DNA of 64,000 nucleotides, taken from contig JAYKYS010000002.1 of the NCBI GenBank assembly GCA_036924285.1, positions 44,097,501-44,161,500 on the forward strand, given 5' to 3'. Shown one piece after another: positions 1-64,000 of this stretch (within the stretch, counting starts at the first letter, position 1; every line of letters starts with the position of its first letter). Origin of the DNA: Asterella californica. Taxonomy: Eukaryota > Streptophyta > Marchantiopsida > Marchantiales > Aytoniaceae. The position numbers and the translations under genes are program-made. Under the pieces are notes generated by a model. It had not been told where the DNA came from. It worked only from the letters and a program-made list of their open reading frames with translations, and made no database searches.

Positions 1-180
1 GAATGTCAAAGTTCACCGCCTAAACTTATTATTACTAGTTAGACCTAAATTTCGCTTTTGAGCATATTAGAGGATCCTACACACCTGTGTGAGTGTTTAT
101 AGCCCCTGTTGTGACCTGAAAGCCAACCTCTTGAGTAAACAACCACAGCCAGAAGCCCGGCGCTTTCCTAGGTAGACGGA

Positions 181-802
181 TCACACTCCGACAACGTTTT
201 TCCACCTTTTCTCCCGCTCTTTAGTGGACTCTTCACTCCCCCACATCGTGTTGAACCTCATCTTGGAGTCTTTCTCGATCAACATGGCTCTTCTCCACTG
301 GTTCGTTGTCAATTCCCACCCCCTCCATTCCTTCTTCCCTATCCTCCAGTACCATCCCTTATGCTCTTGCAGACTGATCACCTCCTGTGTCTCCTCCACC
401 GTGTTGAGCCATAAGATAGTCTGCTTTCCTATATTGCTTACTACTCCTCTTCTGTCCTCCAGTCTGTCGTACTTCCTTTTGAGTTCGCAGGCCGTTACAA
501 TCTTGTGCCTCTTTGCTAGCATTCTCAAGGTTTGTGCATGATCTTCCGCAATCCAGTTTTCTCTTACCGCCATCAGAGATAGTTGGACCACCGTCACCTT
601 GCATCCAAGGTTCCACTCCTCCCTTCGCATTCTTAGGTGCTTCTGTAATTCTCCTCAAACCGTCCTGAGTCCGCTGTAAGTTTTCGCTTTTGTGATCTTG
701 GGTGGCGTTGTAAGTAGCCAGATCTCTTGAGCGGTCCATTGAGTCTTCTTTCTTCCATCTCCCAGATCTTGCCCCCTCTATCACCGTCAGTTGTTCCATC
801 AC
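181..802 (-). pseudogene. LINE copy 1 ORF2 C-terminal region, broken
   Basis: Two overlapping open stretches (181-630 and 359-802) continue downstream of the reverse transcriptase on the same strand. They are rich in Trp, Arg and Glu but show no motif that I can name. The assignment rests on position and on similarity of 695-960 to the stretch at about 18375-18660, which also belongs to a LINE of this family. Confidence 0.55.
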
Positions 803-973
803 TGCGATCCAGTCTTCATCCTATTTTTGTATTAATCTCATGCAGTGTTTTGCCTTTAGTGCCTTCTGCTGCAGTTTGAAGACGAAAAGGCCTAGTCCTC
901 CTTCCCCTTTTGGTCTTTTGAACTCCTCCCATGCTATCATCGAGACTTTGTCTTTCCCTTCCCCGTTTTTTCC

Positions 974-2088
974 TCAGACAAATGTTCTGCATAATTTTTC
1001 CATCTCTTCACAGGTCGGCTTGCGGAAGGCAATGCAAGTAAGGATGTGAGTCGGCATTGATCTCAGCACATGGCGCACTACCATTATCTTCCCTGTCATC
1101 GTTAATAGATTATACTGCCAGTTGCTCAATTTCTTTCTCATTTTCGACAAAATGTATTGCGCATGCTCCTCCTCTGTGATCTTCCACCCAATCGGGTATC
1201 CCATGTACCGAATCACCTCTCCTTCCCTCGCTACATGGCAACCTGTCCTAGTCATCCACGGTTGTAACTCCTGCATCGTCATTGGGATGATTGTCGACTT
1301 CGTTACATTCAGCTTCGCTCCCGAAATCTGTTCGTAGAGTATGACTACCTCCTGGAGGTTCTGGAAATTGCTTTGTTTCGCTCCGAGGCATATCCCTATA
1401 TCGTCCGCGAACTGTTGATGTAGCAACTGTTTTCTTCTTTTGATTTTGATTCCACTGAGTTTCTCTTCCTTGGCCGCTTCCTCTAGGAGGTTCATCAGTG
1501 GTTGGGTGGCCATCGCGAATAACAACGGAGCTAGTGGGCATCCTTGTCTTACCCCCCTCTTTAGTTCTATTTCCTCAGTAAACAAACCGTTAACGTGCAC
1601 CTTCGATACTGCTCCTTCTACCAAACCTTTTGTTAGTTGGATGAACGTTGGGTCTATCTACATTGCTTCCAATCGTCTCCCAGAGATATGTGGTTAACCC
1701 TATCGTATGCTTTCTCAAAATCTAGTTTGATGAACATCGATGGTTTGTCCTGTTGTTCCGCCCACTCCTTTCCGAGACTGTATGCAAGGATGTTATCCGC
1801 TATGTGTCTTCCTTTGATGAACCCTTTCTGCTTGTTGTCCACAATGTCTGGGATGATCTCTTTTAGTCTATTAGCTAACAACTTACCTATGATTTTATAG
1901 GCAGTCCCGAGCATAGAGAGCGGTCGCCAGTTCTTCAGGTGTTCCAGCTCCCCTTCCTTCGGTAAGAGTTTTATCACCCCTTGAGTCATTTTCCAAGACA
2001 AAATGTTGTCCTCCCAAAAGCTATTGATGATATCCATGTAGTCACCTTCCATCACCGGCCACATTGCTTTTATCGTCTCGCTCGTCAT
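974..2088 (-). pseudogene. LINE copy 1 reverse transcriptase, broken
   Basis: The N-terminal part (1654-2088) contains WRPLSML, the GF(I)KGRHIADNIL segment and LDFEKAYDRV, which are reverse-transcriptase motifs of plant LINEs. The C-terminal part (974-1624) contains RGVRQGCPLAPLLFA and the catalytic FADD box at about 1400-1411. The two parts are in different frames, joined by a break near 1625-1655. A further open stretch (181-802) downstream would be the C-terminal part of ORF2. The catalytic aspartates are intact, so inactivation comes from frameshifts and not from loss of the active site. Confidence 0.88.
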
Positions 2089-2124
2089 TCCATCTAACCC
2101 TGGTGTTTTGTCATTGCACAGGTT

Positions 2125-3533
2125 TCAGACCACCTCCCCAACCTCCTCACTCGTTGGTTTCGTTGTTAGGCGTCTGTTCTGCTCCTCCCCCGTTTTCTTT
2201 TTGATAAGACCGAGGACCCTTTGTCTTTTCCCTGACGCTTGCTCTACTTCCTCATCCCGTTGGAATAGTTTTTGATAGTATGTTTGTATCTCTTTTAGTA
2301 TATCCTCCTCTTTAGTGTGCAGCGTCCCTTCCTCGTCCCTTAGAGCCGTGAAGGTTTCTTTCAATCTCTTCGTCCTTGTGATTGCGGAATTTGTTTTTAG
2401 GGGGCGTCTCCTTCTCGAATCCACCTCAGTTTGCTCATTCTCCGCCAGTATGTGGTTTTTTCAGCTTCCAGCGTTTTGATCTCTTGTTCCATCTTCTCCA
2501 GCTTTTCATCTCTCACGTTTGCTCTGCTTTGTGCCATCTCTACAAATTTTGCCTCCAAAACCTCGAGTCTCTTCCTTCCCTCCCATTTCTTTTGTTTGAT
2601 GGCTTTTTCTTTTTGTTGTAGCATGTTTCGAGTTTGGCTCCGCTTCTTTTCCCATCGAATCCTGCTGTCCTCTTCTTGTGGTTTTATGGTAACACCTTCC
2701 CAGACTCTTTTCCCTTCCTCAATCGTTCCCTCCGCTTGAAGAACCTCTGGTGAGACTTTATAGTATGTGCCTTTTCTTCGTTGATGTTGCTGTTCTGACT
2801 TCGTACAGATCGCGCTGACGGGGAGATGATCCGAGAGTGTCTCCTTTTCATCGTGCTTCATCTGTGGTTTCCCTGACAGCCATTCTCCTTTCCCTGATAA
2901 ATATATTCTGTCTAGTCTCGATTGATCGTATCTTTGACCCACGTGTTGTTGTCTTGTGAAGAAGGGACCTTCCCGTGATGATGAGATGTGAAGACCATCC
3001 TCCAGGTCGAGGGCGAACATCAGACCTTGCCACTTCTTTCTTTCTATCCCATGCTGAACCGCCGTCCTTCCTATGCTGTCTACGTGCGTCTCCACCAAAT
3101 TCCAGTCTCCTCCTAAGACCTAATTCCTTATCGTGAGTTGTTGTTGTAACCATTCTCACACCCTTATTCTTTGTGCTCTGTCGTTCGGTCCATACACCGA
3201 GGCCGCGTTGATCATTCCCTTTTCCGTCCGAATTTTCGTCCATGCTACCGTCCCGTCTCCTTTTGTGTCTTTTTCTTCCACCAGCCACCCACTCTTGACG
3301 ATTAACGCAGCTCCCGCTTTCCCTTCTTCGTTGTAGTCCATCACTATATTTTCGGCTTTGGTGAGCTGTTGTAGGTTGAAGATCGCTTTTTGTTGTTTCA
3401 CTTTTAGTTCATGCAGCATCATGATGTCAAGCCTTCGCTCTCCCTGTGTCATCCATGCCTTTAGTCTTCTGATGTTGTTCGGGTTCCCCAAACCTCTAAC
3501 GTTCCATGTGGCTACCTTAAGGTCGTCTCTCAT
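2125..3533 (-). pseudogene. LINE copy 1 endonuclease domain and linker, broken
   Basis: The start at 3533 opens with a segment that reads KVATWNVRGLG, the hallmark beginning of AP-like endonucleases in plant LINEs, where the Asn takes part in metal and phosphate binding. The pattern goes on with a conserved 'HELK' segment near 3410 and 'VYGPND' near 3180. A frame break lies near 3100-3160. The reading continues at 2397-3098 with the RLDRIY and SDHLPV motifs typical of the endonuclease C-terminus, followed by a Lys/Glu-rich helical linker to the reverse transcriptase. In a live element this domain nicks target DNA to prime reverse transcription. Confidence 0.82.
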
Positions 3534-3667
3534 CTGTTACTTTGGTTATTTCGAGCTTTCCCCGTTGTACTCCTGTCTCCTAGATTGGTGTTATCCCCTC
3601 TTGACCTGGAGGAGCTTCACGGCTGAACGGTTGGACTTACTGCTTTCCTTGTCATGTCCCGTCTTCT

Positions 3668-5723
3668 CTACATTTCGACTGCGAACTCATGTTGGGTTTT
3701 GAAATTGGTGGCCCCTACTTCTACCTCCATTTCGTCTTCCCTTTGTCGTCCTTCTTGTTTGTCATGGTTGTTTGTAGTGTTTTGTCGGTCTGTGACCCCT
3801 CCTTCTTCTTCTTCGCTCTCGACTTCAGTTTCTTCTTCTCTTCCCGTTTCTCTCTCTCTCTTCCTCGTTTCCTCCTTCCCCTCTTCTTCTTCCCAGTTCT
3901 TGGTTCCTGCGTTGGTTGTCTCATCATTACTTTCTGTAGCTTCCCCTACTTTCTCAGCTTCTGCTATGATGGTTTCGTCTTCCTTCGCTAGTACCGCAAA
4001 TGGGTTCGACGTTGATGGTGTTCCAGCGATAGTGAGTCCTGGTACTTTGATTGCTTTCTTCCTTCCTTCAACGGTTTGATATCCTTCATCGGCTTGTTGA
4101 TCTCGCGCCTGCATCGAACGCTCTTGTCTATTCCCTTCTGGTCCTCTGTCGACAGTTTGGACAGACATCCTTGCTGTGGTACCTTGGGTTGGTCTTCGTC
4201 TTGGGCAATGTCGAACTATATGATCTCTTTGGTGGCAGTGAAAAGAAGCATCGGGTAGATTTTTGTACGTCACCTTCTGTCTGTAAACTGCAATTTCTGG
4301 GTCGTCTTCCACCTCAATTTTCACATATTCGGTAAGATCCCTATCTAGATCCAGCAGAACACATCCTATGATGCAGTTGAATTGACACTCCTTTTTTTTG
4401 TTTGTGAGATATAGGACTTCCCCCAAACTTTCTAGCATTTCTTGCCCCATGTATTCGTACCATGCGTGTATTCCTGCCAGTTCTACCCAGACGGGTGCTC
4501 TCCTTGTACGCAGATATGCCAAGGTCAAATGAAGATTCCCAGGGAAATGCGAACACCATTCTCGTTCCCATGAAGAGAGGAGATACTGACAGGATTCGGT
4601 CTCTTTCTTCTTTATTTGTTACTTGCACTATGAAACAGTTCCTTCCCAGAACTCTGAGTCTCTCCACGTGAATGCCCATCTGTTGGGTAAGGATAATTTC
4701 CGTCATTCTCTTACCATGTCCCTGGAAGGTGCGATGTCAGCCGTGTATAGTACAAATGCAGTTCTTTCCAGCATGGTCATCCTGTTCAGAAGTAGACGGC
4801 TTGAGGTCTGAATTCTTGTGACTTTCTGGTCTTCTATCGGGGGGGGGGGGGGGGTCCTTCTCATTACGCTCTAGCAATGCCACTTTGAGGGTTTTCCAGG
4901 GTGGCGGTCGATACACATTGATCTTCGTACAGCTCCGGGTACGTTTGCAGCTTTGGTTCGTTGTCTCTCCTGAACCGAGTTAGGTTTCTATCGATGGACT
5001 CCTTGGACCCAGCTATGGCAGCCCAGCTGTGTTCTGCTTTGTCTCTCTCGATTTTGCCTTCAGGTCGTTTCTTCCCTCTCTTGATGTACCTTCTCTTCTG
5101 ATCTCACTTCCTTCTCTGTTCTGTTCGGCATTGTTTTGCAGAGGCTGATTTATTTGGTGCCTTGGATCTTCTGTCGGAGGCCGTATTCTCTCCGATGTGT
5201 GTGGTGCGGCCCCTGGTGTTTTCCCCGTGTTGTTCGTACTGATTTCCTGTCCCTGGTACACCTTCCTGTTCCTTTCGATTGCTTGTGTGGTTTGATTTGT
5301 TAGTGTCAGTGCGACATGTGGAGCCTGCACTACCAGTGTTGCTGTCTGCGTTGTTCTTACAGCTATCTGTCTTCCCAGCATCGCTAGCTCTAACATTTTG
5401 TCCTCCTTCATCTTTTTTGCAGGTGGTGAGAGTGAGAAAAGTACAGTTCCGATCACTGTATCTGTGTGTGGACAGTTAGCGATATCCCTCAGTATTCTTC
5501 GTCGTCCGCTCCTTCTTTTTCCAAGATTCTGTCTTAGGAGCAAATGATCAGGCTCAGCATTTGAGGTTACCGCGGAGAAAATGAAGTTAACTTCATTTTC
5601 GTTGTTTTCAGCCACAGTTTCCCCGTGCTTGATTTCTTCACCACTTCCGTGCTTTGCAAATGACATTCCACTTACGCCTTCGTTGTAAACTCTGCTTTCT
5701 CTCGTCCGTACCTTCCCACGCAC
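3668..5723 (-). pseudogene. LINE copy 1 ORF1 (gag-like RNA-binding protein), broken
   Basis: Three open stretches in different frames cover this ORF: 5013-5723, 4341-4706 and 3668-4528. The middle parts read like the DUF4283-type N-terminal domain of plant LINE ORF1 proteins (a stretch with TRRAPVWVELAGIHAWYEYM near 4440-4500). A CCHC-like zinc knuckle (CHQRDHIVRHC) follows near 4205-4235, and the C-terminal tail is a long Glu/Arg/Lys-rich low-complexity segment (about 3780-3960). In the full element this protein would bind the element RNA. Frame changes fall near 4340-4530 and 4710-5010, the latter including a run of 16 G. Identification of the family is firm; the exact start is not. Confidence 0.8.
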
Positions 5724-5760
5724 TTCTCGACGTGATTCTCACAGGCTATGGCTCGCTGTT

Positions 5761-8030
5761 GCGGCCATAGCCGAGGGCCCCCGACGAAACGCGCTCTCGT
5801 ATTCCCACCTTGCTCCTCCGTTCAGCCGCTCCTCTGGTACCGCAATTTGAGCTTCAACGTTTGAGATCTGTCACTTTTTACGAAGAAGAAGAATGGTGAA
5901 CACTTGAGGATCCCTTGGACAAACTCCGTGTTTCACGTAAGAATAGGATGAAGGGAGTAGTTTTCAAACTACTCCCAAGAATACGTTCTCAGACTCTATA
6001 TGACATCATCTATTACAAGAAATACTTTACTGGAGGAAAGCTTATGAGGAAATGAATAATTATTTATAAAAGGACTTTGACTGGAGGAAAGCTCATGTTC
6101 GGTAGTTGGAAAGAAAATCCTTTGGACTTTTGGCTAAACTGAGAAAGACCTTTGAGAGAGATAGGACTCAATCATGGAGAGATTATATAAGCATGCTCAA
6201 CCACCTTTGGGAACCTCTGCTCTGTTCTTGTTATCGGAAAATGTATAAGTGTTATATAAAAATTATATACTAAATGAGAATCAAACTATAATTGTTATTG
6301 ATAATCGAGAAAACATCCAAACAGAATATATCGTTTAAACCAACGTGCCTCTAAAACTATAAGTGCTGCGGATTACTGACTTACTAAATATGTTTAAATA
6401 ATGTAAAAATATATTAATTCATTATGTAACCCTTCCATTTACTAATTTATTTATTTATTAATTAGAAAAAGGTTACGAAATAAATTAAGATTACTTCTCT
6501 CTTCCATCTTCAGATGAAAGAGGTGAATAATATAACAAGCAAGAATAAGAAGTATCTAAAAGTTATGAAAGTGCACAAGAACTTACAAAAAGGAACTTCC
6601 TACTTGAAAAGTTGTCCAACATGAGTTCTATATGGATGCCGTTCTGTAATATGCGAGATGGCAACGAAGCTGTCTAGTCATGTGTGAGTATGATAAATAT
6701 GCATGGAAATACGACACTGTCTTGATCGCTTTTGGAATGCAGACATGTTCGCTGAAAGGTGAGAACCCACTGATATCCACAATCAAGGGATGTGTACCTT
6801 TTATGGAAATGACCAAGAGGTGTGGAAAAAGAAACAAGCAAGACTTGGCTCTTCCTTTCCCGGTCTTTGTGATGTTGAAGACTATGTAGCAAGAGTCGAT
6901 CGGAAGCATATCAATAGTGCCTCCAGAGATCCAGACTCGGCTTTCAGTCAATAATGGAGAATGTGGAAACAAATGAAATTCATGAACGTGACAAATGAAA
7001 ATCCGTGAACGTGAACAAATAAATAACATGACAAATGAAATCCATACAAGAAACATGGAAAAGTCAAATACGAAATCACCTTCTATGATGACGTCTTGAG
7101 TGCCGAGGTTCCTAGCGAACGAGTAGCTCCTACTTCTTTTTCAACACTCGACCGATTCAATGGAGTAGGCAGACTGGCCAGCCTGAGAACAAGAAGTTTC
7201 AAGAGACAAAAGAGAGTTACTAGGCTCATTCGCGAAGAATGGATAGAAGAATCATTTACTTTCTCAGTGTTCTTAACACAAACCAACAAGAGAAAAATCT
7301 GATCAAGCACATGTACAATACAATCAGTCACTAATAGCACTGTTAGTCCATTAATTCACGAGCTCGATCGCAAAAAGAGATTCGCGTGTGGCATGTACAC
7401 AGTCCAACAAGACTAACTGCTAAGCTTCAATTGGATGAGTTCGAGAGGAAAAGATTGAAGCGAACGAGATCAATTTCAAGTGCTCATCTCGTAACATTGA
7501 AATGTCAAAATCGGATACCACAACCTCCTAGATCCTATCGATCGAGAGACATCCATTTGGTCGATAATCATCATTCGAAACTATTAAAAGTGTTGAAAAG
7601 AATGATGTGGATCTCACCTTCCTGGCATCGTACATCGATCATGGTTGGAAGGTACAACACAATAACCCTAGCAGAACCAGCAAAAATAACTTTCAAGTTC
7701 TGAAGAATGTTTACGCTCCCAATCGCTATGACGAGCAACAAAGCCTTCAAGACTTGAAGATGAGAGCAAAAACAAAAACATGATAAAACACACTAACTTC
7801 TAGTGGAGCATTGAAAACATTCAAGATGATTAGAGGTAGAGAGTGTAGGGCATGGTATAGAGTAAAGGTGTCCATAACTCTCTCCTATGGTAACCTTTGA
7901 TGGAGACATTGGAAAAGAGCATGACCAAAAGACATGAGGAGCACCATTAATTGATCATTGTTTGTAAGATTATGTCATGTGATATTGTTGACACTTTGCG
8001 GGTTGTACTTTCTTTCTTTTATTAAGAAAG
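5761..8030. other. No gene recognised; AT-rich intergenic DNA
   Basis: Short open stretches occur at 6628-7056 on the minus strand and at 7386-7703 on the plus strand, but neither shows a recognisable motif. The part around 7100-7740 may be degraded retroelement coding DNA. I cannot assign anything else. Confidence 0.4.
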
Positions 8031-9310
8031 CACAGTATCGTGCTATGAGACATCCCATATGATGAAACAGGTCTCCAAACAACACTTGAGTGACATTTCC
8101 ACAAGAAGATGCACCCGAGCTTACCAAGCTGGGCAAGAGCTAAGCTAAGGCTGAGCTAGACAAGCTGGGAAGGAGCTCAAAGGATACTGATGAAGATCTT
8201 CATCAGGTAGAAGAGGGAAATCTGTTGATTTTGACTAGTGACTTGGATCCATAATCTGAAGGTACAAGTGCGTAGGTGTTAATGAGTACTATAATTTTGA
8301 CTCTTCATTCATTAAACATAGAACTATCCAAAAAAGTTAACGTTGAGAGAGTTAGTTAACAATGTAAAAGTAACTTCCTTTAAGTTTATGTTTGAGCTTT
8401 GATTCTCTTTCTAATGAGAACAGATGTCATCCTCAATGGTAGAGAGACCCACCTAGGAACAAGAGATCTTAAGATCAAAACATCTGTTTCATATTCCTGC
8501 ATGTTGACCTCCTGGATGAGAGTTTATGTTGGATATGTAGCTATCCCTTACATATCTAGGGACGAGAGACTAGTGTCCCTCTTAAGCGTGGGCTTCTTAG
8601 CCTAACCCTCCGCATGCCACAGGTCAAGAGTTACTTGGTGCGACTGTAAGTCTTGTGAGGTGACTCCATAGCTGTAACTTTGGTCTACATCGGATGACTT
8701 ATGATATAACTGAAGTGGCATCGAGATGGATCAAGAGTCGGGAAATTTTAATAAGCAAAGGTTTAGCTTAGCAGTGGGTCCGCTTGGTTGATATGCAAAT
8801 CTATTTATAAAGATCATAGCTTAGTTGGGGTGTTAGTTGGGATATTAGATAGCATCACGCGAGGAGAGGTATCATAATTTTTTTCACCAAGGAAAGTCGT
8901 CGAGACGTAGACATATATTGAGGAGATCAAATTTATGAGGATTTCAAGTGTGAGGCTGTCGCAGGAAGAGAAATAAAGTCTTTGGAGTCTGAATTTCATC
9001 TATTGTTGTGTTTGGAAGTAAATATGTCTTATGATGAACGGCAAACCATCTTATTGAGTGTGAGAATCGACTGTTTGGTAATAAATCTGTCTTCTGATAA
9101 ATGAGAGGTGATCTTATTGAGTGGAGATTGATTGTTTGGAAGTAAATATACCTTATGGTGAACGGGAGATGATCTTACTGAGTGAGGATCGATTGTTTGG
9201 AAGTAAATCAGCCTTCTGGTGAAGAGAGACGATCTTATTGAACGAGGATCGACTGTTTGGAAGTAAATCAGGCTTCTGGTGAAGAGAGATGATCTTATTG
9301 AGTAGGGATC
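8030..9310 (+). repeat. Left arm of a large inverted repeat
   Basis: This stretch is the diverged reverse complement of about 10684-11993. Matching landmarks by eye: the text around 8093-8160 (TTTCCAC..GAGCTTACCAAGCTGGGC) matches the complement of 11880-11940; 8248-8310 matches the complement of 11620-11690; 8820-9000 matches the complement of 10890-11080. The inner end carries four or five copies of a unit of about 60 bp (GTTTGGAAGTAAAT..GATCTTATTGAGT) between about 9060 and 9310. It may be an LTR present in two opposed copies. Confidence 0.8.
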
Positions 9311-9930
9311 AAATGTCAGACAAGAAATGATATATGTGGAAGACTTTAGTTGTCGTAAGAAGAGAAATTTAGCATTGGGAGTTCGAATTTCATCTATTGT
9401 TGTATTTGGAGATGAATCTACTTCCCGGTGAATGAGAATTGATCCTATCGAGTAAGAATCGACTATCAAACAGAGATTGGTATATGTGAAAGCAACAACT
9501 GATGAAGGATTTTCATGACACCTTATGGATCGGACATCAGATAAGTTGCGTTACCTACATAAAATTAAAGGAGTGATACTGATGAAAAGGTCTGTATCGA
9601 GATGTGATGAACTTTGTGAGCTCATGCTTGCATTGTCAGTTTTTACTCGAAGGTGCATTACAAAGATGATCTGGGTCTACTTATCTTTCTAATATTGACT
9701 TCAATGGGTTCTTGATTTGGTGGTGATGCTCTCGAGGTTATGAGGTACGAGGTACTTGATGTTGACTCGTGAAGACCTCTCCGACTTTGTAGAAGGACGA
9801 GCTCTAAGGACGAAGATCACATAAGGTATATGTAGCTTTGTTCTTGAGGACATTATCTCTAGATAGGGATCTATCGGATGATTGCGTGCAAACAAAGAAG
9901 AATTACGTGGTACAGAAGTGAAGGAGTTCT

Positions 9931-10227
9931 TTGCTCGATGGAGTGAAACTCAAACTCACTACTGTCATGAATCTAGAAGAGATTGGTAAGAGCGAACGAG
10001 GGCATCCATCGATTGTTCAAGCCTTGGTGAAGACCTATGATGGTAGGCATAGAGAGTGGTCTAGGTTTCTCTCTTTTGCTCTATGGGTTAACAAGACAAC
10101 TCATTGCACTACTACAGAGTACATACCCATTGAACTGAGGCTGAGTCATAAGCCGAGTATGTCGGAGTGTAAAACATGTTTGTTGTATCACATCTCAATA
10201 AGTCAGCCGTGCTTTGAATGTAAGTAG
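9931..10227 (+). pseudogene. LTR-retrotransposon (Gypsy-like) integrase fragment
   Basis: The 98-residue open stretch contains GKSERGHPSIVQAL followed by WSRFLSFALWVNKTTHCTTT and EYIPIEL. This is the pattern at the end of the Gypsy-type integrase core (the catalytic Glu lies in the xERxxxxIVxAL helix) leading into the 'alW..r.t....tg.tP..l.yG' region. It lies between the two arms of the inverted repeat, which suggests that the arms are LTR-like remnants. Upstream integrase residues are not readable in one frame. Confidence 0.65.
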
Positions 10228-10683
10228 TGTGTAAGAACATTGTTCTTCCCTAGCGATAGGTTGCTTAAACCTATAGATTCATTGAGGATCAGTGAATGCT
10301 CTACTATATAGTTTTGTGGGTATAACGTGACTTCTCTGAAAGGTCAAACAAAGCTTGTCTATAGTTTGCCAAGGCAAATATATATAACTATCGGCAAAGA
10401 TTACCACTTTCTTGTCTAACTTGTAAGACCAACAGGCTTTCACGAATCTCGCTTAAAACTTCCAAATACATATACTGGAAAAATCATTTTGACTTTAACA
10501 TGTCCACTGTTTGAAGAATTGTAGGACATAATCTGTCAACCCAACCAAGACCTCATAACCGGACTTGAGAATCAATAGATACAAGACTAGAAATTGATTA
10601 CGAAATCAAGCCAATATCGTTATTATCACCTAGTGAGTGGTTGTTCATTGACTCCTAGAACAAGAAAAGTCTAAAAGATTTAT

Positions 10684-11993
10684 TTCCAAACAGTCGATCC
10701 TCACTCAATAAGATCGTCTCTCGTTCATTAGAAAGCAGATTTACTTCCAAACTGTCAGTCGTCATTCAATAAGATCGTCTCTTATTCACCAGAAGGCAGA
10801 TTTACTTCCAAACAGTCGATCCTCACTCAATAAGATCGTCTCCCGTTCACCATAAGATAGATTTACTTCCAAACACAACAATAGATGAAATTCAAACTCC
10901 AAAAATCTTATTTCTCTTCTTGCAATAGCCTCACACTTGAAATCCTCAGAAATCTGATCTCCTCAATCTCTGTCTACGCCTTGATGACTCTCCCTGGTGA
11001 AAAGAAATACAATACCTCTCCTTGCATGATGTCAGTAGTTTTCTACCCTAACATCTCGGCTAACACTCCAGCTAAGCTAGGGTCTTTATAAGCAGACGTG
11101 TGTATCAACCAAGCAGACCCTCTTCTAAGCTAGACCCTTGTTTATTAAAAAATTTCTGACTCTTGATGCCATCTTGATGTCACTTTAGTTATATTACAGG
11201 CCATCCGATGTAGATCGAAGTTACAGCTATGGAGCCATCCCACAAGACTTGTAGCCTCTCCACAGTCACACCAAGTAACTCTTGACGTATAACCGAAGTG
11301 ACATGCGGAGACTTAGACCAAGAAGCTCACAATTAAGAGAGATACCGATCCTCACCCCTAAATATGTAAGACGTAGTTACATATCCAGCATGGACTCTCA
11401 GCAGGAGGTCAACATGTCAGAATAGAGAACACATGCCAAGATGATTTGATCCTAAGACCTCTTGTTCCTAGGTGGGTATCTCTATCACTGAGGATGATCT
11501 CTGTTCTCTTAGAAAGAGAATCAAAACTCAAACATTAACCTAAAGGAAGTTACTTTTGCATTTTTAACAAACTCCCTCTATGTTAATTTTTCTGTATAGC
11601 TCCATTTTTAATAAATGAAGAGTCAAAACTATAGTACTCATTAACACCAACGCACTTGTACCTTCAGATTATGGATCCAAGTCACGAGCCAAAATCGACG
11701 GATTTCCCTCGTCACATTTTTCATAACTTATAAATTGCATTAACTATTGCATAGAACGTTATTTCTCACAATTGAAGGCACGAGGTCACTCTCCTCAACG
11801 AGCTCTGCATTCTGATACTTTCACTCTTCTTCAAAGTGATACTTTAGCTCAAGCTAGGGAGCAGCTTGTCTAGCTTAGTCCTAGCTTAGCTCATGCCCAA
11901 CTTGGTAAGCTCGACTGCAGCTTCTGGTGGAAATGTCACTCGGATGTTTTCTAGAGACATGTTCCACCGTATGAGACGTCTGGTAGCACAATA
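10684..11993 (-). repeat. Right arm of a large inverted repeat
   Basis: Counterpart of 8030-9310. Its inner end (10684-10875) carries three copies of the 60-bp unit in opposite orientation (CTTCCAAACAGTCGATCCTC..). A further copy of this unit and its flank in this same orientation is found at 20460-20680, so the sequence belongs to a dispersed repeat family and not to a one-off local inversion. Confidence 0.8.
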
Positions 11994-11999
11994 TTCACC

Positions 12000-13170
12000 T
12001 CCACCAAACTTGTACATCCTCCGATATGTGCCAACTCTTCCATCAGTTTCCAAGATTGTCTAAGTTGTCATTGTTCTCTCCAACATCTTCAACGTCTTCA
12101 TCAGATAGAAGATCTTCATCAGTATCCATGATCTATCATGACTCAAAAAATTGACTAGCTCAACAGATTCTCTTCTCCTTCTGAACAACTTGATGCGTTT
12201 CCGACGACATGAAGTCTTAAAGGTGTATCATCAAGCTCCTGCAAAAGATGAGACACTAGTAACTCTAGCGACGGCGCTCTCTTGCCATTTGACCAGCAGT
12301 CGATGACGGAGATTTCATTTGTAGGACCAAACGGATTGACCTTCTAGTCAAGGCTGACTCGCGACGTCGTGATGGAGATGAATTTCTGTCAATCACAACT
12401 CGGAGTACATTGATCACCTCCTCATTCAAATGTTGGTTAAAGTAGCTCCATCTTTGAGTTAGATGATGTCATGGAAAATACGACTCTTCCTCCTCGATAT
12501 TGAGGATCCAGATGGGCTGCCAATGGATTTGGCACAATTCTCTTATGTGTCATCTTATGGACGCGTTGTGTCTGTTCCTCTTCACTGATGCGTCAATCGC
12601 TAATGGGTTGGATAGTCTGGCTTCTGACTGGTTGTCATGCCGCAGCGCGTCATGTTTACTTAGCTGACTTACTACCCCCCACACTTGATTCGTTATCTGA
12701 CATCCATGTGTCTACTTAATCCTTGCTCAGTTAAATTAAGTAGTGGTTGTTACACCTGCATTGATAGACTACGTCATAGATTATATTGTTATACTGTATT
12801 ATACCATACTGGAGAATATCAAACGTGAATTTCTTATCTTTTAGTTGTAGATGAAGTTATCACCAATAGCAAATAGGCGACTACGGTTCAAATCAGATAT
12901 CTAAATCGCGATGCGGAGTATGTTGTAGAATGAAGCGTGTCACAACAAACTATCGTATCCTCTACTCTAATAACGCAGTTAGTCTAGAAATTAAGAAGGC
13001 CACTCAAAATTCACGAGTAGCAACAATCAAAGAAAATGAGATTATTTTCTTCAAGAGGGAGAGTACAACCTGCAAATGGAGAGGTCGGAGTGAGATGAGT
13101 GTTTTGGCATTTAACGTTTGTAACATACGATTAGTGTAGATGAGAGGATCCAACACTTAGTCAAAATTTA
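12000..13170. other. No gene recognised; one short dispersed repeat
   Basis: I see no convincing coding region. About 12648-12750 is a diverged inverted copy of 22412-22510 (a CCCCCACACTTG..CATGTGTCT..TTAATCCTTG pattern), so it belongs to a repeat family. Confidence 0.4.
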
Positions 13171-13870
13171 GAGAAGGAATCTAGCCATGGCCACAAAGTA
13201 GAGATATAGTCGAGAGTACATGAAAATTCTTACAATTCAGAAGAGGCACCTCCATAGTAGAGTATGCAGAGAAGACCTTTGTTTTATATTACTAATGGAC
13301 ACCAGGCCCATGCAGTAAGAGAGATACAAGAGGAAATTGGAAGAGACGCCTCTTTTCTTTTAGCATGCATGGAGTCAAAGGGAATCCATGATGGACAGGA
13401 GGTAGAGAACATAGGGATAGAGAGACAGCTAGAAATCTCAAGTTGAGCGATAGTAGAACGGGAGATCCAAAACACCTTGCAAGGCGTGAAAAGAGTGAGG
13501 ATGGAGAACGGTGATTTGGTAACTTTAGGACAATAGATAGCATCCCTTGGGTAAATGATTCGACCCCTGGCAAGCTTCTAACCCAAAGAATAGAGAGAAT
13601 GACGACAAATTTGGACACAGAGGGGTCAAGTACAAAGAGAATGACAGGCATTTCGAGCGGATTCTTCAAGAAAGAAGGTCAGCTGATGCTCCAAAGCCAG
13701 ATCATCCAAACAAGTGACATTGCTCGAAGTTCCAACGACCAACAAGTCGGAAGCTCCAATGGCAGCAAAGCACATGGATCTGATAAGCAAAATGATCAAT
13801 ATCCTTGCAAAAGCACATGCATCCAAGTCAGTGGGAATAAAAGGACAAACAAGATAAGAAAGGACAGATC

Positions 13871-14467
13871 TCGCTAACAAAGCTTGGATGGAAAAGATCA
13901 ATTCAGTGAAATGCATAAAGCGAAACCAAAACAGGTTTAAGGAACGACAAGGAGAAGAGATGACAACATCTTATCTGGAGATGTTTCTCAAGCGTCAATA
14001 TGATGAAGATCAAGTGTTGCAACTGAGGAGGACCTTCCGACAAATTCAAGCAGAGAATCCAGCAATAGAAAGAAAGGTCACAACAAAGATTACCGTACCA
14101 ACCTCATAACTACTACACAGAATGAAATTTCTAGATACACATGCATTTATTCTGTAACGGTAGACATCTCATCATGTCCAAAGATTATGTACTAGAATGG
14201 GTTGAAGTCATCATTTACCAACACCATGGAATAGTAGTAGATAGGGTAAAGATGATGAGTAGTCATTGTTTTCTTCTTACTGTAGTGTTTGAATGAGAGA
14301 GAGATAGAACGTCTCTGTATATGAGAACGAACATGGTGTTCATGTTCCTATATGAACAAGCTTTAAACCCAACGAAGGTCGCAACAACAAGATCTCCAGT
14401 ATGAGTAGAGCTACCAAATGTGCATCCAATAATGAAAAGTTTCGTCACTACACTCTTGGAACTCACA
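13871..14467 (+). repeat. Tandem duplication, copy A (597 bp) in LINE ORF1
   Basis: Copy A repeats at a spacing of 626 bp as 14497-15093. By eye I find only two or three base differences (for example T/A near 14263 against 14889, and C/T near 14309 against 14935). Both copies encode the same 73-residue open stretch beginning MEKINSVK. The surrounding element is full of stops, so the duplication is much younger than the LINE insertion. Confidence 0.95.
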
Positions 14468-14496
14468 AAGAAGCTCCTCTCACCCAGATCTGTCCT

Positions 14497-15093
14497 TCGC
14501 TAACAAAGCTTGGATGGAAAAGATCAATTCAGTGAAATGCATAAAGCGAAACCAAAACAGGTTTAAGGAACGACAAGGAGAAGAGATGACAACATCTTAT
14601 CTGGAGATGTTTCTCAAGCGTCAATATGATGAAGATCAAGTGTTGCAACTGAGGAGGACCTTCCGACAAATTCAAGCAGAGAATCCAGCAATAGAAAGAA
14701 AGGTCACAACAAAGATTACCGTACCAACCTCATAACTACTACACAGAATGAAATTTCTAGATACACATGCATTTATTCTGTAACGGTAGACATCTCATCA
14801 TGTCCAAAGATTATGTACTAGAATGGGTTGAAGTCATCATTTACCAACACCATGGAATAGTAGTAGATAGGGTAAAGATGATGAGTAGACATTGTTTTCT
14901 TCTTACTGTAGTGTTTGAATGAGAGAGAGATAGAATGTCTCTGTATATGAGAACGAACATGGTGTTCATGTTCCTATATGAACAAGCTTTAAACCCAACG
15001 AAGGTCGCAACAACAAGATCTCCAGTATGAGTAGAGCTACCAAATGTGCATCCAATAATGAAAAGTTTCGTCACTACACTCTTGGAACTCACA
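14497..15093 (+). repeat. Tandem duplication, copy B (597 bp) in LINE ORF1
   Basis: Near-identical direct repeat of 13871-14467, separated from it by 29 bp (14468-14496). After copy B the LINE ORF1 sequence continues normally towards the zinc knuckle, so copy B is the one joined to the original downstream part. Confidence 0.95.
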
Positions 15094-15411
15094 TTTGAAG
15101 GTGTGTATTTGTCAACTTAGGGGATAAGCTAATAGAGACCATCGAAGTAAGTGATGATGAAGGAAGAATAGGGACATACAACCATGATGTCTTGTACAGA
15201 CATCTCCCTGATGCATGTTATGGATGTCACAAAAGAGACCACATCATAAGAAATTGCTCATAGATGGTAAATAAGCAAAGAATAGCTAACATGGTTAGAA
15301 GAGGAACATGAAAAGAATACAAAACAAGTAAAATATGAAGAAAATGACTTCCAATAAGTCATTATTGGATGAGCTAAAGGAAAATTCAGGATAGGGGATC
15401 AAAGTACAGCA

Positions 15412-15750
15412 GTGTCTCCGAGTAACCAATTCCAAGTTTTAGCAGAAGAGGAGAGAGACTATCAGGAAGGTTCACGAGAGTCTTCTAGGAAAGGGAAAGA
15501 GAAGGATAGGGAAGACAAGGAACCGCAGGAGGAAGGAGTTCTAACAAGACCACAGGAAGGAAGCCAGGAGCAGGAGACCAAAGAATCGCAAATAGAAAGT
15601 TCAAAGGAGAAATACAGCCAAAGCAGGAAAGTAGACATGGATAGAGCCACAATAGATAGTAACTTACAAGATTTGAAATCCGAGACGCCATCAGAAGAAG
15701 AGGTTCCGAAAGCAGAGGCGATGGAGTTTGTAAAAGAAAAAAAAGCATGA
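15412..15750 (+). pseudogene. LINE copy 2 ORF1 C-terminal acidic/basic tail
   Basis: The 112-residue open stretch is rich in Glu, Lys, Ser and Gln, like the low-complexity tail of copy 1 ORF1. It follows the zinc knuckle at about 15217-15262 and a stop-containing spacer. It is not a gene in its own right. Confidence 0.6.
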
Positions 15751-17343
15751 GAAGGCAGATTCACAACAGGAAGAAAAGAAAAATGAAAAAGAAAACGAGA
15801 ATGAAACAGAGGAGACGTCCAACAGAAAGACAACAACAACTAACGTGAGGCACACTCCTTTACAGAAACAAGCATCAGAAGGACAAGCTAGAAGACAAGC
15901 ACTAGTGATAAATAATGTGGTTTTGTCAAGTACTCCGCTCAGAAGGATAATGCTAAGGATAAATCTCCAAAGACAAGTAGCTCAAGAAGTAGGAAGGTTT
16001 TCAGTTTAGAAGCAGAACATCATAATAGCAAGTTGGCACGTGAGAGGATGAGTGATTCTCGCCGACTTTGAACACTAAAGAAGTGGTTGAGAGGGTCAAT
16101 CTCCAAAAGTAGATATTTTGCTACTACAAGAACTAAAAGTACAAGAGAAAAAGGCTGAGTTCTTACTGACTCACTTAGCGAATGAAAACTACTTGGTGCT
16201 AGATTATTCAATGGAGGGAAGGCAGATACAGAAGTAGCGATTCTACAAAATGGATGCATAATCAGTAGCGGAGTACAAGGAGACAAAGCTTGGCCTAAGC
16301 AAAGATACATACGAGACTAAGGAAACATTATGTGACCTCCATTCATGGTCCGAATGTTAGAAGAGAAAGGGCAAACTTGTGGGAGAGGTTGTCCAACAAC
16401 ATGGAGATTGGAATAATGTGGAATTTCCAATAGATAGTGTGGGCCCATCAGCAACTCAATATGGTACACAGAGAGAAGCAAAAATGAGAGGAATTGGTAA
16501 AGAAGCAAAATCTACATGATACGAATAATTCACCATCGCAAGAGAACCCAAGGTTTATCAGACAAATGAAGATGCAAAACCGTCTAGATCAAGCCAGACT
16601 AGGTCAGATCTACCTATCATAGAGAGGAGAAGGGCTAGAAAAGAGCTACTCTATTACACATGACGGATCTCAAACACTATCTGATCACATTTCTATAGTA
16701 CTGAAGATCCATGCAAGGGAAGCAAACACTAGAAGAAGGAGGGAGACGTACCTCAAAGTCTCCCTAGATCATTTGAAAGATAGACAAACCATAGAACATG
16801 CAAAGATAGCATGGGTGGAGCAGCACAAGATGTAGAAGATCCAAGAATTAGATGAGAACTCAAATGGAATGCTACAAAAACATCTTTGCAAAAAGAAAGA
16901 AGAAAGATAGAGAAGTACGTAGGAGGCGACAAAGCAAAGTAGGGGAGTTAATGGATGAAAGGAAGAGGTCGCCAACAGCAGAAGCCCGGATGCCGACAAC
17001 AAATTGATCGACCTAGAAGCACTCCTAAGAGAAGTAATGCTAAACACTGAAGAAAAGATTATGAAGAAATACATGAGTACTACACCAATTGTTCTCGGAG
17101 GAAGCTCCAGAGGATGGAAGCAAAAAGAAAAAGAACTTGGTAAGAGATAAAGTCTCAGAAGTTCAAAACATAGAACTGGAAAGGAAGTCACAACTAGACG
17201 AAATAAAACAAGGAGTTAAGCAACTCCCAAATGATAAGGCAATGAGCCTTGATGGGATGACAGCAATGTGAGAAGACATGAAACTTGACCTCACACTCGA
17301 TGTTGACTATTGCTTACAAGGTGATTAGCAAAATCATGTCAAA

Positions 17344-17960
17344 TTGGATGAAAATCATCATGTGAGGGATCATATATGGGAGATAGAAGGGTTTCATGGA
17401 AGGGAGGAAAATACAAGAAACATCATGACTTTCAAGTTGTGTCAGGAGTGGGCAGAATCAAAGAGAGAAGAAGCAATGTTTGAAAAGCTTGAATTTGAAA
17501 AAGTTTATGATAGGGTGAAGCACTCTTATCGCTGAGAAGTATGGATTTTTCTGAAGAAGTAGTTAGGATCAAAAAGGGTCTGGTAGAAGAGACGATGTCA
17601 AAAGTACACGCGAATGAGACATTTACTGAAGACATCAAGCTGGAAAGAGGTGTACGATAGAGATGTCCACTCGCCCCGCTGCTGTTCGCAATTGCTACAC
17701 AACCACTAATACTCTTAATACAGAAAGAAGAGGATGAAGGAAGAATCTCAAGGGTCAAAATCCCAAGAGGAATGGTGATGTTTTAACAACTTTTTGGAGA
17801 TGATACATGTCTTATGTTAAGACCAACGGAGAACGACTTTAGAGGTTTACAAACAGCAATCTCGTGCTATGAAAGGATCTCGATCGCAAGGCTCAATGTA
17901 ACCAAATCTACCATCATCCCCTTAAAGCACCATTGTGGATGAAGGGAATGAGTTGTAAGA
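17344..17960 (+). pseudogene. LINE copy 2 reverse-transcriptase fragments
   Basis: The fragment at 17344-17535 holds a 'CQEWAESK' segment and LEFEKVYDRVKHS, matching the 'SLGKEWAEQQ..LDFEKAYDRVNH' part of copy 1. After a frame break, about 17570-17760 corresponds to KVHVNGLFTEEIELKRGVRQGCPLAPLLFA of copy 1, with a stop at the RQG position. The catalytic box reads FGDD where FADD is expected. Non-functional. Confidence 0.75.
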
Positions 17961-18139
17961 TAACAGAGAAAAGTGAGGTGATAAGATACGTAAGATTCAC
18001 TATTGGTTGAGGAATCATAGAGCAACAACAGATAGAATACATCTCTTCAAAGATAAGAAAGAAGTTAAACTATTGGACATATCGTATGTTATCTTCTACA
18101 GGTAGAAATAGTCACAATGAAACACATATTCAAGTTGAT

Positions 18140-18660
18140 GACAATGCATGTTCTGTTGTGTATGCCTAGCTTGTATTTTTTTCCTTTTTTTTGAGTTTCC
18201 CAACCATTTTTTTGTTCCATCCTCCCATCTGTGTCTCATTTTGACCACTACACCCACCGACGCAGACTCTAGTATCCTCATCTTCTTCATGTTTAAACGT
18301 AACTTCCTTCTTCTTTTTGCCCAAGTTCTCATCAATGATTTGAGAGTATCTGGCAACCCTCTTCTCGTCAGTGTTGCAGCTAACCATATCTCTGTGCTGG
18401 ATGTCAATTCCTTGCTCTCTACCTTCCTCGTTCGGCCAAGTTGCCCTTCGATCATCACATTTGTCATTCTTATCCAGTCTTCTTTTTTGTTGAACACTAT
18501 TTGCACCGTCTGTCACATTATAAGTGCTCTGTATTGTACTCTCAACTCTATCATCTCTAACCTTCCTACACCTTTTCCTTTATTGAACTCTTCCCATGCT
18601 ATCAATGAGTTCCTATTCCGTCCTTCTCTACTTTTACCTCGAACAAAGAGTGGGCGAGTC
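18140..18660 (-). repeat. Inverted LINE segment inside LINE copy 2
   Basis: From about 18140 the sequence switches from the purine-rich sense strand of the LINE to its pyrimidine-rich antisense strand. The part 18375-18660 resembles 695-960 of copy 1 in the same written orientation (for example the shared ..GAACTCTTCCCATGCTATCA.. text near 18587 and GAACTCCTCCCATGCTATCA near 919). Sense orientation resumes by about 18700 and runs to 19570. The segment is therefore inverted relative to its own element. Confidence 0.7.
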
Positions 18661-19699
18661 AACAATTGTTCAGGAGGAGTCAGAACAAATGTAGAGAAGA
18701 CTTAGAAGAAATCAAAAGAGTAACCCTCTCGCAAAACATCAAAGAGCTAACGTGGTATTGGAGATAAAAACAGGGAGAGAGAAACGGATGGAATCACTCC
18801 GCAAAAACTTGGAGAAGCATATTAGACAGCGGGAAGGAAAACGAGGAAAGGTTGAACAAGAAATGGCAGGTCAACATCGGAGAGACAATGGAAGAAGAAA
18901 CTAACAAAACTTTGGAGTGCATAGTTGAGAGTCAGAGCGAGAAAAAAATGCTATGGAAATTGGTACAATATAGTTATGCAGTGGACAAATACCTATAGCA
19001 AATTGGTTACAGAGATGAGAAATATGAGTAAGATCTATACATAAGCTTTTCACACGTTCGGACTTAAAAAAATAGATTTTTTCATGCACTTAGAATTTAT
19101 GATCTAATTTGACTGTAATTAGTCTGTCAGAATTCACAATAGAATGATTTTCAGAGCCTTTTGGGGTGCAGAGAGGTAGAGGAAAATACAATTTATTGTT
19201 TTTGAGAATGTAGAACGGCAAGAACACAAATGGCAGGAAATGCAGGAGTGTAGTGTAGGAAAACTTAATAGAATTGATCTGAATCACTCGTTATTGGAAG
19301 CGATCCAAAAAATGCTAGAAGAGCAACATTCCACGAGCAAATTCGTCCTCATGGTGATGCTGAAAAGCATTTGGACGGAAAGGAACTCACAGACTTTACT
19401 CACTCCTCGAGGATTCTTCTCAACGCGAGTAATGTTGCGGCTGCTGCAAAGAAACCACAAATGGCAAATCAGAAGGAGTCGAAAGCAAGGAAGAGGAGCA
19501 AGCCGTGGAGAACATCCAAGAGGTAATGAAGAGTTTAAAAAGATTTCAATCCCAAAGAAGTAGAAGCAAGAATCCAAGTACATTGACGAGCAACTATAGA
19601 TAGATATTGAGAAGCGAGAGGGAGGAGCAAGTCAAACCTAGAAGATAAAAAGAGGAGAAGGAGAATGAGCAGTCGTAGGAGGAAGGAAGAATCGATGAT

Positions 19700-20330
19700 A
19701 ACACGGAAACTGAATGACCGATCACACTAACAGAAATTGGACCAAGAAGCAAGATTCACATATGCGGAAGAACTACATGAAGAGGAAGCACCATAACATA
19801 GTTAACATTGTGAGGAGAAATCAAGAGCAAGACAAGATATTTGTGATGGATCGGAGAAAGAACTCGAACAAGAAAACGAAAAAGCAAAGAAGTATGCAGG
19901 ATGAGTTGAAGTTCAAGCGCTAGAGCGAGCGTCAGAGGAGCCACGTTTGTAAACACCAAGTGGCAGATACGAGGAGGGATTGCCAGGTGGAGGGGAAGAA
20001 GCTGAAGAGCCAGACGAGAAGTTATAATTCGAATCAGAGTCACAAGTATAAAGAGGAGGATAAGTCCATGCATCGTTCGAGAAAGCAAACTACAAGGCAA
20101 AAATTGCACATCTGCCATGTGCGTGACAAGGGCAATAAGAAGAGTTGTACTTGGCATAAAAGAGTTGAGATCGAGGACAAGAGTAAACATAGTCTGTTTA
20201 GTAAAGCTCATGAGGTTAAGAACTATGTTAACACCAAAAATTACACCTGGCATAATGGGTGAGACATATACAAGAGGGGGAGTTTGACCCCCCTTGCGAG
20301 CTAGAGTAAATTTTGGTGCACGTAATGTCT
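19700..20330 (+). pseudogene. LTR-retroelement gag-like remnant
   Basis: Two open stretches (19714-19923 and 19960-20262) are strongly basic (Arg, Lys, Gln). The second contains CHVRDKGNKKSC, resembling the CHVCGxxGHxxxxC zinc knuckle of Gypsy gag with the second Cys and the His lost. It precedes a copy of the LTR-like unit at 20460-20680. The assignment is tentative. Confidence 0.4.
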
Positions 20331-20459
20331 GTTCTCCAGGAGAGTCCTTCTCAAGAAGAGCGAGTCTTCTAACTATGATTAATTGCGAGTAGTGATTGAA
20401 TAAGAAGACAATGACCAACCAGCATGCCTACAATAGCCAAAGTCTCTCACATATATCGA

Positions 20460-20680
20460 TCTCTGTCTTACAGTCGATTCCTACTCAATAATATTAATTT
20501 TCATTCACCAAAAGGTAGATTCATCTGCAAACACAATAATAGATGAAATCCAAACTCCCAATGCTTTATTTCTCTTCTTTCGACAACTAAAGTCTTCCAC
20601 AGATATCAATTCTTATCTAACAGTCGATCTCTATTCAATAAGATCGTCTCTCGTTCACCAAAATGAAGATCAACTAGCCC
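20460..20680 (-). repeat. Third copy of the 60-bp LTR-like unit
   Basis: The text ACAGTCGATTCCTACTCAATA.. followed by AACACAATAATAGATGAAATCCAAACTCC is a diverged repeat of 10684-10910 in the same orientation. Two units are visible, at about 20467-20540 and 20620-20685. Confidence 0.7.
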
Positions 20681-20689
20681 TCCAACGTG

Positions 20690-23600
20690 TATCGATTTAA
20701 AATTGAGAAGTAGTCATCTAGATGATGACTAGACCCATTGACCTGAGATCGTGCTATTTATATTAAGATCAATCAGTAAGCCCCGAGGCTTGAGTCCAAA
20801 ACTTTCAGTGATTGTTCACTAGACTGTCCATCTAGATATTGTACGAATTGAGATGGAGAAGGTTTTATTATGACCGTAGCTTATTTTATTTTCTCATGAT
20901 AAAATAGCATGAGAAAAAATCAACTTTGGTATCGTAAGTAAGCCGTTTGAGCAAAAATCGTGTTTACTAAGAGGGATTATGCTACCAGACAACAACACGC
21001 ACTAGTCAGCCAAAGTAACGAGTTGATGAAGGAACATCTGTAAGATGTCAATAACATGATTGACGTCAATTATCGACTTCAAACAGATAAGTAATCCTTG
21101 GAGAGGTCATTTGTTAGATGGAATGGTTGAAACAAGCAAGATATTTTTGAGGATTATGCTTGTTCTCAATTGGCGAAGTCTTGAAGACTCTCATATGGAT
21201 CATCTAAGTATAGATAAAGCTCTTGAAGATCAACAGATCACACCTTGAGACAGTTACACTACTAAGAGAATAGTTTGAAGAACCAGTAATTGGTATTATA
21301 AGCTAGAGATGGATGGTGAATAACAATAGCGTACCATGACTATTTTGCAAGTATGCCGTAAATATGGTGGGATAGCACAAAAGGAGTGCTTGCAACACGT
21401 GTCTGTGTGTGCAAAATTTAAAAATAAGCATGCGGACTTTATATTCACCATTGGACATCCAAGGTGAGGTAAGAACGAAGAAACTAATAAAATATTATTA
21501 TTTTTTCTTGAGAAGATATAATGGTTGAACCAAACCAGGTCAACTATTGGTGAATGAAAACATTGACATCAGAAGACTTAGAAAAGATCAAACAGTATGT
21601 ATGTGCAAACAAGAATCTGTCGGATCTCAGATCAGAAAATCTAGAAACACCGCCAATGAGAACAATTAGCCGCTATTAAGAGCTAAGTATAATATTGTTG
21701 GAAGATATGTTCCAACTTTTTTAACTAGCAGGGTGCTAGAAGGATTGGATGGTTCCTACTGAATATCTTGTTCAAACTTGTTGTGAGCTCGTTGATGGTT
21801 CAGATTGAAGATCCAGTTTGCAGAAAGAAATCACTGTTTTGTGAATAGACTAAGCCAAAATTGGTCTAGGATAATTTCACGTGAGTAGAGAGAATTATTT
21901 GGAGAGTAAAAGATATGAGACCTTTGTTTTTCAAAATAAGTTGCTCTGTAATTAGCTTTGAAAATCACTACATGTCAAGAGTAGGTTGAGTCGGTAGCAC
22001 GTAGATGATGAAACCAGCTAAATGATGGATCAGATCAGTTTTAGAAGTCATGAGAATGGCACTTCTAGGACATTGGAATCAAGGCGATCTGATCAACCCC
22101 TTGCCAAAAGGTGGAGTTGTTGTCTGCCGATTATCTGAAGTTGTTGGATGCCAATCAGGTTTAAGCTGGTGCTTTTTGAAAACTACTACGGGTGTTATTG
22201 GATTGAATAGTCTCCACAACCTAGAAGCTAGAGTTACTGCCGAACTTGAAAGCTTCAAATGCCGCTCAGAGATTGAACTGATTACCAGTATTCCAAGAGG
22301 GAGTCTGATTACCTACCCTAAGACTGGGTAGTGCTAATATGTCATGAATGAGTTACTATTTTGCAAGTCCGAAGTTCAGTGGAAGAACTATCTTTTTCTG
22401 ATTGAGGAGTATGTAACAATTATACTTAATTTAACTGGACAAGGATTAAGCAGACACGTGGATGTCAAATAACCAGCCAAGTGTGGGGGTTAGTACGCCA
22501 ACTAAATAAACATATTGTTTACTTAGGATCTTACAAACAAGAGGAGACAAAGGGAAGAACACAGAAAAAAAAGTGTACCGTGAGTGAAAAAAATGAGACT
22601 TTTGGAAAGAACTGCCGATGGGGAGGTTCGACTTAGAAAAGATTTGCCGTGAAATTGAAGAGGACATGAAGAGAGAGTATATTATCGGCGTTAGTGTCGA
22701 GGTGGACGGGAAAGGAAACACTTAGCGAACAGGTGATTTAGTGAAAACCTCCAAAAGACTTAGAAGACGAAACAAGTGTCTGTAATATGAGCTCTATCGT
22801 CGTTACTACCTAAACATGTGCCCAAGGTGGTGGTGTGTTCTAGTTATCGCTTCATTACCTTCCATTAGTTTATAACATCTGTGGATCCGTTGTCTGTGTG
22901 CAAGTTTATTTTAGTTAGAATTTCTTTTTCTAATATTTGGTTGATATGAAAATACTGTCAAAATTTCCTTAATAAACTAAACTTAAGGTAAACCAGGTGT
23001 GGATCTCAAAACTGAAGAATAGTCTTAAAACTCTTAGGAATTTCGTAGTTTTCCAATTAGCTTACATACGTTTACTAGTCTTCTTTAGTTAACGGATATC
23101 ATTGTTACACAGAGAAGAAGAGTAACATGAACATTCCATCTACAAATCACATATTCGAACAGTCCGACGTGTAGACTTTCCATAATGGCATAACAGAGGA
23201 TGTCAAAGTTCAGAGAAAATATTCATCAACGACGGAGAGGTAATTGATCGTAAAATTATCACAAGTACTTTTATACATAAACGCGACTCTAGACATCACT
23301 ATTTTATCATTGATTTTTTTCAGTTTATACACTCAAGATAATTATTCAGAGCAGTTGAAAATCTATTGTAAAAAAAACAACGAGTGAAAAAAATGAAGAG
23401 CGACGTTTTTTTGCGAAGAGTCGTTAAGGAAAATCTCGCGAAATTTTCTTGCAGGTACCTCCGGAGGTGCCTGCATGAAACACTAGCCAAAATCTGGACG
23501 AAGTAACTCACACCCGCGAGTCTCTAATCTTTCAAAAGGTTTCCGACTTTAACACCCTCTAATAACACAAGTTTTAGAATTGATAGTGTTCATGTTTTAA

Positions 23601-23783
23601 GTAGAGGCGGCTTTTCACCCTAACATCGTCATGCTACTGATTCTTAATTTACATCTTATTTACAATAGGTGTCCATTTTATCGTATAGTCACGTTTCTTC
23701 ATCTGTCTGTGTAACTATGACGTCCAAAGTCGATCCTCCACTGTCGTGGGACAGCATTTCCACACACTTCGACTTGTAGTATT
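20690..23783. other. No gene recognised; repeat-derived DNA
   Basis: Short open stretches (22050-22331 plus, 22446-22721 minus) have no recognisable motif. The segment 22412-22510 is the inverted partner of 12648-12750. A near-perfect 24-bp palindrome centred on TCCGGA lies at about 23453-23476, close to the transposon at 23792. Confidence 0.4.
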
Positions 23784-23791
23784 CATTTTTC
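23784..23791. repeat. Left target-site duplication (CATTTTTC)
   Basis: Eight bases directly before the left TIR are identical to the eight after the right TIR (32639-32646). One more matching C is ambiguous, because the left TIR itself begins with C. Confidence 0.9.
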
Positions 23792-23965
23792 CAAGCCCGC
23801 AGCTGTGGCACAGTTCCGCTAATTATGTCTCGGTTTATACGTGCAAATTTATTAATGATCGGTCCCAGATTCGTGGTCGAGGGAAAACGCCTGTAACCGG
23901 GTTCCGCTCATTACCGCAATCACCGAGCCTCGAACTGCAATCGTGATCTTAACTGTAGTCATGGT
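23792..23965 (+). repeat. Left terminal inverted repeat of the MULE
   Basis: Aligned by eye with the complement of 32512-32638, the first 127 bases show eight differences and no gap. After that the right end has an extra internal duplication, and the match resumes around GAGCCTCGAACTG..GATCTTAACT. Sub-terminal direct repeats with ACTGCACGGTC..GATTACAGTCACGATCACGG follow at 23970-24050, as is common inside Mutator termini. Confidence 0.92.
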
Positions 23966-23969
23966 TACG

Positions 23970-25460
23970 GTATCAACTGCACGGTCCGAATTACAGTCAC
24001 GATCACGGTCTCAACTGCACGGTCACGATTGCAGTCACCGAGCTCAAAGCACATTACGTTCTCCGCCTGTTCATTTTGAATTAGGCACAGTTTAACAAGA
24101 AATTTGTCAGTTCTCTGTTCATTTTGAACTAGGCACAGTTTAACAACAAATTGTCAGTTTTCTCAGATGTGCTCAGAAACATATTCTCACAATACGCGCA
24201 ATGTGAGATTTCACAACACACTCGCACTGTTCGTTAACCTCGAGCTTTCGCTAATACAGCTTGATATTGCGTTTTGCAGTCTGATCGCTTGATATTGCGC
24301 TTTTACAGTCGGATCGCTTGATATTGCGTTTTACAGTCTGATCTTCAGTTTTGCAGTCTGATCTTCAGTGATGTTTTGTTCTTCTACTACAGTGAGCAGC
24401 TACGGGAGACGTAATTTGCAGTACTTGGTGGACTGCTTGGAAACTAATCTGTGTTGCTCTCATCTGTTACTGAAGGTTTCGGTCTTAGCGTATGCAGAGA
24501 GTGGATTCAGGACATATGACGGATGCGACAGATGCAGCAAAAAGTTGTGTGGGTTGTTTTGTTCGAGATATAAAAGTTAGCGTTTGTCGTCGATAAAATG
24601 TTTCAGATTGCAACTTCTGGTAGCGGATGAAAGTGCCAACGCGTGGACCATAGCATGAGAAGCTGGGAGAGATTTTCTAGGCATAAGTGCCTCGGCTTAT
24701 AGTCTACTGGAAATACGCAGAGATGACAATGTTTTGATGGACCGGATCGTTAGTCAGCATTGGTATTGTCATTTTACCATTGTGACAAGTAAACTTGTTG
24801 GAGAAAAATATATTCGGATCGACCAAGCACAACCCTGTGGGAAACTCGATTCAGAAAGGCGCATGTCTACTACTCGAATTGTCATTCCTACCCAATGTGT
24901 TATACCCGGGTCGAGCACAAGCACCACACCGGTTAGAGATTCGCAGTCAGTGAGATCCTAGACCGGTCGCATTGAGCGCGCGAGGTTATAGGCTACAACT
25001 AACAATCTGATGTTAAACGGTGAGGTCACACAGATTATTCCCTAATCTGTGTAGAGGTCGACTAGTCGAAATAACAATATCACCGCGGACATGATGCGGT
25101 GCGGTGATACTGTTATTACCGAACCTAAACTCAAAACTAAACTCAAATCTAAACTCAAAACACAGTAGTCAAAAAGCGATGTGCGGTGACGTCGTAATGG
25201 TACTTTGAGCTGTTTGGGTTATAGGCTAAGTGCGACCGGTCAGAGATTCGCAGTCAGTGCGATTGTAGACCGGTCGCACTGAGCGCGCGAGGTTAACTGC
25301 GTAAGGGTACTTTTACTTGTTTTACTTTGAGCTGTTGGAGTTGGGAGAAGAGTTTAACAGAAAAACATAGATTAATCAAATGAGAAAACAACACACTTTA
25401 TTAACTTATATCAGGTTTCTCCATACATAGATTAACCATATCAGAAAACAACACACTATA
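23970..25460. other. MULE left subterminal region, no gene recognised
   Basis: Several direct repeats are visible: GTTCATTTTGAA(T/C)TAGGCACAGTTTAACAA at about 24065 and 24117; GCTTGATATTGCG three times between 24260 and 24330; and a GACCGGTCGCA(T/C)TGAGCGCGCGAGGTTA block at about 24961 and 25270 that shares the GTCGCACTGAGCGCGCGAG core with the larger arrays. The last 45 bases of the cargo gene (from 25441) are repeated, diverged, at 25379-25425. Open stretches at 24368-24580 and 24734-24961 are not recognisable as genes. Confidence 0.6.
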
Positions 25461-28459
25461 TTAACTTGATTTCAGTTTCTCCATAAATTCGGTCGCTTGA
25501 ACGATAGTGCAAGAACGCCAAATCAAGTTGATTTCCTCCTCTGACATAGTGCCCCAATAGTTCTTAAGAGCAAGATAAGGATCTTTTCCAAAGGTCTGTC
25601 TATACTTAGCAGTCACATATCCTGGGGTATCTTGGGTGCTGCTAGCCCATGATTTCAACCATGGTAAGAGTACATTCATGAGATAATCATCTTTGTCCAT
25701 GTCACTGGACTCACGCATGAAAGAAGGGGGATGGATAGCATTGTATGGATGATTAGTACTATTCTTCTCGGGAGAATCATCTATCAACAACACATCTCGT
25801 GTACATAAGTTAAACGCGAAAAGTCGAGAAAAATCCTTCAGATACAAGTAATTACCAGTGGCAGCTTCTCTGGTAGTCTTGAAACGAGTACACATGGGTT
25901 GTCCGAAGATTCTACAGATCTGCATAGTACCATAATGAGACAATGTAAATAAAAAATGAAGATCTGTATAGTACGATTACAGTTAACAGAAACAAACAAA
26001 GTGGAAAGAAAATGGAAACAAACTGAAGATCTGTATCGTACAACAAAGAAAGTAAAGAATAACTTTAATAGCAATGAGTTTGTTTGCAGTTACCTGGCCC
26101 GAAGCGATCCATGTAGGCAAGTACTTTTTGGTCTCCATGGACCAAAAGATGGCGTTGCAGTTGTTAAGAGTTTTGGATGTTCATATCAGCACTTGAAAAT
26201 CCTGACAGCATATCTCCATGAACTCTTTAACTCCTTTTCGTGCCACATAGAATAAATCCTTTTTGACACTCTGAATTTGGTAACCTCTCTCTTTAGCTCC
26301 TTGAAGCTCTAAGTCATTACGTCCCGTTCTTACCAACAAACCGTTCAGATCTAGAATCAGTGTCTTCCTTCTGATCACAGTAGGATCTGTCAATCCAGGA
26401 TAGAAGAGTTTGGAAGAACGAAGACGAGTGACATCCGTCTTTAACCTCTCCAACTCCTCTTCCTGTAGTTGTATTCGTTCGTACATGTCTTCTTCTCTCT
26501 GGCTCGCTTCTATTATTTGGAGGTTTACAGCTTCTAGTTCTTCTCTTTTCATCGCAAGACGAGCATCTAAATCTTCCTCCTCTTGCCTCTTGTTCAGAAG
26601 ACTCTCTGGTTCTCCTACATGGCATCGATGTATAAAGTAAACTTTAGGAAAGGAAGTAAAAATGTTTAGGAAAAGAAGTAAAAATGTTCCTCTGTAAAAC
26701 AAACCTCAGTGCGATCTCAGACCCGTCGCGCTGCGCTGTGGAGAGGTGTCGCACAGTGCGACGCAGTGCGGCTGTCGCACGGAGTGCCGCGTTAAGGTCG
26801 CGCGCTCAGTGCGACTAATATACAGTCGCACTGACCGCGCTTGCTTACGACTCACACTTCGGGCCGCGCGCTCAGTGCGACAGGGCGGCTGTCGCACTGA
26901 GCGCCTTGTTAAGCAAGCTCGCGCGCTCAGTGCGACTGTATATTAGTCGCACTGAACGCGCGAGCTTACGAGTTGCACTGAGAGGCCGTGCGGTCAGGAC
27001 GACAAGACGGCTGTCGCACTGAGCGCCTTGTTAAGCTCGCGCGCTCAGTGCGACTATATATTCGTCGCAGTGAGCGCGCGAGCTTACGAGTCGCACTGAG
27101 AGGTCGGGCGCTCAGTGCGACTCGTAAGCTGTCGCACTGAGCGCCTTGTTGTTAAGCTCGCGCGCTCAGTGCGACTGTATATTTGTCGCACTGAGCACGC
27201 GAGCTTACGAGTCGCACTTCGGGCCGCGCGCTCAGTGCGACAGGACGGCTGTCGCACTGAGAGCGAGTCCGTAAATACTCTTCATGGGGTGCGAGTCGCA
27301 CTGATTTTGCTCAGTGCGACAAAACAACTAAACACCTTAAGGCCGCACTGACCTTAAAGCCGCGCTCAGTGCGACCAAGCTATTGTCGCAATGGACGTGC
27401 AGCACCAAATAGCATAGTGCGACCGATAGACCCGTCGCACTGTGCTATCAGGACTATCTGAACAACAAGCACTCAACAGAGATTTCACTGAATACTACAT
27501 CGAGCGAGCACAAAATAACTGAAGCCTAAGATATTTTAGAGCCAAAGTAACTCAAACAAGCAAATAATACACAAGTAAAGAGAAAACAGGTACCTCTATC
27601 ATCGTGGACTACGCCAAGCTCAACACCAAGCTGATGCTGCTGGATATTTGGATGCGATGTACTCTCTTGTTGTAGTTCGTGTTCAATGGAGAATACTAAC
27701 GCCTCCTCGCTCAAGATATCCAAGTGTCGCATGAGATGGATTAAAGTCATCCCGCAGAAAGTTTCTACAGATACTCCTTTCCTCTGTTCTCGTATGTGCT
27801 TCTGCAGATGTAACACTTCTGCCTCTAGATTCTCGAACATGAACAAAGACCAATCATAATCCATATCTTCTCCTTCCACTTTAGATTTCACGTACAAAGC
27901 AAGTTGACATGTAACAGCTTTAGGCCTTCTTCTCGCCAGGAGAACCGCATTCAAGCACTGGAAAGTAGATCTCCATCCTTCGATAGCACATTCTCTTGCA
28001 AAGTATCTTTTCCCCACTTTATCATACTCAGGAAACCAACCGTCTATTCGAACATGTCTTACGTAGGGGACACAGATCCTTCAGGAATAACAAAGGCTTC
28101 CCGGATTAAGTCAAGGGTCAACTTGAACTCTCGATCTCCAATTTTGGTCATTCTTGTTGCTGCATTATAGGATTGGATGAAAGCCACGCAAAGTCCAATC
28201 TGACATAAACAAACATTACACATTACAATAAATAAAAGTATAACCAACCAGTAACCATCACTTAACTTACAGTAAACACTAAACTTGAGTTTACTTCACT
28301 TGAGCTTAAACTGAATAGGAGGGACTAGGATGGACTAATGAGCAGAGTACTTACGTCAGGCCGAGCAAACTCGAACGAGAACGCGATCAATAATCTCAGC
28401 TTCTCTAGCTCTTCCTCGTCTATTTCTGACAAGGCTTGACCGATAGCTTCTTTATCCAT
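25461..28459 (-). CDS. MULE cargo gene: coiled-coil protein with FCP1/HAD phosphatase-like domain (four exons inferred)
   Basis: Inferred exons: 28459-28355, 28199-27594, 26614-26094 and 25919-25461. The start ATG at 28459 is preceded by an in-frame TGA; the first donor is GTAAGT. Exon 2 ends in phase 1 and exon 3 begins in the matching phase, which supports one gene of about 540-563 residues. The N-terminal part (exons 1-2) matches nothing I know. Exon 3 begins with a Glu-rich coiled coil (DARLAMKREELEAVNLQI..) and then LILDLNGLLV, HAD motif I. Exon 4 holds LYLKDFSRLFAF and LLIDDSPEKN (HAD motif IV), then HPYNAIHPPSF. Motif I has Asn where active FCP1 enzymes have the second Asp, so catalysis is uncertain; some plant FCP1-like proteins have this form as far as I recall. 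Two blemishes: an in-frame TGA at 26178-26180 where Trp is expected, and a one-base frame change near 28075, or else a 68-bp intron there. Confidence 0.72.
26178..26180 (-). other. In-frame TGA in the phosphatase-like gene
   Basis: The reading GTG CTG ATA TGA ACA TCC AAA continues open in the same frame to the splice donor CAG|GTAACT at 26093. FCP1-like proteins have Trp here (..WTS/WSS.. after motif II strand), so a TGG-to-TGA change is the simplest explanation. If real, it would cut the protein before motifs III-IV. Confidence 0.7.
26706..27440. repeat. CAGTGCGAC palindrome array inside the cargo-gene intron
   Basis: About twenty copies of CAGTGCGAC or its complement GTCGCACTG lie in both orientations. 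The core is a tandem repeat with units of 118-121 bp: the text CGCGCTCAGT recurs at 26801, 26922, 27040 and 27161. Each unit contains a hairpin with arms CTCGCGCGCTCAGTGCGAC and GTCGCACTGAGCGCGCGAG around a short AT-rich loop (TGTATATTA or similar), then a second, weaker inverted pair. The whole array lies between the inferred donor at 27593 and acceptor at 26615, that is, within one intron. Confidence 0.93.
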
Positions 28460-28769
28460 CCATTGTCAAACGATACGTCGAGAGACATCGTGTTGAGAAG
28501 TAAACGTAATTAAAAAAGGTCCTTCTTCTCGCGGTGCCATACTTGTACTTCTTCACACTGCAAGCTGGCTTCGCACTTACTCAAGAGATCACCTGATAAG
28601 AAAAACAGAAGCAAGTCTGTCAAACCTCTAAACAAAAGCGAGTATGTCAGTTTAGATACGAACAGAAAGCGAACAGCACAAGGAATGAAAACAAAAACAA
28701 GCAATGAAAACTCCAAGTTCAGGATCCATAGTACTCCAAGTGGTCGATCGAAAATGTGTACAGAAAATC

Positions 28770-29375
28770 GTTAATCGCTCAGTGCGAGTGCGGTACTAGT
28801 GCGATGGTGGGAGGAAGCGCGTTTAGTGCGACCGTGAGCGGAAGCGCGTTCTTGTCAATGTGGAACTAGTGCGATGGTAGTGCGATGGGCGGAAGAGCGT
28901 TTAGTGCGACGGTGAGCGGAAGCGCGTTCAATGCGAAACTAGTGCGATGGGCGGAAGAGCGTTTAGTGCGACGGTGTGCGGAAGCGCGTGCGGGTCCTTG
29001 CTAAACCCTAGACCCCACACCGCGATCAGTGCGACTTAACAGTGGTCGCACTAAGGCTATTTTTCTAGCTGTGCGGACAGTGCGACACGTTTTCAGTCGC
29101 ACTGAGCGAGTGCGACCGAGAGTATATCGCACTGAGCGAACACTTAACGCACTGCTCTCAGTGCGACAAGTGAAGACTCGCACTGAGAGCACTTGTCGCA
29201 CTGCTCTCGGTGCGACAAGTGTAGAGTCGCACTGCTGTCAGTGCGACAAGTGTAGAGTGGCACTCAGAGCACTTATCACACTGCTCTCAGTGCGACAAGT
29301 GTAGTGTCGCACTGAGAGCGGAAGGTAAAAGCAGTCATCGGTCAGTGCGACCGACAATATATCGCATTGACCGCA
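28770..29375. repeat. Second CAGTGCGAC array, between cargo gene and transposase
   Basis: The part nearer the cargo gene (28770-29000) has imperfect tandem units with AACTAGTGCGATGGGCGGAAGAGCGTTTAGTGCGACGG-like text. The part nearer the transposase (29020-29370) has about ten CAGTGCGAC/GTCGCACTG motifs in short hairpins (CTCAGTGCGACAAGTG..). It lies directly upstream of the cargo-gene start (28459) and downstream of the transposase stop (29640), so it may hold the cargo promoter. Confidence 0.9.
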
Positions 29376-29639
29376 CTGCTCTGCTTCATTTGTTTATTAT
29401 TTATTCTTATTTATTCTTCTTATAGTGAACTTATGGTCGCTATAATCTCCTCTTATTACTTTTTAGAAGTTCATATATCATCCCCAAATTATAATCACCC
29501 TCCAGGGAGTTGAACCCTGACAGACCAAATCGGCCTGGTCCGATAGGGTGTCCTGCACAAAACGAAACAAAAACCACAAGCACAAAAAAAGTTTGTCGTA
29601 AAATATATAACACAAAAACCACAAGCAAAAAGAAACAAA

Positions 29640-32121
29640 TTATCGCAAATACAATGAGGGACCACTAGATGCCCAGGTATGTTGTTGTCCACGAGATCGA
29701 AGAACAGTTATACAATGACGAACTTTTCTCTCAAAAGGTTGAAACGCCTTGTCAAGTGACTTCAAAAAGAGAGGATTGTCATGTTCGCGATTGCAAAGAG
29801 TTCTGAGAAAATCTAGAATCTCTTCACATCGCTCGACCAGATTGAATCTTTCTGTGTCTTCAGCTGCTCCTTGTTCAGATGCTCCTTGCTCGCATACATA
29901 AACATCTTCTCCATCCTCTGTAAAATCGAAGTGAGTAGGATGTCTTGACATTTCTTCATCTACATGACTTCGTTCAAACCATGGGTTCATATCATCCGGT
30001 ACCACTTCTCTGTTGAAAAAGCTCTCTGGACTACTGAAAACATAAAATGGATAACTGCAACGTCGGAATGTGGACGAGAACACGGGTTGTATCGTAGAGG
30101 TCTGAGCATAAGCTCTGACCAAATGCTTGCATAACAAGTACGGGCTATTTATAAATGAGTAGCAAGAACATATCCATCTCTCCACGTCTGGGAATGAATA
30201 CCCGGAACAGACACATCTTTACTCAGATATTTACACCAAGTGACACGAAACTGTTCCCACCAGCTGGGAAATAAACGTCCGTGAATGATTTGGTGTAACG
30301 ACACTTGCATATCTGCCACCAGACTTTCACAAATGATTAGCGTCAACTTATCTAAACGAGGACGGTTAAGAGCATATTTGTAATCGTGCTTCAATTTTCT
30401 CCAATGACTCTCTACAATATTCGTAGTGCGTGACAAGCAAAGGAGAGGCTTTGATGCTCTACTGAAAATTTTCCATTTGTCTGGACTGTACCACTCTCCC
30501 CAGAGATATATCCACAAAGACAGAAGGTTCAAATTTTTACAGAATTCATAAATCTCACGAACAGCCGTACAATGTAATACATCAGGAGTAAAAAATTTAC
30601 CTTCTGTTGATGGTATAAGTGAATGCAAGTTGAAATGTTTGGTAATCATTTCAACCACAACCTTTCGTTGTTCAGCATTACACAATTGATCAACAACCTC
30701 TACGCTCTCTGAAAACCAATTTGCATCAATAAAAGAAAAAAATGTACTTGCCTCCACACTGTTGTATGATCCAGTGGCTCGTCCAGTGCACATACATCGA
30801 ACTTCGACCGCTGATTGAGCATGCTTCAAACAAGCTGAATATACATAACAGTAAAAACAGATCGTAATGCCGATATCTGACCAATGTCTTTGTCTGTGAG
30901 TGCGAACACAGGACGTAGTCCTCTCTCTCTTAACTTCTCGAACCACATCATAAGAACCTTCTTTCTATATTGTTCCATGATTGATCTAGAACTCTTCTTT
31001 GCATCACCTTGTCTCAAGTAAAACATGTACGATAGAGGCATACCAAAACCTCCGAAGTTTGCAGCAATAACAAACAGCTCAAAACGCATAGAGTTAGTTT
31101 TAAAAGTATTGTCGATTTCTGACACTATCTATATGCTCAAAAAAAAGGGTGCATATTGCAAAAGCAATGTATTCTTCAGTTTGTTCATACAACACCTCAA
31201 CAAAGCATTTCTCAGCTAAAGCTTCACTGCGTATCAACAAAGATGCAGACTTCACTTGATCATCTATATCACGCACATATTGTCTAGATTGAACTTCAGC
31301 AATCCAAAAATTTACCTGTGCCCGAGTTATAGTCAAAGGACTAATGACCTCTTTTTCACATAATATACGGTATACCTCAGGCTTCCGGAGATTTAATCCA
31401 GATATCGACTCCAAAAACGTGATAGCATCAGCAGGAAAACAATGCAACTTATGCGTCGGCTTCTCATGTGACAGCAAAGTTAAATATATTAACTTCTGCT
31501 GTACGTCCACTGTTACTCGTAAAGTTCCATTGCACTCAAATCTATCGATCTTCTGTTTCTTTTCTGGTTGTCTTACCTGTGATGTGGATCCTTCACCTTT
31601 ATCTCTGAATTTTGTCCGGTCAGATCGTGAGGTACACCATAATGTCGCCCTTAAGATCGAACAGTCTTTCACAAAAACACGCGGGTTACGTACTTCCCAA
31701 TAGTATCCAGAGGCTACCTCCATATTCGGAATGATGTTTGTCTTCAGCCAAGACGTCAAACACACTGACAAGTTACTGGAGTTTAAAGTCTGCAACTCAT
31801 GCATACAACTCTCGTCTGAAAGATGAACTTTCAGTCGAAAAAACACAAACCCGTCTTTGCCATCCTCATCTCCGAAACACTCTTTCACAACATCAATCAT
31901 TTCTGAATGTTCACACTCCACTGTCACTATGGAAGCGTTATCATCATCAATCTCATTCTCCAAGCCCGCGTCGCATGGAGAAGTACCGAGGTTAGCTTTG
32001 TTGTAACATTGGTTACATTGTTTGAACATAGCTAAATCAAGAGGATTATGTCCTTGGCGAGCACGCGTGAATGCGCTGATTGACAATGTTCGATTGCATC
32101 GATTGCAGTAAACCTTCTCCA
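29640..32121 (-). pseudogene. MULE transposase with three frame breaks
   Basis: Start ATG at 32121 opens with a CxxC..CxxC zinc-binding pair (CNRC and CNQC). The DDE core is readable: first Asp in DNTFKTN (about 31111-31113), second in TDKDIGQISALRS (about 30892-30894), Glu in TTNIVESHWRKLKHDY (about 30412). A SWIM zinc finger (CxC..CxH, CSC and CKH) follows at about 30110-30165, and a C-terminal helical tail ends at 29640. The order fits the MULE family (PF10551 type). Reading requires frame changes near 31125-31150 (in or next to a run of eight T), near 30855-30865 and near 30185-30205. The first could be a 66-bp intron ending TTTGAGCATATAG. The other two look like single-base deletions. 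So it is probably inactive here, unless these are assembly errors. Confidence 0.88.
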
Positions 32122-32404
32122 TGATAAGCACTCTAATGATAAGCACTCTAAAACAGACACCAGTACAAGCACAACGAAGACTCAGCTCTCTCTCACAACT
32201 CTCTGTCACCAAGCGGAATTCGATTCAGCGAACGTCGATTCAGTCATGTCCCAATTCAATAGTGAAGACGTCGCACAATTCAGCAGTGAGGAAACCTGGA
32301 GTCTTCAATGCCGCCGTCTCAGTATAATTATGGACAACGGACTTACAACCAACGGACGGAACGGCTTTCACTTCATTGGGACTGCCGTCGCGACTGCAGT
32401 CTGA

Positions 32405-32638
32405 AAACTGTGACACTGACTATAGTTAAGATCACGATTGCAGTTCAAGGCTCGCAGTCACAGTTCGAGGCTCGATGACTGCGGTAATGAGCGGAGCCTG
32501 TAACCGATGACTGCGGTAATGAGCGGAACCCGGTTACAGGCGTTTCCCCGCGACCACGAATCTGTGACCAATTATTAATAAATTCGCACGTATAAACCGA
32601 GAAGTAATTAGCGGAACTGTGCCACAGCTGCGGGCTTG
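32405..32638 (-). repeat. Right terminal inverted repeat of the MULE
   Basis: Counterpart of 23792-23965. It contains an internal direct duplication of about 34 bp (GATGACTGCGGTAATGAGCGGA at about 32473 and 32507) that the left end lacks, so the right TIR is longer. It lies some 280 bp upstream of the transposase start and probably contains its promoter. Confidence 0.92.
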
Positions 32639-32646
32639 CATTTTTC
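32639..32646. repeat. Right target-site duplication (CATTTTTC)
   Basis: Matches 23784-23791 exactly; the next base (C at 32647) extends the match to nine under the alternative boundary. Confidence 0.9.
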
Positions 32647-32647
32647 C

Positions 32648-33105
32648 GGAGCAAGGGTTACGGGTCTGATCGTCTTGAAGTCCTGAAGTACCGACGTTTA
32701 CCATCATTCACAATCAGATTGACACAGAATCAGGCGTAAAACAGGCTTCACTCGCTCTTAAAATGAGATTCTGAATTTTTCTCAAGGTAGCATATATTAC
32801 ACTTGTGGTATCAGCGAAAGAGCAAGACTAAGCCAAAGAATTCGCCAGATGACATAAGCGAAGATAAGATAAGATACGTCGGGCTGCTTTCCTCCTAACA
32901 GGTTGCTGAATTTCTGACCATAATCCATATACAGAACCACTTAAGTGGTAAAGAATCTATCTATTCTACACTGGTTTTCTTGCTCGATCGGTGGAACGGA
33001 GATGTACTCTTTCAAGAACAGTCATCCGGTCAGGTCTCTCGAAGTTTCAACATAATATTACACAGGACATGCTCGGGAGAGGGATGTGAGAATTTAGACA
33101 GGCCG
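32648..33105. other. Spacer between MULE and phytoene synthase, probable PSY 3' UTR
   Basis: No coding region. It should contain the phytoene synthase 3' untranslated region and polyadenylation signals; nothing decisive is seen. Confidence 0.4.
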
Positions 33106-35887
33106 TTATACTCTGCTAAGCTTTTGTTTCGCAGACGGAGGAGCAACAAGCGCCCTGGCATACGCCCTAGGCAGCGACAGTAGCTTCTTCGCCTTCCCCA
33201 CGTATGCACGCCTCGTAAAATTGTTGTAATCATTCGCTTCAATCGCATCCAGAATTTGCCGGTACAAGATCAACGACGCCCACACCTGCATCCATCACCG
33301 CACTGAAACCATAAGTTCACTGCTAGCAGCTGTCTCCTAGATCTAACCTCCTGATATTCAAACCATCCTAATCTAGCTAGGCTTTCCAGATGAATCGGCT
33401 CAAGAAATGACCTACAAAGGGAGCCACGATAAACAATAAAAGAACGAGAGATTTCCCCATAACAGACTTCTTAGTAAACACCATTACAAACATACCGGCC
33501 ATCGGCTGTTCTTGTCAAGTTCCATAACTCCCTTCTCGGCCTCCGCGAAAAACATTCGTGCACGGCGGATCTGGTCCTTCATAAAAGCTCTCCACTTATC
33601 GGTTACAACACCGGCGAGAATGTCATCGTCTGTTATTCCAAATCGCGATAGTTCGTCCTGCGGCAAGTAGATCCTCCTTCTACGAGCACTGCAGAAGTTA
33701 AAAACAAAAGCGGTTAGATCGTACGCATACTGGGGTTCCGAAACTATTTTTCTAAGCGCCAGGTTCTAAATCAACGTGACGAGAGAGCAGGAACTGAAAA
33801 GCTGGTCGTTTCACTTGAAATCTAAACCAATGACAGGCAAAAGACCACGCAACAAGTCTAGTCCTGAACAGTCCAGATGACCTCCGGATGTAAAAGGCTT
33901 CATCTCCTTTTTATGCCAATCACGTTATCAGCAATTATTTCATATCTTGGATCAAGCGGGCTCGTGAACATGTTTGACTCGGCTTTAAATACAGACTGAA
34001 AGTTATGTGTCAAGAATTACTCACTCTTCACCAACGTCTCGCAAAATGTTGGTCAGCTGGTTCGCAATTCCTAACGCAAGAGCGGCACTGTACACACTTT
34101 CTGTCGTTGCTTCGGACTCTGGGGCGATCCCCATCACGGGCACGCTCATCAGCCCCACTGTACCGGCAACATTGTAGCAGTACAGGTACAACTCGTCGAA
34201 ACTATTGTAGCGTGATTTGACTAGGTCCATGCGCATACCATCAATCATATCTCTGAAGGGCTGCAAGACGATCAAAACCATGTAACCATTCACGTATTCA
34301 ATTTCTATGCTGCAGTTTACCAGGTACTAAGCCAAACTCTTCCATAAAGTGACTGAAGCTCAAAATTAGTAGTAACTAACGCACTGACCCTCAAAATCTG
34401 GCCGACAACTAAAAGACTACAAGAGCAGCTTCACAGGTTAAGAGGTAATACCTGTATATCTACCGGAAATCTGGACACGGTGTCCGCCAATGCAGCGTCC
34501 AACATGTCGTAGGGTTGGCCTCGGAAAACGTCCTCCAACCTCTCCTCCCACCTATCGAGAGCGGTAGGAGTTATTCGAGATGCATTCGGTCCATCTACGA
34601 GTTCGTCAGTCCTTCTGCACCAAACTTTAGGAGAGATATCCAAGAAAACCACAGGAGCATAATAGTCAGCTGATGCAGAGATTCCCCAGGAAACCACAGG
34701 AACTAATCATCAGGCTGGCTCCGTCGCCAGCTTAATCCTCCACAACCCGAATTTCAGGCGGTAGATACATCATAGTTCTCAGTAAGCCTACGAGAGCTGA
34801 GACACGAAACCCCCAGTTCCATCGCAACGATAAATGAAAACACCCACAGCTACAAATTAAAGATACGCTTCAGCATATCAACAGATCCTCAGCCGCCTGA
34901 GATGCGTTCGGCAACCCGCGCTACATTAACTGGAGGGCCCAAGCAAAGCAAGCTGAACCGTAGTATCAACTCAATAGACCGACAGCATGCGTACTTCCAT
35001 AACCCAGGTTCAGCATAAGGTGCGACATAAATTGTCGGACTTTTTCCCTCGAGAAATGCATTACAGCAGATTGCACTCACCATAGATGGCCCAGATAGCT
35101 CGTTGCCTTTCAGGAGTCATCAGCTTCGTTCCTGGATGAGATGAGAATTTGTGTCAATGCAGTGCGACAAGAAAGTGATATATGAATTGGTCAAACATGG
35201 TGGCTGAGAATCATGGGATCCACACATCAAGTTGAGCACAGATTGAGATTATACAGGATTACCGAGAAGAGTGAACCAATTAACAAGGAAACGACAGACA
35301 ATGTTAGGAGCTCAGAAGACAACCGCCAAACATGAACTGGCGCCACTAATCATGTGATGTACACGAAAAAGTGAGGTCGGTTTCAGTGTTCAAGGCCCGT
35401 GCCGATAACAGAAGTGAGGAATGGGCTCAACGCTGTACATACCGAGATAAAATGTCTTCGCATACTCGGCGCACACTTCGCCACACCGTTCATAAGCCTC
35501 ATTGAGTAACTCGGGTGAGCCTGGAACATTAAAAAGTTTTGACCCTCGCTTCTGCTGCTCCTCCAGCATAGAAGCCTGCTTGGCCACCACATCGTAGACT
35601 TTCTGCTCAGCAGAAAGTATGGACCTGCCCGAAGGATCAGTAACAAGACTCGATAACACCTTCAACGTGTTGCGCTCCTTCGTAACAGCTCCGACTGAAG
35701 ATGGTCCCAACCCAAGAGCAGCCCTTACACTACAGGGTCGGAAAATCAACCTTCCCGTTCGAGCCTTCCTGTCATCTACTCCGCTGAATTGCTGAAACGC
35801 GTGGGAAGAGCTGAATGACAGATTATCCACCTCGGCAGGAGTCCAACATACCGCCGAGTAGACATGGCCACAAGTAGCAGACTGCAT
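33106..35887 (-). CDS. PSY: Phytoene synthase, complete, six exons
   Basis: Joins two geranylgeranyl diphosphates to make phytoene, the first committed step of carotenoid synthesis, in plastids. Exons, all with GT..AG borders and matching phases: 35887-35443, 35131-35081, 34624-34452, 34260-34025, 33688-33496 and 33285-33106, giving 425 residues, the usual length. The first 60 or so residues are rich in Ser, Ala and Arg with few acids, as in a chloroplast transit peptide. The two Asp-rich motifs that bind Mg-diphosphate are intact: DELVD (172-176) and DVGED (298-302, split by the exon 4/5 junction). Also present are [19 protein letters not shown] and [11 protein letters not shown]. The ATG at 35887 begins the long first exon. 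A functional gene is likely. Confidence 0.97.
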
Positions 35888-36425
35888 TGATATCTCTTCT
35901 CCGACAACAGCACCTTATGTCTTTTCGCAGCGCCCAAGTGAAGTGGACGGGACGTGCGAATTCAAGGATGCAAAGAAACAAACGGAACAACTCGGCCGAA
36001 GCTATTTTGAGCTGCCTTCACGTTCAAAGCCAGAGATGTGCCAGAGCATTCCATAAACTGGAATGCTAACGGGCAAGCTCTAAGACCGAGGCATATAGCT
36101 ATATTAGAAAGGCGATCGTACAAGGTATACGATTCTCGATTACCGTACCTACCACGAGCAGAAAAAGAAGCAGAAAAAGACAAGTAGACAAACAAGAAAA
36201 TAAAATACGATTAACAGCACGACTCCTATCCACACAGCAGGAAACGAAACCCAAGGGAAACGCAATCCAGAGACTGCATTGAGTAAAGCAGGTGGCTAAC
36301 TGTAAGGAAAAGCTCATACTAAACAATGCAGGATAAGGAGATGGTCAGTGAAATGCCGGCAGCCAGCCACCAATCCTCTGGGCAAGTGTGAGACACATAC
36401 CTACCGCTGGGAGAACTTGAGAAAT
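35888..36425. other. Probable promoter and 5' UTR of phytoene synthase
   Basis: About 540 bp between the PSY start and a small inverted-repeat element. No clear TATA box is identified with confidence; no other gene is seen. Confidence 0.4.
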
Positions 36426-36427
36426 GA

Positions 36428-36758
36428 ACTTAAATGCAGAAATCTACTTAGTCAGCCCCCTCCAGCAACTTCACTACTCTGTCAACCCTAACTAATCAAA
36501 AGTTTCTTTGTCAACCTCCACGTAGGATGTACCGGGAAAGTTCTTATGATGTTTTTGATACAAAAGTGTTAGAAGAACTTTAGTGCAAAATTTGCTGTGA
36601 TATATTCTTCTACTAGCCATTATTACCGACTACTGGTTGATACTCCTTGCTCTTACTGGTAATGTCAGGTCCTGAGGTTGACAAAGGAACTTTTGAACTG
36701 TCGAGGTTGACAGAGTAGTGAAGTAACTGACTAAGTAGATTTCTGACTTAAATGTACA
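36428..36758. mobile_element. MITE-like element with about 90-bp inverted arms
   Basis: The left arm (36428-36520: ACTTAAATG..AGAAATCTACTTAGTCAG..CTTCACTACTCTGTCAACC) matches the complement of 36668-36758 with some differences and a short gap. The centre of about 150 bp is unrelated. Length and structure fit a non-autonomous inverted-repeat element in the phytoene synthase upstream region. No transposase. The target duplication is not resolved. Confidence 0.75.
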
Positions 36759-37119
36759 CTTACAAACACGATAGAATAAATAAATTTTATTAGGAGTTCA
36801 TCTTATGTTATTATATTGAACTAAATATAATACCAAAATTATATATTTTATTTCCGAAATGATTAGATAGTTAGACGTCTTATAAGATATGCATATATAG
36901 AAAAGAACTACTCGAAATAATATATGATTTTCTATTTAGAAAATATAATTGAGGTTTAAAAGATTATGTCAGTTTAAACAACTATCAATGAATTCTCCCA
37001 GAAAAACAGACATATTCTAGTAGTGAGTGAATATATATTGCATTTCATCTGATCATAAGACTTAAAACATAAAAACATAACTTAACAAAACTATCACATT
37101 AATTTGAACTAGATTAGTA

Positions 37120-37292
37120 GATTACGGGACAGAAATTCGAACGATGCTTCAAACCATAGCCAAGTACATTTCCGGATCCGGAGCTCAACCTCTAGCTCGT
37201 AAGGAGGTTCAGCATAAACCATCCACCGGATCCGGAAATGTTCTTGGCTATGGTTTGAAGCATCGTTGGAATTTCTGTCCCATAATCCGAAG
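37120..37292. ncRNA. Near-perfect hairpin, miRNA-precursor-like or fold-back element
   Basis: About 61 bases at 37120-37181 (starting ATTACGGGACAGAAATTC) pair with 37231-37292, with three mismatches and a loop of about 50 bases. If transcribed it would form a long stem suited to Dicer-like processing. A young fold-back transposon is equally possible. Strand is unknown. Confidence 0.45.
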
Positions 37293-37294
37293 GT

Positions 37295-38033
37295 AGTTGA
37301 AGTTCTAGGAGGTCGCGATATGAGTTCAAGTTCTAATTGAATGGACTTTACAGTTTGTATGTCCAAATGAGTATTTTGATACAGTCAAACTACTGATACT
37401 ACTGAAGTGGATCCCGATGCAGAGACACATCAACATCTCCTATGAAGACATATAACTAAAGATCTAGAAAGTACTCCAAGTTCAAAATTTTAAACAGTGG
37501 CCGCAAAATGATCCAACTTGGAGTATTTTCTCATTTTCTATTTTTCATCACAGTTGTTTTGCGGCCATTGTTTTCCGTAAGCCTATGTGGACAAAACTGG
37601 ATGCCGACCGATGGAAGAGGTCGTTGAGCTCTTTGTGCTTACATTTTGCTTATACTTGCAATCGTTGAGGAGCCAGTCATTTGGATTCAGTTGTACGCTT
37701 GTCCCTTAGTACATTATGTTACACCAATTTTGAGCTTTCATGCAAATGGTTAAACTTTGTTGTTTCCTCACAGGGTTCGGGGTACATAAAAATCACAAGC
37801 AGAAATGATTGAAATTGTAATTTTTCCTTTTAGTTAAGTAATATATGTACTTTTTATTAAAACAAAATTATTGAAAGAGATCAACTTTTCATCATGGAAA
37901 TTCTTGACGTAATTTCAGCTTGGATTTTCGTCCAAATTATTTTCTTAAGAAATAATTTTGTTTGTTCAGAAAGATCGCAAAGATGATAGAGTCTTCATGA
38001 TTTTCTGGACAACTATTCACGGTTTTGCGTGCT
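37295..38033. other. No gene recognised
   Basis: AT-rich spacer. A weak hairpin is seen (ACAGTGGCCGCAAAA at about 37494 with its complement near 37556-37570). Nothing else. Confidence 0.4.
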
Positions 38034-38038
38034 TATAG

Positions 38039-38246
38039 TGTTGGAATTAGGCTGTATAGTAGGAATATAATTACAGCAACTAGTTCATGTCATTTGGGCT
38101 CATGCACTTTCGCAGGCCTAGCCTGCCCTTGTATCAAAGTATAAATACCTGGTCTATGGGCCTCCTATCTCATTATTATCATTCAGTAAACAAGCTTACA
38201 CATATTTGGTCTCTCTTGCACCGATTCTCTTTCTATTTTTCCTATA
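38039..38246 (+). repeat. Left LTR of the Copia element
   Basis: Begins TGTTGGAATTAGG and ends ..TTCCTATA just before the primer-binding site. It pairs with 47596-47799 and differs at a modest number of positions, which indicates an old insertion. Confidence 0.9.
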
Positions 38247-38702
38247 TGATATCAGAGCTTCGGGTTGTTAACGTAGGCTTCAGGTAGACCCTAGACATAG
38301 GTGAAGGAGCAATCAGAGGACGCCTTGATTGCTAAGCGTGGATGACGCTCCTCTATCGCAGACGCTCGCAGCGCTCAATAGAACTTAAGTAGTTCAGCGA
38401 CACATCTGCAATGACGTACATGTTCAGCACAAAAGATTATGCGAAGTTCGATGGGACGTACTTCACATACTGTAAGTACAAGATGAAGCTCTAGTTAGAC
38501 GCAAAAGACGTCTTTGAAATTGTCGATGATAGTGTACCTCGACTAGTTGTCACTCCTGGTAATCCTCTACCTGTGACCAGGTAGAATTGCAGAATGAGAT
38601 CGTCAAAGCAAGAATGCTCTCACGGCGATAAACCAATGTTGCGAGAATACTGTTATCCGTCACATTCTTTCTTGCCGTTCGGCTACCGACGTGTAGAGCA
38701 CA

Positions 38703-39011
38703 GTGACTTCCAACTTTACCGTGCAAGACATAGTGACTCAGATGCATTTGAAAGAAAAGTTGGGAACCTTCAAGATGAGGGTGAACGACACGGTCACATC
38801 TCACATGAACACTTTCAAATCTATTGTTGAGCAGCTGGCTTTTGCCGGCGTGCAAGTAGGCGCACAAGAGCAACTGCTCACACTCATGGGCAGCATGTCC
38901 GACAGCTATCAAATGTTTTTACAAATGATGAGATGCAACACCAACTTGACGTTGCAAGACCTCATCTCGTTTCTTCTTACAAGAAATCTTCCGTCAAAGT
39001 ATGCAACATGA
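38703..39011 (+). pseudogene. Copia gag remnant
   Basis: The 102-residue open stretch has the Copia gag (UBN2-type) pattern: a helical region with LKEKLGTFKMRVNDTVTSHMNTFKSIVEQL and a later LLTLMGSMSDSYQMF..LTLQDLISFLL. The following Gln/Asn-rich segment (39180-39290) lacks a proper CCHC knuckle. Upstream gag text from 38410 is out of frame. Confidence 0.75.
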
Positions 39012-39337
39012 AGCTTCGACCGCTTTGTTTGCAGGAAAGAAGCAACCATCCAAGCAAGGCAAGAACGGCAACCATTTCGGGTAGAATTAGCCTAAGAAGT
39101 GGCCACTAGACTCCAACATTCAGTTGTTTTGGGTACAATTTAACTAGACATCGTGTCCAGAATTGTCCAAATCAAGCCTCAAGCAGCAGCGCTCAGCCCA
39201 ATCAACCTCAGCAACAAGACGGAAATCAAAAGAATCAGCGCTCCCGCAATCAGAAGAATCACAGGCGCAACAACAACAACAACAACACTAGGCAAGTACT
39301 GATGATCTAGCTTCACAACAAATTTACACCTCGAGTA

Positions 39338-39610
39338 GTGGACCGCCATTGGTACGTTGACACAGGCGTCATCCATCACATGTCATTCGACCGTGACCAA
39401 TTTTGTAAATACACTGGACGAGAAAATGCTCTTCAAGGCCAGATTCTCTTAGGTGATGACACTACAATACAAATCGAAGGTCACGGTGACGTTGAAGTGA
39501 AACTACTCAACGAAAAAAATGTCTTAATTAAAAACGTCTTGCACGTCCCTACATTAGAAAGAATATGTTTTCAGCTCGAATGTTTGATTCCAAAGATGGA
39601 TGGTGCATAA
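39338..39610 (+). pseudogene. Copia protease region remnant
   Basis: The pattern DRHWYVDTGVIHHMS is the aspartic-protease start of Copia polyproteins (usually W.iDSGAs.HM), here with DTG then V for A. It is followed by ILLGDDTTIQIEGHGDVEV and LHVPTL, typical of the same domain. A frameshift near 39570 leads into 39565-39753, which ends with the pre-integrase segment. Confidence 0.8.
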
Positions 39611-42176
39611 CCAGTAATGGTGCTTGCTATCTAGAAGACAAAAACGGACGTCCAATTGTCTCATCTCCGCTAAGCAACGATCTTTATTTACTTGACTCAT
39701 CTGTCATTCTCGTGCACACCCACACCTCCCGCAAGCACACCATGCACAACTGAAGGCAGAGCACTCTCAATCCTTGCTTCCAACAATGCCCCCTGAAACT
39801 CTCTCTTCAGAAGAGACTGAGAGGTCTCGGAGGTGGCCGTGGTGGCCGATCGACCAACCGTGATCGATCACGGCTCATACTATTTTTGCACCCCTCCAAT
39901 GCAGTCAACTTCGTTCGCAGTTGTCCATCAAACGCAGTCGAACACAGTCCAAAGTCTCTCAACGGATCACCGCATGACGATCTATGACTCCCATTATGAT
40001 TGATCACAACGGCCAATTCTTCTCCAAGAAGGACTCCCCTCCATGCGTATGCCTCGCAGCACGTTGCCTTATGCAGCCTCACAGCCGTTGCCGAACAGCA
40101 GCTAGGTTTCTAAGAAGGCACGAATCGCCACGAGGGCGATCCGTGCCCTCAGACCTGGGACACATCTCTTCTTCTGAGGTCGCTGCTCAATCGACACGTG
40201 TCTCAAAATGAGACGTCGCTCTCATCCTTTGGGACGAAAGACGCCCGAGCCCTCCTCACTTGGAAGTCACAGCCTCTCGGCCAATTGAGAGACCTCTTAG
40301 ATAGGAGCACTATCCTCGGGTTTCGTCTTTCCTCTCATCTCTTTTGGAAGGAGGATGACGACGGCTCTCTTCTCAATGCGCGGAGGAGCTAGGAATCACA
40401 CTCCTAGAGAGAGTCAACTCTCGAGGAGTTGACCCCTCGCGAACATGCGAGGGACTATAAGTCCTTCGTGCATGAGAAGGACTCTAAGTCTCTCTCTCAT
40501 AGAAGTACTTCTCGATAGAAGTACTTTCCTTATAAGCTCTCTCTTCGAGGGACTTCTCTCTCCAACTGACTCTTTCTTTGCGGGAGATTTTTCTCTTTCT
40601 ATTCTCGATTCAACACTTGGCACCCCGCTCTCTACACGCCATGCATATGATTCCAACTCACTGTCCACTCTCATCCGTCCTGCAACTATGTCCTACATAG
40701 TCGACGAGTCCAACACACCTATCTCAACTCTCTATAGGTCCATCACTTGTCCGCGCTTCGCTTATCTCACATTTGCCACCTCCACCGCCGACTTTTGGCA
40801 CAGATGGCTTGATGTCGTGACACACACATCGCTACGTAACATACATCGCTGTCAGAGATACACGACACATACACATAACACATGGAAGATCTTATACACA
40901 TACACAAGTGTACTACAATAAATCTGAACAGAGAAATTATCATCTCCAACACTGCAACAAAGATTACTCACAAACGGTCAAGTCAAACCCACTCTATGCT
41001 CGAAGAGAATCCGGGTTACACTCAACTAGACTATCCACCATAGCCTGGAGCTTGAAGGCTCAACCTGAAGAACTAAGACCTCCAAGCCTTACCTGCGAAG
41101 TATACCTCTAGTGGGTCGTCCCAAGAACTCGCCTTAACGACACTAACGGTCCTACCGGGATTCGTCACTCCGTACTCGGCCAACCTAACCGAGGTGTCAA
41201 ACTGACGTGACAATTGTCATACGCATACACATCGCTACACAACATACATTGTTGTCAGAGATACACCACACATACACATAACACATGGACGATCTCATAC
41301 ACATACACAAGTGTATCACAATCGTCCCTCTAACTGACGGTTAAGTCCCTCTAACTCCAAATAGCTCCATATTCCAACTATGTGATATACACCTTCATGG
41401 GTGCAAGGATAAGGAGGCCGGGTGCTACATCATCCCATCGTTAGTCGCCTGTCTGCAATCCATACCACGCAAAGATCTAATCGGCTATCCCTACTATATA
41501 CATCGAGGACAAATCCACCGTCCAGTAGGAACAACACTGAGAGATGGAGTCAAACATGACATGTGCCAACCTCTAGAACAACCATCACACACAAACATAC
41601 GGGCTGCTCCATTAGCAGCCCCCCTAACATACACCTCAAGTCCCCCCCCCCTACAACTGCTAAGCTTGGATCAACAATACCATCGATGTTGGGAAGATGA
41701 CATGGTGCACAATTACGCACATGGTCCTTCCAAACAACACCATCACGGCCCTCTAACATGAGTACTCCAGAAGGTAACACCTCACACACTCGTAAAATAG
41801 TGTGTCTTGCGATCACTTCCAACGTTGTCGGTGCAGTCTGCTATAGATAGATATAATCGCGAGGATGAAACCTACGAATCGATGACAGATAACCTCCTCC
41901 TCGAATAGTCGCATATCGCAACGTGTCTCTATGCTGAGCAATCACTAAGTTCTCAAAAGTCATAGACATAACTCTCCGAAATGTCTTTGCTCGTTGAGAA
42001 CATGCGTTCACTCACATATCCGGATCATCAAGGTTCAACACCTCAGCAGAATCCTGACGAATGACCGAAGATAGATCTGGATCTCGGTCATACAATAGAA
42101 AATACGGTGACAAGGAAGCCAAAGACGCTTGTCGGCTAAAACGATAATGCATAGTCAACCATGGTAACTACACATC

Positions 42177-42619
42177 TCAGTCTCCAAAGTGGTCTTTCTG
42201 CAAGTCATACTTGCGCAATCTTCTCTTCACCGTCTGAACTACCCTCTCCGCCAAACCATCCGCCTCATGATGATCTCGAGATGTAATCCGATGATCAATC
42301 AGCGCCTGATCACACAAGGCCTGAAACTCACCAAGGAACTCTGTACCTTGGTCTGTCAGTACTTCAGCTGGTGCTCCAAAATGACTCAGCACAAGAACGT
42401 ATACGCCGTCTCTTCACGCATCTTGTCCGATGATGCCACCAACTCAATCCACTTGGAGAAGTGTTCCATCATCACCAACACATACCGGTGATGACGTACG
42501 ATCAACGGTAAGGGTCTCGTAAAATCCAAACTCCAACGGTAACCCAACCCCATAATCGGTAAGGGGTGTAACTGTGGAGTAGGAGCATTAAATGATGCTC
42601 GTACTCGATCACAAATCAA
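42177..42619 (-). pseudogene. Gypsy integrase core remnant
   Basis: Two frames together show the integrase core: GYRWSLDFTRPLP (first catalytic Asp), then EVLTDQGTEFLGEF (second Asp) and ADGLAERVVQTVKRRL (catalytic Glu). A frame change lies near 42386-42392. Confidence 0.85.
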
Positions 42620-43337
42620 ACATCGTGCGACAAACTGTTACACATCGACGTGCATACCACGCCACCAATATTGTCTTGGAGTAAGCTACGCGTACGCTTC
42701 ACTCCAAAGTGTCCCAACTCCTCATGGGCATGTCGTACTAACTATGCCTTTGAGATGAATGTGGTGCTATCCGTACTCTCTCATCATCCCACACTCGAAG
42801 TACATGTCGTCCTTCTCGTCAAAATCTCTTCACTCGTTGAAAGACACGATCTCGATCTTTGGCACTTACTGTGCCTACCACCACGCCAGTACGTAGATAC
42901 ACCATTACGCTCACATCATCATGGATATCTCGCTGGTCGGCAACATCATCTTCACCTTCAAGATCTGGAGACTCATCATCTACTCTCTAACCAGAGAAAG
43001 ATACGACTTGGCCCTCCATACTAGAGTTCATGACCAACACACAAAGAAAGGAAGATGCATGCCACCTTGGCAATATCTCTTCATCAACCTCGTCATGTCA
43101 TCGAGCCCCAGTCTGATCTTGCTGACTCATGCATGGATTACGACTCAACTCATCGACATCTAGATTTGCAACTCCAAGTCTATGTACTACCTAGAAGTCA
43201 TACTCCTGTAAGATAAGAGCCCATCGTGCAAGCTTCCCTGTAAGCTTGTCGGACTTCATCAACCACTTGAGCGGCTGGTGATCAATGATGAGAGTAAAGG
43301 GGTTCCCAAACAACTAACATCGAAAGTGTGCAAAAGC

Positions 43338-43544
43338 TCACATTGCAGCTAAACACTCCCCCTCGTACGAATTGTACTTCATCTCTATCGAATTGTTGGA
43401 ACGACTGACATACGCCACCACAAACTCCTTTTTCTCATCATCATGTTGAGTCAACACTGCTCCAAGTCCCAACATACTCCAGTCAGTGTGCAGTTGAAAA
43501 GGACGCCCCCTAACGGGTCTCCTCAAGATGAGAGCAGATGTCAA
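43338..43544 (-). pseudogene. Gypsy RNase H remnant
   Basis: The pattern PFQLHTDWSMLGLGAVLTQ..YVSRSNNSIEMKYNSYEGECLA matches the start of the RNase H domain (usually f.l.tDAS..giGavL.Q..). Here DAS has become DWS. Confidence 0.8.
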
Positions 43545-43578
43545 CTTATCCTTGAGCTCTACAAAAGCTCGCTCTTGC

Positions 43579-44700
43579 TCATCTCTCCACTGCCACTCCT
43601 GGCAGTGGGGAGATGAGCTTGGTCACTGACTTCGCAATTGCACTAAACTCTTTCATGTACCGACGATAGAAGTTCGTCAAACCAACAAATGTCCGAACTT
43701 GACTCACATCTGTGGGGCGTGAGATACGTGCAATAGCCTCAACCTTCGTCAGCTTGGTCACTGGCTTCGCAATTGCACTAAACTCTTTCATGTACCGACG
43801 ATAGAAGTTCGTCAAACCAACAAATGTCCGAACTTGACTCACATCTATGGGGCGTGAGATACGTGCAATAGTCTCAACCTTCGTCTGTTGAATATCCAAT
43901 CCACCTGGATAGATGGTGTGGCTTGGATACTCTACTAACTCCTAGAAGAACTTACACTTCCCAGGGTGTAACTTCAACTCATGAGCTCTCAACCGCTCGA
44001 ACACATCTCATAAGTGTCTCTCGTGCTCCTCCACAGTAGCACTATAGACTAAGATGTCGTTAATATAACATCTGACAAAATCCAATCATGCTAGGATCTT
44101 GTCCATCACCCTATGGAACTCAGCAGGGGCGTTCTTCAACCCAAATGATAAGAACCGCTACTGATACAAACAATCTTTGCCATGAGAGTCAATTCTCCAG
44201 AATGCTGTCTTGGACTTATCTTCTTCTCTCACTAGCAATTGATGATACACTGCTCGAAGATCCAAAGTACTAAAGACCTTCACATGCCCCACTGCATCAA
44301 AGATCTCCTCAGATGTCAGTATGGCATACTTATCGAACTTTGTCTGCCGATTGATAGGACGGTAGTCTTCACACATCCGTCTATCCTTGTAGTTGTCATA
44401 CATGTCATTCTTTGCTGACATAACTGTGGCAGATGCATACTCTCTATGCGGCATCTCCACCAACCCAACCTTCAACAAGTCTTGAGTCCTACTCTGGATC
44501 AAGGCTCTCTCCATGTTACTGTATCTGTAAGGACGTCGAAAGATTGACATGTCATTAGCCAAGTCGATCCGTACACTTGGTCCTTTCAAGGTACCCAAAT
44601 CCTTCATACTGAAAGCAAAACAATTCCTGTAGCTCTTCAAGAATCTCTGAACTCTTCGTCTCTCTTCTCTTATAAGCTTGGGTCCAATTCTAGCTCCCAA
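43579..44700 (-). pseudogene. Gypsy reverse transcriptase, broken, with internal duplication
   Basis: 44158-44700 holds the N-terminal RT motifs (IDLANDM..RPYRYS, the 'CEDYRPIN' segment and FSTLDLRAVYHQL). The catalytic box near 44050-44075 reads YINDILVYS where YIDD is expected, so a catalytic Asp is lost. The C-terminal part (43579-43899) carries RTFVGLTNFYRRYMKEFS twice: a direct, in-frame duplication with period 135 bp (45 codons), about 43616-43750 and 43751-43885. Confidence 0.85.
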
Positions 44701-44821
44701 GTATCCTCTGTCATCATGCTAGAGGTAGAAGATGAAATCATTGACTACTATCTTGCAGCCTCTAGAGCAGTTTCCTTCTGCTCACCACCAACAACCTCCA
44801 CAGCCACTGTGCGATAAACTC

Positions 44822-45389
44822 CTACAATCCTAGCTGCAAGCTCCACACTCTTATGACATCCCATGATGTCCAAGGATGATGAACTCCACACGTCTCGCCC
44901 CCAGCCTTTGCCTCCATCGACTCGATAGACAAAGAGCTCAAAAGTGTTGGAGCAGTAACACTCGTCGATCGCATCTGACGCTGCTCAATCAATCCAAGGC
45001 TAACAATCCATGTCAAGCAATTCAAGTCCATTGCTTGATCCATTACTTGACGACGTGAAGTCTTTGACACCGAAGCTACTACCGTCGTATCTGTAGCGAA
45101 ACTCATCGTTCGCTCTCTCATCGACATTGAGCTCCACCAACTACCGTAACTGAGCATCCCACACAAGCCCAGGTCCTCCATCTCTGTAAGCATGTGACGC
45201 TGGAAAAATCACCAAAGTGGATAATGCTACCATGGGCCGTCCCACTAGGTTCATCACTGCCATGGGTGATCTATCGACGACTCTCACTACTTGAGATCGT
45301 CGTCCTGCATCCAAGATGCCATCAACTGTGAGGTGTGCTGGTCGTCTCACTGCATCGTGTGTGCGCTTGAGCACCTCCCTCGGTAACAA
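44822..45389 (-). pseudogene. Gypsy protease-region remnant
   Basis: Two overlapping open stretches (44822-45193 and 45141-45389) lie directly upstream of the reverse transcriptase on the same strand. The order of the element suggests the gag-protease region, but I see no clear DTG/DSG motif. Confidence 0.45.
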
Positions 45390-46106
45390 GTTCGTCCATC
45401 ACAACCGTGGACGATGTGCACAAGATCCCACTCTCGCTGCATCTAACAACACTGCCGGTCCGACCCAAGACCGCTGTCGTGTCGGATTTTACCTGAAGAA
45501 TGTCCAGGAAAACGCGAGGTTCCTGGCTGTGGAGATGCAGTGTAACTAGTAGCCTTACTCCGGATCCTGTTCCTCATCTCTCCTCGGTGGGATATGGAGG
45601 AGGAGAAGTTGACGGAGGCACACATAACACACCAATTCAGTCTGTGGTCAGCTCATCTACCAGCAATCCACAATCGCATAGTCGATATCTCTTTTCAACT
45701 TATTCTACTATGAATTTATCTTCCCCCGTCCGAACCAGACATAGTACTGATGTAGAAAATATGAGCACGCTACACCTATACCTACATCCTTCACCACCGC
45801 AGTCTCCACCACCGCACTCAAGTGAGATTGAGATTGGATCGCCTCCTCTCATCGAGATCCAAGCACCACCACCACTCCGACGATCAACACGTCAATCCAA
45901 CCCTCCTAACCGCGATCCAGCTGAAGGTTATGACACTACGACTTTGATCCCAAAGGCACGAATAAATAAGAAGCGTGTCGTAATGATGACTTTCAGATCA
46001 ATCTCGACGGAGCGCAACTCCTACCAAGAGGCTCTTCATCTCCAGACGTTGCTTGATGGTCCGAGATCATCACCAAAGAGCTCAAGTCTCACGAGGAGAA
46101 TGATAC

Positions 46107-46783
46107 GTGGACACTACAGACTTACCACACGAACGAAGGCCCATAATCAACAAGTGGACCTTCAAGTTGAAGTTGAATTCAGATGGGTCCATCGTCCGAT
46201 ATAAGATAAGATTGGTGGCCCGAGGATTCACTCAAGTGATGGGCTCGACTATACTGACACTTTCTCTCCGATGGTCTGTGTGCAATCAGTGCAATTGATA
46301 CTAGCAATCGTAGCTCAACACAACCTCCATGTTCATCAGATGGATGTGAAGACAACATTCCTGAACGAGACGTTGAACGAAGAAATCTACATGGTTGTCT
46401 CTGACGGCGTCAATATCCCAAGAACGGATAAAGTGTGCAAGCTACTTCATACACTTTATGGACTGAAGCAGTCTTCTAGAGAATGATATTTGATCATAAA
46501 TAAGTTCTTATTTTCTCTTGAGTTCAGTAAGTCAAGAGCTGACGGTAACGTATACTACATTCATAAGGATAATCAATTTGCCTTCCTAGCACTTTATGTT
46601 GACAACACAATCATAGCAAGCAGCAGCGAAGGATTGTTGACATACATCAAAAGTAACCTCAGCGCAAGGTTCAAGATGAGTGACATCTGTAATATCCACC
46701 ATTGCTTGAGTATAGAGATTGATCGAAACCGAGCAGGAGGATGGATAAGGCTCAGTCAAATCTTATATCTGACCCAAAAGTAA
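46107..46783 (+). pseudogene. Copia reverse transcriptase remnant
   Basis: The pieces read KWTFKLKLNSDGSIVRYKIRLVARGFTQ, then HQMDVKTTFLNETLNEEIYM, LLHTLYGLKQSSRE and FAFLALYVDNTIIAS, which are the standard Copia RT blocks in order. The catalytic YVDD has become YVDN. Frame changes lie near 46270 and a stop near 46487. Upstream (45880-45950) is the RRSTRQSNPPNR segment that normally links integrase and RT. Confidence 0.88.
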
Positions 46784-47340
46784 TTCCAGTTTGGCTTACA
46801 GAATTACCAACTTGTTAGTACACCATTGACCCCAGGAGAAAAGTTCTCAACTGAAGATTGTCCCGCTTCTTCTGAAGAGAAGGCGTAGTGTGCTTATTAT
46901 CCATAACAGAGTGCGGCATGCTCTATCAATTGGATTGCCGTCTGTACTCGTCTTGATTTAGCCTTTAGCATTAGTGTATTATATCGATACATGACTAACC
47001 CAGAACTAAAACACATCACCGTCATAAAGCACACATTTCACTATATCAAGGGTACTTTAGACCAACACTTAGAATACAAATACTGGCCTCAACCAATTTC
47101 TCTATTTGGCTACACTGATGCTGACTGAGGGAGTCACATCAAATCACGATATTCAACTTCTGGAAATTATCTCATCTACTCTCAAGGAGCAATCAGTTGA
47201 TCATCGAAAAGAGTTAGAAATCTGTCGCACTATCAAGTACTGAAGCTGAGTATATGACACTAAGTACATGTTCATCAGAAGTAATATGACTTCGACAACT
47301 CTTAGCTGATATAGGGTTAGCTGACAATGAGACTGCCACT

Positions 47341-47568
47341 TTGTATTGTGATAACCAGAGTGCCATAGCACTCGTAGAAACGTCCAAGTTCCATGACAAG
47401 ACGAAACACATAGATATTCGATACCACTTCTTTAAGGACCAAGTTACATCCAAGACAATTGAAGTGAAGTACTGCTCTACTCAAGAGATGGTAGCGGATG
47501 TCTTAACTAAGGGCATACTGGCTCCTAAGTTGGACTACCTCTTACCAAGACTAGGATTAAAAGTTTAG
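47341..47568 (+). pseudogene. Copia RNase H C-terminal remnant
   Basis: The pattern CDNQSAIALVETSKFHDKTKHIDIRYHFFKDQV followed by VADVLTKG is the Copia RNase H end (DNQSAI..H.RTKHID..HF.R). The N-terminal part (about 47100-47340) has stops. The right LTR starts 28 bp after the stop codon. Confidence 0.9.
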
Positions 47569-47595
47569 TCTACGACAACTAGTCGCTGAGTAGAG

Positions 47596-47799
47596 TGTTG
47601 GAATTAGACTATATAGTATGAATATAAGTACAGCAACTAGTTCATGTAATTTGAGCTCATGTCCTTTCGCAGGCCTAGCTTGCTCTTGTGCCAGAGTATA
47701 AATACCTGACCTATAGACCACATCATTATTATCATTCAGTAAACAAGCTTACACATACTTGGTCTCTCTTGCATCGATTCTCTCTCTCTCTTTTCTATA
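47596..47799 (+). repeat. Right LTR of the Copia element
   Basis: Begins TGTTGGAATTAGA and ends ..TTTTCTATA, followed by the TATAG target duplication. Confidence 0.9.
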
Positions 47800-47804
47800 T
47801 ATAG

Positions 47805-50800
47805 TAGATGAGCAAAGATGTCTTGGAAGAATATCTCAACGAGAGGTCATGAGCTCTCTTCTCGACTGACTGCTAGTGCAAGATGACGCAGAGCATACAT
47901 GCTAACATTAAAAAAAGTTAAAGAGATACCTTTGTTAATCTTCAAGAGCTGAACTCTAGATGCAACAAGAGGTGTATCAATCAAGAAGTTGATTGTTTTT
48001 CTTTATTGACGTGGGTAGGATATTCTCTCTTTTTGTAATGCATATAGCTTCTTTGACGAAAAATCCGTGACGACTCGGATATGGATTTTCTCTCCATACG
48101 ATTTCAAGAGACCTTCAGATACTCCATTTAAGATTTACTTACGTGTGCAGTGTGTTAGTATCTATGCGGATAAATAAATCTAAAGAGATTACTTTATCTC
48201 TAGGATGATATGATATACATATATATATATTATAATTGAGGATTAGTATTGCATTGTATATGGTGCTAATGGAGACTTTACACACAAGAGTTGAGGCAAG
48301 AAGATGGTATATTTTGTGAGTCAGCTCATGGAGACTCATGCTTCTTTGCTTCAGGAAATTGTGCAAATTGCTAGAGATAACTATGAGATTTTTCTTTCCT
48401 TCGATTACGTTATTTTCTTTCCTGGTCCATTGTAACCAAGTCTTCACTAGATAGACTACGGTTGAATCTTACGGATATGCTTGCTTATTCATCTCTTCCA
48501 TTTGAAGATGGAAGAGGGTTGCAAGCTACATTCAGTTATTACCTAATCTTTTTGAAGGGAAGGGTTAGGTAATAAATGAATGTATTTATTAATGTATCAT
48601 TTTGCTCTAGTAGACTCCTGCACTTGTATCCTCTGAAGTGCGTAGACCTGCACACCACTTATAGATTTTCCAACAACGTTTTCATTGTTCCTGGAACAAC
48701 TAACAATTAACAGTTAATGCTATTTAACACTTTTATTAAACTTAATCTAGAATATTCATATAACATTATTTCCTGTAGCATAAAGAGATCAAAATGTAAC
48801 GAAGTTGATCGAGCATGCTTATTCATTCTTTCAAGTATCCGTTCAATAGATTCCAAAGTCATGAAGCATTTAAAGTACGAAAGTGGAAGATAAATCGGCC
48901 AAAGAAGTTATCACTTTTGACACTAAACTCGATGATAAATTGATTATTCTCTCTAGACTTCCTCATCACACCCACACACGTTCTTAAATAATGGAATTAC
49001 CCAAACATGACACTTACATGACACAAGGTCAGTTCTTTCCTTAATAGAGAATAGAGAGCGGATCACCTTGCGGTGGGAGCTTAATTACTTCGGTAGAATT
49101 AACATTTTAAATCTCTCATGCTCTGCTAAATAAGATAAGAAACTAGATAGCATGATTTCCACTAGACTGGCGTAATCATTTCAATAGAGATTAATACACT
49201 TCCAAACAACTCCTCATAATTCTTGTACGTACTCATCATATAGTTATTGAATACTTCAACGAAATCAAAATCTCCATCAGTTAGACATATATTATGGATT
49301 CATTCAAATTTATTTCTCATCTTCATAACCTCCAAATATGATTACACTATCCTGAGTTATTAATTCATAATGATATCCCTCGGAGGTCCCTGATTTGGTA
49401 TGTCGTAACCAGTTGCAGGTAATAAAATTATTATTTTGATGTAGTTTTAGTAAAATAGTAAAAACTCATTTAAATAAAAACTATATTCTTTGTGTTCTTT
49501 TTGTTATTTTAAAGCCCAGGTGCTTTTATAAAGAAACAAAGATACCTAACCGTTATATCTAAAATATTTGTTGATAGAATTTACTTGCGAGGACCAAATT
49601 TGTTAAGAAAATATTTAAATCAAAGATCTTTCAAAGCTTTACACTATGTCATTCACTCCAAAACTATTTGCTGAATATTTTATTGAGACATATTGAAACT
49701 AAGTTTTGGTGATTTCTTGGAACAAAACAGTATCTTCTCTCTAACTTGAAGTACACCAGGAAGAACAAAGGAATATTTTTCTTTTTTCTTTTATACCTCA
49801 CCTGGTGTTTAAGTAAAATGGTGCCTATTACATACCACTTTATGTTTCTTTTCAATTCAAACAATGCTAGTGACAATGGGGGAGTTGTGCTTCACAACTG
49901 CTAACAAGTTGCAATTGCTTTGAAAAACAAATCATCATGACTCTTTTTCATCAAACACAAAAGTCTCCACTTGCTTGTAGCTTGTTTCACCAGAAGCATG
50001 TTTCTCGCGAGATTGATCGACTTGTCATGAGCACTCCGTCAGACTGGAGACGTAGTAACTCAATCTTTTCATTCCCTGCTTTTATACGGACAATTATTTA
50101 TTTTAGCCTTATTTCATACAAATAAACTAATCAACTATTCCCTCAAGAATGATCAAATGCCTATTCTATTAAATGATCAAATTTCCATTGTCAAAGAATA
50201 ATAGAGTAAATAAGATATCATAAATAGAAAACTCTACTCATATTTATACACCAAAAATATATATTTTGGCTGTATGAAACTTTTGTTTGTTGACCAATCT
50301 CCTGCTGAAGAAAGTTAATCTCAAAAGATAATCATATTGCTTTGTTCTAAATATACATCTGAGTAATTATCTTTAGCTTACATAATCATGCCTGATTTAA
50401 TCTCCTCGTATATCACGTTTTAATTGCTTGTAAAAGTATTTTATTCGATCATGTATGAAGTTTAACATATGATGATTATGACAATAATGCATGATACTTT
50501 AGTTACGACCCCTATGAGTATGATGACAAAATCACCAGAGAATACAGTACAGTACAAGTAAACCATGTACTGTATACCACATGCAGTAAACAAGGCCAGA
50601 ATGCATAGCATGAAAAGGGTACTAATAATTGTACAGCAATCTGATGATCTGCATAACGACAATTTACAGTTTCCCGATGGGTGCTGTTCGTCAAGCGCGT
50701 GTGTTCAAGTACGTGGAATGTTGCATGCAAAGCATACAAACGAGAATTGCAAGATGAAGACCCATCATACAAGTCATGATACACTCAGATCATCACGGGA

Positions 50801-52105
50801 AAACAAAGTGGAACCATTCGATTCCCCACATATTATTAGTACGTGGTATTTCGCAGCAATTTGCTTGATCACACCCCCAGTAGGTTCCTTGAGCTTGATC
50901 ACACCCCTGTTAGGTTCCTTAAGCTTGATCATACCCCTGATGGGTATGCTAACAACATGCTGATGTGTACTTACCTTGCATAAAATCCAAAGTTCCCCAT
51001 AAGTTCATCGAGCATGCATATTATTCTTCAGTCTTCTAACTTCGGATCGAGTGGAATATGTAATGTGTTTTCTCTTTTAATAACATAAATTCAATGTAAT
51101 AAAATAATTTCGTTTATTAGACACGCAACCGGTATTATGTTTCTTGGTTCAAGTGAATTACTTATAGCTTTTCTCACCACTTATAGTATACGTGTAATAT
51201 TAAATATTAAATTTATATGTACAAATTTATATTAAATTGTATATATAAATTAACACTTATAAATAGTTATTAACAACTCACGAAAAAGTCATAATTTAAC
51301 TTACCTCGAAGAACCCTTCCCGTGGGTCGGACCCAATTTCTCTCTCGCTCTCCACGCATTTTTTCTCCTTTTTTTTTCCTTGCATATATGCACTTTGGAA
51401 GGACGTCTCCTCCTTTAAACATTACAGGCAGCATGTGGGAGAACCACGAAGACAAGTGTAAACTTGTAGTATCCAGTGGGAGAAAATTATGAGGATGTAT
51501 AATCTCATCATCTTGGGTAATAATAGGGAATCTCATTTAGAATATTAGTTAAAGATGCTGTGCCCGAAGAGCTGAAGCTCGTGTCGGAATGAAAGTTAAT
51601 CTCGATCTTGATTAATTATCTCGAACAAGACTCATTGTAGTTTTAGTTAAAATATAGACCGAGTAATTTACACGATAATTTAATATCTCATCCACGAAAA
51701 ATGGGTGGGGCTTGTCCAGCGTGAACATCTCGATCTCAACTTAATCTTAATAAAGAGAGAATCTTTTTGATATAGTAAATGATAAATATTATTATTTGTC
51801 TTCATGTACCATGGGACCAGAAGCTTCATTAAGAGTTTGCAACGTATGCATCTCCAACCGTACCTGCAAAAGATTGAACCCACAACTTTTTTCTTAGAGG
51901 ACTGTAAGTTAAACCATTTGGTACACCGATCTTCGATATGAAATCCCCTAATGATCCGTGAAGAGTTAGCAGGGTAAAAATCCAAGTAAGGTGAAGTCTT
52001 GTGAGAATGAACTTTACTTATCCAAGTTCACTCGTGTCCGAGAAAAATTAATAAATTTGTGATAAATTTGAAAACCGAACTAGGAGAAACAAAAATCGAC
52101 GACGT
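47805..52105. other. AT-rich intergenic DNA, no gene recognised
   Basis: Scattered short open stretches without motifs. The only clear structure is a 30-bp tandem repeat at 50863-50950. Confidence 0.4.
50863..50952 (+). repeat. 30-bp tandem repeat, three copies
   Basis: GCTTGATCACACCCC recurs at 50863, 50893 and 50923 with small changes. The repeat is in frame within an open stretch (50565-50963, plus) and would encode a ten-residue hydrophobic unit (SLSLITPLLG). No evidence that it is expressed. Confidence 0.85.
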
Positions 52106-52107
52106 GA

Positions 52108-52415
52108 CTTCTGCCATATGGGAAGTAACTGCCTGTGAATGATGTGGCAGGCTGAAGGAGACTGAAAAATTTGAACACATGATGCGCAGAGAAGCACTAT
52201 AACATTCAAGAATTTGGGAGAACTGAAACAATGAGGAGGTGCCAAGTGGCACAGCAGTGAGCGGGTGCCAGGCTGAACAGCTCAGCTCCACGACTGAACC
52301 CATTCATTGGTAAGACTCTGCGTCATCGCGCAAAGTGTGACTTGCGTCATGTCACTGGAACGCTTTGCAGCTTGCCACATCATTCCCTGGCAGTTACTTT
52401 CCATGTGGCAGAACC
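52108..52415. mobile_element. Small fold-back (MITE-like) element
   Basis: About 45 bases at 52108-52155 (TCTGCCATATGGGAAGTAACTGCC..TGATGTGGCAGGC) are the imperfect complement of 52368-52412 (GCTTGCCACATCATTCCCTGGC..CATGTGGCAGA). The centre, about 210 bp, is unrelated. Confidence 0.65.
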
Positions 52416-52419
52416 ACCT

Positions 52420-54131
52420 CGTCAAGAAAACGCACACAGCAGGTCAAGGGCATGTTCAATTGAAGTTATCAAGTGCGGGATCGCTCAAACAAAGTATTTT
52501 GCAACGGGGCCTGTTCAAATTACTGATGTAGGTGAGATGGATAGGATGTATATACTCGATTTCATCGCGTGCAGTGATGTGTTTTTTATCACCTAACTTT
52601 GAACTCAATGGTGAAACGGTAGCAGTCCAGAATCGATGCTGTCAGAACTCCACCGAATCAGCTGATATAATCCGGCTCCACGTCTAGTAGTGTCGAGGAG
52701 GAGCACCTTCGGACTCAGGAGTCACGGTCCCACACGCAACTGTTTGCTACCTGTAGATTCTCTCCGTTTTGAGTGTTGGGAATTGCTCGGATGACAACTT
52801 CTCCCCTCCAGTAGAAAGAAACGTAGTTACAAAAAGGCTAGTTACAGAGAAGGTTTAAAGTTCCGGTTACTTAATATTTCTCTACGCTTATTTCACTCTG
52901 ATTATCAAACGCAGATCGAAGGCAGGAATTTCTCCAAGCACTAGGACGCTTTTCACATATCTTCATGTCCCAGTCTTGGACAGCTGATTCTTATGGTAGA
53001 GACATCCCTAGGCACTACCAGTGTGTTTTCCTTGGCTTTACAATGTTTCACCCATGTTTCTTGCGCGGCTTGTCCCAGCTCGTAAGGGCCTGAAGCGAGT
53101 TGCACCCTCCTATGCAACGTAATGCTGCACGAGCTGTTAGCAAATATAACTGGCGATCTGAAGGGAGTAGGAGCCAACAGAGAGTGCTTGGTAGTACTTC
53201 TGCTACGGTAATGTCTGCAGCTCATTGGCTTTCTTGGCCCTGTCAAAGCTCTGAAGCAGACATCTGAAGTCAAAAGTCCTGCTGAGTTAAACTTGGATAC
53301 TCGTCACGCAGATTTTTCATGCCTTCCGACATATCCCGACTGAACTGTGCTAGCTGTTAGTCTCTCATGCTCTTATTACATTCGACAACTATCAGCATCC
53401 ACTCCTTCTGACATGCGGTTGAACCAGCAACTGTACCGAGTGCTTCGACTGACGAGTACAAACTCCATTGCCCGTGATCTCCAAGGTGCAAGTTGAGCCA
53501 TCGGCGATGGGCAATGTTAAGCAGCCCCCAGTTCGAAGTTTCCAAGTAGCAATATTCAAATGAGTCCTGCGCCTGTCCTTCCAAGTCTTGGACGTCACCG
53601 TTAATCTTCTGCTTCGGTGAAATCTTCCGAGTAGCAAATCCGCTTACAAACTAAAGATAAAGAAAGCCACAACCTTCAGTACGATGTAATCTCTTAGGTG
53701 AAACAACCGAAGGAGGAAAGCATCTTTTCACAAACTGGTCAGGTCGAATAATGGCCCATAGCGCACATACAAAGTCAGAAGATTTCAGTGTCGAAGACCT
53801 CCGGTCTAAACTTTTTCTTGCTTGTGGTTATCTGCGACTCAAACTGCCGTCCTACTATAACAGAACATGTATGAAGTATCTGCTCGTGCCACTTCCCCTG
53901 GCATCCTAAACGCAAGGACATGGGAATCCGATGCAGCTGATAGTTTTTTCTTGAGCTAAAGTGATCCCGAATCCGAGGAAAGACTATTTCCGACTCTATT
54001 TAGAACGGGGGATCGAGAGGAACAGCTAAGGGGAGTGGTGAAGGGGTGATCAGTATTCAGTGACCCCTAGAGAGTATGTTGACCTAACTTACTACAGTAT
54101 GAATAAATACACCAACTGAGAATTTGACAGT
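52420..54131. other. No gene assigned; unrecognised minus-strand open stretches
   Basis: Open stretches at 52953-53273 and 53357-53637 on the minus strand have balanced composition and may be exons of an unrecognised or decayed gene. I could not join them or name a domain. The part just below 54131 should be the 3' UTR of the GT37 gene. Confidence 0.3.
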
Positions 54132-56087
54132 TTACATATCCGATGGAGGAACGAGCTGCAGCCCGTCGGTGTCCTGGCATGGCCGCAGATATGGAACGAC
54201 ATCCGGCAGATGCTTCCCATCGAGCTCAGGGTCGGCGGGGCAAGTGTACTCGGACACAGCCATTTGGTAGCAAGCATCGGAGGACTGACCTCGCTCGCAC
54301 GTTGCTGCTGACTTCCGGTGGTCAAACTCAACCACCAACGGTCTGAGCCCCCCGTAGGCTTGCGCTATGTAGCCGAAGGTGGACATGGGACTCGTGAGGA
54401 TCTCGTCAACGAGTGACAGCATGACGAGCTCCGCAAAAGCCTGGAAGTCCCCATCTAAGTCGAAGGCCTGGAAGCCCGCATGCGACATCTGAATCAGCTT
54501 CAGCCACGCTTTGCCTGTTTCAATCTGCCTCTCGAGGATTGCTGCGTAGTGGTGGCGAAGATGAACCTGGAGTCCCGTGTGTAGGGAAGCGATGAAGATG
54601 ACCACAGGAGGACCGCCGTTGTGTAAGACGTCGGTGAAGTATGTCCCATCGAGAGAATTGTCAGGAATGAGATCGCGCTCCCTGGCGCAGCCAATCATCC
54701 TGTCGTTAACAACATCGTTGAAAGCCTGGTACATGGCTCCTCCGTTTCTGAACCTCACCTGCATGCCGATAACTCTCCGAGCAGGCTGGAATTGCGTCTT
54801 ATACACGGACAGGACCCTGTTCCAAACTGGATCGACAGGATACACGATCTGCCGCAGGAGGTGTGAAAGAGGGTCTCTGCGCGGAAACAACTCCTCCAGA
54901 GCTGGCCTGAAGCTGGGAACTGCAAACAGGTCGGGGAGGAAATACAGGCATCCAGCGCTGAGGCTCAGCCATGGGACACGGTGGAGCCGCTGCTGATCCT
55001 TATCACAGAAAAACCGAGGATTCGGTGACCATCCGTCGTTCGCCTGTGTCGAGTTGAAGATCGGTCGCGGTCCCCTTCTCGTCGAATTTGATGGGATGAC
55101 CGAAAGGCTTGTTCTGCGGCCACTTGTGAATTCCCCTTCTTCTTCTTCGTGCCTTCCTTTCTCATCTATTGTGGCCCTTATCATCGTCCCCGCCTCCTTT
55201 CGTTCCTTTTCTAGATCCTCGGCCGTGTACTCCTTTTCTCGTCCACCTTCTGCTTGCTCCTTCTTGTCGGCCTCCTTTGCATGTCCTGTGTCGTTTTTCC
55301 CATGCTCCCAAGCATCCCACACTTCGAAAAAATCTCCCGGCATTACCCATCGCTGAGCTGAAGAGTAGGGAAAGTTCTGGGGCAGCTGCCATGATGAACC
55401 TGCGAAAGGATCGCAGAGAATCTGATGAATTGTATCCCTGGTGTCTATCAAAAGGACCCTCTGTGTTAGCAAGGCATACAAGTATGCCGAAACGAGCCAT
55501 AAGACACGGTTGCCCACTCCGTAAACTCCAAATTCTACCAGCAGAAACTTGCAATTCGGTACTTCTCCCTCTGCCAGCTGTTTGTACAGGTCCGATACAT
55601 AAGTCATGTTACCGCCATGGGTGCAGGTTCTATGAAGGTTTGTGTACTCCTGGAACAGGTCGTCTAACTTCGTCGATGCCTTTGATGGTACAGAATCTGT
55701 AGACTCGTTCCTTTTCCTCGTCCATAACTTAAGAAGTTGGTTCCGGCCTTTGCACGGACAGTTTTTCTCCCATTGCTCCCTGTCCGCTTGTGACAATCTG
55801 CTACCTGGTACCCCACCAGCTGCACGGACGGCTCTGCGAGTTTTCTTCAAAAGAAACCATGCTGGTGTTCTCGATGTGCTACTGTGCGACTCGCTCCCGA
55901 TCACAAAGGAGTGTTCTTGTGATGTGGCCTGAATCTGCAGGTGCTGAGATAGCACGGCGGAAACAGTGATATACACGATAAACACGCTCAAGACCAAGGC
56001 TAATACATGCTTGAGCGACCACTTGGACCACAGATGGCCTCCTCTGTTACAGAAGTTCCATTTGGGATGAAATTTCGGGATCGCCAT
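54132..56087 (-). CDS. Xyloglucan fucosyltransferase-like protein (GT37 family), intronless
   Basis: Members of this plant family are Golgi type II membrane enzymes that add fucose to xyloglucan or other wall glycans, using GDP-fucose. The 651-residue protein has one N-terminal membrane span (about 27-48, VLALVLSVFIVYITVSAVL). The family core follows: GVGNRVLWLVSAYLYALLTQRVLL, CDPFAGSSWQLP, RVIGMQVRFR (a GT37 GDP-fucose-site motif) and STFGYIAQAYGGLRPLVV near the end. It is longer than a typical member (about 530-560). The excess is largely a highly charged Glu/Lys/Arg segment of about 65 residues (roughly 265-335), rich in KEADKKEQAEGGREKE-like text, inserted between the first and second conserved blocks. 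Acceptor specificity cannot be told from sequence. The ORF is intact. Confidence 0.9.
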   Translation of the reverse strand: MAIPKFHPKWNFCNRGGHLWSKWSLKHVLALVLSVFIVYITVSAVLSQHLQIQATSQEHSFVIGSESHSSTSRTPAWFLLKKTRRAVRAAGGVPGSRLSQADREQWEKNCPCKGRNQLLKLWTRKRNESTDSVPSKASTKLDDLFQEYTNLHRTCTHGGNMTYVSDLYKQLAEGEVPNCKFLLVEFGVYGVGNRVLWLVSAYLYALLTQRVLLIDTRDTIHQILCDPFAGSSWQLPQNFPYSSAQRWVMPGDFFEVWDAWEHGKNDTGHAKEADKKEQAEGGREKEYTAEDLEKERKEAGTMIRATIDEKGRHEEEEGEFTSGRRTSLSVIPSNSTRRGPRPIFNSTQANDGWSPNPRFFCDKDQQRLHRVPWLSLSAGCLYFLPDLFAVPSFRPALEELFPRRDPLSHLLRQIVYPVDPVWNRVLSVYKTQFQPARRVIGMQVRFRNGGAMYQAFNDVVNDRMIGCARERDLIPDNSLDGTYFTDVLHNGGPPVVIFIASLHTGLQVHLRHHYAAILERQIETGKAWLKLIQMSHAGFQAFDLDGDFQAFAELVMLSLVDEILTSPMSTFGYIAQAYGGLRPLVVEFDHRKSAATCERGQSSDACYQMAVSEYTCPADPELDGKHLPDVVPYLRPCQDTDGLQLVPPSDM

Positions 56088-57750
56088 ATTCTCACATGAC
56101 CTGCCAGGCCTCTTACGTGGTCGTTAGCTCGAGGCATCCTCCTCCGCAATGAAGCAGTGTGGGGAAGGACATGATTACTCCCCAACGAACAGATATCAGA
56201 TATGGATCTATCGCCGAATTCTGTGCCAGGATGAAGGCCTTTCCCCTGCCCTAGGTACCTGAATCAACTCCAACAACTCCGATGAACCCGAGACACCAAG
56301 CAGGTTGACCTTTAGAGCTTACGATCAGTATCTGAAAGATCTGATGTAGAGCATCTATGCTCAAGCTTGACCACTTCTCGTAGGACCTAAGAACCAAATT
56401 TGATGGGGACTCTGCCATCAAGCTATCAAGCTGTGACTGGTCCGGTCACGCCAGGCATCTTAGACTAGCAGTCCATCCACATGTGTGCCAAGAAGAATAG
56501 CCAAGGACTGTTTGCTCTTCGGTTGACTTGACTGCGGAAAGGAACGAGTCGCGTTTTCTTGAGTCCGCACACAAAGTCTCCTGTAGATAACAGAAAAGTG
56601 AAGCTGCCGAGAACATCTCAGCTCGTTCATCCCTCTGCAGCTACCGGCAGCAAATTCTCCTGGAACTGAAGCTTCTTCACACCGAAAACCTCATCCTCAT
56701 AACCTGGATTACACAAATTAGGCGTGAAGCTCAAGTCATCCTCTGCGGCGTGAACCACGGACAGACCTTACCCCTCAGAATAATTAATACAAGTAACTAA
56801 GAAATGCTCCAAAGCACAAACAATTAAGATCCAGATCCCAATCACTCACCGAATGTGTCCGATCGCTAGCAATAAATTCGACTCTGACTCGGGTCAGCTC
56901 GATTCGGCCCGCTTGGCGATACGCCTCGATCCAGCATCAGATGAGTGCTAATCGACATAAGAGAGAAATACGACGTTTGCCCTTATCCCCAAGGCTTTGA
57001 ATCACGGAGTCTGAACTCAGATGAAACTGAAACTCATCTTCACAAGCAAGAAGGACAGAAGCGGAATCAACTTTCCAGAACGTCCCCAAAGATTTCACTT
57101 GCTGCCTCTACCGACAAAACTTCATCACAGAATCTGTCCCGTCACAGTCGCCATTCGGACCGGGACCTCACCACTTCTGACTGTCTGCTCGGGCTGCCGA
57201 TCCGTGCCAGGCGACAACGGCCGCGACATACGCACTCTGCGCCCTGCTGTCGCCGACCTTGCACGAGCCGGCGACATGCTAAGCACTCCGCGACAACTCG
57301 CCATTTACAGTAGTCCACAACTGTACAGTACAGTAGTAGCTTCGGCGTTATCCGGGGCTTTCCAGCTTTTCTCTGCTCAGAAGAATGGATCCACCATAGA
57401 TAGACCTCGTCACACGAGCTTCTGCTACCGACATCGTCGATTATGAATCTCTGGACAGATTCTGGGAACTTATGATCAACACTCTCAGACGTGGTGGTCT
57501 CTGGACTCGATGTCGGTTGGTTGGACTTGAGGATACCGACATCTGAATGCATTTGAAGGTGTCGCCTCCTGCTTTTGTTACTCGCGAGGACCGCGCCCAG
57601 CCCTCGGCGAGACTTATTTGCTACGCATTTGCATAGCTAACCGTCGAGTTTGCAAGACAACAGAAAAGATGGAAGTATATTAAGTAAATTGGAAGTAAAT
57701 TGTCGTTCTCTGCTTTGACTTCACATGCATCTTTTATTTTTACTCCGGTG
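56088..57750. other. Upstream region of the GT37 gene; no gene assigned
   Basis: The first several hundred bases should be the GT37 promoter and 5' UTR. Overlapping open stretches at 57021-57446 (plus) and 57142-57552 (minus) are GC-rich and could include a first exon, but neither has a recognisable motif. Confidence 0.35.
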
Positions 57751-57754
57751 CGTA

Positions 57755-57936
57755 TCACTTTCTCGTCCTGTACCGAATGCTAGCCTGGCACTTCCATGGC
57801 GCAGCGTTTGCATCAACTATCCGTTTTTTCTCTAGGCACTCGGCTGTTGCTGTTACAGGGTCGATTTTCTCGACGTTTTCCCCATATACTCGATACGTAT
57901 CGTCCGGTTGAAATCCGAGGTTTGCTCTTAAGTTTC
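57755..57936 (-). CDS. Possible 3'-terminal exon of an unidentified gene
   Basis: After an acceptor-like TTTTGCTTAG (up to 57937) the minus strand reads open for about 60 residues to a TGA at 57755, with balanced composition (..FQPDDTYRVYGENVEKIDPVTATAE..). It looks like protein coding, but I do not recognise it and found no convincing upstream exon within 58000-59000. Confidence 0.35.
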
Positions 57937-57959
57937 GTCTAAGCAAAAGTCATCCGTCG

Positions 57960-60309
57960 GTTCATCCTCCAAAGAACCAAAGAACCTCGGTTCTGGCCGA
58001 GTGCTGCCTGAGGCTCGGCTCGAGTCTGAGTCCAGAGTCCGACAGAGGCAGGCAGCGAGAACGAGTCAAAGACTTTATGATTTCCCACAAATGCCTCGAT
58101 GTTCAACCTTCAAGTCAACAACTACCTTTCATGAGGAAAGCATTCAGGATGAAGTCAATCAGATCTGTTGTCAGTACCGTTAGCTTATGTTTGTAGTTTT
58201 CATTCATTGCAACTTCCTGTAAGGTGACTGTGCAAAAAGAAAAGAACTTATTGTTAGGTGAATCCAGCGCTCCAGAAAGTTATATACACGTTATACGTTG
58301 CTTGCTCAACAGTTTCTACACATGTGGAGAAGAACGGCTGTGGCCGAATGTGAGAAGGTGGAGGGTTGGTTTTCTTACCACGTGAAGAGCATACTCGTTT
58401 GAGTGCTACATAAACAGTTAATGTCGAATGAATGAATGTGATGCTCAAGCGATTTGGATCAGAATACTGTATAACCGAATCTTTTACAGTGTAGATGGGA
58501 CCACCGTATTTATCGTTTCCAAATATGTCATTTCCACTTTTATGGAGTTACATATTCGCCGTACAGTTATTACTTACTATATATCATATTCTCATATACC
58601 AGTTTTGCAGACTACGATCTCTCTCCTTTAACCTTTTGTCGTCTGCTGAAATAAATCTGATCTGCATTGAGAAACTCGTATCCGGTTAGTTAGTTACGAA
58701 TCCTTCTTGTTACGAACCGTACATTCTACCGTCAGTTTCTAGTCATACTAAGGTGAACAGAGACCTCGGCTTAAAGCATTTCCAAATTTATTACCTTATT
58801 ACACTTAAGAGTTATCAAAGAATTCTGAGAGATGTCGCATGCGTAAATAAGGCAGAAACCAATCACTTTTCTTAAAAGATGTACGCTGAAGGTTTCCAAA
58901 ATGTTTTTCTTTTGTTACATATGGATTCTGTATCTTGCTGTAGATTGTAGGTAACAGGAGGCAGCAGGTTGTGGATTCGCGAGCACAGCGCACCTGCAAA
59001 CAGAGTGAAATCTTGAATCTGCACGGAATGAGGCACTTGCGGAACTGAGATCTCTCAGCCAACAGCTGCAGAATCTTGCTTACTTCGACGCCAGCACGAT
59101 CACTAAACCGTCCGTTTCTGGAGCTTCAATCTCCTCCTCCTGAACGCGTGATAAGTGAGACTGATGATATGGTTTGACTTGATATGCTGCCAGGAAGAGT
59201 GGACGGGAACATCTTATTTACGTGTTTTTAAAGCGAGTCAAAACATTTTGCTAGGTAAGTGTGCCTTGAAATGGTTCACAAGCCACAATCAGCTGTGTTC
59301 TGTCTTCTAACCTGATCGCTGGCGATACAACCTGTACATGTGTCTCCTGCAGAGTGCTTCCTGGCAGGCTGTAAACAAGTGCTAGCAGCTTCGAATTTCC
59401 AAACAAGAAAGTTTCCTTCACAAAGCTAGATCTTTCACACTAATCTTATTTGATTCAGAATCGTTTTAACAAGTGTTTCTCGACACGTTCGATTAGCATT
59501 GGATTCCCTGCTTTGAGTTACTTCAAGAAACACTGCATGGTAAACGGGATTTCTCTTACTGGCCAATACACGTTACAAGTGCCAAACAGTGAGCATTCTA
59601 GTCTTCAACTGAATGATACGAGTACCCAACCTCTGCTAGAGACCTTGTCCTGCTTGTCGAGTACCTGCAAGCTGTGGTATCCACTTCTCTGTATACCTCC
59701 GGGCCCGCCACCTCTCATGGTGGACTATTAGCCTTCAAATCCAGTGCCAAGCTCAAACTCTTGATGGCCTGCGACGGTAGACTTCAGCTCTCCCATATTA
59801 TAGACACCTGCAATATGCTTCCGACCCCTGAATCAAAGCAGGGGTCAGAGACTCCATTCCAGCTTCAAGGCTTGCTTCGGTTCTAATCTTGTTCCCAACC
59901 TCCATTAGTCAGGAAACCTCTCGTCAATCATGTCCTAGCCACTGAGTCCTTTCAATTTCCTCATGTGCTCAGCGCCTTGATTACGGAGCGTAGAAGCTGT
60001 ACGGTCTCGTAAAGAGAACCGAGCTGCGGAGATTTCAGCTAGATCTGTTGGTAGGGCTCTGCGATCTTAGATCTGACTCTCCGGACGGGACCTGGAGACC
60101 CTCCACCCCGCCCCAACAACTGCCAGAACCCTCTGTCTCACTGAGAGTTGAGAGTTGCTCCAAGAGCTGGTGACGACGGTAAAGACTTCATTCCTAAAGC
60201 TGTTTCTTGCGAAGGCGGATATCTTCCTATAATTTCTGGGAGGCAGCAATCGCTGACTCGCAGCCAAGTGTCTCGCCAGCCAGTAACTCGTGCATAATTT
60301 GAACGAGGG
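57960..60309. other. No gene assigned
   Basis: Short open stretches on both strands (58805-59062 minus, 59450-59731 plus) have no recognisable motif. The part near 60300 is likely the 3' UTR of the LYR gene. Confidence 0.35.
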
Positions 60310-60738
60310 TCATGGTTTCCTCAACTCGTCAGGTTGCTTATTTATGAGCTCCTCCTGTTTCCGGGTGAAACTCTGAAGAGTGGACCGCACGGCGTCTCTC
60401 CCAACAACCAGCAATCTTGTAATCGTCTCCGGGTCTCTCTCGAACCGTGCTGCTTCGAACTCTCTCCGTGCGCTCAGCCTCAGAACATCTTTCCAGGGAA
60501 GCCCCTCTTCATTAGGCCAAGTGAAAATTCGCGAAGCTCGCAAGACATCTCGATACAGCGACAAAACTTCACGGCGCGTGCTGGTCACCCCTATCAGTGG
60601 AGCCCCTTTCGGTGCCAAATGCTTGTTGAAAAATTCATCCACAGGCTCATCCGATCCGGCCTGTAACATCCGGCGCCCTCGACTCGCACCTGAAATGTTT
60701 CCAATACTCCATCTCTTGGTGCAATGTGACAACGCCAT
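60310..60738 (-). CDS. LYR-motif protein (Complex1_LYR family), probably mitochondrial
   Basis: The 142-residue single-exon protein has an N-terminus rich in Arg and Ser without acids in the first 29 residues, as in a mitochondrial presequence. Then comes the LYR signature in SLYRDVLRASR (LYR at 61-63), followed by the conserved WKDVLRLSARREFEAARFERDPETITRLLVVGRDA helix pair. LYR proteins are small accessory factors that bind acyl carrier protein and assist Fe-S cluster or respiratory-complex assembly. Which LYR subfamily this is I infer only loosely: the REFEAAR..DPE..TRLLV pattern resembles a plant LYR group I remember. The ORF is intact with an ATG at 60738. Confidence 0.85.
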   Translation of the reverse strand: MALSHCTKRWSIGNISGASRGRRMLQAGSDEPVDEFFNKHLAPKGAPLIGVTSTRREVLSLYRDVLRASRIFTWPNEEGLPWKDVLRLSARREFEAARFERDPETITRLLVVGRDAVRSTLQSFTRKQEELINKQPDELRKP

Positions 60739-60739
60739 C

Positions 60740-63279
60740 TTCCGCTCCCTCTCTTTCTTTCACAAGCTTCCCTGTGTTCAAACTCTCACTCTGATCGCCA
60801 TTTTTCTCCACCGGAAGTCAAACCTAAGTTCCACTTCGATACAAGAACGTGCAATTAGCACCAGCTTCTCCCGCTCAGAGTGGAACCCGGCTTGAATCTC
60901 TAAAAAACGATTCAACGTGCGGTTCCAGCAGTTCATTTACAGTGGAGGGATTGCACAAACTTATCCTTAAAGCAACAGAAATGACCGCTACCTCGACATG
61001 CAGCGAGGAGCACAAGTAGTTGTCACGTCGTTCTCCTAGTGCACGCAACGTGCCAAAGTACATCTCGTCCTCCCCGATTCAGTTTACTCTGCATCCCGCT
61101 TGGCAGTTCTCCAGTTGGAGGTTCGTCTGTGTATGAGCCCTAGTTCTGCATGTTCAACCGAGGCACGACACGGATTCTAGAAAGGTTTTAGTGCCGCTTT
61201 TCGATTTTCTTCGAGAGCCGGCTTTTGCAACGTGTTCGTATACTGGAGAAGTCTGTTGTTATAGGACTTGGTAAATAAAGGACTGATGTTTCTCCAGTCT
61301 TTTGAACTGTAGTGTTATGTGAAACATCGAACTAGGACTGAATGTTTTGGACTGTAGTCTTATTCAGTTAGCATACCCTCTTGAACTAGTGTCACTCACA
61401 GTCGAAAACAGTGTTGGTGTTACCACCAACTACGGTAGTAAACAAGAACGCAGTAGTAGGTTTGGTCGCTTCCTGCTTCGCCAACATTCTTTAAGAGACA
61501 TGCGACTCATGGGAGAAAGAACGGAGGGTTAGCTCCATCCACCGAAGCCCTATCCAGGTCTGTCCTGCGTAGAGTAGAACCACAGAATTCAGAACCAATA
61601 ACGCTGGTGTGAATTCGAACGAATCCCCAAGGCGCCACACAGCCTTATACAGTGCAAGCGGAACCGTCGAATTCATGGACAGTACAGAGCTTAAACTAAA
61701 GGCACTACAGCAGAATTTCAGAAAGGAATGGCTTTCAAGCGTAATCTCTCAAATCTAATTAATGTGTAATTTGGAACGAGCACAATTTTGTGTCTTCGAG
61801 AGAAAAACATTCAGTCGATTCAAACCCCAGGCAATCCGAGAGAATGAAATGAATCCCAGCTCTTCTTACAGCTCTGCTACTTGAAATGCACATAAGGAAG
61901 AAGAAACATTTATATCTTATGCTGGTCTAGAAACATGTCCTGCACAATTCTGCGAAAGACAAAAAAGAAGTATTTATACTGTCATTCGTATGATGGTCCA
62001 CTCGGAGAGCTAGCAAAAGGTCCCCCGGGACCGAGTCCTTCACCTGCGCGCACGAAGTCTGATGCTTGCTTGTACATCAAGACGAGCTAAAGAACCTCTC
62101 CATGTATGATGAATCCTCAGTCCCAAGTAGATCTTCTCTGGCACCTATTTGGTAAGGGTTGCCGTTCCGTCCATGTGACAAGTCATAAGGCCAAAGGACT
62201 TTCACATCCTGATGTTAGGACCATCGCAGAACATGCAAGTTCTTTTACATTGTTTTGCCGAAGGCTTTATATGTGCACAAACTACTGTCATGCATGAGAA
62301 ATCGTACTTCACGATACGCAGAGCTGACAAAACACCGAGACTCGACTCTGTCACACGACTCTGTCATCAGTGCTCTACCGAGACACATGTCTGGCGATTA
62401 TGTGCCAACACAGCTGAAAGCGAATACACTGGCCTTCGCCAAATATCCACGTACATGTACTTGAAATTTTATAAACCCCGTATGAATATAACTTCAGCAG
62501 TAGAATATAAGAGAGATCATCACATGAGCCAGGCTGCACAGCCGAGAACATTAATGCTTAGCAGTTCTTAGAGCAGCGCTACATGAGGGGAACATATAAA
62601 ACACCTTGCAATATATATTTACATCTTTGTCCAAGTTAGTCTACTGTCCAAGTTACGAGTGCCTGAATACGTCACAAAAGATATTACTCGCGGATGCCGA
62701 ACACACTTTAGATTACAAACTTGCACACGGGCTTCCTCCTGAGCACGTGAACCAGATGCATACTGAGTTATCGAGCTGCGACAAAACACAACCATCCCTC
62801 ACGCACGTGGAACTCAATAACTCGTAATACTAGGAACTCCTAAGGCAAGGTGTACAGTTTATGGGAAAGGAGGTTTCTATATAATAAGTCTGTCGGGGAA
62901 ACACGAATTTTGGAACTCCTTCTGTGTTCAAAGTTTTCGCTATAATTTTTCCCCTTTTCTATTATGAGAAGATGCAGAATGGAATTTTCTTTTGGCCTCA
63001 GTACACCCTGAGATGTGGAAGGCTGTTCCGAATACCTGCAAGAACTCGGAGTGCCCGGTACGCCTTCAAGCGTGTGCCACCATCTGGCTTTAGCCAAGCT
63101 TTGCATCAAGCATACATGAAACGGAAGAATGTGCCGCTTTAAATCATTTTTCTTTTCATCGGAGGCGCTATCAACCCATTTGCCACTGCAATTAACGTGG
63201 TAACGTTTAAAGGTCAGTAAGTCCCAGACGTCTTGCACATCCGATTTCACTTCACAGGACCAGGAAGTACTAAGGAAAA
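60740..63279. other. No gene assigned
   Basis: Presumed LYR-gene promoter at the left. Open stretches at 61491-61676 and 62840-63250 (minus) and at 62212-62571 (plus) carry no recognised domain. They may be untranslated exons or chance. Confidence 0.35.
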
Positions 63280-63329
63280 TTGGTTACAACTTGAGAGTGA
63301 GTCACAAATAAAATCTGAAATGAGTGAGG

Positions 63330-63830
63330 TTATGGCAGCCTCCCCACTTTTAGTACAGGCTCTCCTCTGGTTTGCACAGGCGTGGGTTTCGCAGCTTCAG
63401 CTGCCGCCTTCTTCGCGGCTCTCCCAACTGCAGACTTCTCAAATGCTTCCATCCTGCCATCTTCCAAACGACTTGTAAGAGTAGCTATAACGACCCCTAT
63501 TTTGAACTCGGTATGCGAAGGTGGTAGCTCCGTTAACCCCTAAGAGAATCTTATAAGCCTTGAGAGAAAGGACCGCGCCAACTTTCTGCTACAAGGTACT
63601 CGCAATCTCGTTCTAGGCGATAAACATCAATCAGAGCCTTCGTGTCCTTATCTTTTCCACCTCTATTTGTCAATTCAGCTTTTACGTGCCCCTCAGGACT
63701 TAGAAGCGATTGGTTCCACAATCCTGACCTTGGAAAACAAACTCACCCACAGGCGACAACTTGAGAGAGAGAACAATGTGAAGAGGAGAAAAGCATCCAA
63801 ATGTTCCATTTTATTTTCCAGTATCTACAG
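63330..63830 (-). CDS. Possible exons of an unidentified gene at the right edge
   Basis: On the minus strand, one open stretch after an acceptor-like CTCTTAG (about 63550) runs about 69 residues to a stop near 63333, ending in a Lys/Ala-rich tail (GRAAKKAAAEAAKPTP). Further upstream (about 63578-63750) another open stretch after TTTTCCAAG contains ALIDVYRLERDCEYLV. The overlapping frame through 63430-63590 is also open and looks protein-like, so the exon structure is undecided. No family is recognised. Any 5' part would lie beyond the window. Confidence 0.3.
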
Positions 63831-64000
63831 TACGTATTTGCGGTTATGCTTCCTAAGTTCGGATATAGGAGACTAGGACTTCCCCACAGAATTCTGTTGA
63901 CCTTCAGCTTAATCTATTCAGCTTAAAACTTATACAACCCATCTGAGGCTGACGGAGTACCTAGAAAACTGAGAGTGGGCATGTCTAGCACTATAGGCAA

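Follow-up and report, generated by a model that had tools for sequence, protein, structure and literature searches.

The window analysed here comprises 64,000 nt of the Asterella californica genome (GCA_036924285.1, contig JAYKYS010000002.1, positions 44,097,501-44,161,500 of the forward strand). It contains a Mutator-like element (MULE) bounded by terminal inverted repeats (TIRs) at 23792-23925 (plus strand) and 32505-32638 (minus strand), which are 134 nt long and 93% complementary to each other. The first 34 bases are the same at both ends, against a shuffle mean (n = 100) of 0 matches. Two equal copies of an 8-bp target-site duplication, CATTTTTC, flank the element at 23784-23791 and 32639-32646. 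The original prediction, made from the letters of the window, that both TIRs and the flanking duplication are readable is thus borne out. Long TIRs and a target duplication in the range of 8-11 bp are MULE features, and the element has both. Its interior holds a transposase gene, a four-exon gene referred to as gene 2, the remains of a third reading frame, and arrays of the short motif CAGTGCGAC.

The MULE-like transposase gene occupies 29640-32121 on the minus strand and is interrupted by frameshifts near 31115, 30830 and 30190. An open relative is found at L029:844-3387, within an element that carries both an open gene 2 and an open transposase and has TIRs that are 98.6% identical. Compared with the MULE domain PF10551, for which the Pfam cut-off is 27.6 bits, the best single frame of the window transposase reaches 25.4 bits (E 1.9e-5), the open ORF of L029 reaches 27.0 bits (E 6.1e-6), and further versions fall between 22.9 and 26.1 bits. 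The pattern of the SWIM-type zinc finger, CxCx10CxH, is readable in the transposase (CSCYSFINSPYLLCKH), with no PF04434 match listed by Pfam. The median pN/pS of the transposase is 0.52 (36 pairs). The earlier statement that only two gene-like units lie between the ends holds for the transposase and gene 2, but it overlooked a third conserved reading frame, remains of which lie near the left end at 24536-24940 (plus strand) and show 83% amino acid agreement with an ORF of L029 (L029:8485-9087). This ORF has weak similarity to the RPA C-terminal domain (PF08646, E 0.061; its 13.5 bits fall short of the cut-off of 28.5), and the window piece gives no match to PF08646.

Gene 2 is encoded on the minus strand in four exons spanning 28540-25461. 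Exon 1 (28355-28540) contains an in-frame TGA at about 28466-28468. Exon 2 (27594-28199) encodes a conserved N-terminal domain and carries an indel frameshift near 28070. Exon 3 (26094-26614) encodes a coiled-coil-like stretch, as read by eye, together with the first half of an NIF domain including a DLNGL stretch, and it is interrupted by a TGA at 26181-26183. Exon 4 (25461-25919) supplies the second half of the NIF domain and the stop codon. With the exons joined and stops entered as X, the window copy matches NIF (PF03031) with 53.9 bits, which supports the predicted FCP1-type domain in a multi-exon gene. The description of this gene as nearly whole goes too far for the window copy on account of the TGA in exon 1, the frameshift in exon 2 and the TGA within the NIF part of exon 3. 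Compared with its relatives, the window copy has both genes broken. Assembly error is not favoured as the source of the broken frames: neighbouring genes read cleanly, and most other copies are themselves interrupted by stops or gaps. A consensus built from 12-17 copies per exon gives one open frame of 592 codons, with all splice joins in phase. The median pN/pS of gene 2 is 0.41 over 152 pairs, and by this measure the gene is under purifying selection.

The left 301 bases of the window element have 40 scored matching places in the same genome, the window included. A family sample of 20 stretches of 10 kb (L009-L028) was fetched from this genome, chosen by the left end alone; the TIRs of these members are 79-96% identical to those of the window. 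Both ends are present in 9 of the 20 stretches. The 8-bp duplication is perfect in the window and in seven of the nine two-ended members; of the other two, L015 shows a single mismatch, while in L014 the TIR end is altered and 7 bases match next to it. An exon 4 homologue is present in 17 of the 20 stretches, and neither gene 2 nor the transposase is seen in the other 3. Scans of viral contigs for relatives yielded none that was confirmed.

The original prediction left open whether gene 2 was a second gene of the element or a captured host gene, and proposed checking its recurrence in members with the same TIRs. Run in the window's genome, this check found gene 2 in all eight long two-ended members (8.9-9.4 kb), each of which also contains the transposase, in constant order. 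A single host gene captured in one copy, in the manner of a Pack-MULE, would be consistent with the frequency of host-gene capture in MULEs and with the introns kept in gene 2. This origin is ruled out by the recurrence of gene 2, which is present in all 8 long members and in 17 of the 20 stretches selected by their left end, and it also conflicts with the long-term purifying selection and the deep divergence between gene 2 lineages, so that its probability is practically nil. Pack-MULEs carry gene fragments and no transposase, whereas a transposase is present in 8/8 long members. Since gene 2 recurs in all eight long two-ended members and is under selection, it belongs to the element as a genuine second gene and does not represent a one-off capture. 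The MULE family of which the window element is a decayed copy has two genes, perhaps three, and gene 2 is a stable part of it that is under selection.

The consensus of gene 2 aligns with PF03031 over positions 1-156 of the 160 in the profile (60.3 bits), and the WTS and DDS.EKN stretches are conserved, as in FCP1/SCP phosphatases. The catalytic motif of FCP1/SCP enzymes is DxDx(T/V). In contrast to these enzymes, gene 2 has DLNGL or DLNGV at the motif site in L029, L032, L033 and the consensus. Because the second Asp of DxDx is replaced by Asn in all three lineages viewed, catalysis by the gene-2 protein is uncertain. No Pfam family matches the exon-2 domain better than chance, and AlphaFold models of it are poor (pLDDT 35 from the single window sequence and 57 from 8 sequences). 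Consequently, DNA binding by this domain is a guess, suggested by its basic residues and by the link with the motif. Searches against solved structures returned sub-threshold matches only, the best being SCP1 (E 0.35); in a second search, a proteasome chain (E 0.34) was narrowly ahead of SCP1 (E 0.36).

Diverged copies of gene 2, with 57-71% identity in exon 2, also occur in the same genome within PIF/Harbinger-type elements with DDE_Tnp_4 transposases, and the four-exon layout is common to both versions. The assignment to PIF/Harbinger rests on PF13359 matches in two elements that carry gene 2, L032 (7.2e-28) and L034 (3.8e-18). Their TIRs are GGGGGTGTCAAAGTTAAAG, TATTA is found on both flanks of each, and the two can be aligned as whole elements at 81-92% identity. 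PIF/Harbinger elements typically have a 3-bp target duplication and a Myb-like second ORF; for the second ORF of L032 and L034 (377-383 aa), Pfam gives no hit at E 0.5. The MULE transposase gives no tblastn match to L032 or L034 at 1e-3. Over exons 2 and 4, the MULE and Harbinger versions of gene 2 differ by pS 0.77 and pN 0.20. Among the matches listed, 28 of 150 gene-2 places have a Harbinger transposase within 6 kb (at 3.0-4.7 kb), where 0.30 would be expected under uniform placement of both genes. All 28 listed pairs are convergent. They involve 28 of the 86 Harbinger transposases among the matches listed, the other 58 having no listed gene 2 within 6 kb, and none of the 90 listed gene-2 places with at least 80% identity is paired with a Harbinger transposase. 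A third context is represented by L033, with gene 2 exons that are 57-60% identical and 14 exact motifs. Its element boundaries were looked for and not found; an ORF with a SWIM-like stretch lies about 3-4.5 kb beyond its gene 2 (PF04434, E 0.34, below the cut-off).

Arrays of CAGTGCGAC surround gene 2 and occupy its intron 2 in both MULE and Harbinger-type elements. In the window, repeats of this type lie 3' of gene 2 at 24930-25300 (one exact copy, the rest degenerate), as CAGTGCGAC-N9-GTCGCACTG palindromes in intron 2 at 26700-27450, and between gene 2 and the transposase gene at 28780-29380. The motif often forms 9-9-9 palindromes, and its units are GC-rich. In the stretches analysed, i.e. 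14 elements and 67 kb outside them, CAGTGCGAC occurs 323 times in 67 kb of non-coding element DNA, 0 times in 59 kb of aligned coding DNA and 2 times outside, and the shuffle mean is 0.04-0.12 per element. A single element holds up to 34 exact copies, and in L029 they extend across about 4.5 kb. Beyond the motif, the arrays of L032 and L029 give no blastn alignment at 1e-3. Neither the second element superfamily nor what these arrays imply had been seen in the original prediction.

To our knowledge, sequence-specific anti-silencing by transposons is known chiefly from the VANDAL elements of Arabidopsis, which are MULEs. VANC proteins bind short motifs in tandem-repeat, non-coding parts of the element that encodes them, and these motifs differ between families (PMC10398659). 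The VANC gene is an element-borne accessory gene accompanied by short motifs in tandem arrays in non-coding DNA of the element (PMC10398659, PMC13317346). Gene 2 resembles it in being element-borne and in its motif arrays, seen here in 14 elements. There is about an even chance that gene 2 and its CAGTGCGAC arrays are an accessory module that can be transferred, has a DNA target motif specific to it and plays a VANC-like anti-silencing role. The protein made from gene 2 would bind the palindromes of its own element, possibly as a dimer and by means of the basic exon-2 domain. The HAD domain would act on RNA polymerase II or chromatin at the element, which would be kept expressed despite host silencing. 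VANC has this effect on VANDAL elements, and here a phosphatase fold would take its place. Both binding and function are what we infer from sequence. Unlike VANC, gene 2 has an NIF/HAD phosphatase domain, its putative binding site has a conserved core, and the module is common to the Harbinger-type superfamily. The unchanged core of CAGTGCGAC across deep divergence counts against the VANC-like reading, since VANC motifs vary by family. So do the 58 listed Harbinger transposases with no listed gene 2 nearby and the three family stretches that show neither gene.

More tentatively, the cassette may be a portable pair of reader and target that two or more DNA transposon superfamilies of one genome have in common, the phosphatase-fold protein recognising the motif and protecting or activating any element that has both. 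If this is true, an anti-silencing or transcription-licensing system would pass between unrelated transposons. What is seen here is a protein family other than VANC, accompanied by its motif arrays, in two unrelated superfamilies of one plant-type genome in which an open copy is present. This opens to direct testing whether transposon superfamilies can exchange such systems and whether silencing can be opposed by a phosphatase-like protein.

In both element types the arrays centre on gene 2, which they flank and whose intron 2 they fill, so they may be no more than cis-regulatory DNA of this gene, serving autoregulation or host factors. Gene 2 would then have moved together with its promoter and would serve the element otherwise, for example by acting on the Pol II CTD, the transposase or DNA-repair phosphoproteins; NIF-type phosphatases are known for acting on the Pol II CTD and nuclear substrates. 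However, as many as 34 exact copies per element, the spread of about 4.5 kb in L029 and the many palindromes exceed the usual need of a promoter, and some arrays are downstream of gene 2, which leaves this explanation somewhat unlikely. The palindromic, repeated and GC-rich units could also be internal transposase binding sites or structural hairpins (a source of siRNA or a replication block) to which gene 2 is unrelated. One motif would then have to be common to two unrelated transposase superfamilies. The arrays are internal, away from the TIRs, and they are found with gene 2 in L032 and L034, where the MULE transposase has no tblastn match; such an origin is improbable. The presence of the same module in two superfamilies could be explained by a separate transposon, composed of gene 2 and the arrays, nested in MULE and Harbinger elements. 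Orientation is fixed and distance similar within each family (28/28 listed Harbinger pairs convergent, 8/8 long MULEs in the same order), and L032 can be aligned with L034 over the whole element, so that nesting is very improbable.

Compared with other systems, the proposed accessory module has several partial counterparts. No Kaonashi or Ulp1-type accessory gene is known to us from another superfamily. Like gene 2, the accessory gene of Kaonashi and other Ulp1-bearing MULEs has a host-like enzyme domain fixed in it, a protease domain there and a phosphatase-like one here (PMC13317346). Among plant mobile domain (PMD) proteins, PMD-PP7 fusions such as MAIL3 also join a TE-related domain to a phosphatase domain (PMC7156037), and Table 1 of PMC6446971 records PMD for many MULE groups. 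MAIL3 has a PPP domain, whereas gene 2 has NIF/HAD; PMD membership of gene 2 was rejected, as Pfam lists no PMD match. A second ORF beside the transposase is also known from mudrB of MuDR, mutB of Mutyl and vanB (PMC6446971). Table 1 of the same source gives no NIF domain for any group, and the word "phosphatase" appears 0 times in its main text. The neighbours that read cleanly in the window include a xyloglucan fucosyltransferase ORF (663 aa) and phytoene synthase exons.

The four-exon gene at 25461-28540, hereafter gene 2, is a selected accessory gene carried by elements of two transposon superfamilies, in which one short motif is packed into the surrounding non-coding DNA. In the window it belongs to a Mutator-like element (MULE) of 8847 bp (23792-32638). 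The terminal inverted repeats (TIRs, 23792-23925 and 32505-32638) span 134 nt and are 93% complementary; their outermost 34 bases agree completely (mean number of such matches over 100 shuffles, 0). The duplication CATTTTTC is present on both flanks, which bears out the readable TIRs and target-site duplication of the original prediction. Both the transposase gene (about 29640-32121) and gene 2 lie on the minus strand. The four exons, placed from open frames and GT/AG sites, match PF03031 (NIF) at 2.2e-14 when joined with stops as X, in agreement with the predicted multi-exon FCP1/HAD-domain gene. A transposase and a spliced phosphatase-like gene are thus both present as claimed, but "nearly whole" overstates the latter, as each of the two is broken in this copy. 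The neighbouring phytoene synthase exons read cleanly, and the stop codon of this gene ends at 33103, with the right end of the element about 465 bp downstream.

Recurrence was assessed in the 516.7-Mb genome (773 contigs; window at G000:C102:44097501-44161500) using the left 301 bases of the element as the query. Among the best 40 of 275 candidates, which were scored, the window matches at 100% and the 39 others at 78-91%; 10-kb stretches were fetched for ranks 2-21, 20 of the 39. The second TIR falls inside the stretch in nine (L010, L011, L012, L013, L014, L015, L020, L021 and L024). Perfect 8-bp duplications flank seven of the nine; in L015 a single base mismatches, and in L014 7 bases match next to an altered TIR end. 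The outermost TIR base is also changed in L024. Eight of the nine are 8.9-9.4 kb long, and in all eight, gene 2 and the transposase are present and identically ordered, so that gene 2 recurs in full-length members with the same TIRs, the point that the original prediction had singled out for checking. The remaining member, L013, is 2.8 kb long and retains only exon 4 of gene 2. Of all 20 stretches, 17 contain gene 2, 11 contain the transposase and three (L018, L019 and L025) have neither. Elements with only one end inside the stretch may simply extend beyond 10 kb. L021 is an independent insertion with other flanks, yet it has the same duplication CATTTTTC as the window element, by chance or through target preference.

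The majority consensus of gene-2 exons 1-4 (12, 14, 14 and 17 sequences, respectively, window copy counted) reads as a single open frame of 592 codons, and every splice join keeps phase; the transposase consensus retains one internal stop. Median pairwise pN/pS is 0.41 for gene 2 (152 pairs, range 0.18-1.08) and 0.52 for the transposase (36 pairs, range 0.35-0.83), values raised by decay after insertion (e.g., 1.26 for L015 against the consensus). L029, a MULE copy located through gene-2 exon 2, has all four exons and its 847-codon transposase frame open, and its TIR arms agree at 98.6%. Third-position GC of gene 2 (0.43) is nearer to that of the transposase (0.37) than to that of two neighbouring host genes (0.54 and 0.60, one phytoene synthase segment dropped).

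A search with the exon-2 domain, in which the best 150 of 1172 candidate places were scored (window included), gave identities of 57-100%. Among these 150, six places of equal score (86% identity, 237-aa open frame; C526:27477336, C32:4840055, C52:7968987, which is L029, C102:34734314, C102:34737670 and C135:757191 of G000) suggest, from their sequence, very recent copying; two of them, about 3.4 kb from each other, have opposite orientations. Also among the 150, a local cluster at C43:6356004-6694421 holds six places of 82-83% identity in about 340 kb, five without stops.

Six places were fetched (L029-L034), chosen for open frames and identity spread. L029-L031 are MULEs of the window's type, with TIRs at 79-86% to the window's. 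L032 and L034, which align to each other at 81-92% identity, have no match to the MULE TIR or transposase. They are PIF/Harbinger-type elements of 8.3 and 8.8 kb, with GGGGGTGTCAAAGTTAAAG-type inverted repeats at their ends, TATTA on the flanks and a DDE_Tnp_4 transposase (7.2e-28 in L032, 3.8e-18 in a piece of L034; Plant_tran also matches). In both, gene 2 has the transposase on one side and, on the other, an ORF of 377-383 aa that has no Pfam match. The L032 transposase was then compared through its best 86 loci (91 rows) of 2063 candidates: 28 of the 150 listed gene-2 places lie within 6 kb of 28 of these 86, against a chance expectation of 0.30. All 28 pairs are convergent, with starts 3.0-4.7 kb apart. 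Among the places listed, pairing is found in 0/90 at gene-2 identities of at least 80%, 2/17 at 70-79%, 23/38 at 60-69% and 3/5 below 60%. The other 58 of 86 transposases have no gene 2 nearby among the matches listed, which does not imply its absence. L033, L037 and L038 (C43:8743000-8759799) represent a third gene-2 lineage, with exon-level identities of 57-60%. This locus also has a 444-aa ORF, located about 3-4.5 kb past gene 2, that includes a SWIM-like stretch. The lineage perhaps lies in yet another element type, for which no ends were found.

Compared with the other lineages, the exon-2 domain of the MULE copy L029 is 64-71% identical; the block running from FVRHVRI to VTGQLALY, which has many Arg and Lys residues, is near-invariant. 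Over exons 2 and 4, pS and pN are 0.77 and 0.20 between L029 and L032, and 0.87 and 0.24 between L029 and L033. DLNG, IWTS and (V/I)DDS.EKNSTNH are kept in all three lineages. The familiar phosphatase motif is expected to contain a second Asp; gene 2 has Asn at this position, and its phosphatase activity is consequently only putative.

A third conserved reading frame lies at the MULE left end (24536-24940, plus strand, opposite to gene 2; L029:8485-9087, minus strand). It matches in all 20 left-end-selected stretches (28 residues only in L025) and in L029-L031, with no match in L032-L038. Its similarity to the RPA C-terminal domain is weak (PF08646, E 0.061, below cut-off); the frame may be a third gene of the element.

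Of the 33 occurrences of the motif CAGTGCGAC in the window, 31 fall inside the element, and 16 palindromes of 9-9-9 form were found for it (one mismatch per arm allowed). Fourteen elements were counted: the window's, the eight long left-end-selected members, L029-L031 and the fetched parts of L032 and L034. Copies number 323 in the 67,070 bases that were not aligned as coding, the third reading frame included, and 0 in the 59,466 that were; 2 copies occur in 67,464 outside bases, mostly the window's (55,153). L029 has arrays in three places: between its two main genes (transposase and gene 2), within intron 2 and beyond gene 2. Those of L032 occupy the first two of these, and a single copy lies on the far side. 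As blastn aligned no L032 array to an L029 array at 1e-3, this pair has the motif in common, not an alignable array. L033 has 14 exact copies. L018, L019 and L025, the stretches without gene 2, have 0 exact copies, which fits the pairing of gene and motif, in only three stretches that may be truncated.

The gene-2 protein may read this motif and would thereby help its own element stay expressed. According to PMC10398659 and PMC13317346, VANC binds, in its own VANDAL elements, tandem repeats of the non-coding DNA that carry specific short motifs, and it strips off silent marks. The predicted binding by gene 2 would parallel this combination of an element's own protein with short motifs in its non-coding DNA; the VANC motifs described there vary between families, whereas the core is constant across gene-2 elements. 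MAIL3 (PMC7156037) joins a transposon-related domain to a phosphatase, but to a different phosphatase domain. Table 1 of PMC6446971 lists no phosphatase ORF in any MULE group. A limited literature search, subscription papers and Repbase aside, found no Mutator-like or Harbinger element linked to FCP1; related papers, judged by title only, included none on such a gene.

Elsewhere in the window, the host-type genes include phytoene synthase, a xyloglucan fucosyltransferase and a LYR protein, a set that suggests a plant or a green alga related to plants as the host. At its left edge, a reverse transcriptase domain (974-1657, minus strand; PF00078, 7.7e-11) and a neighbouring long ORF (3668-4618, minus strand) are perhaps parts of a LINE-like element.
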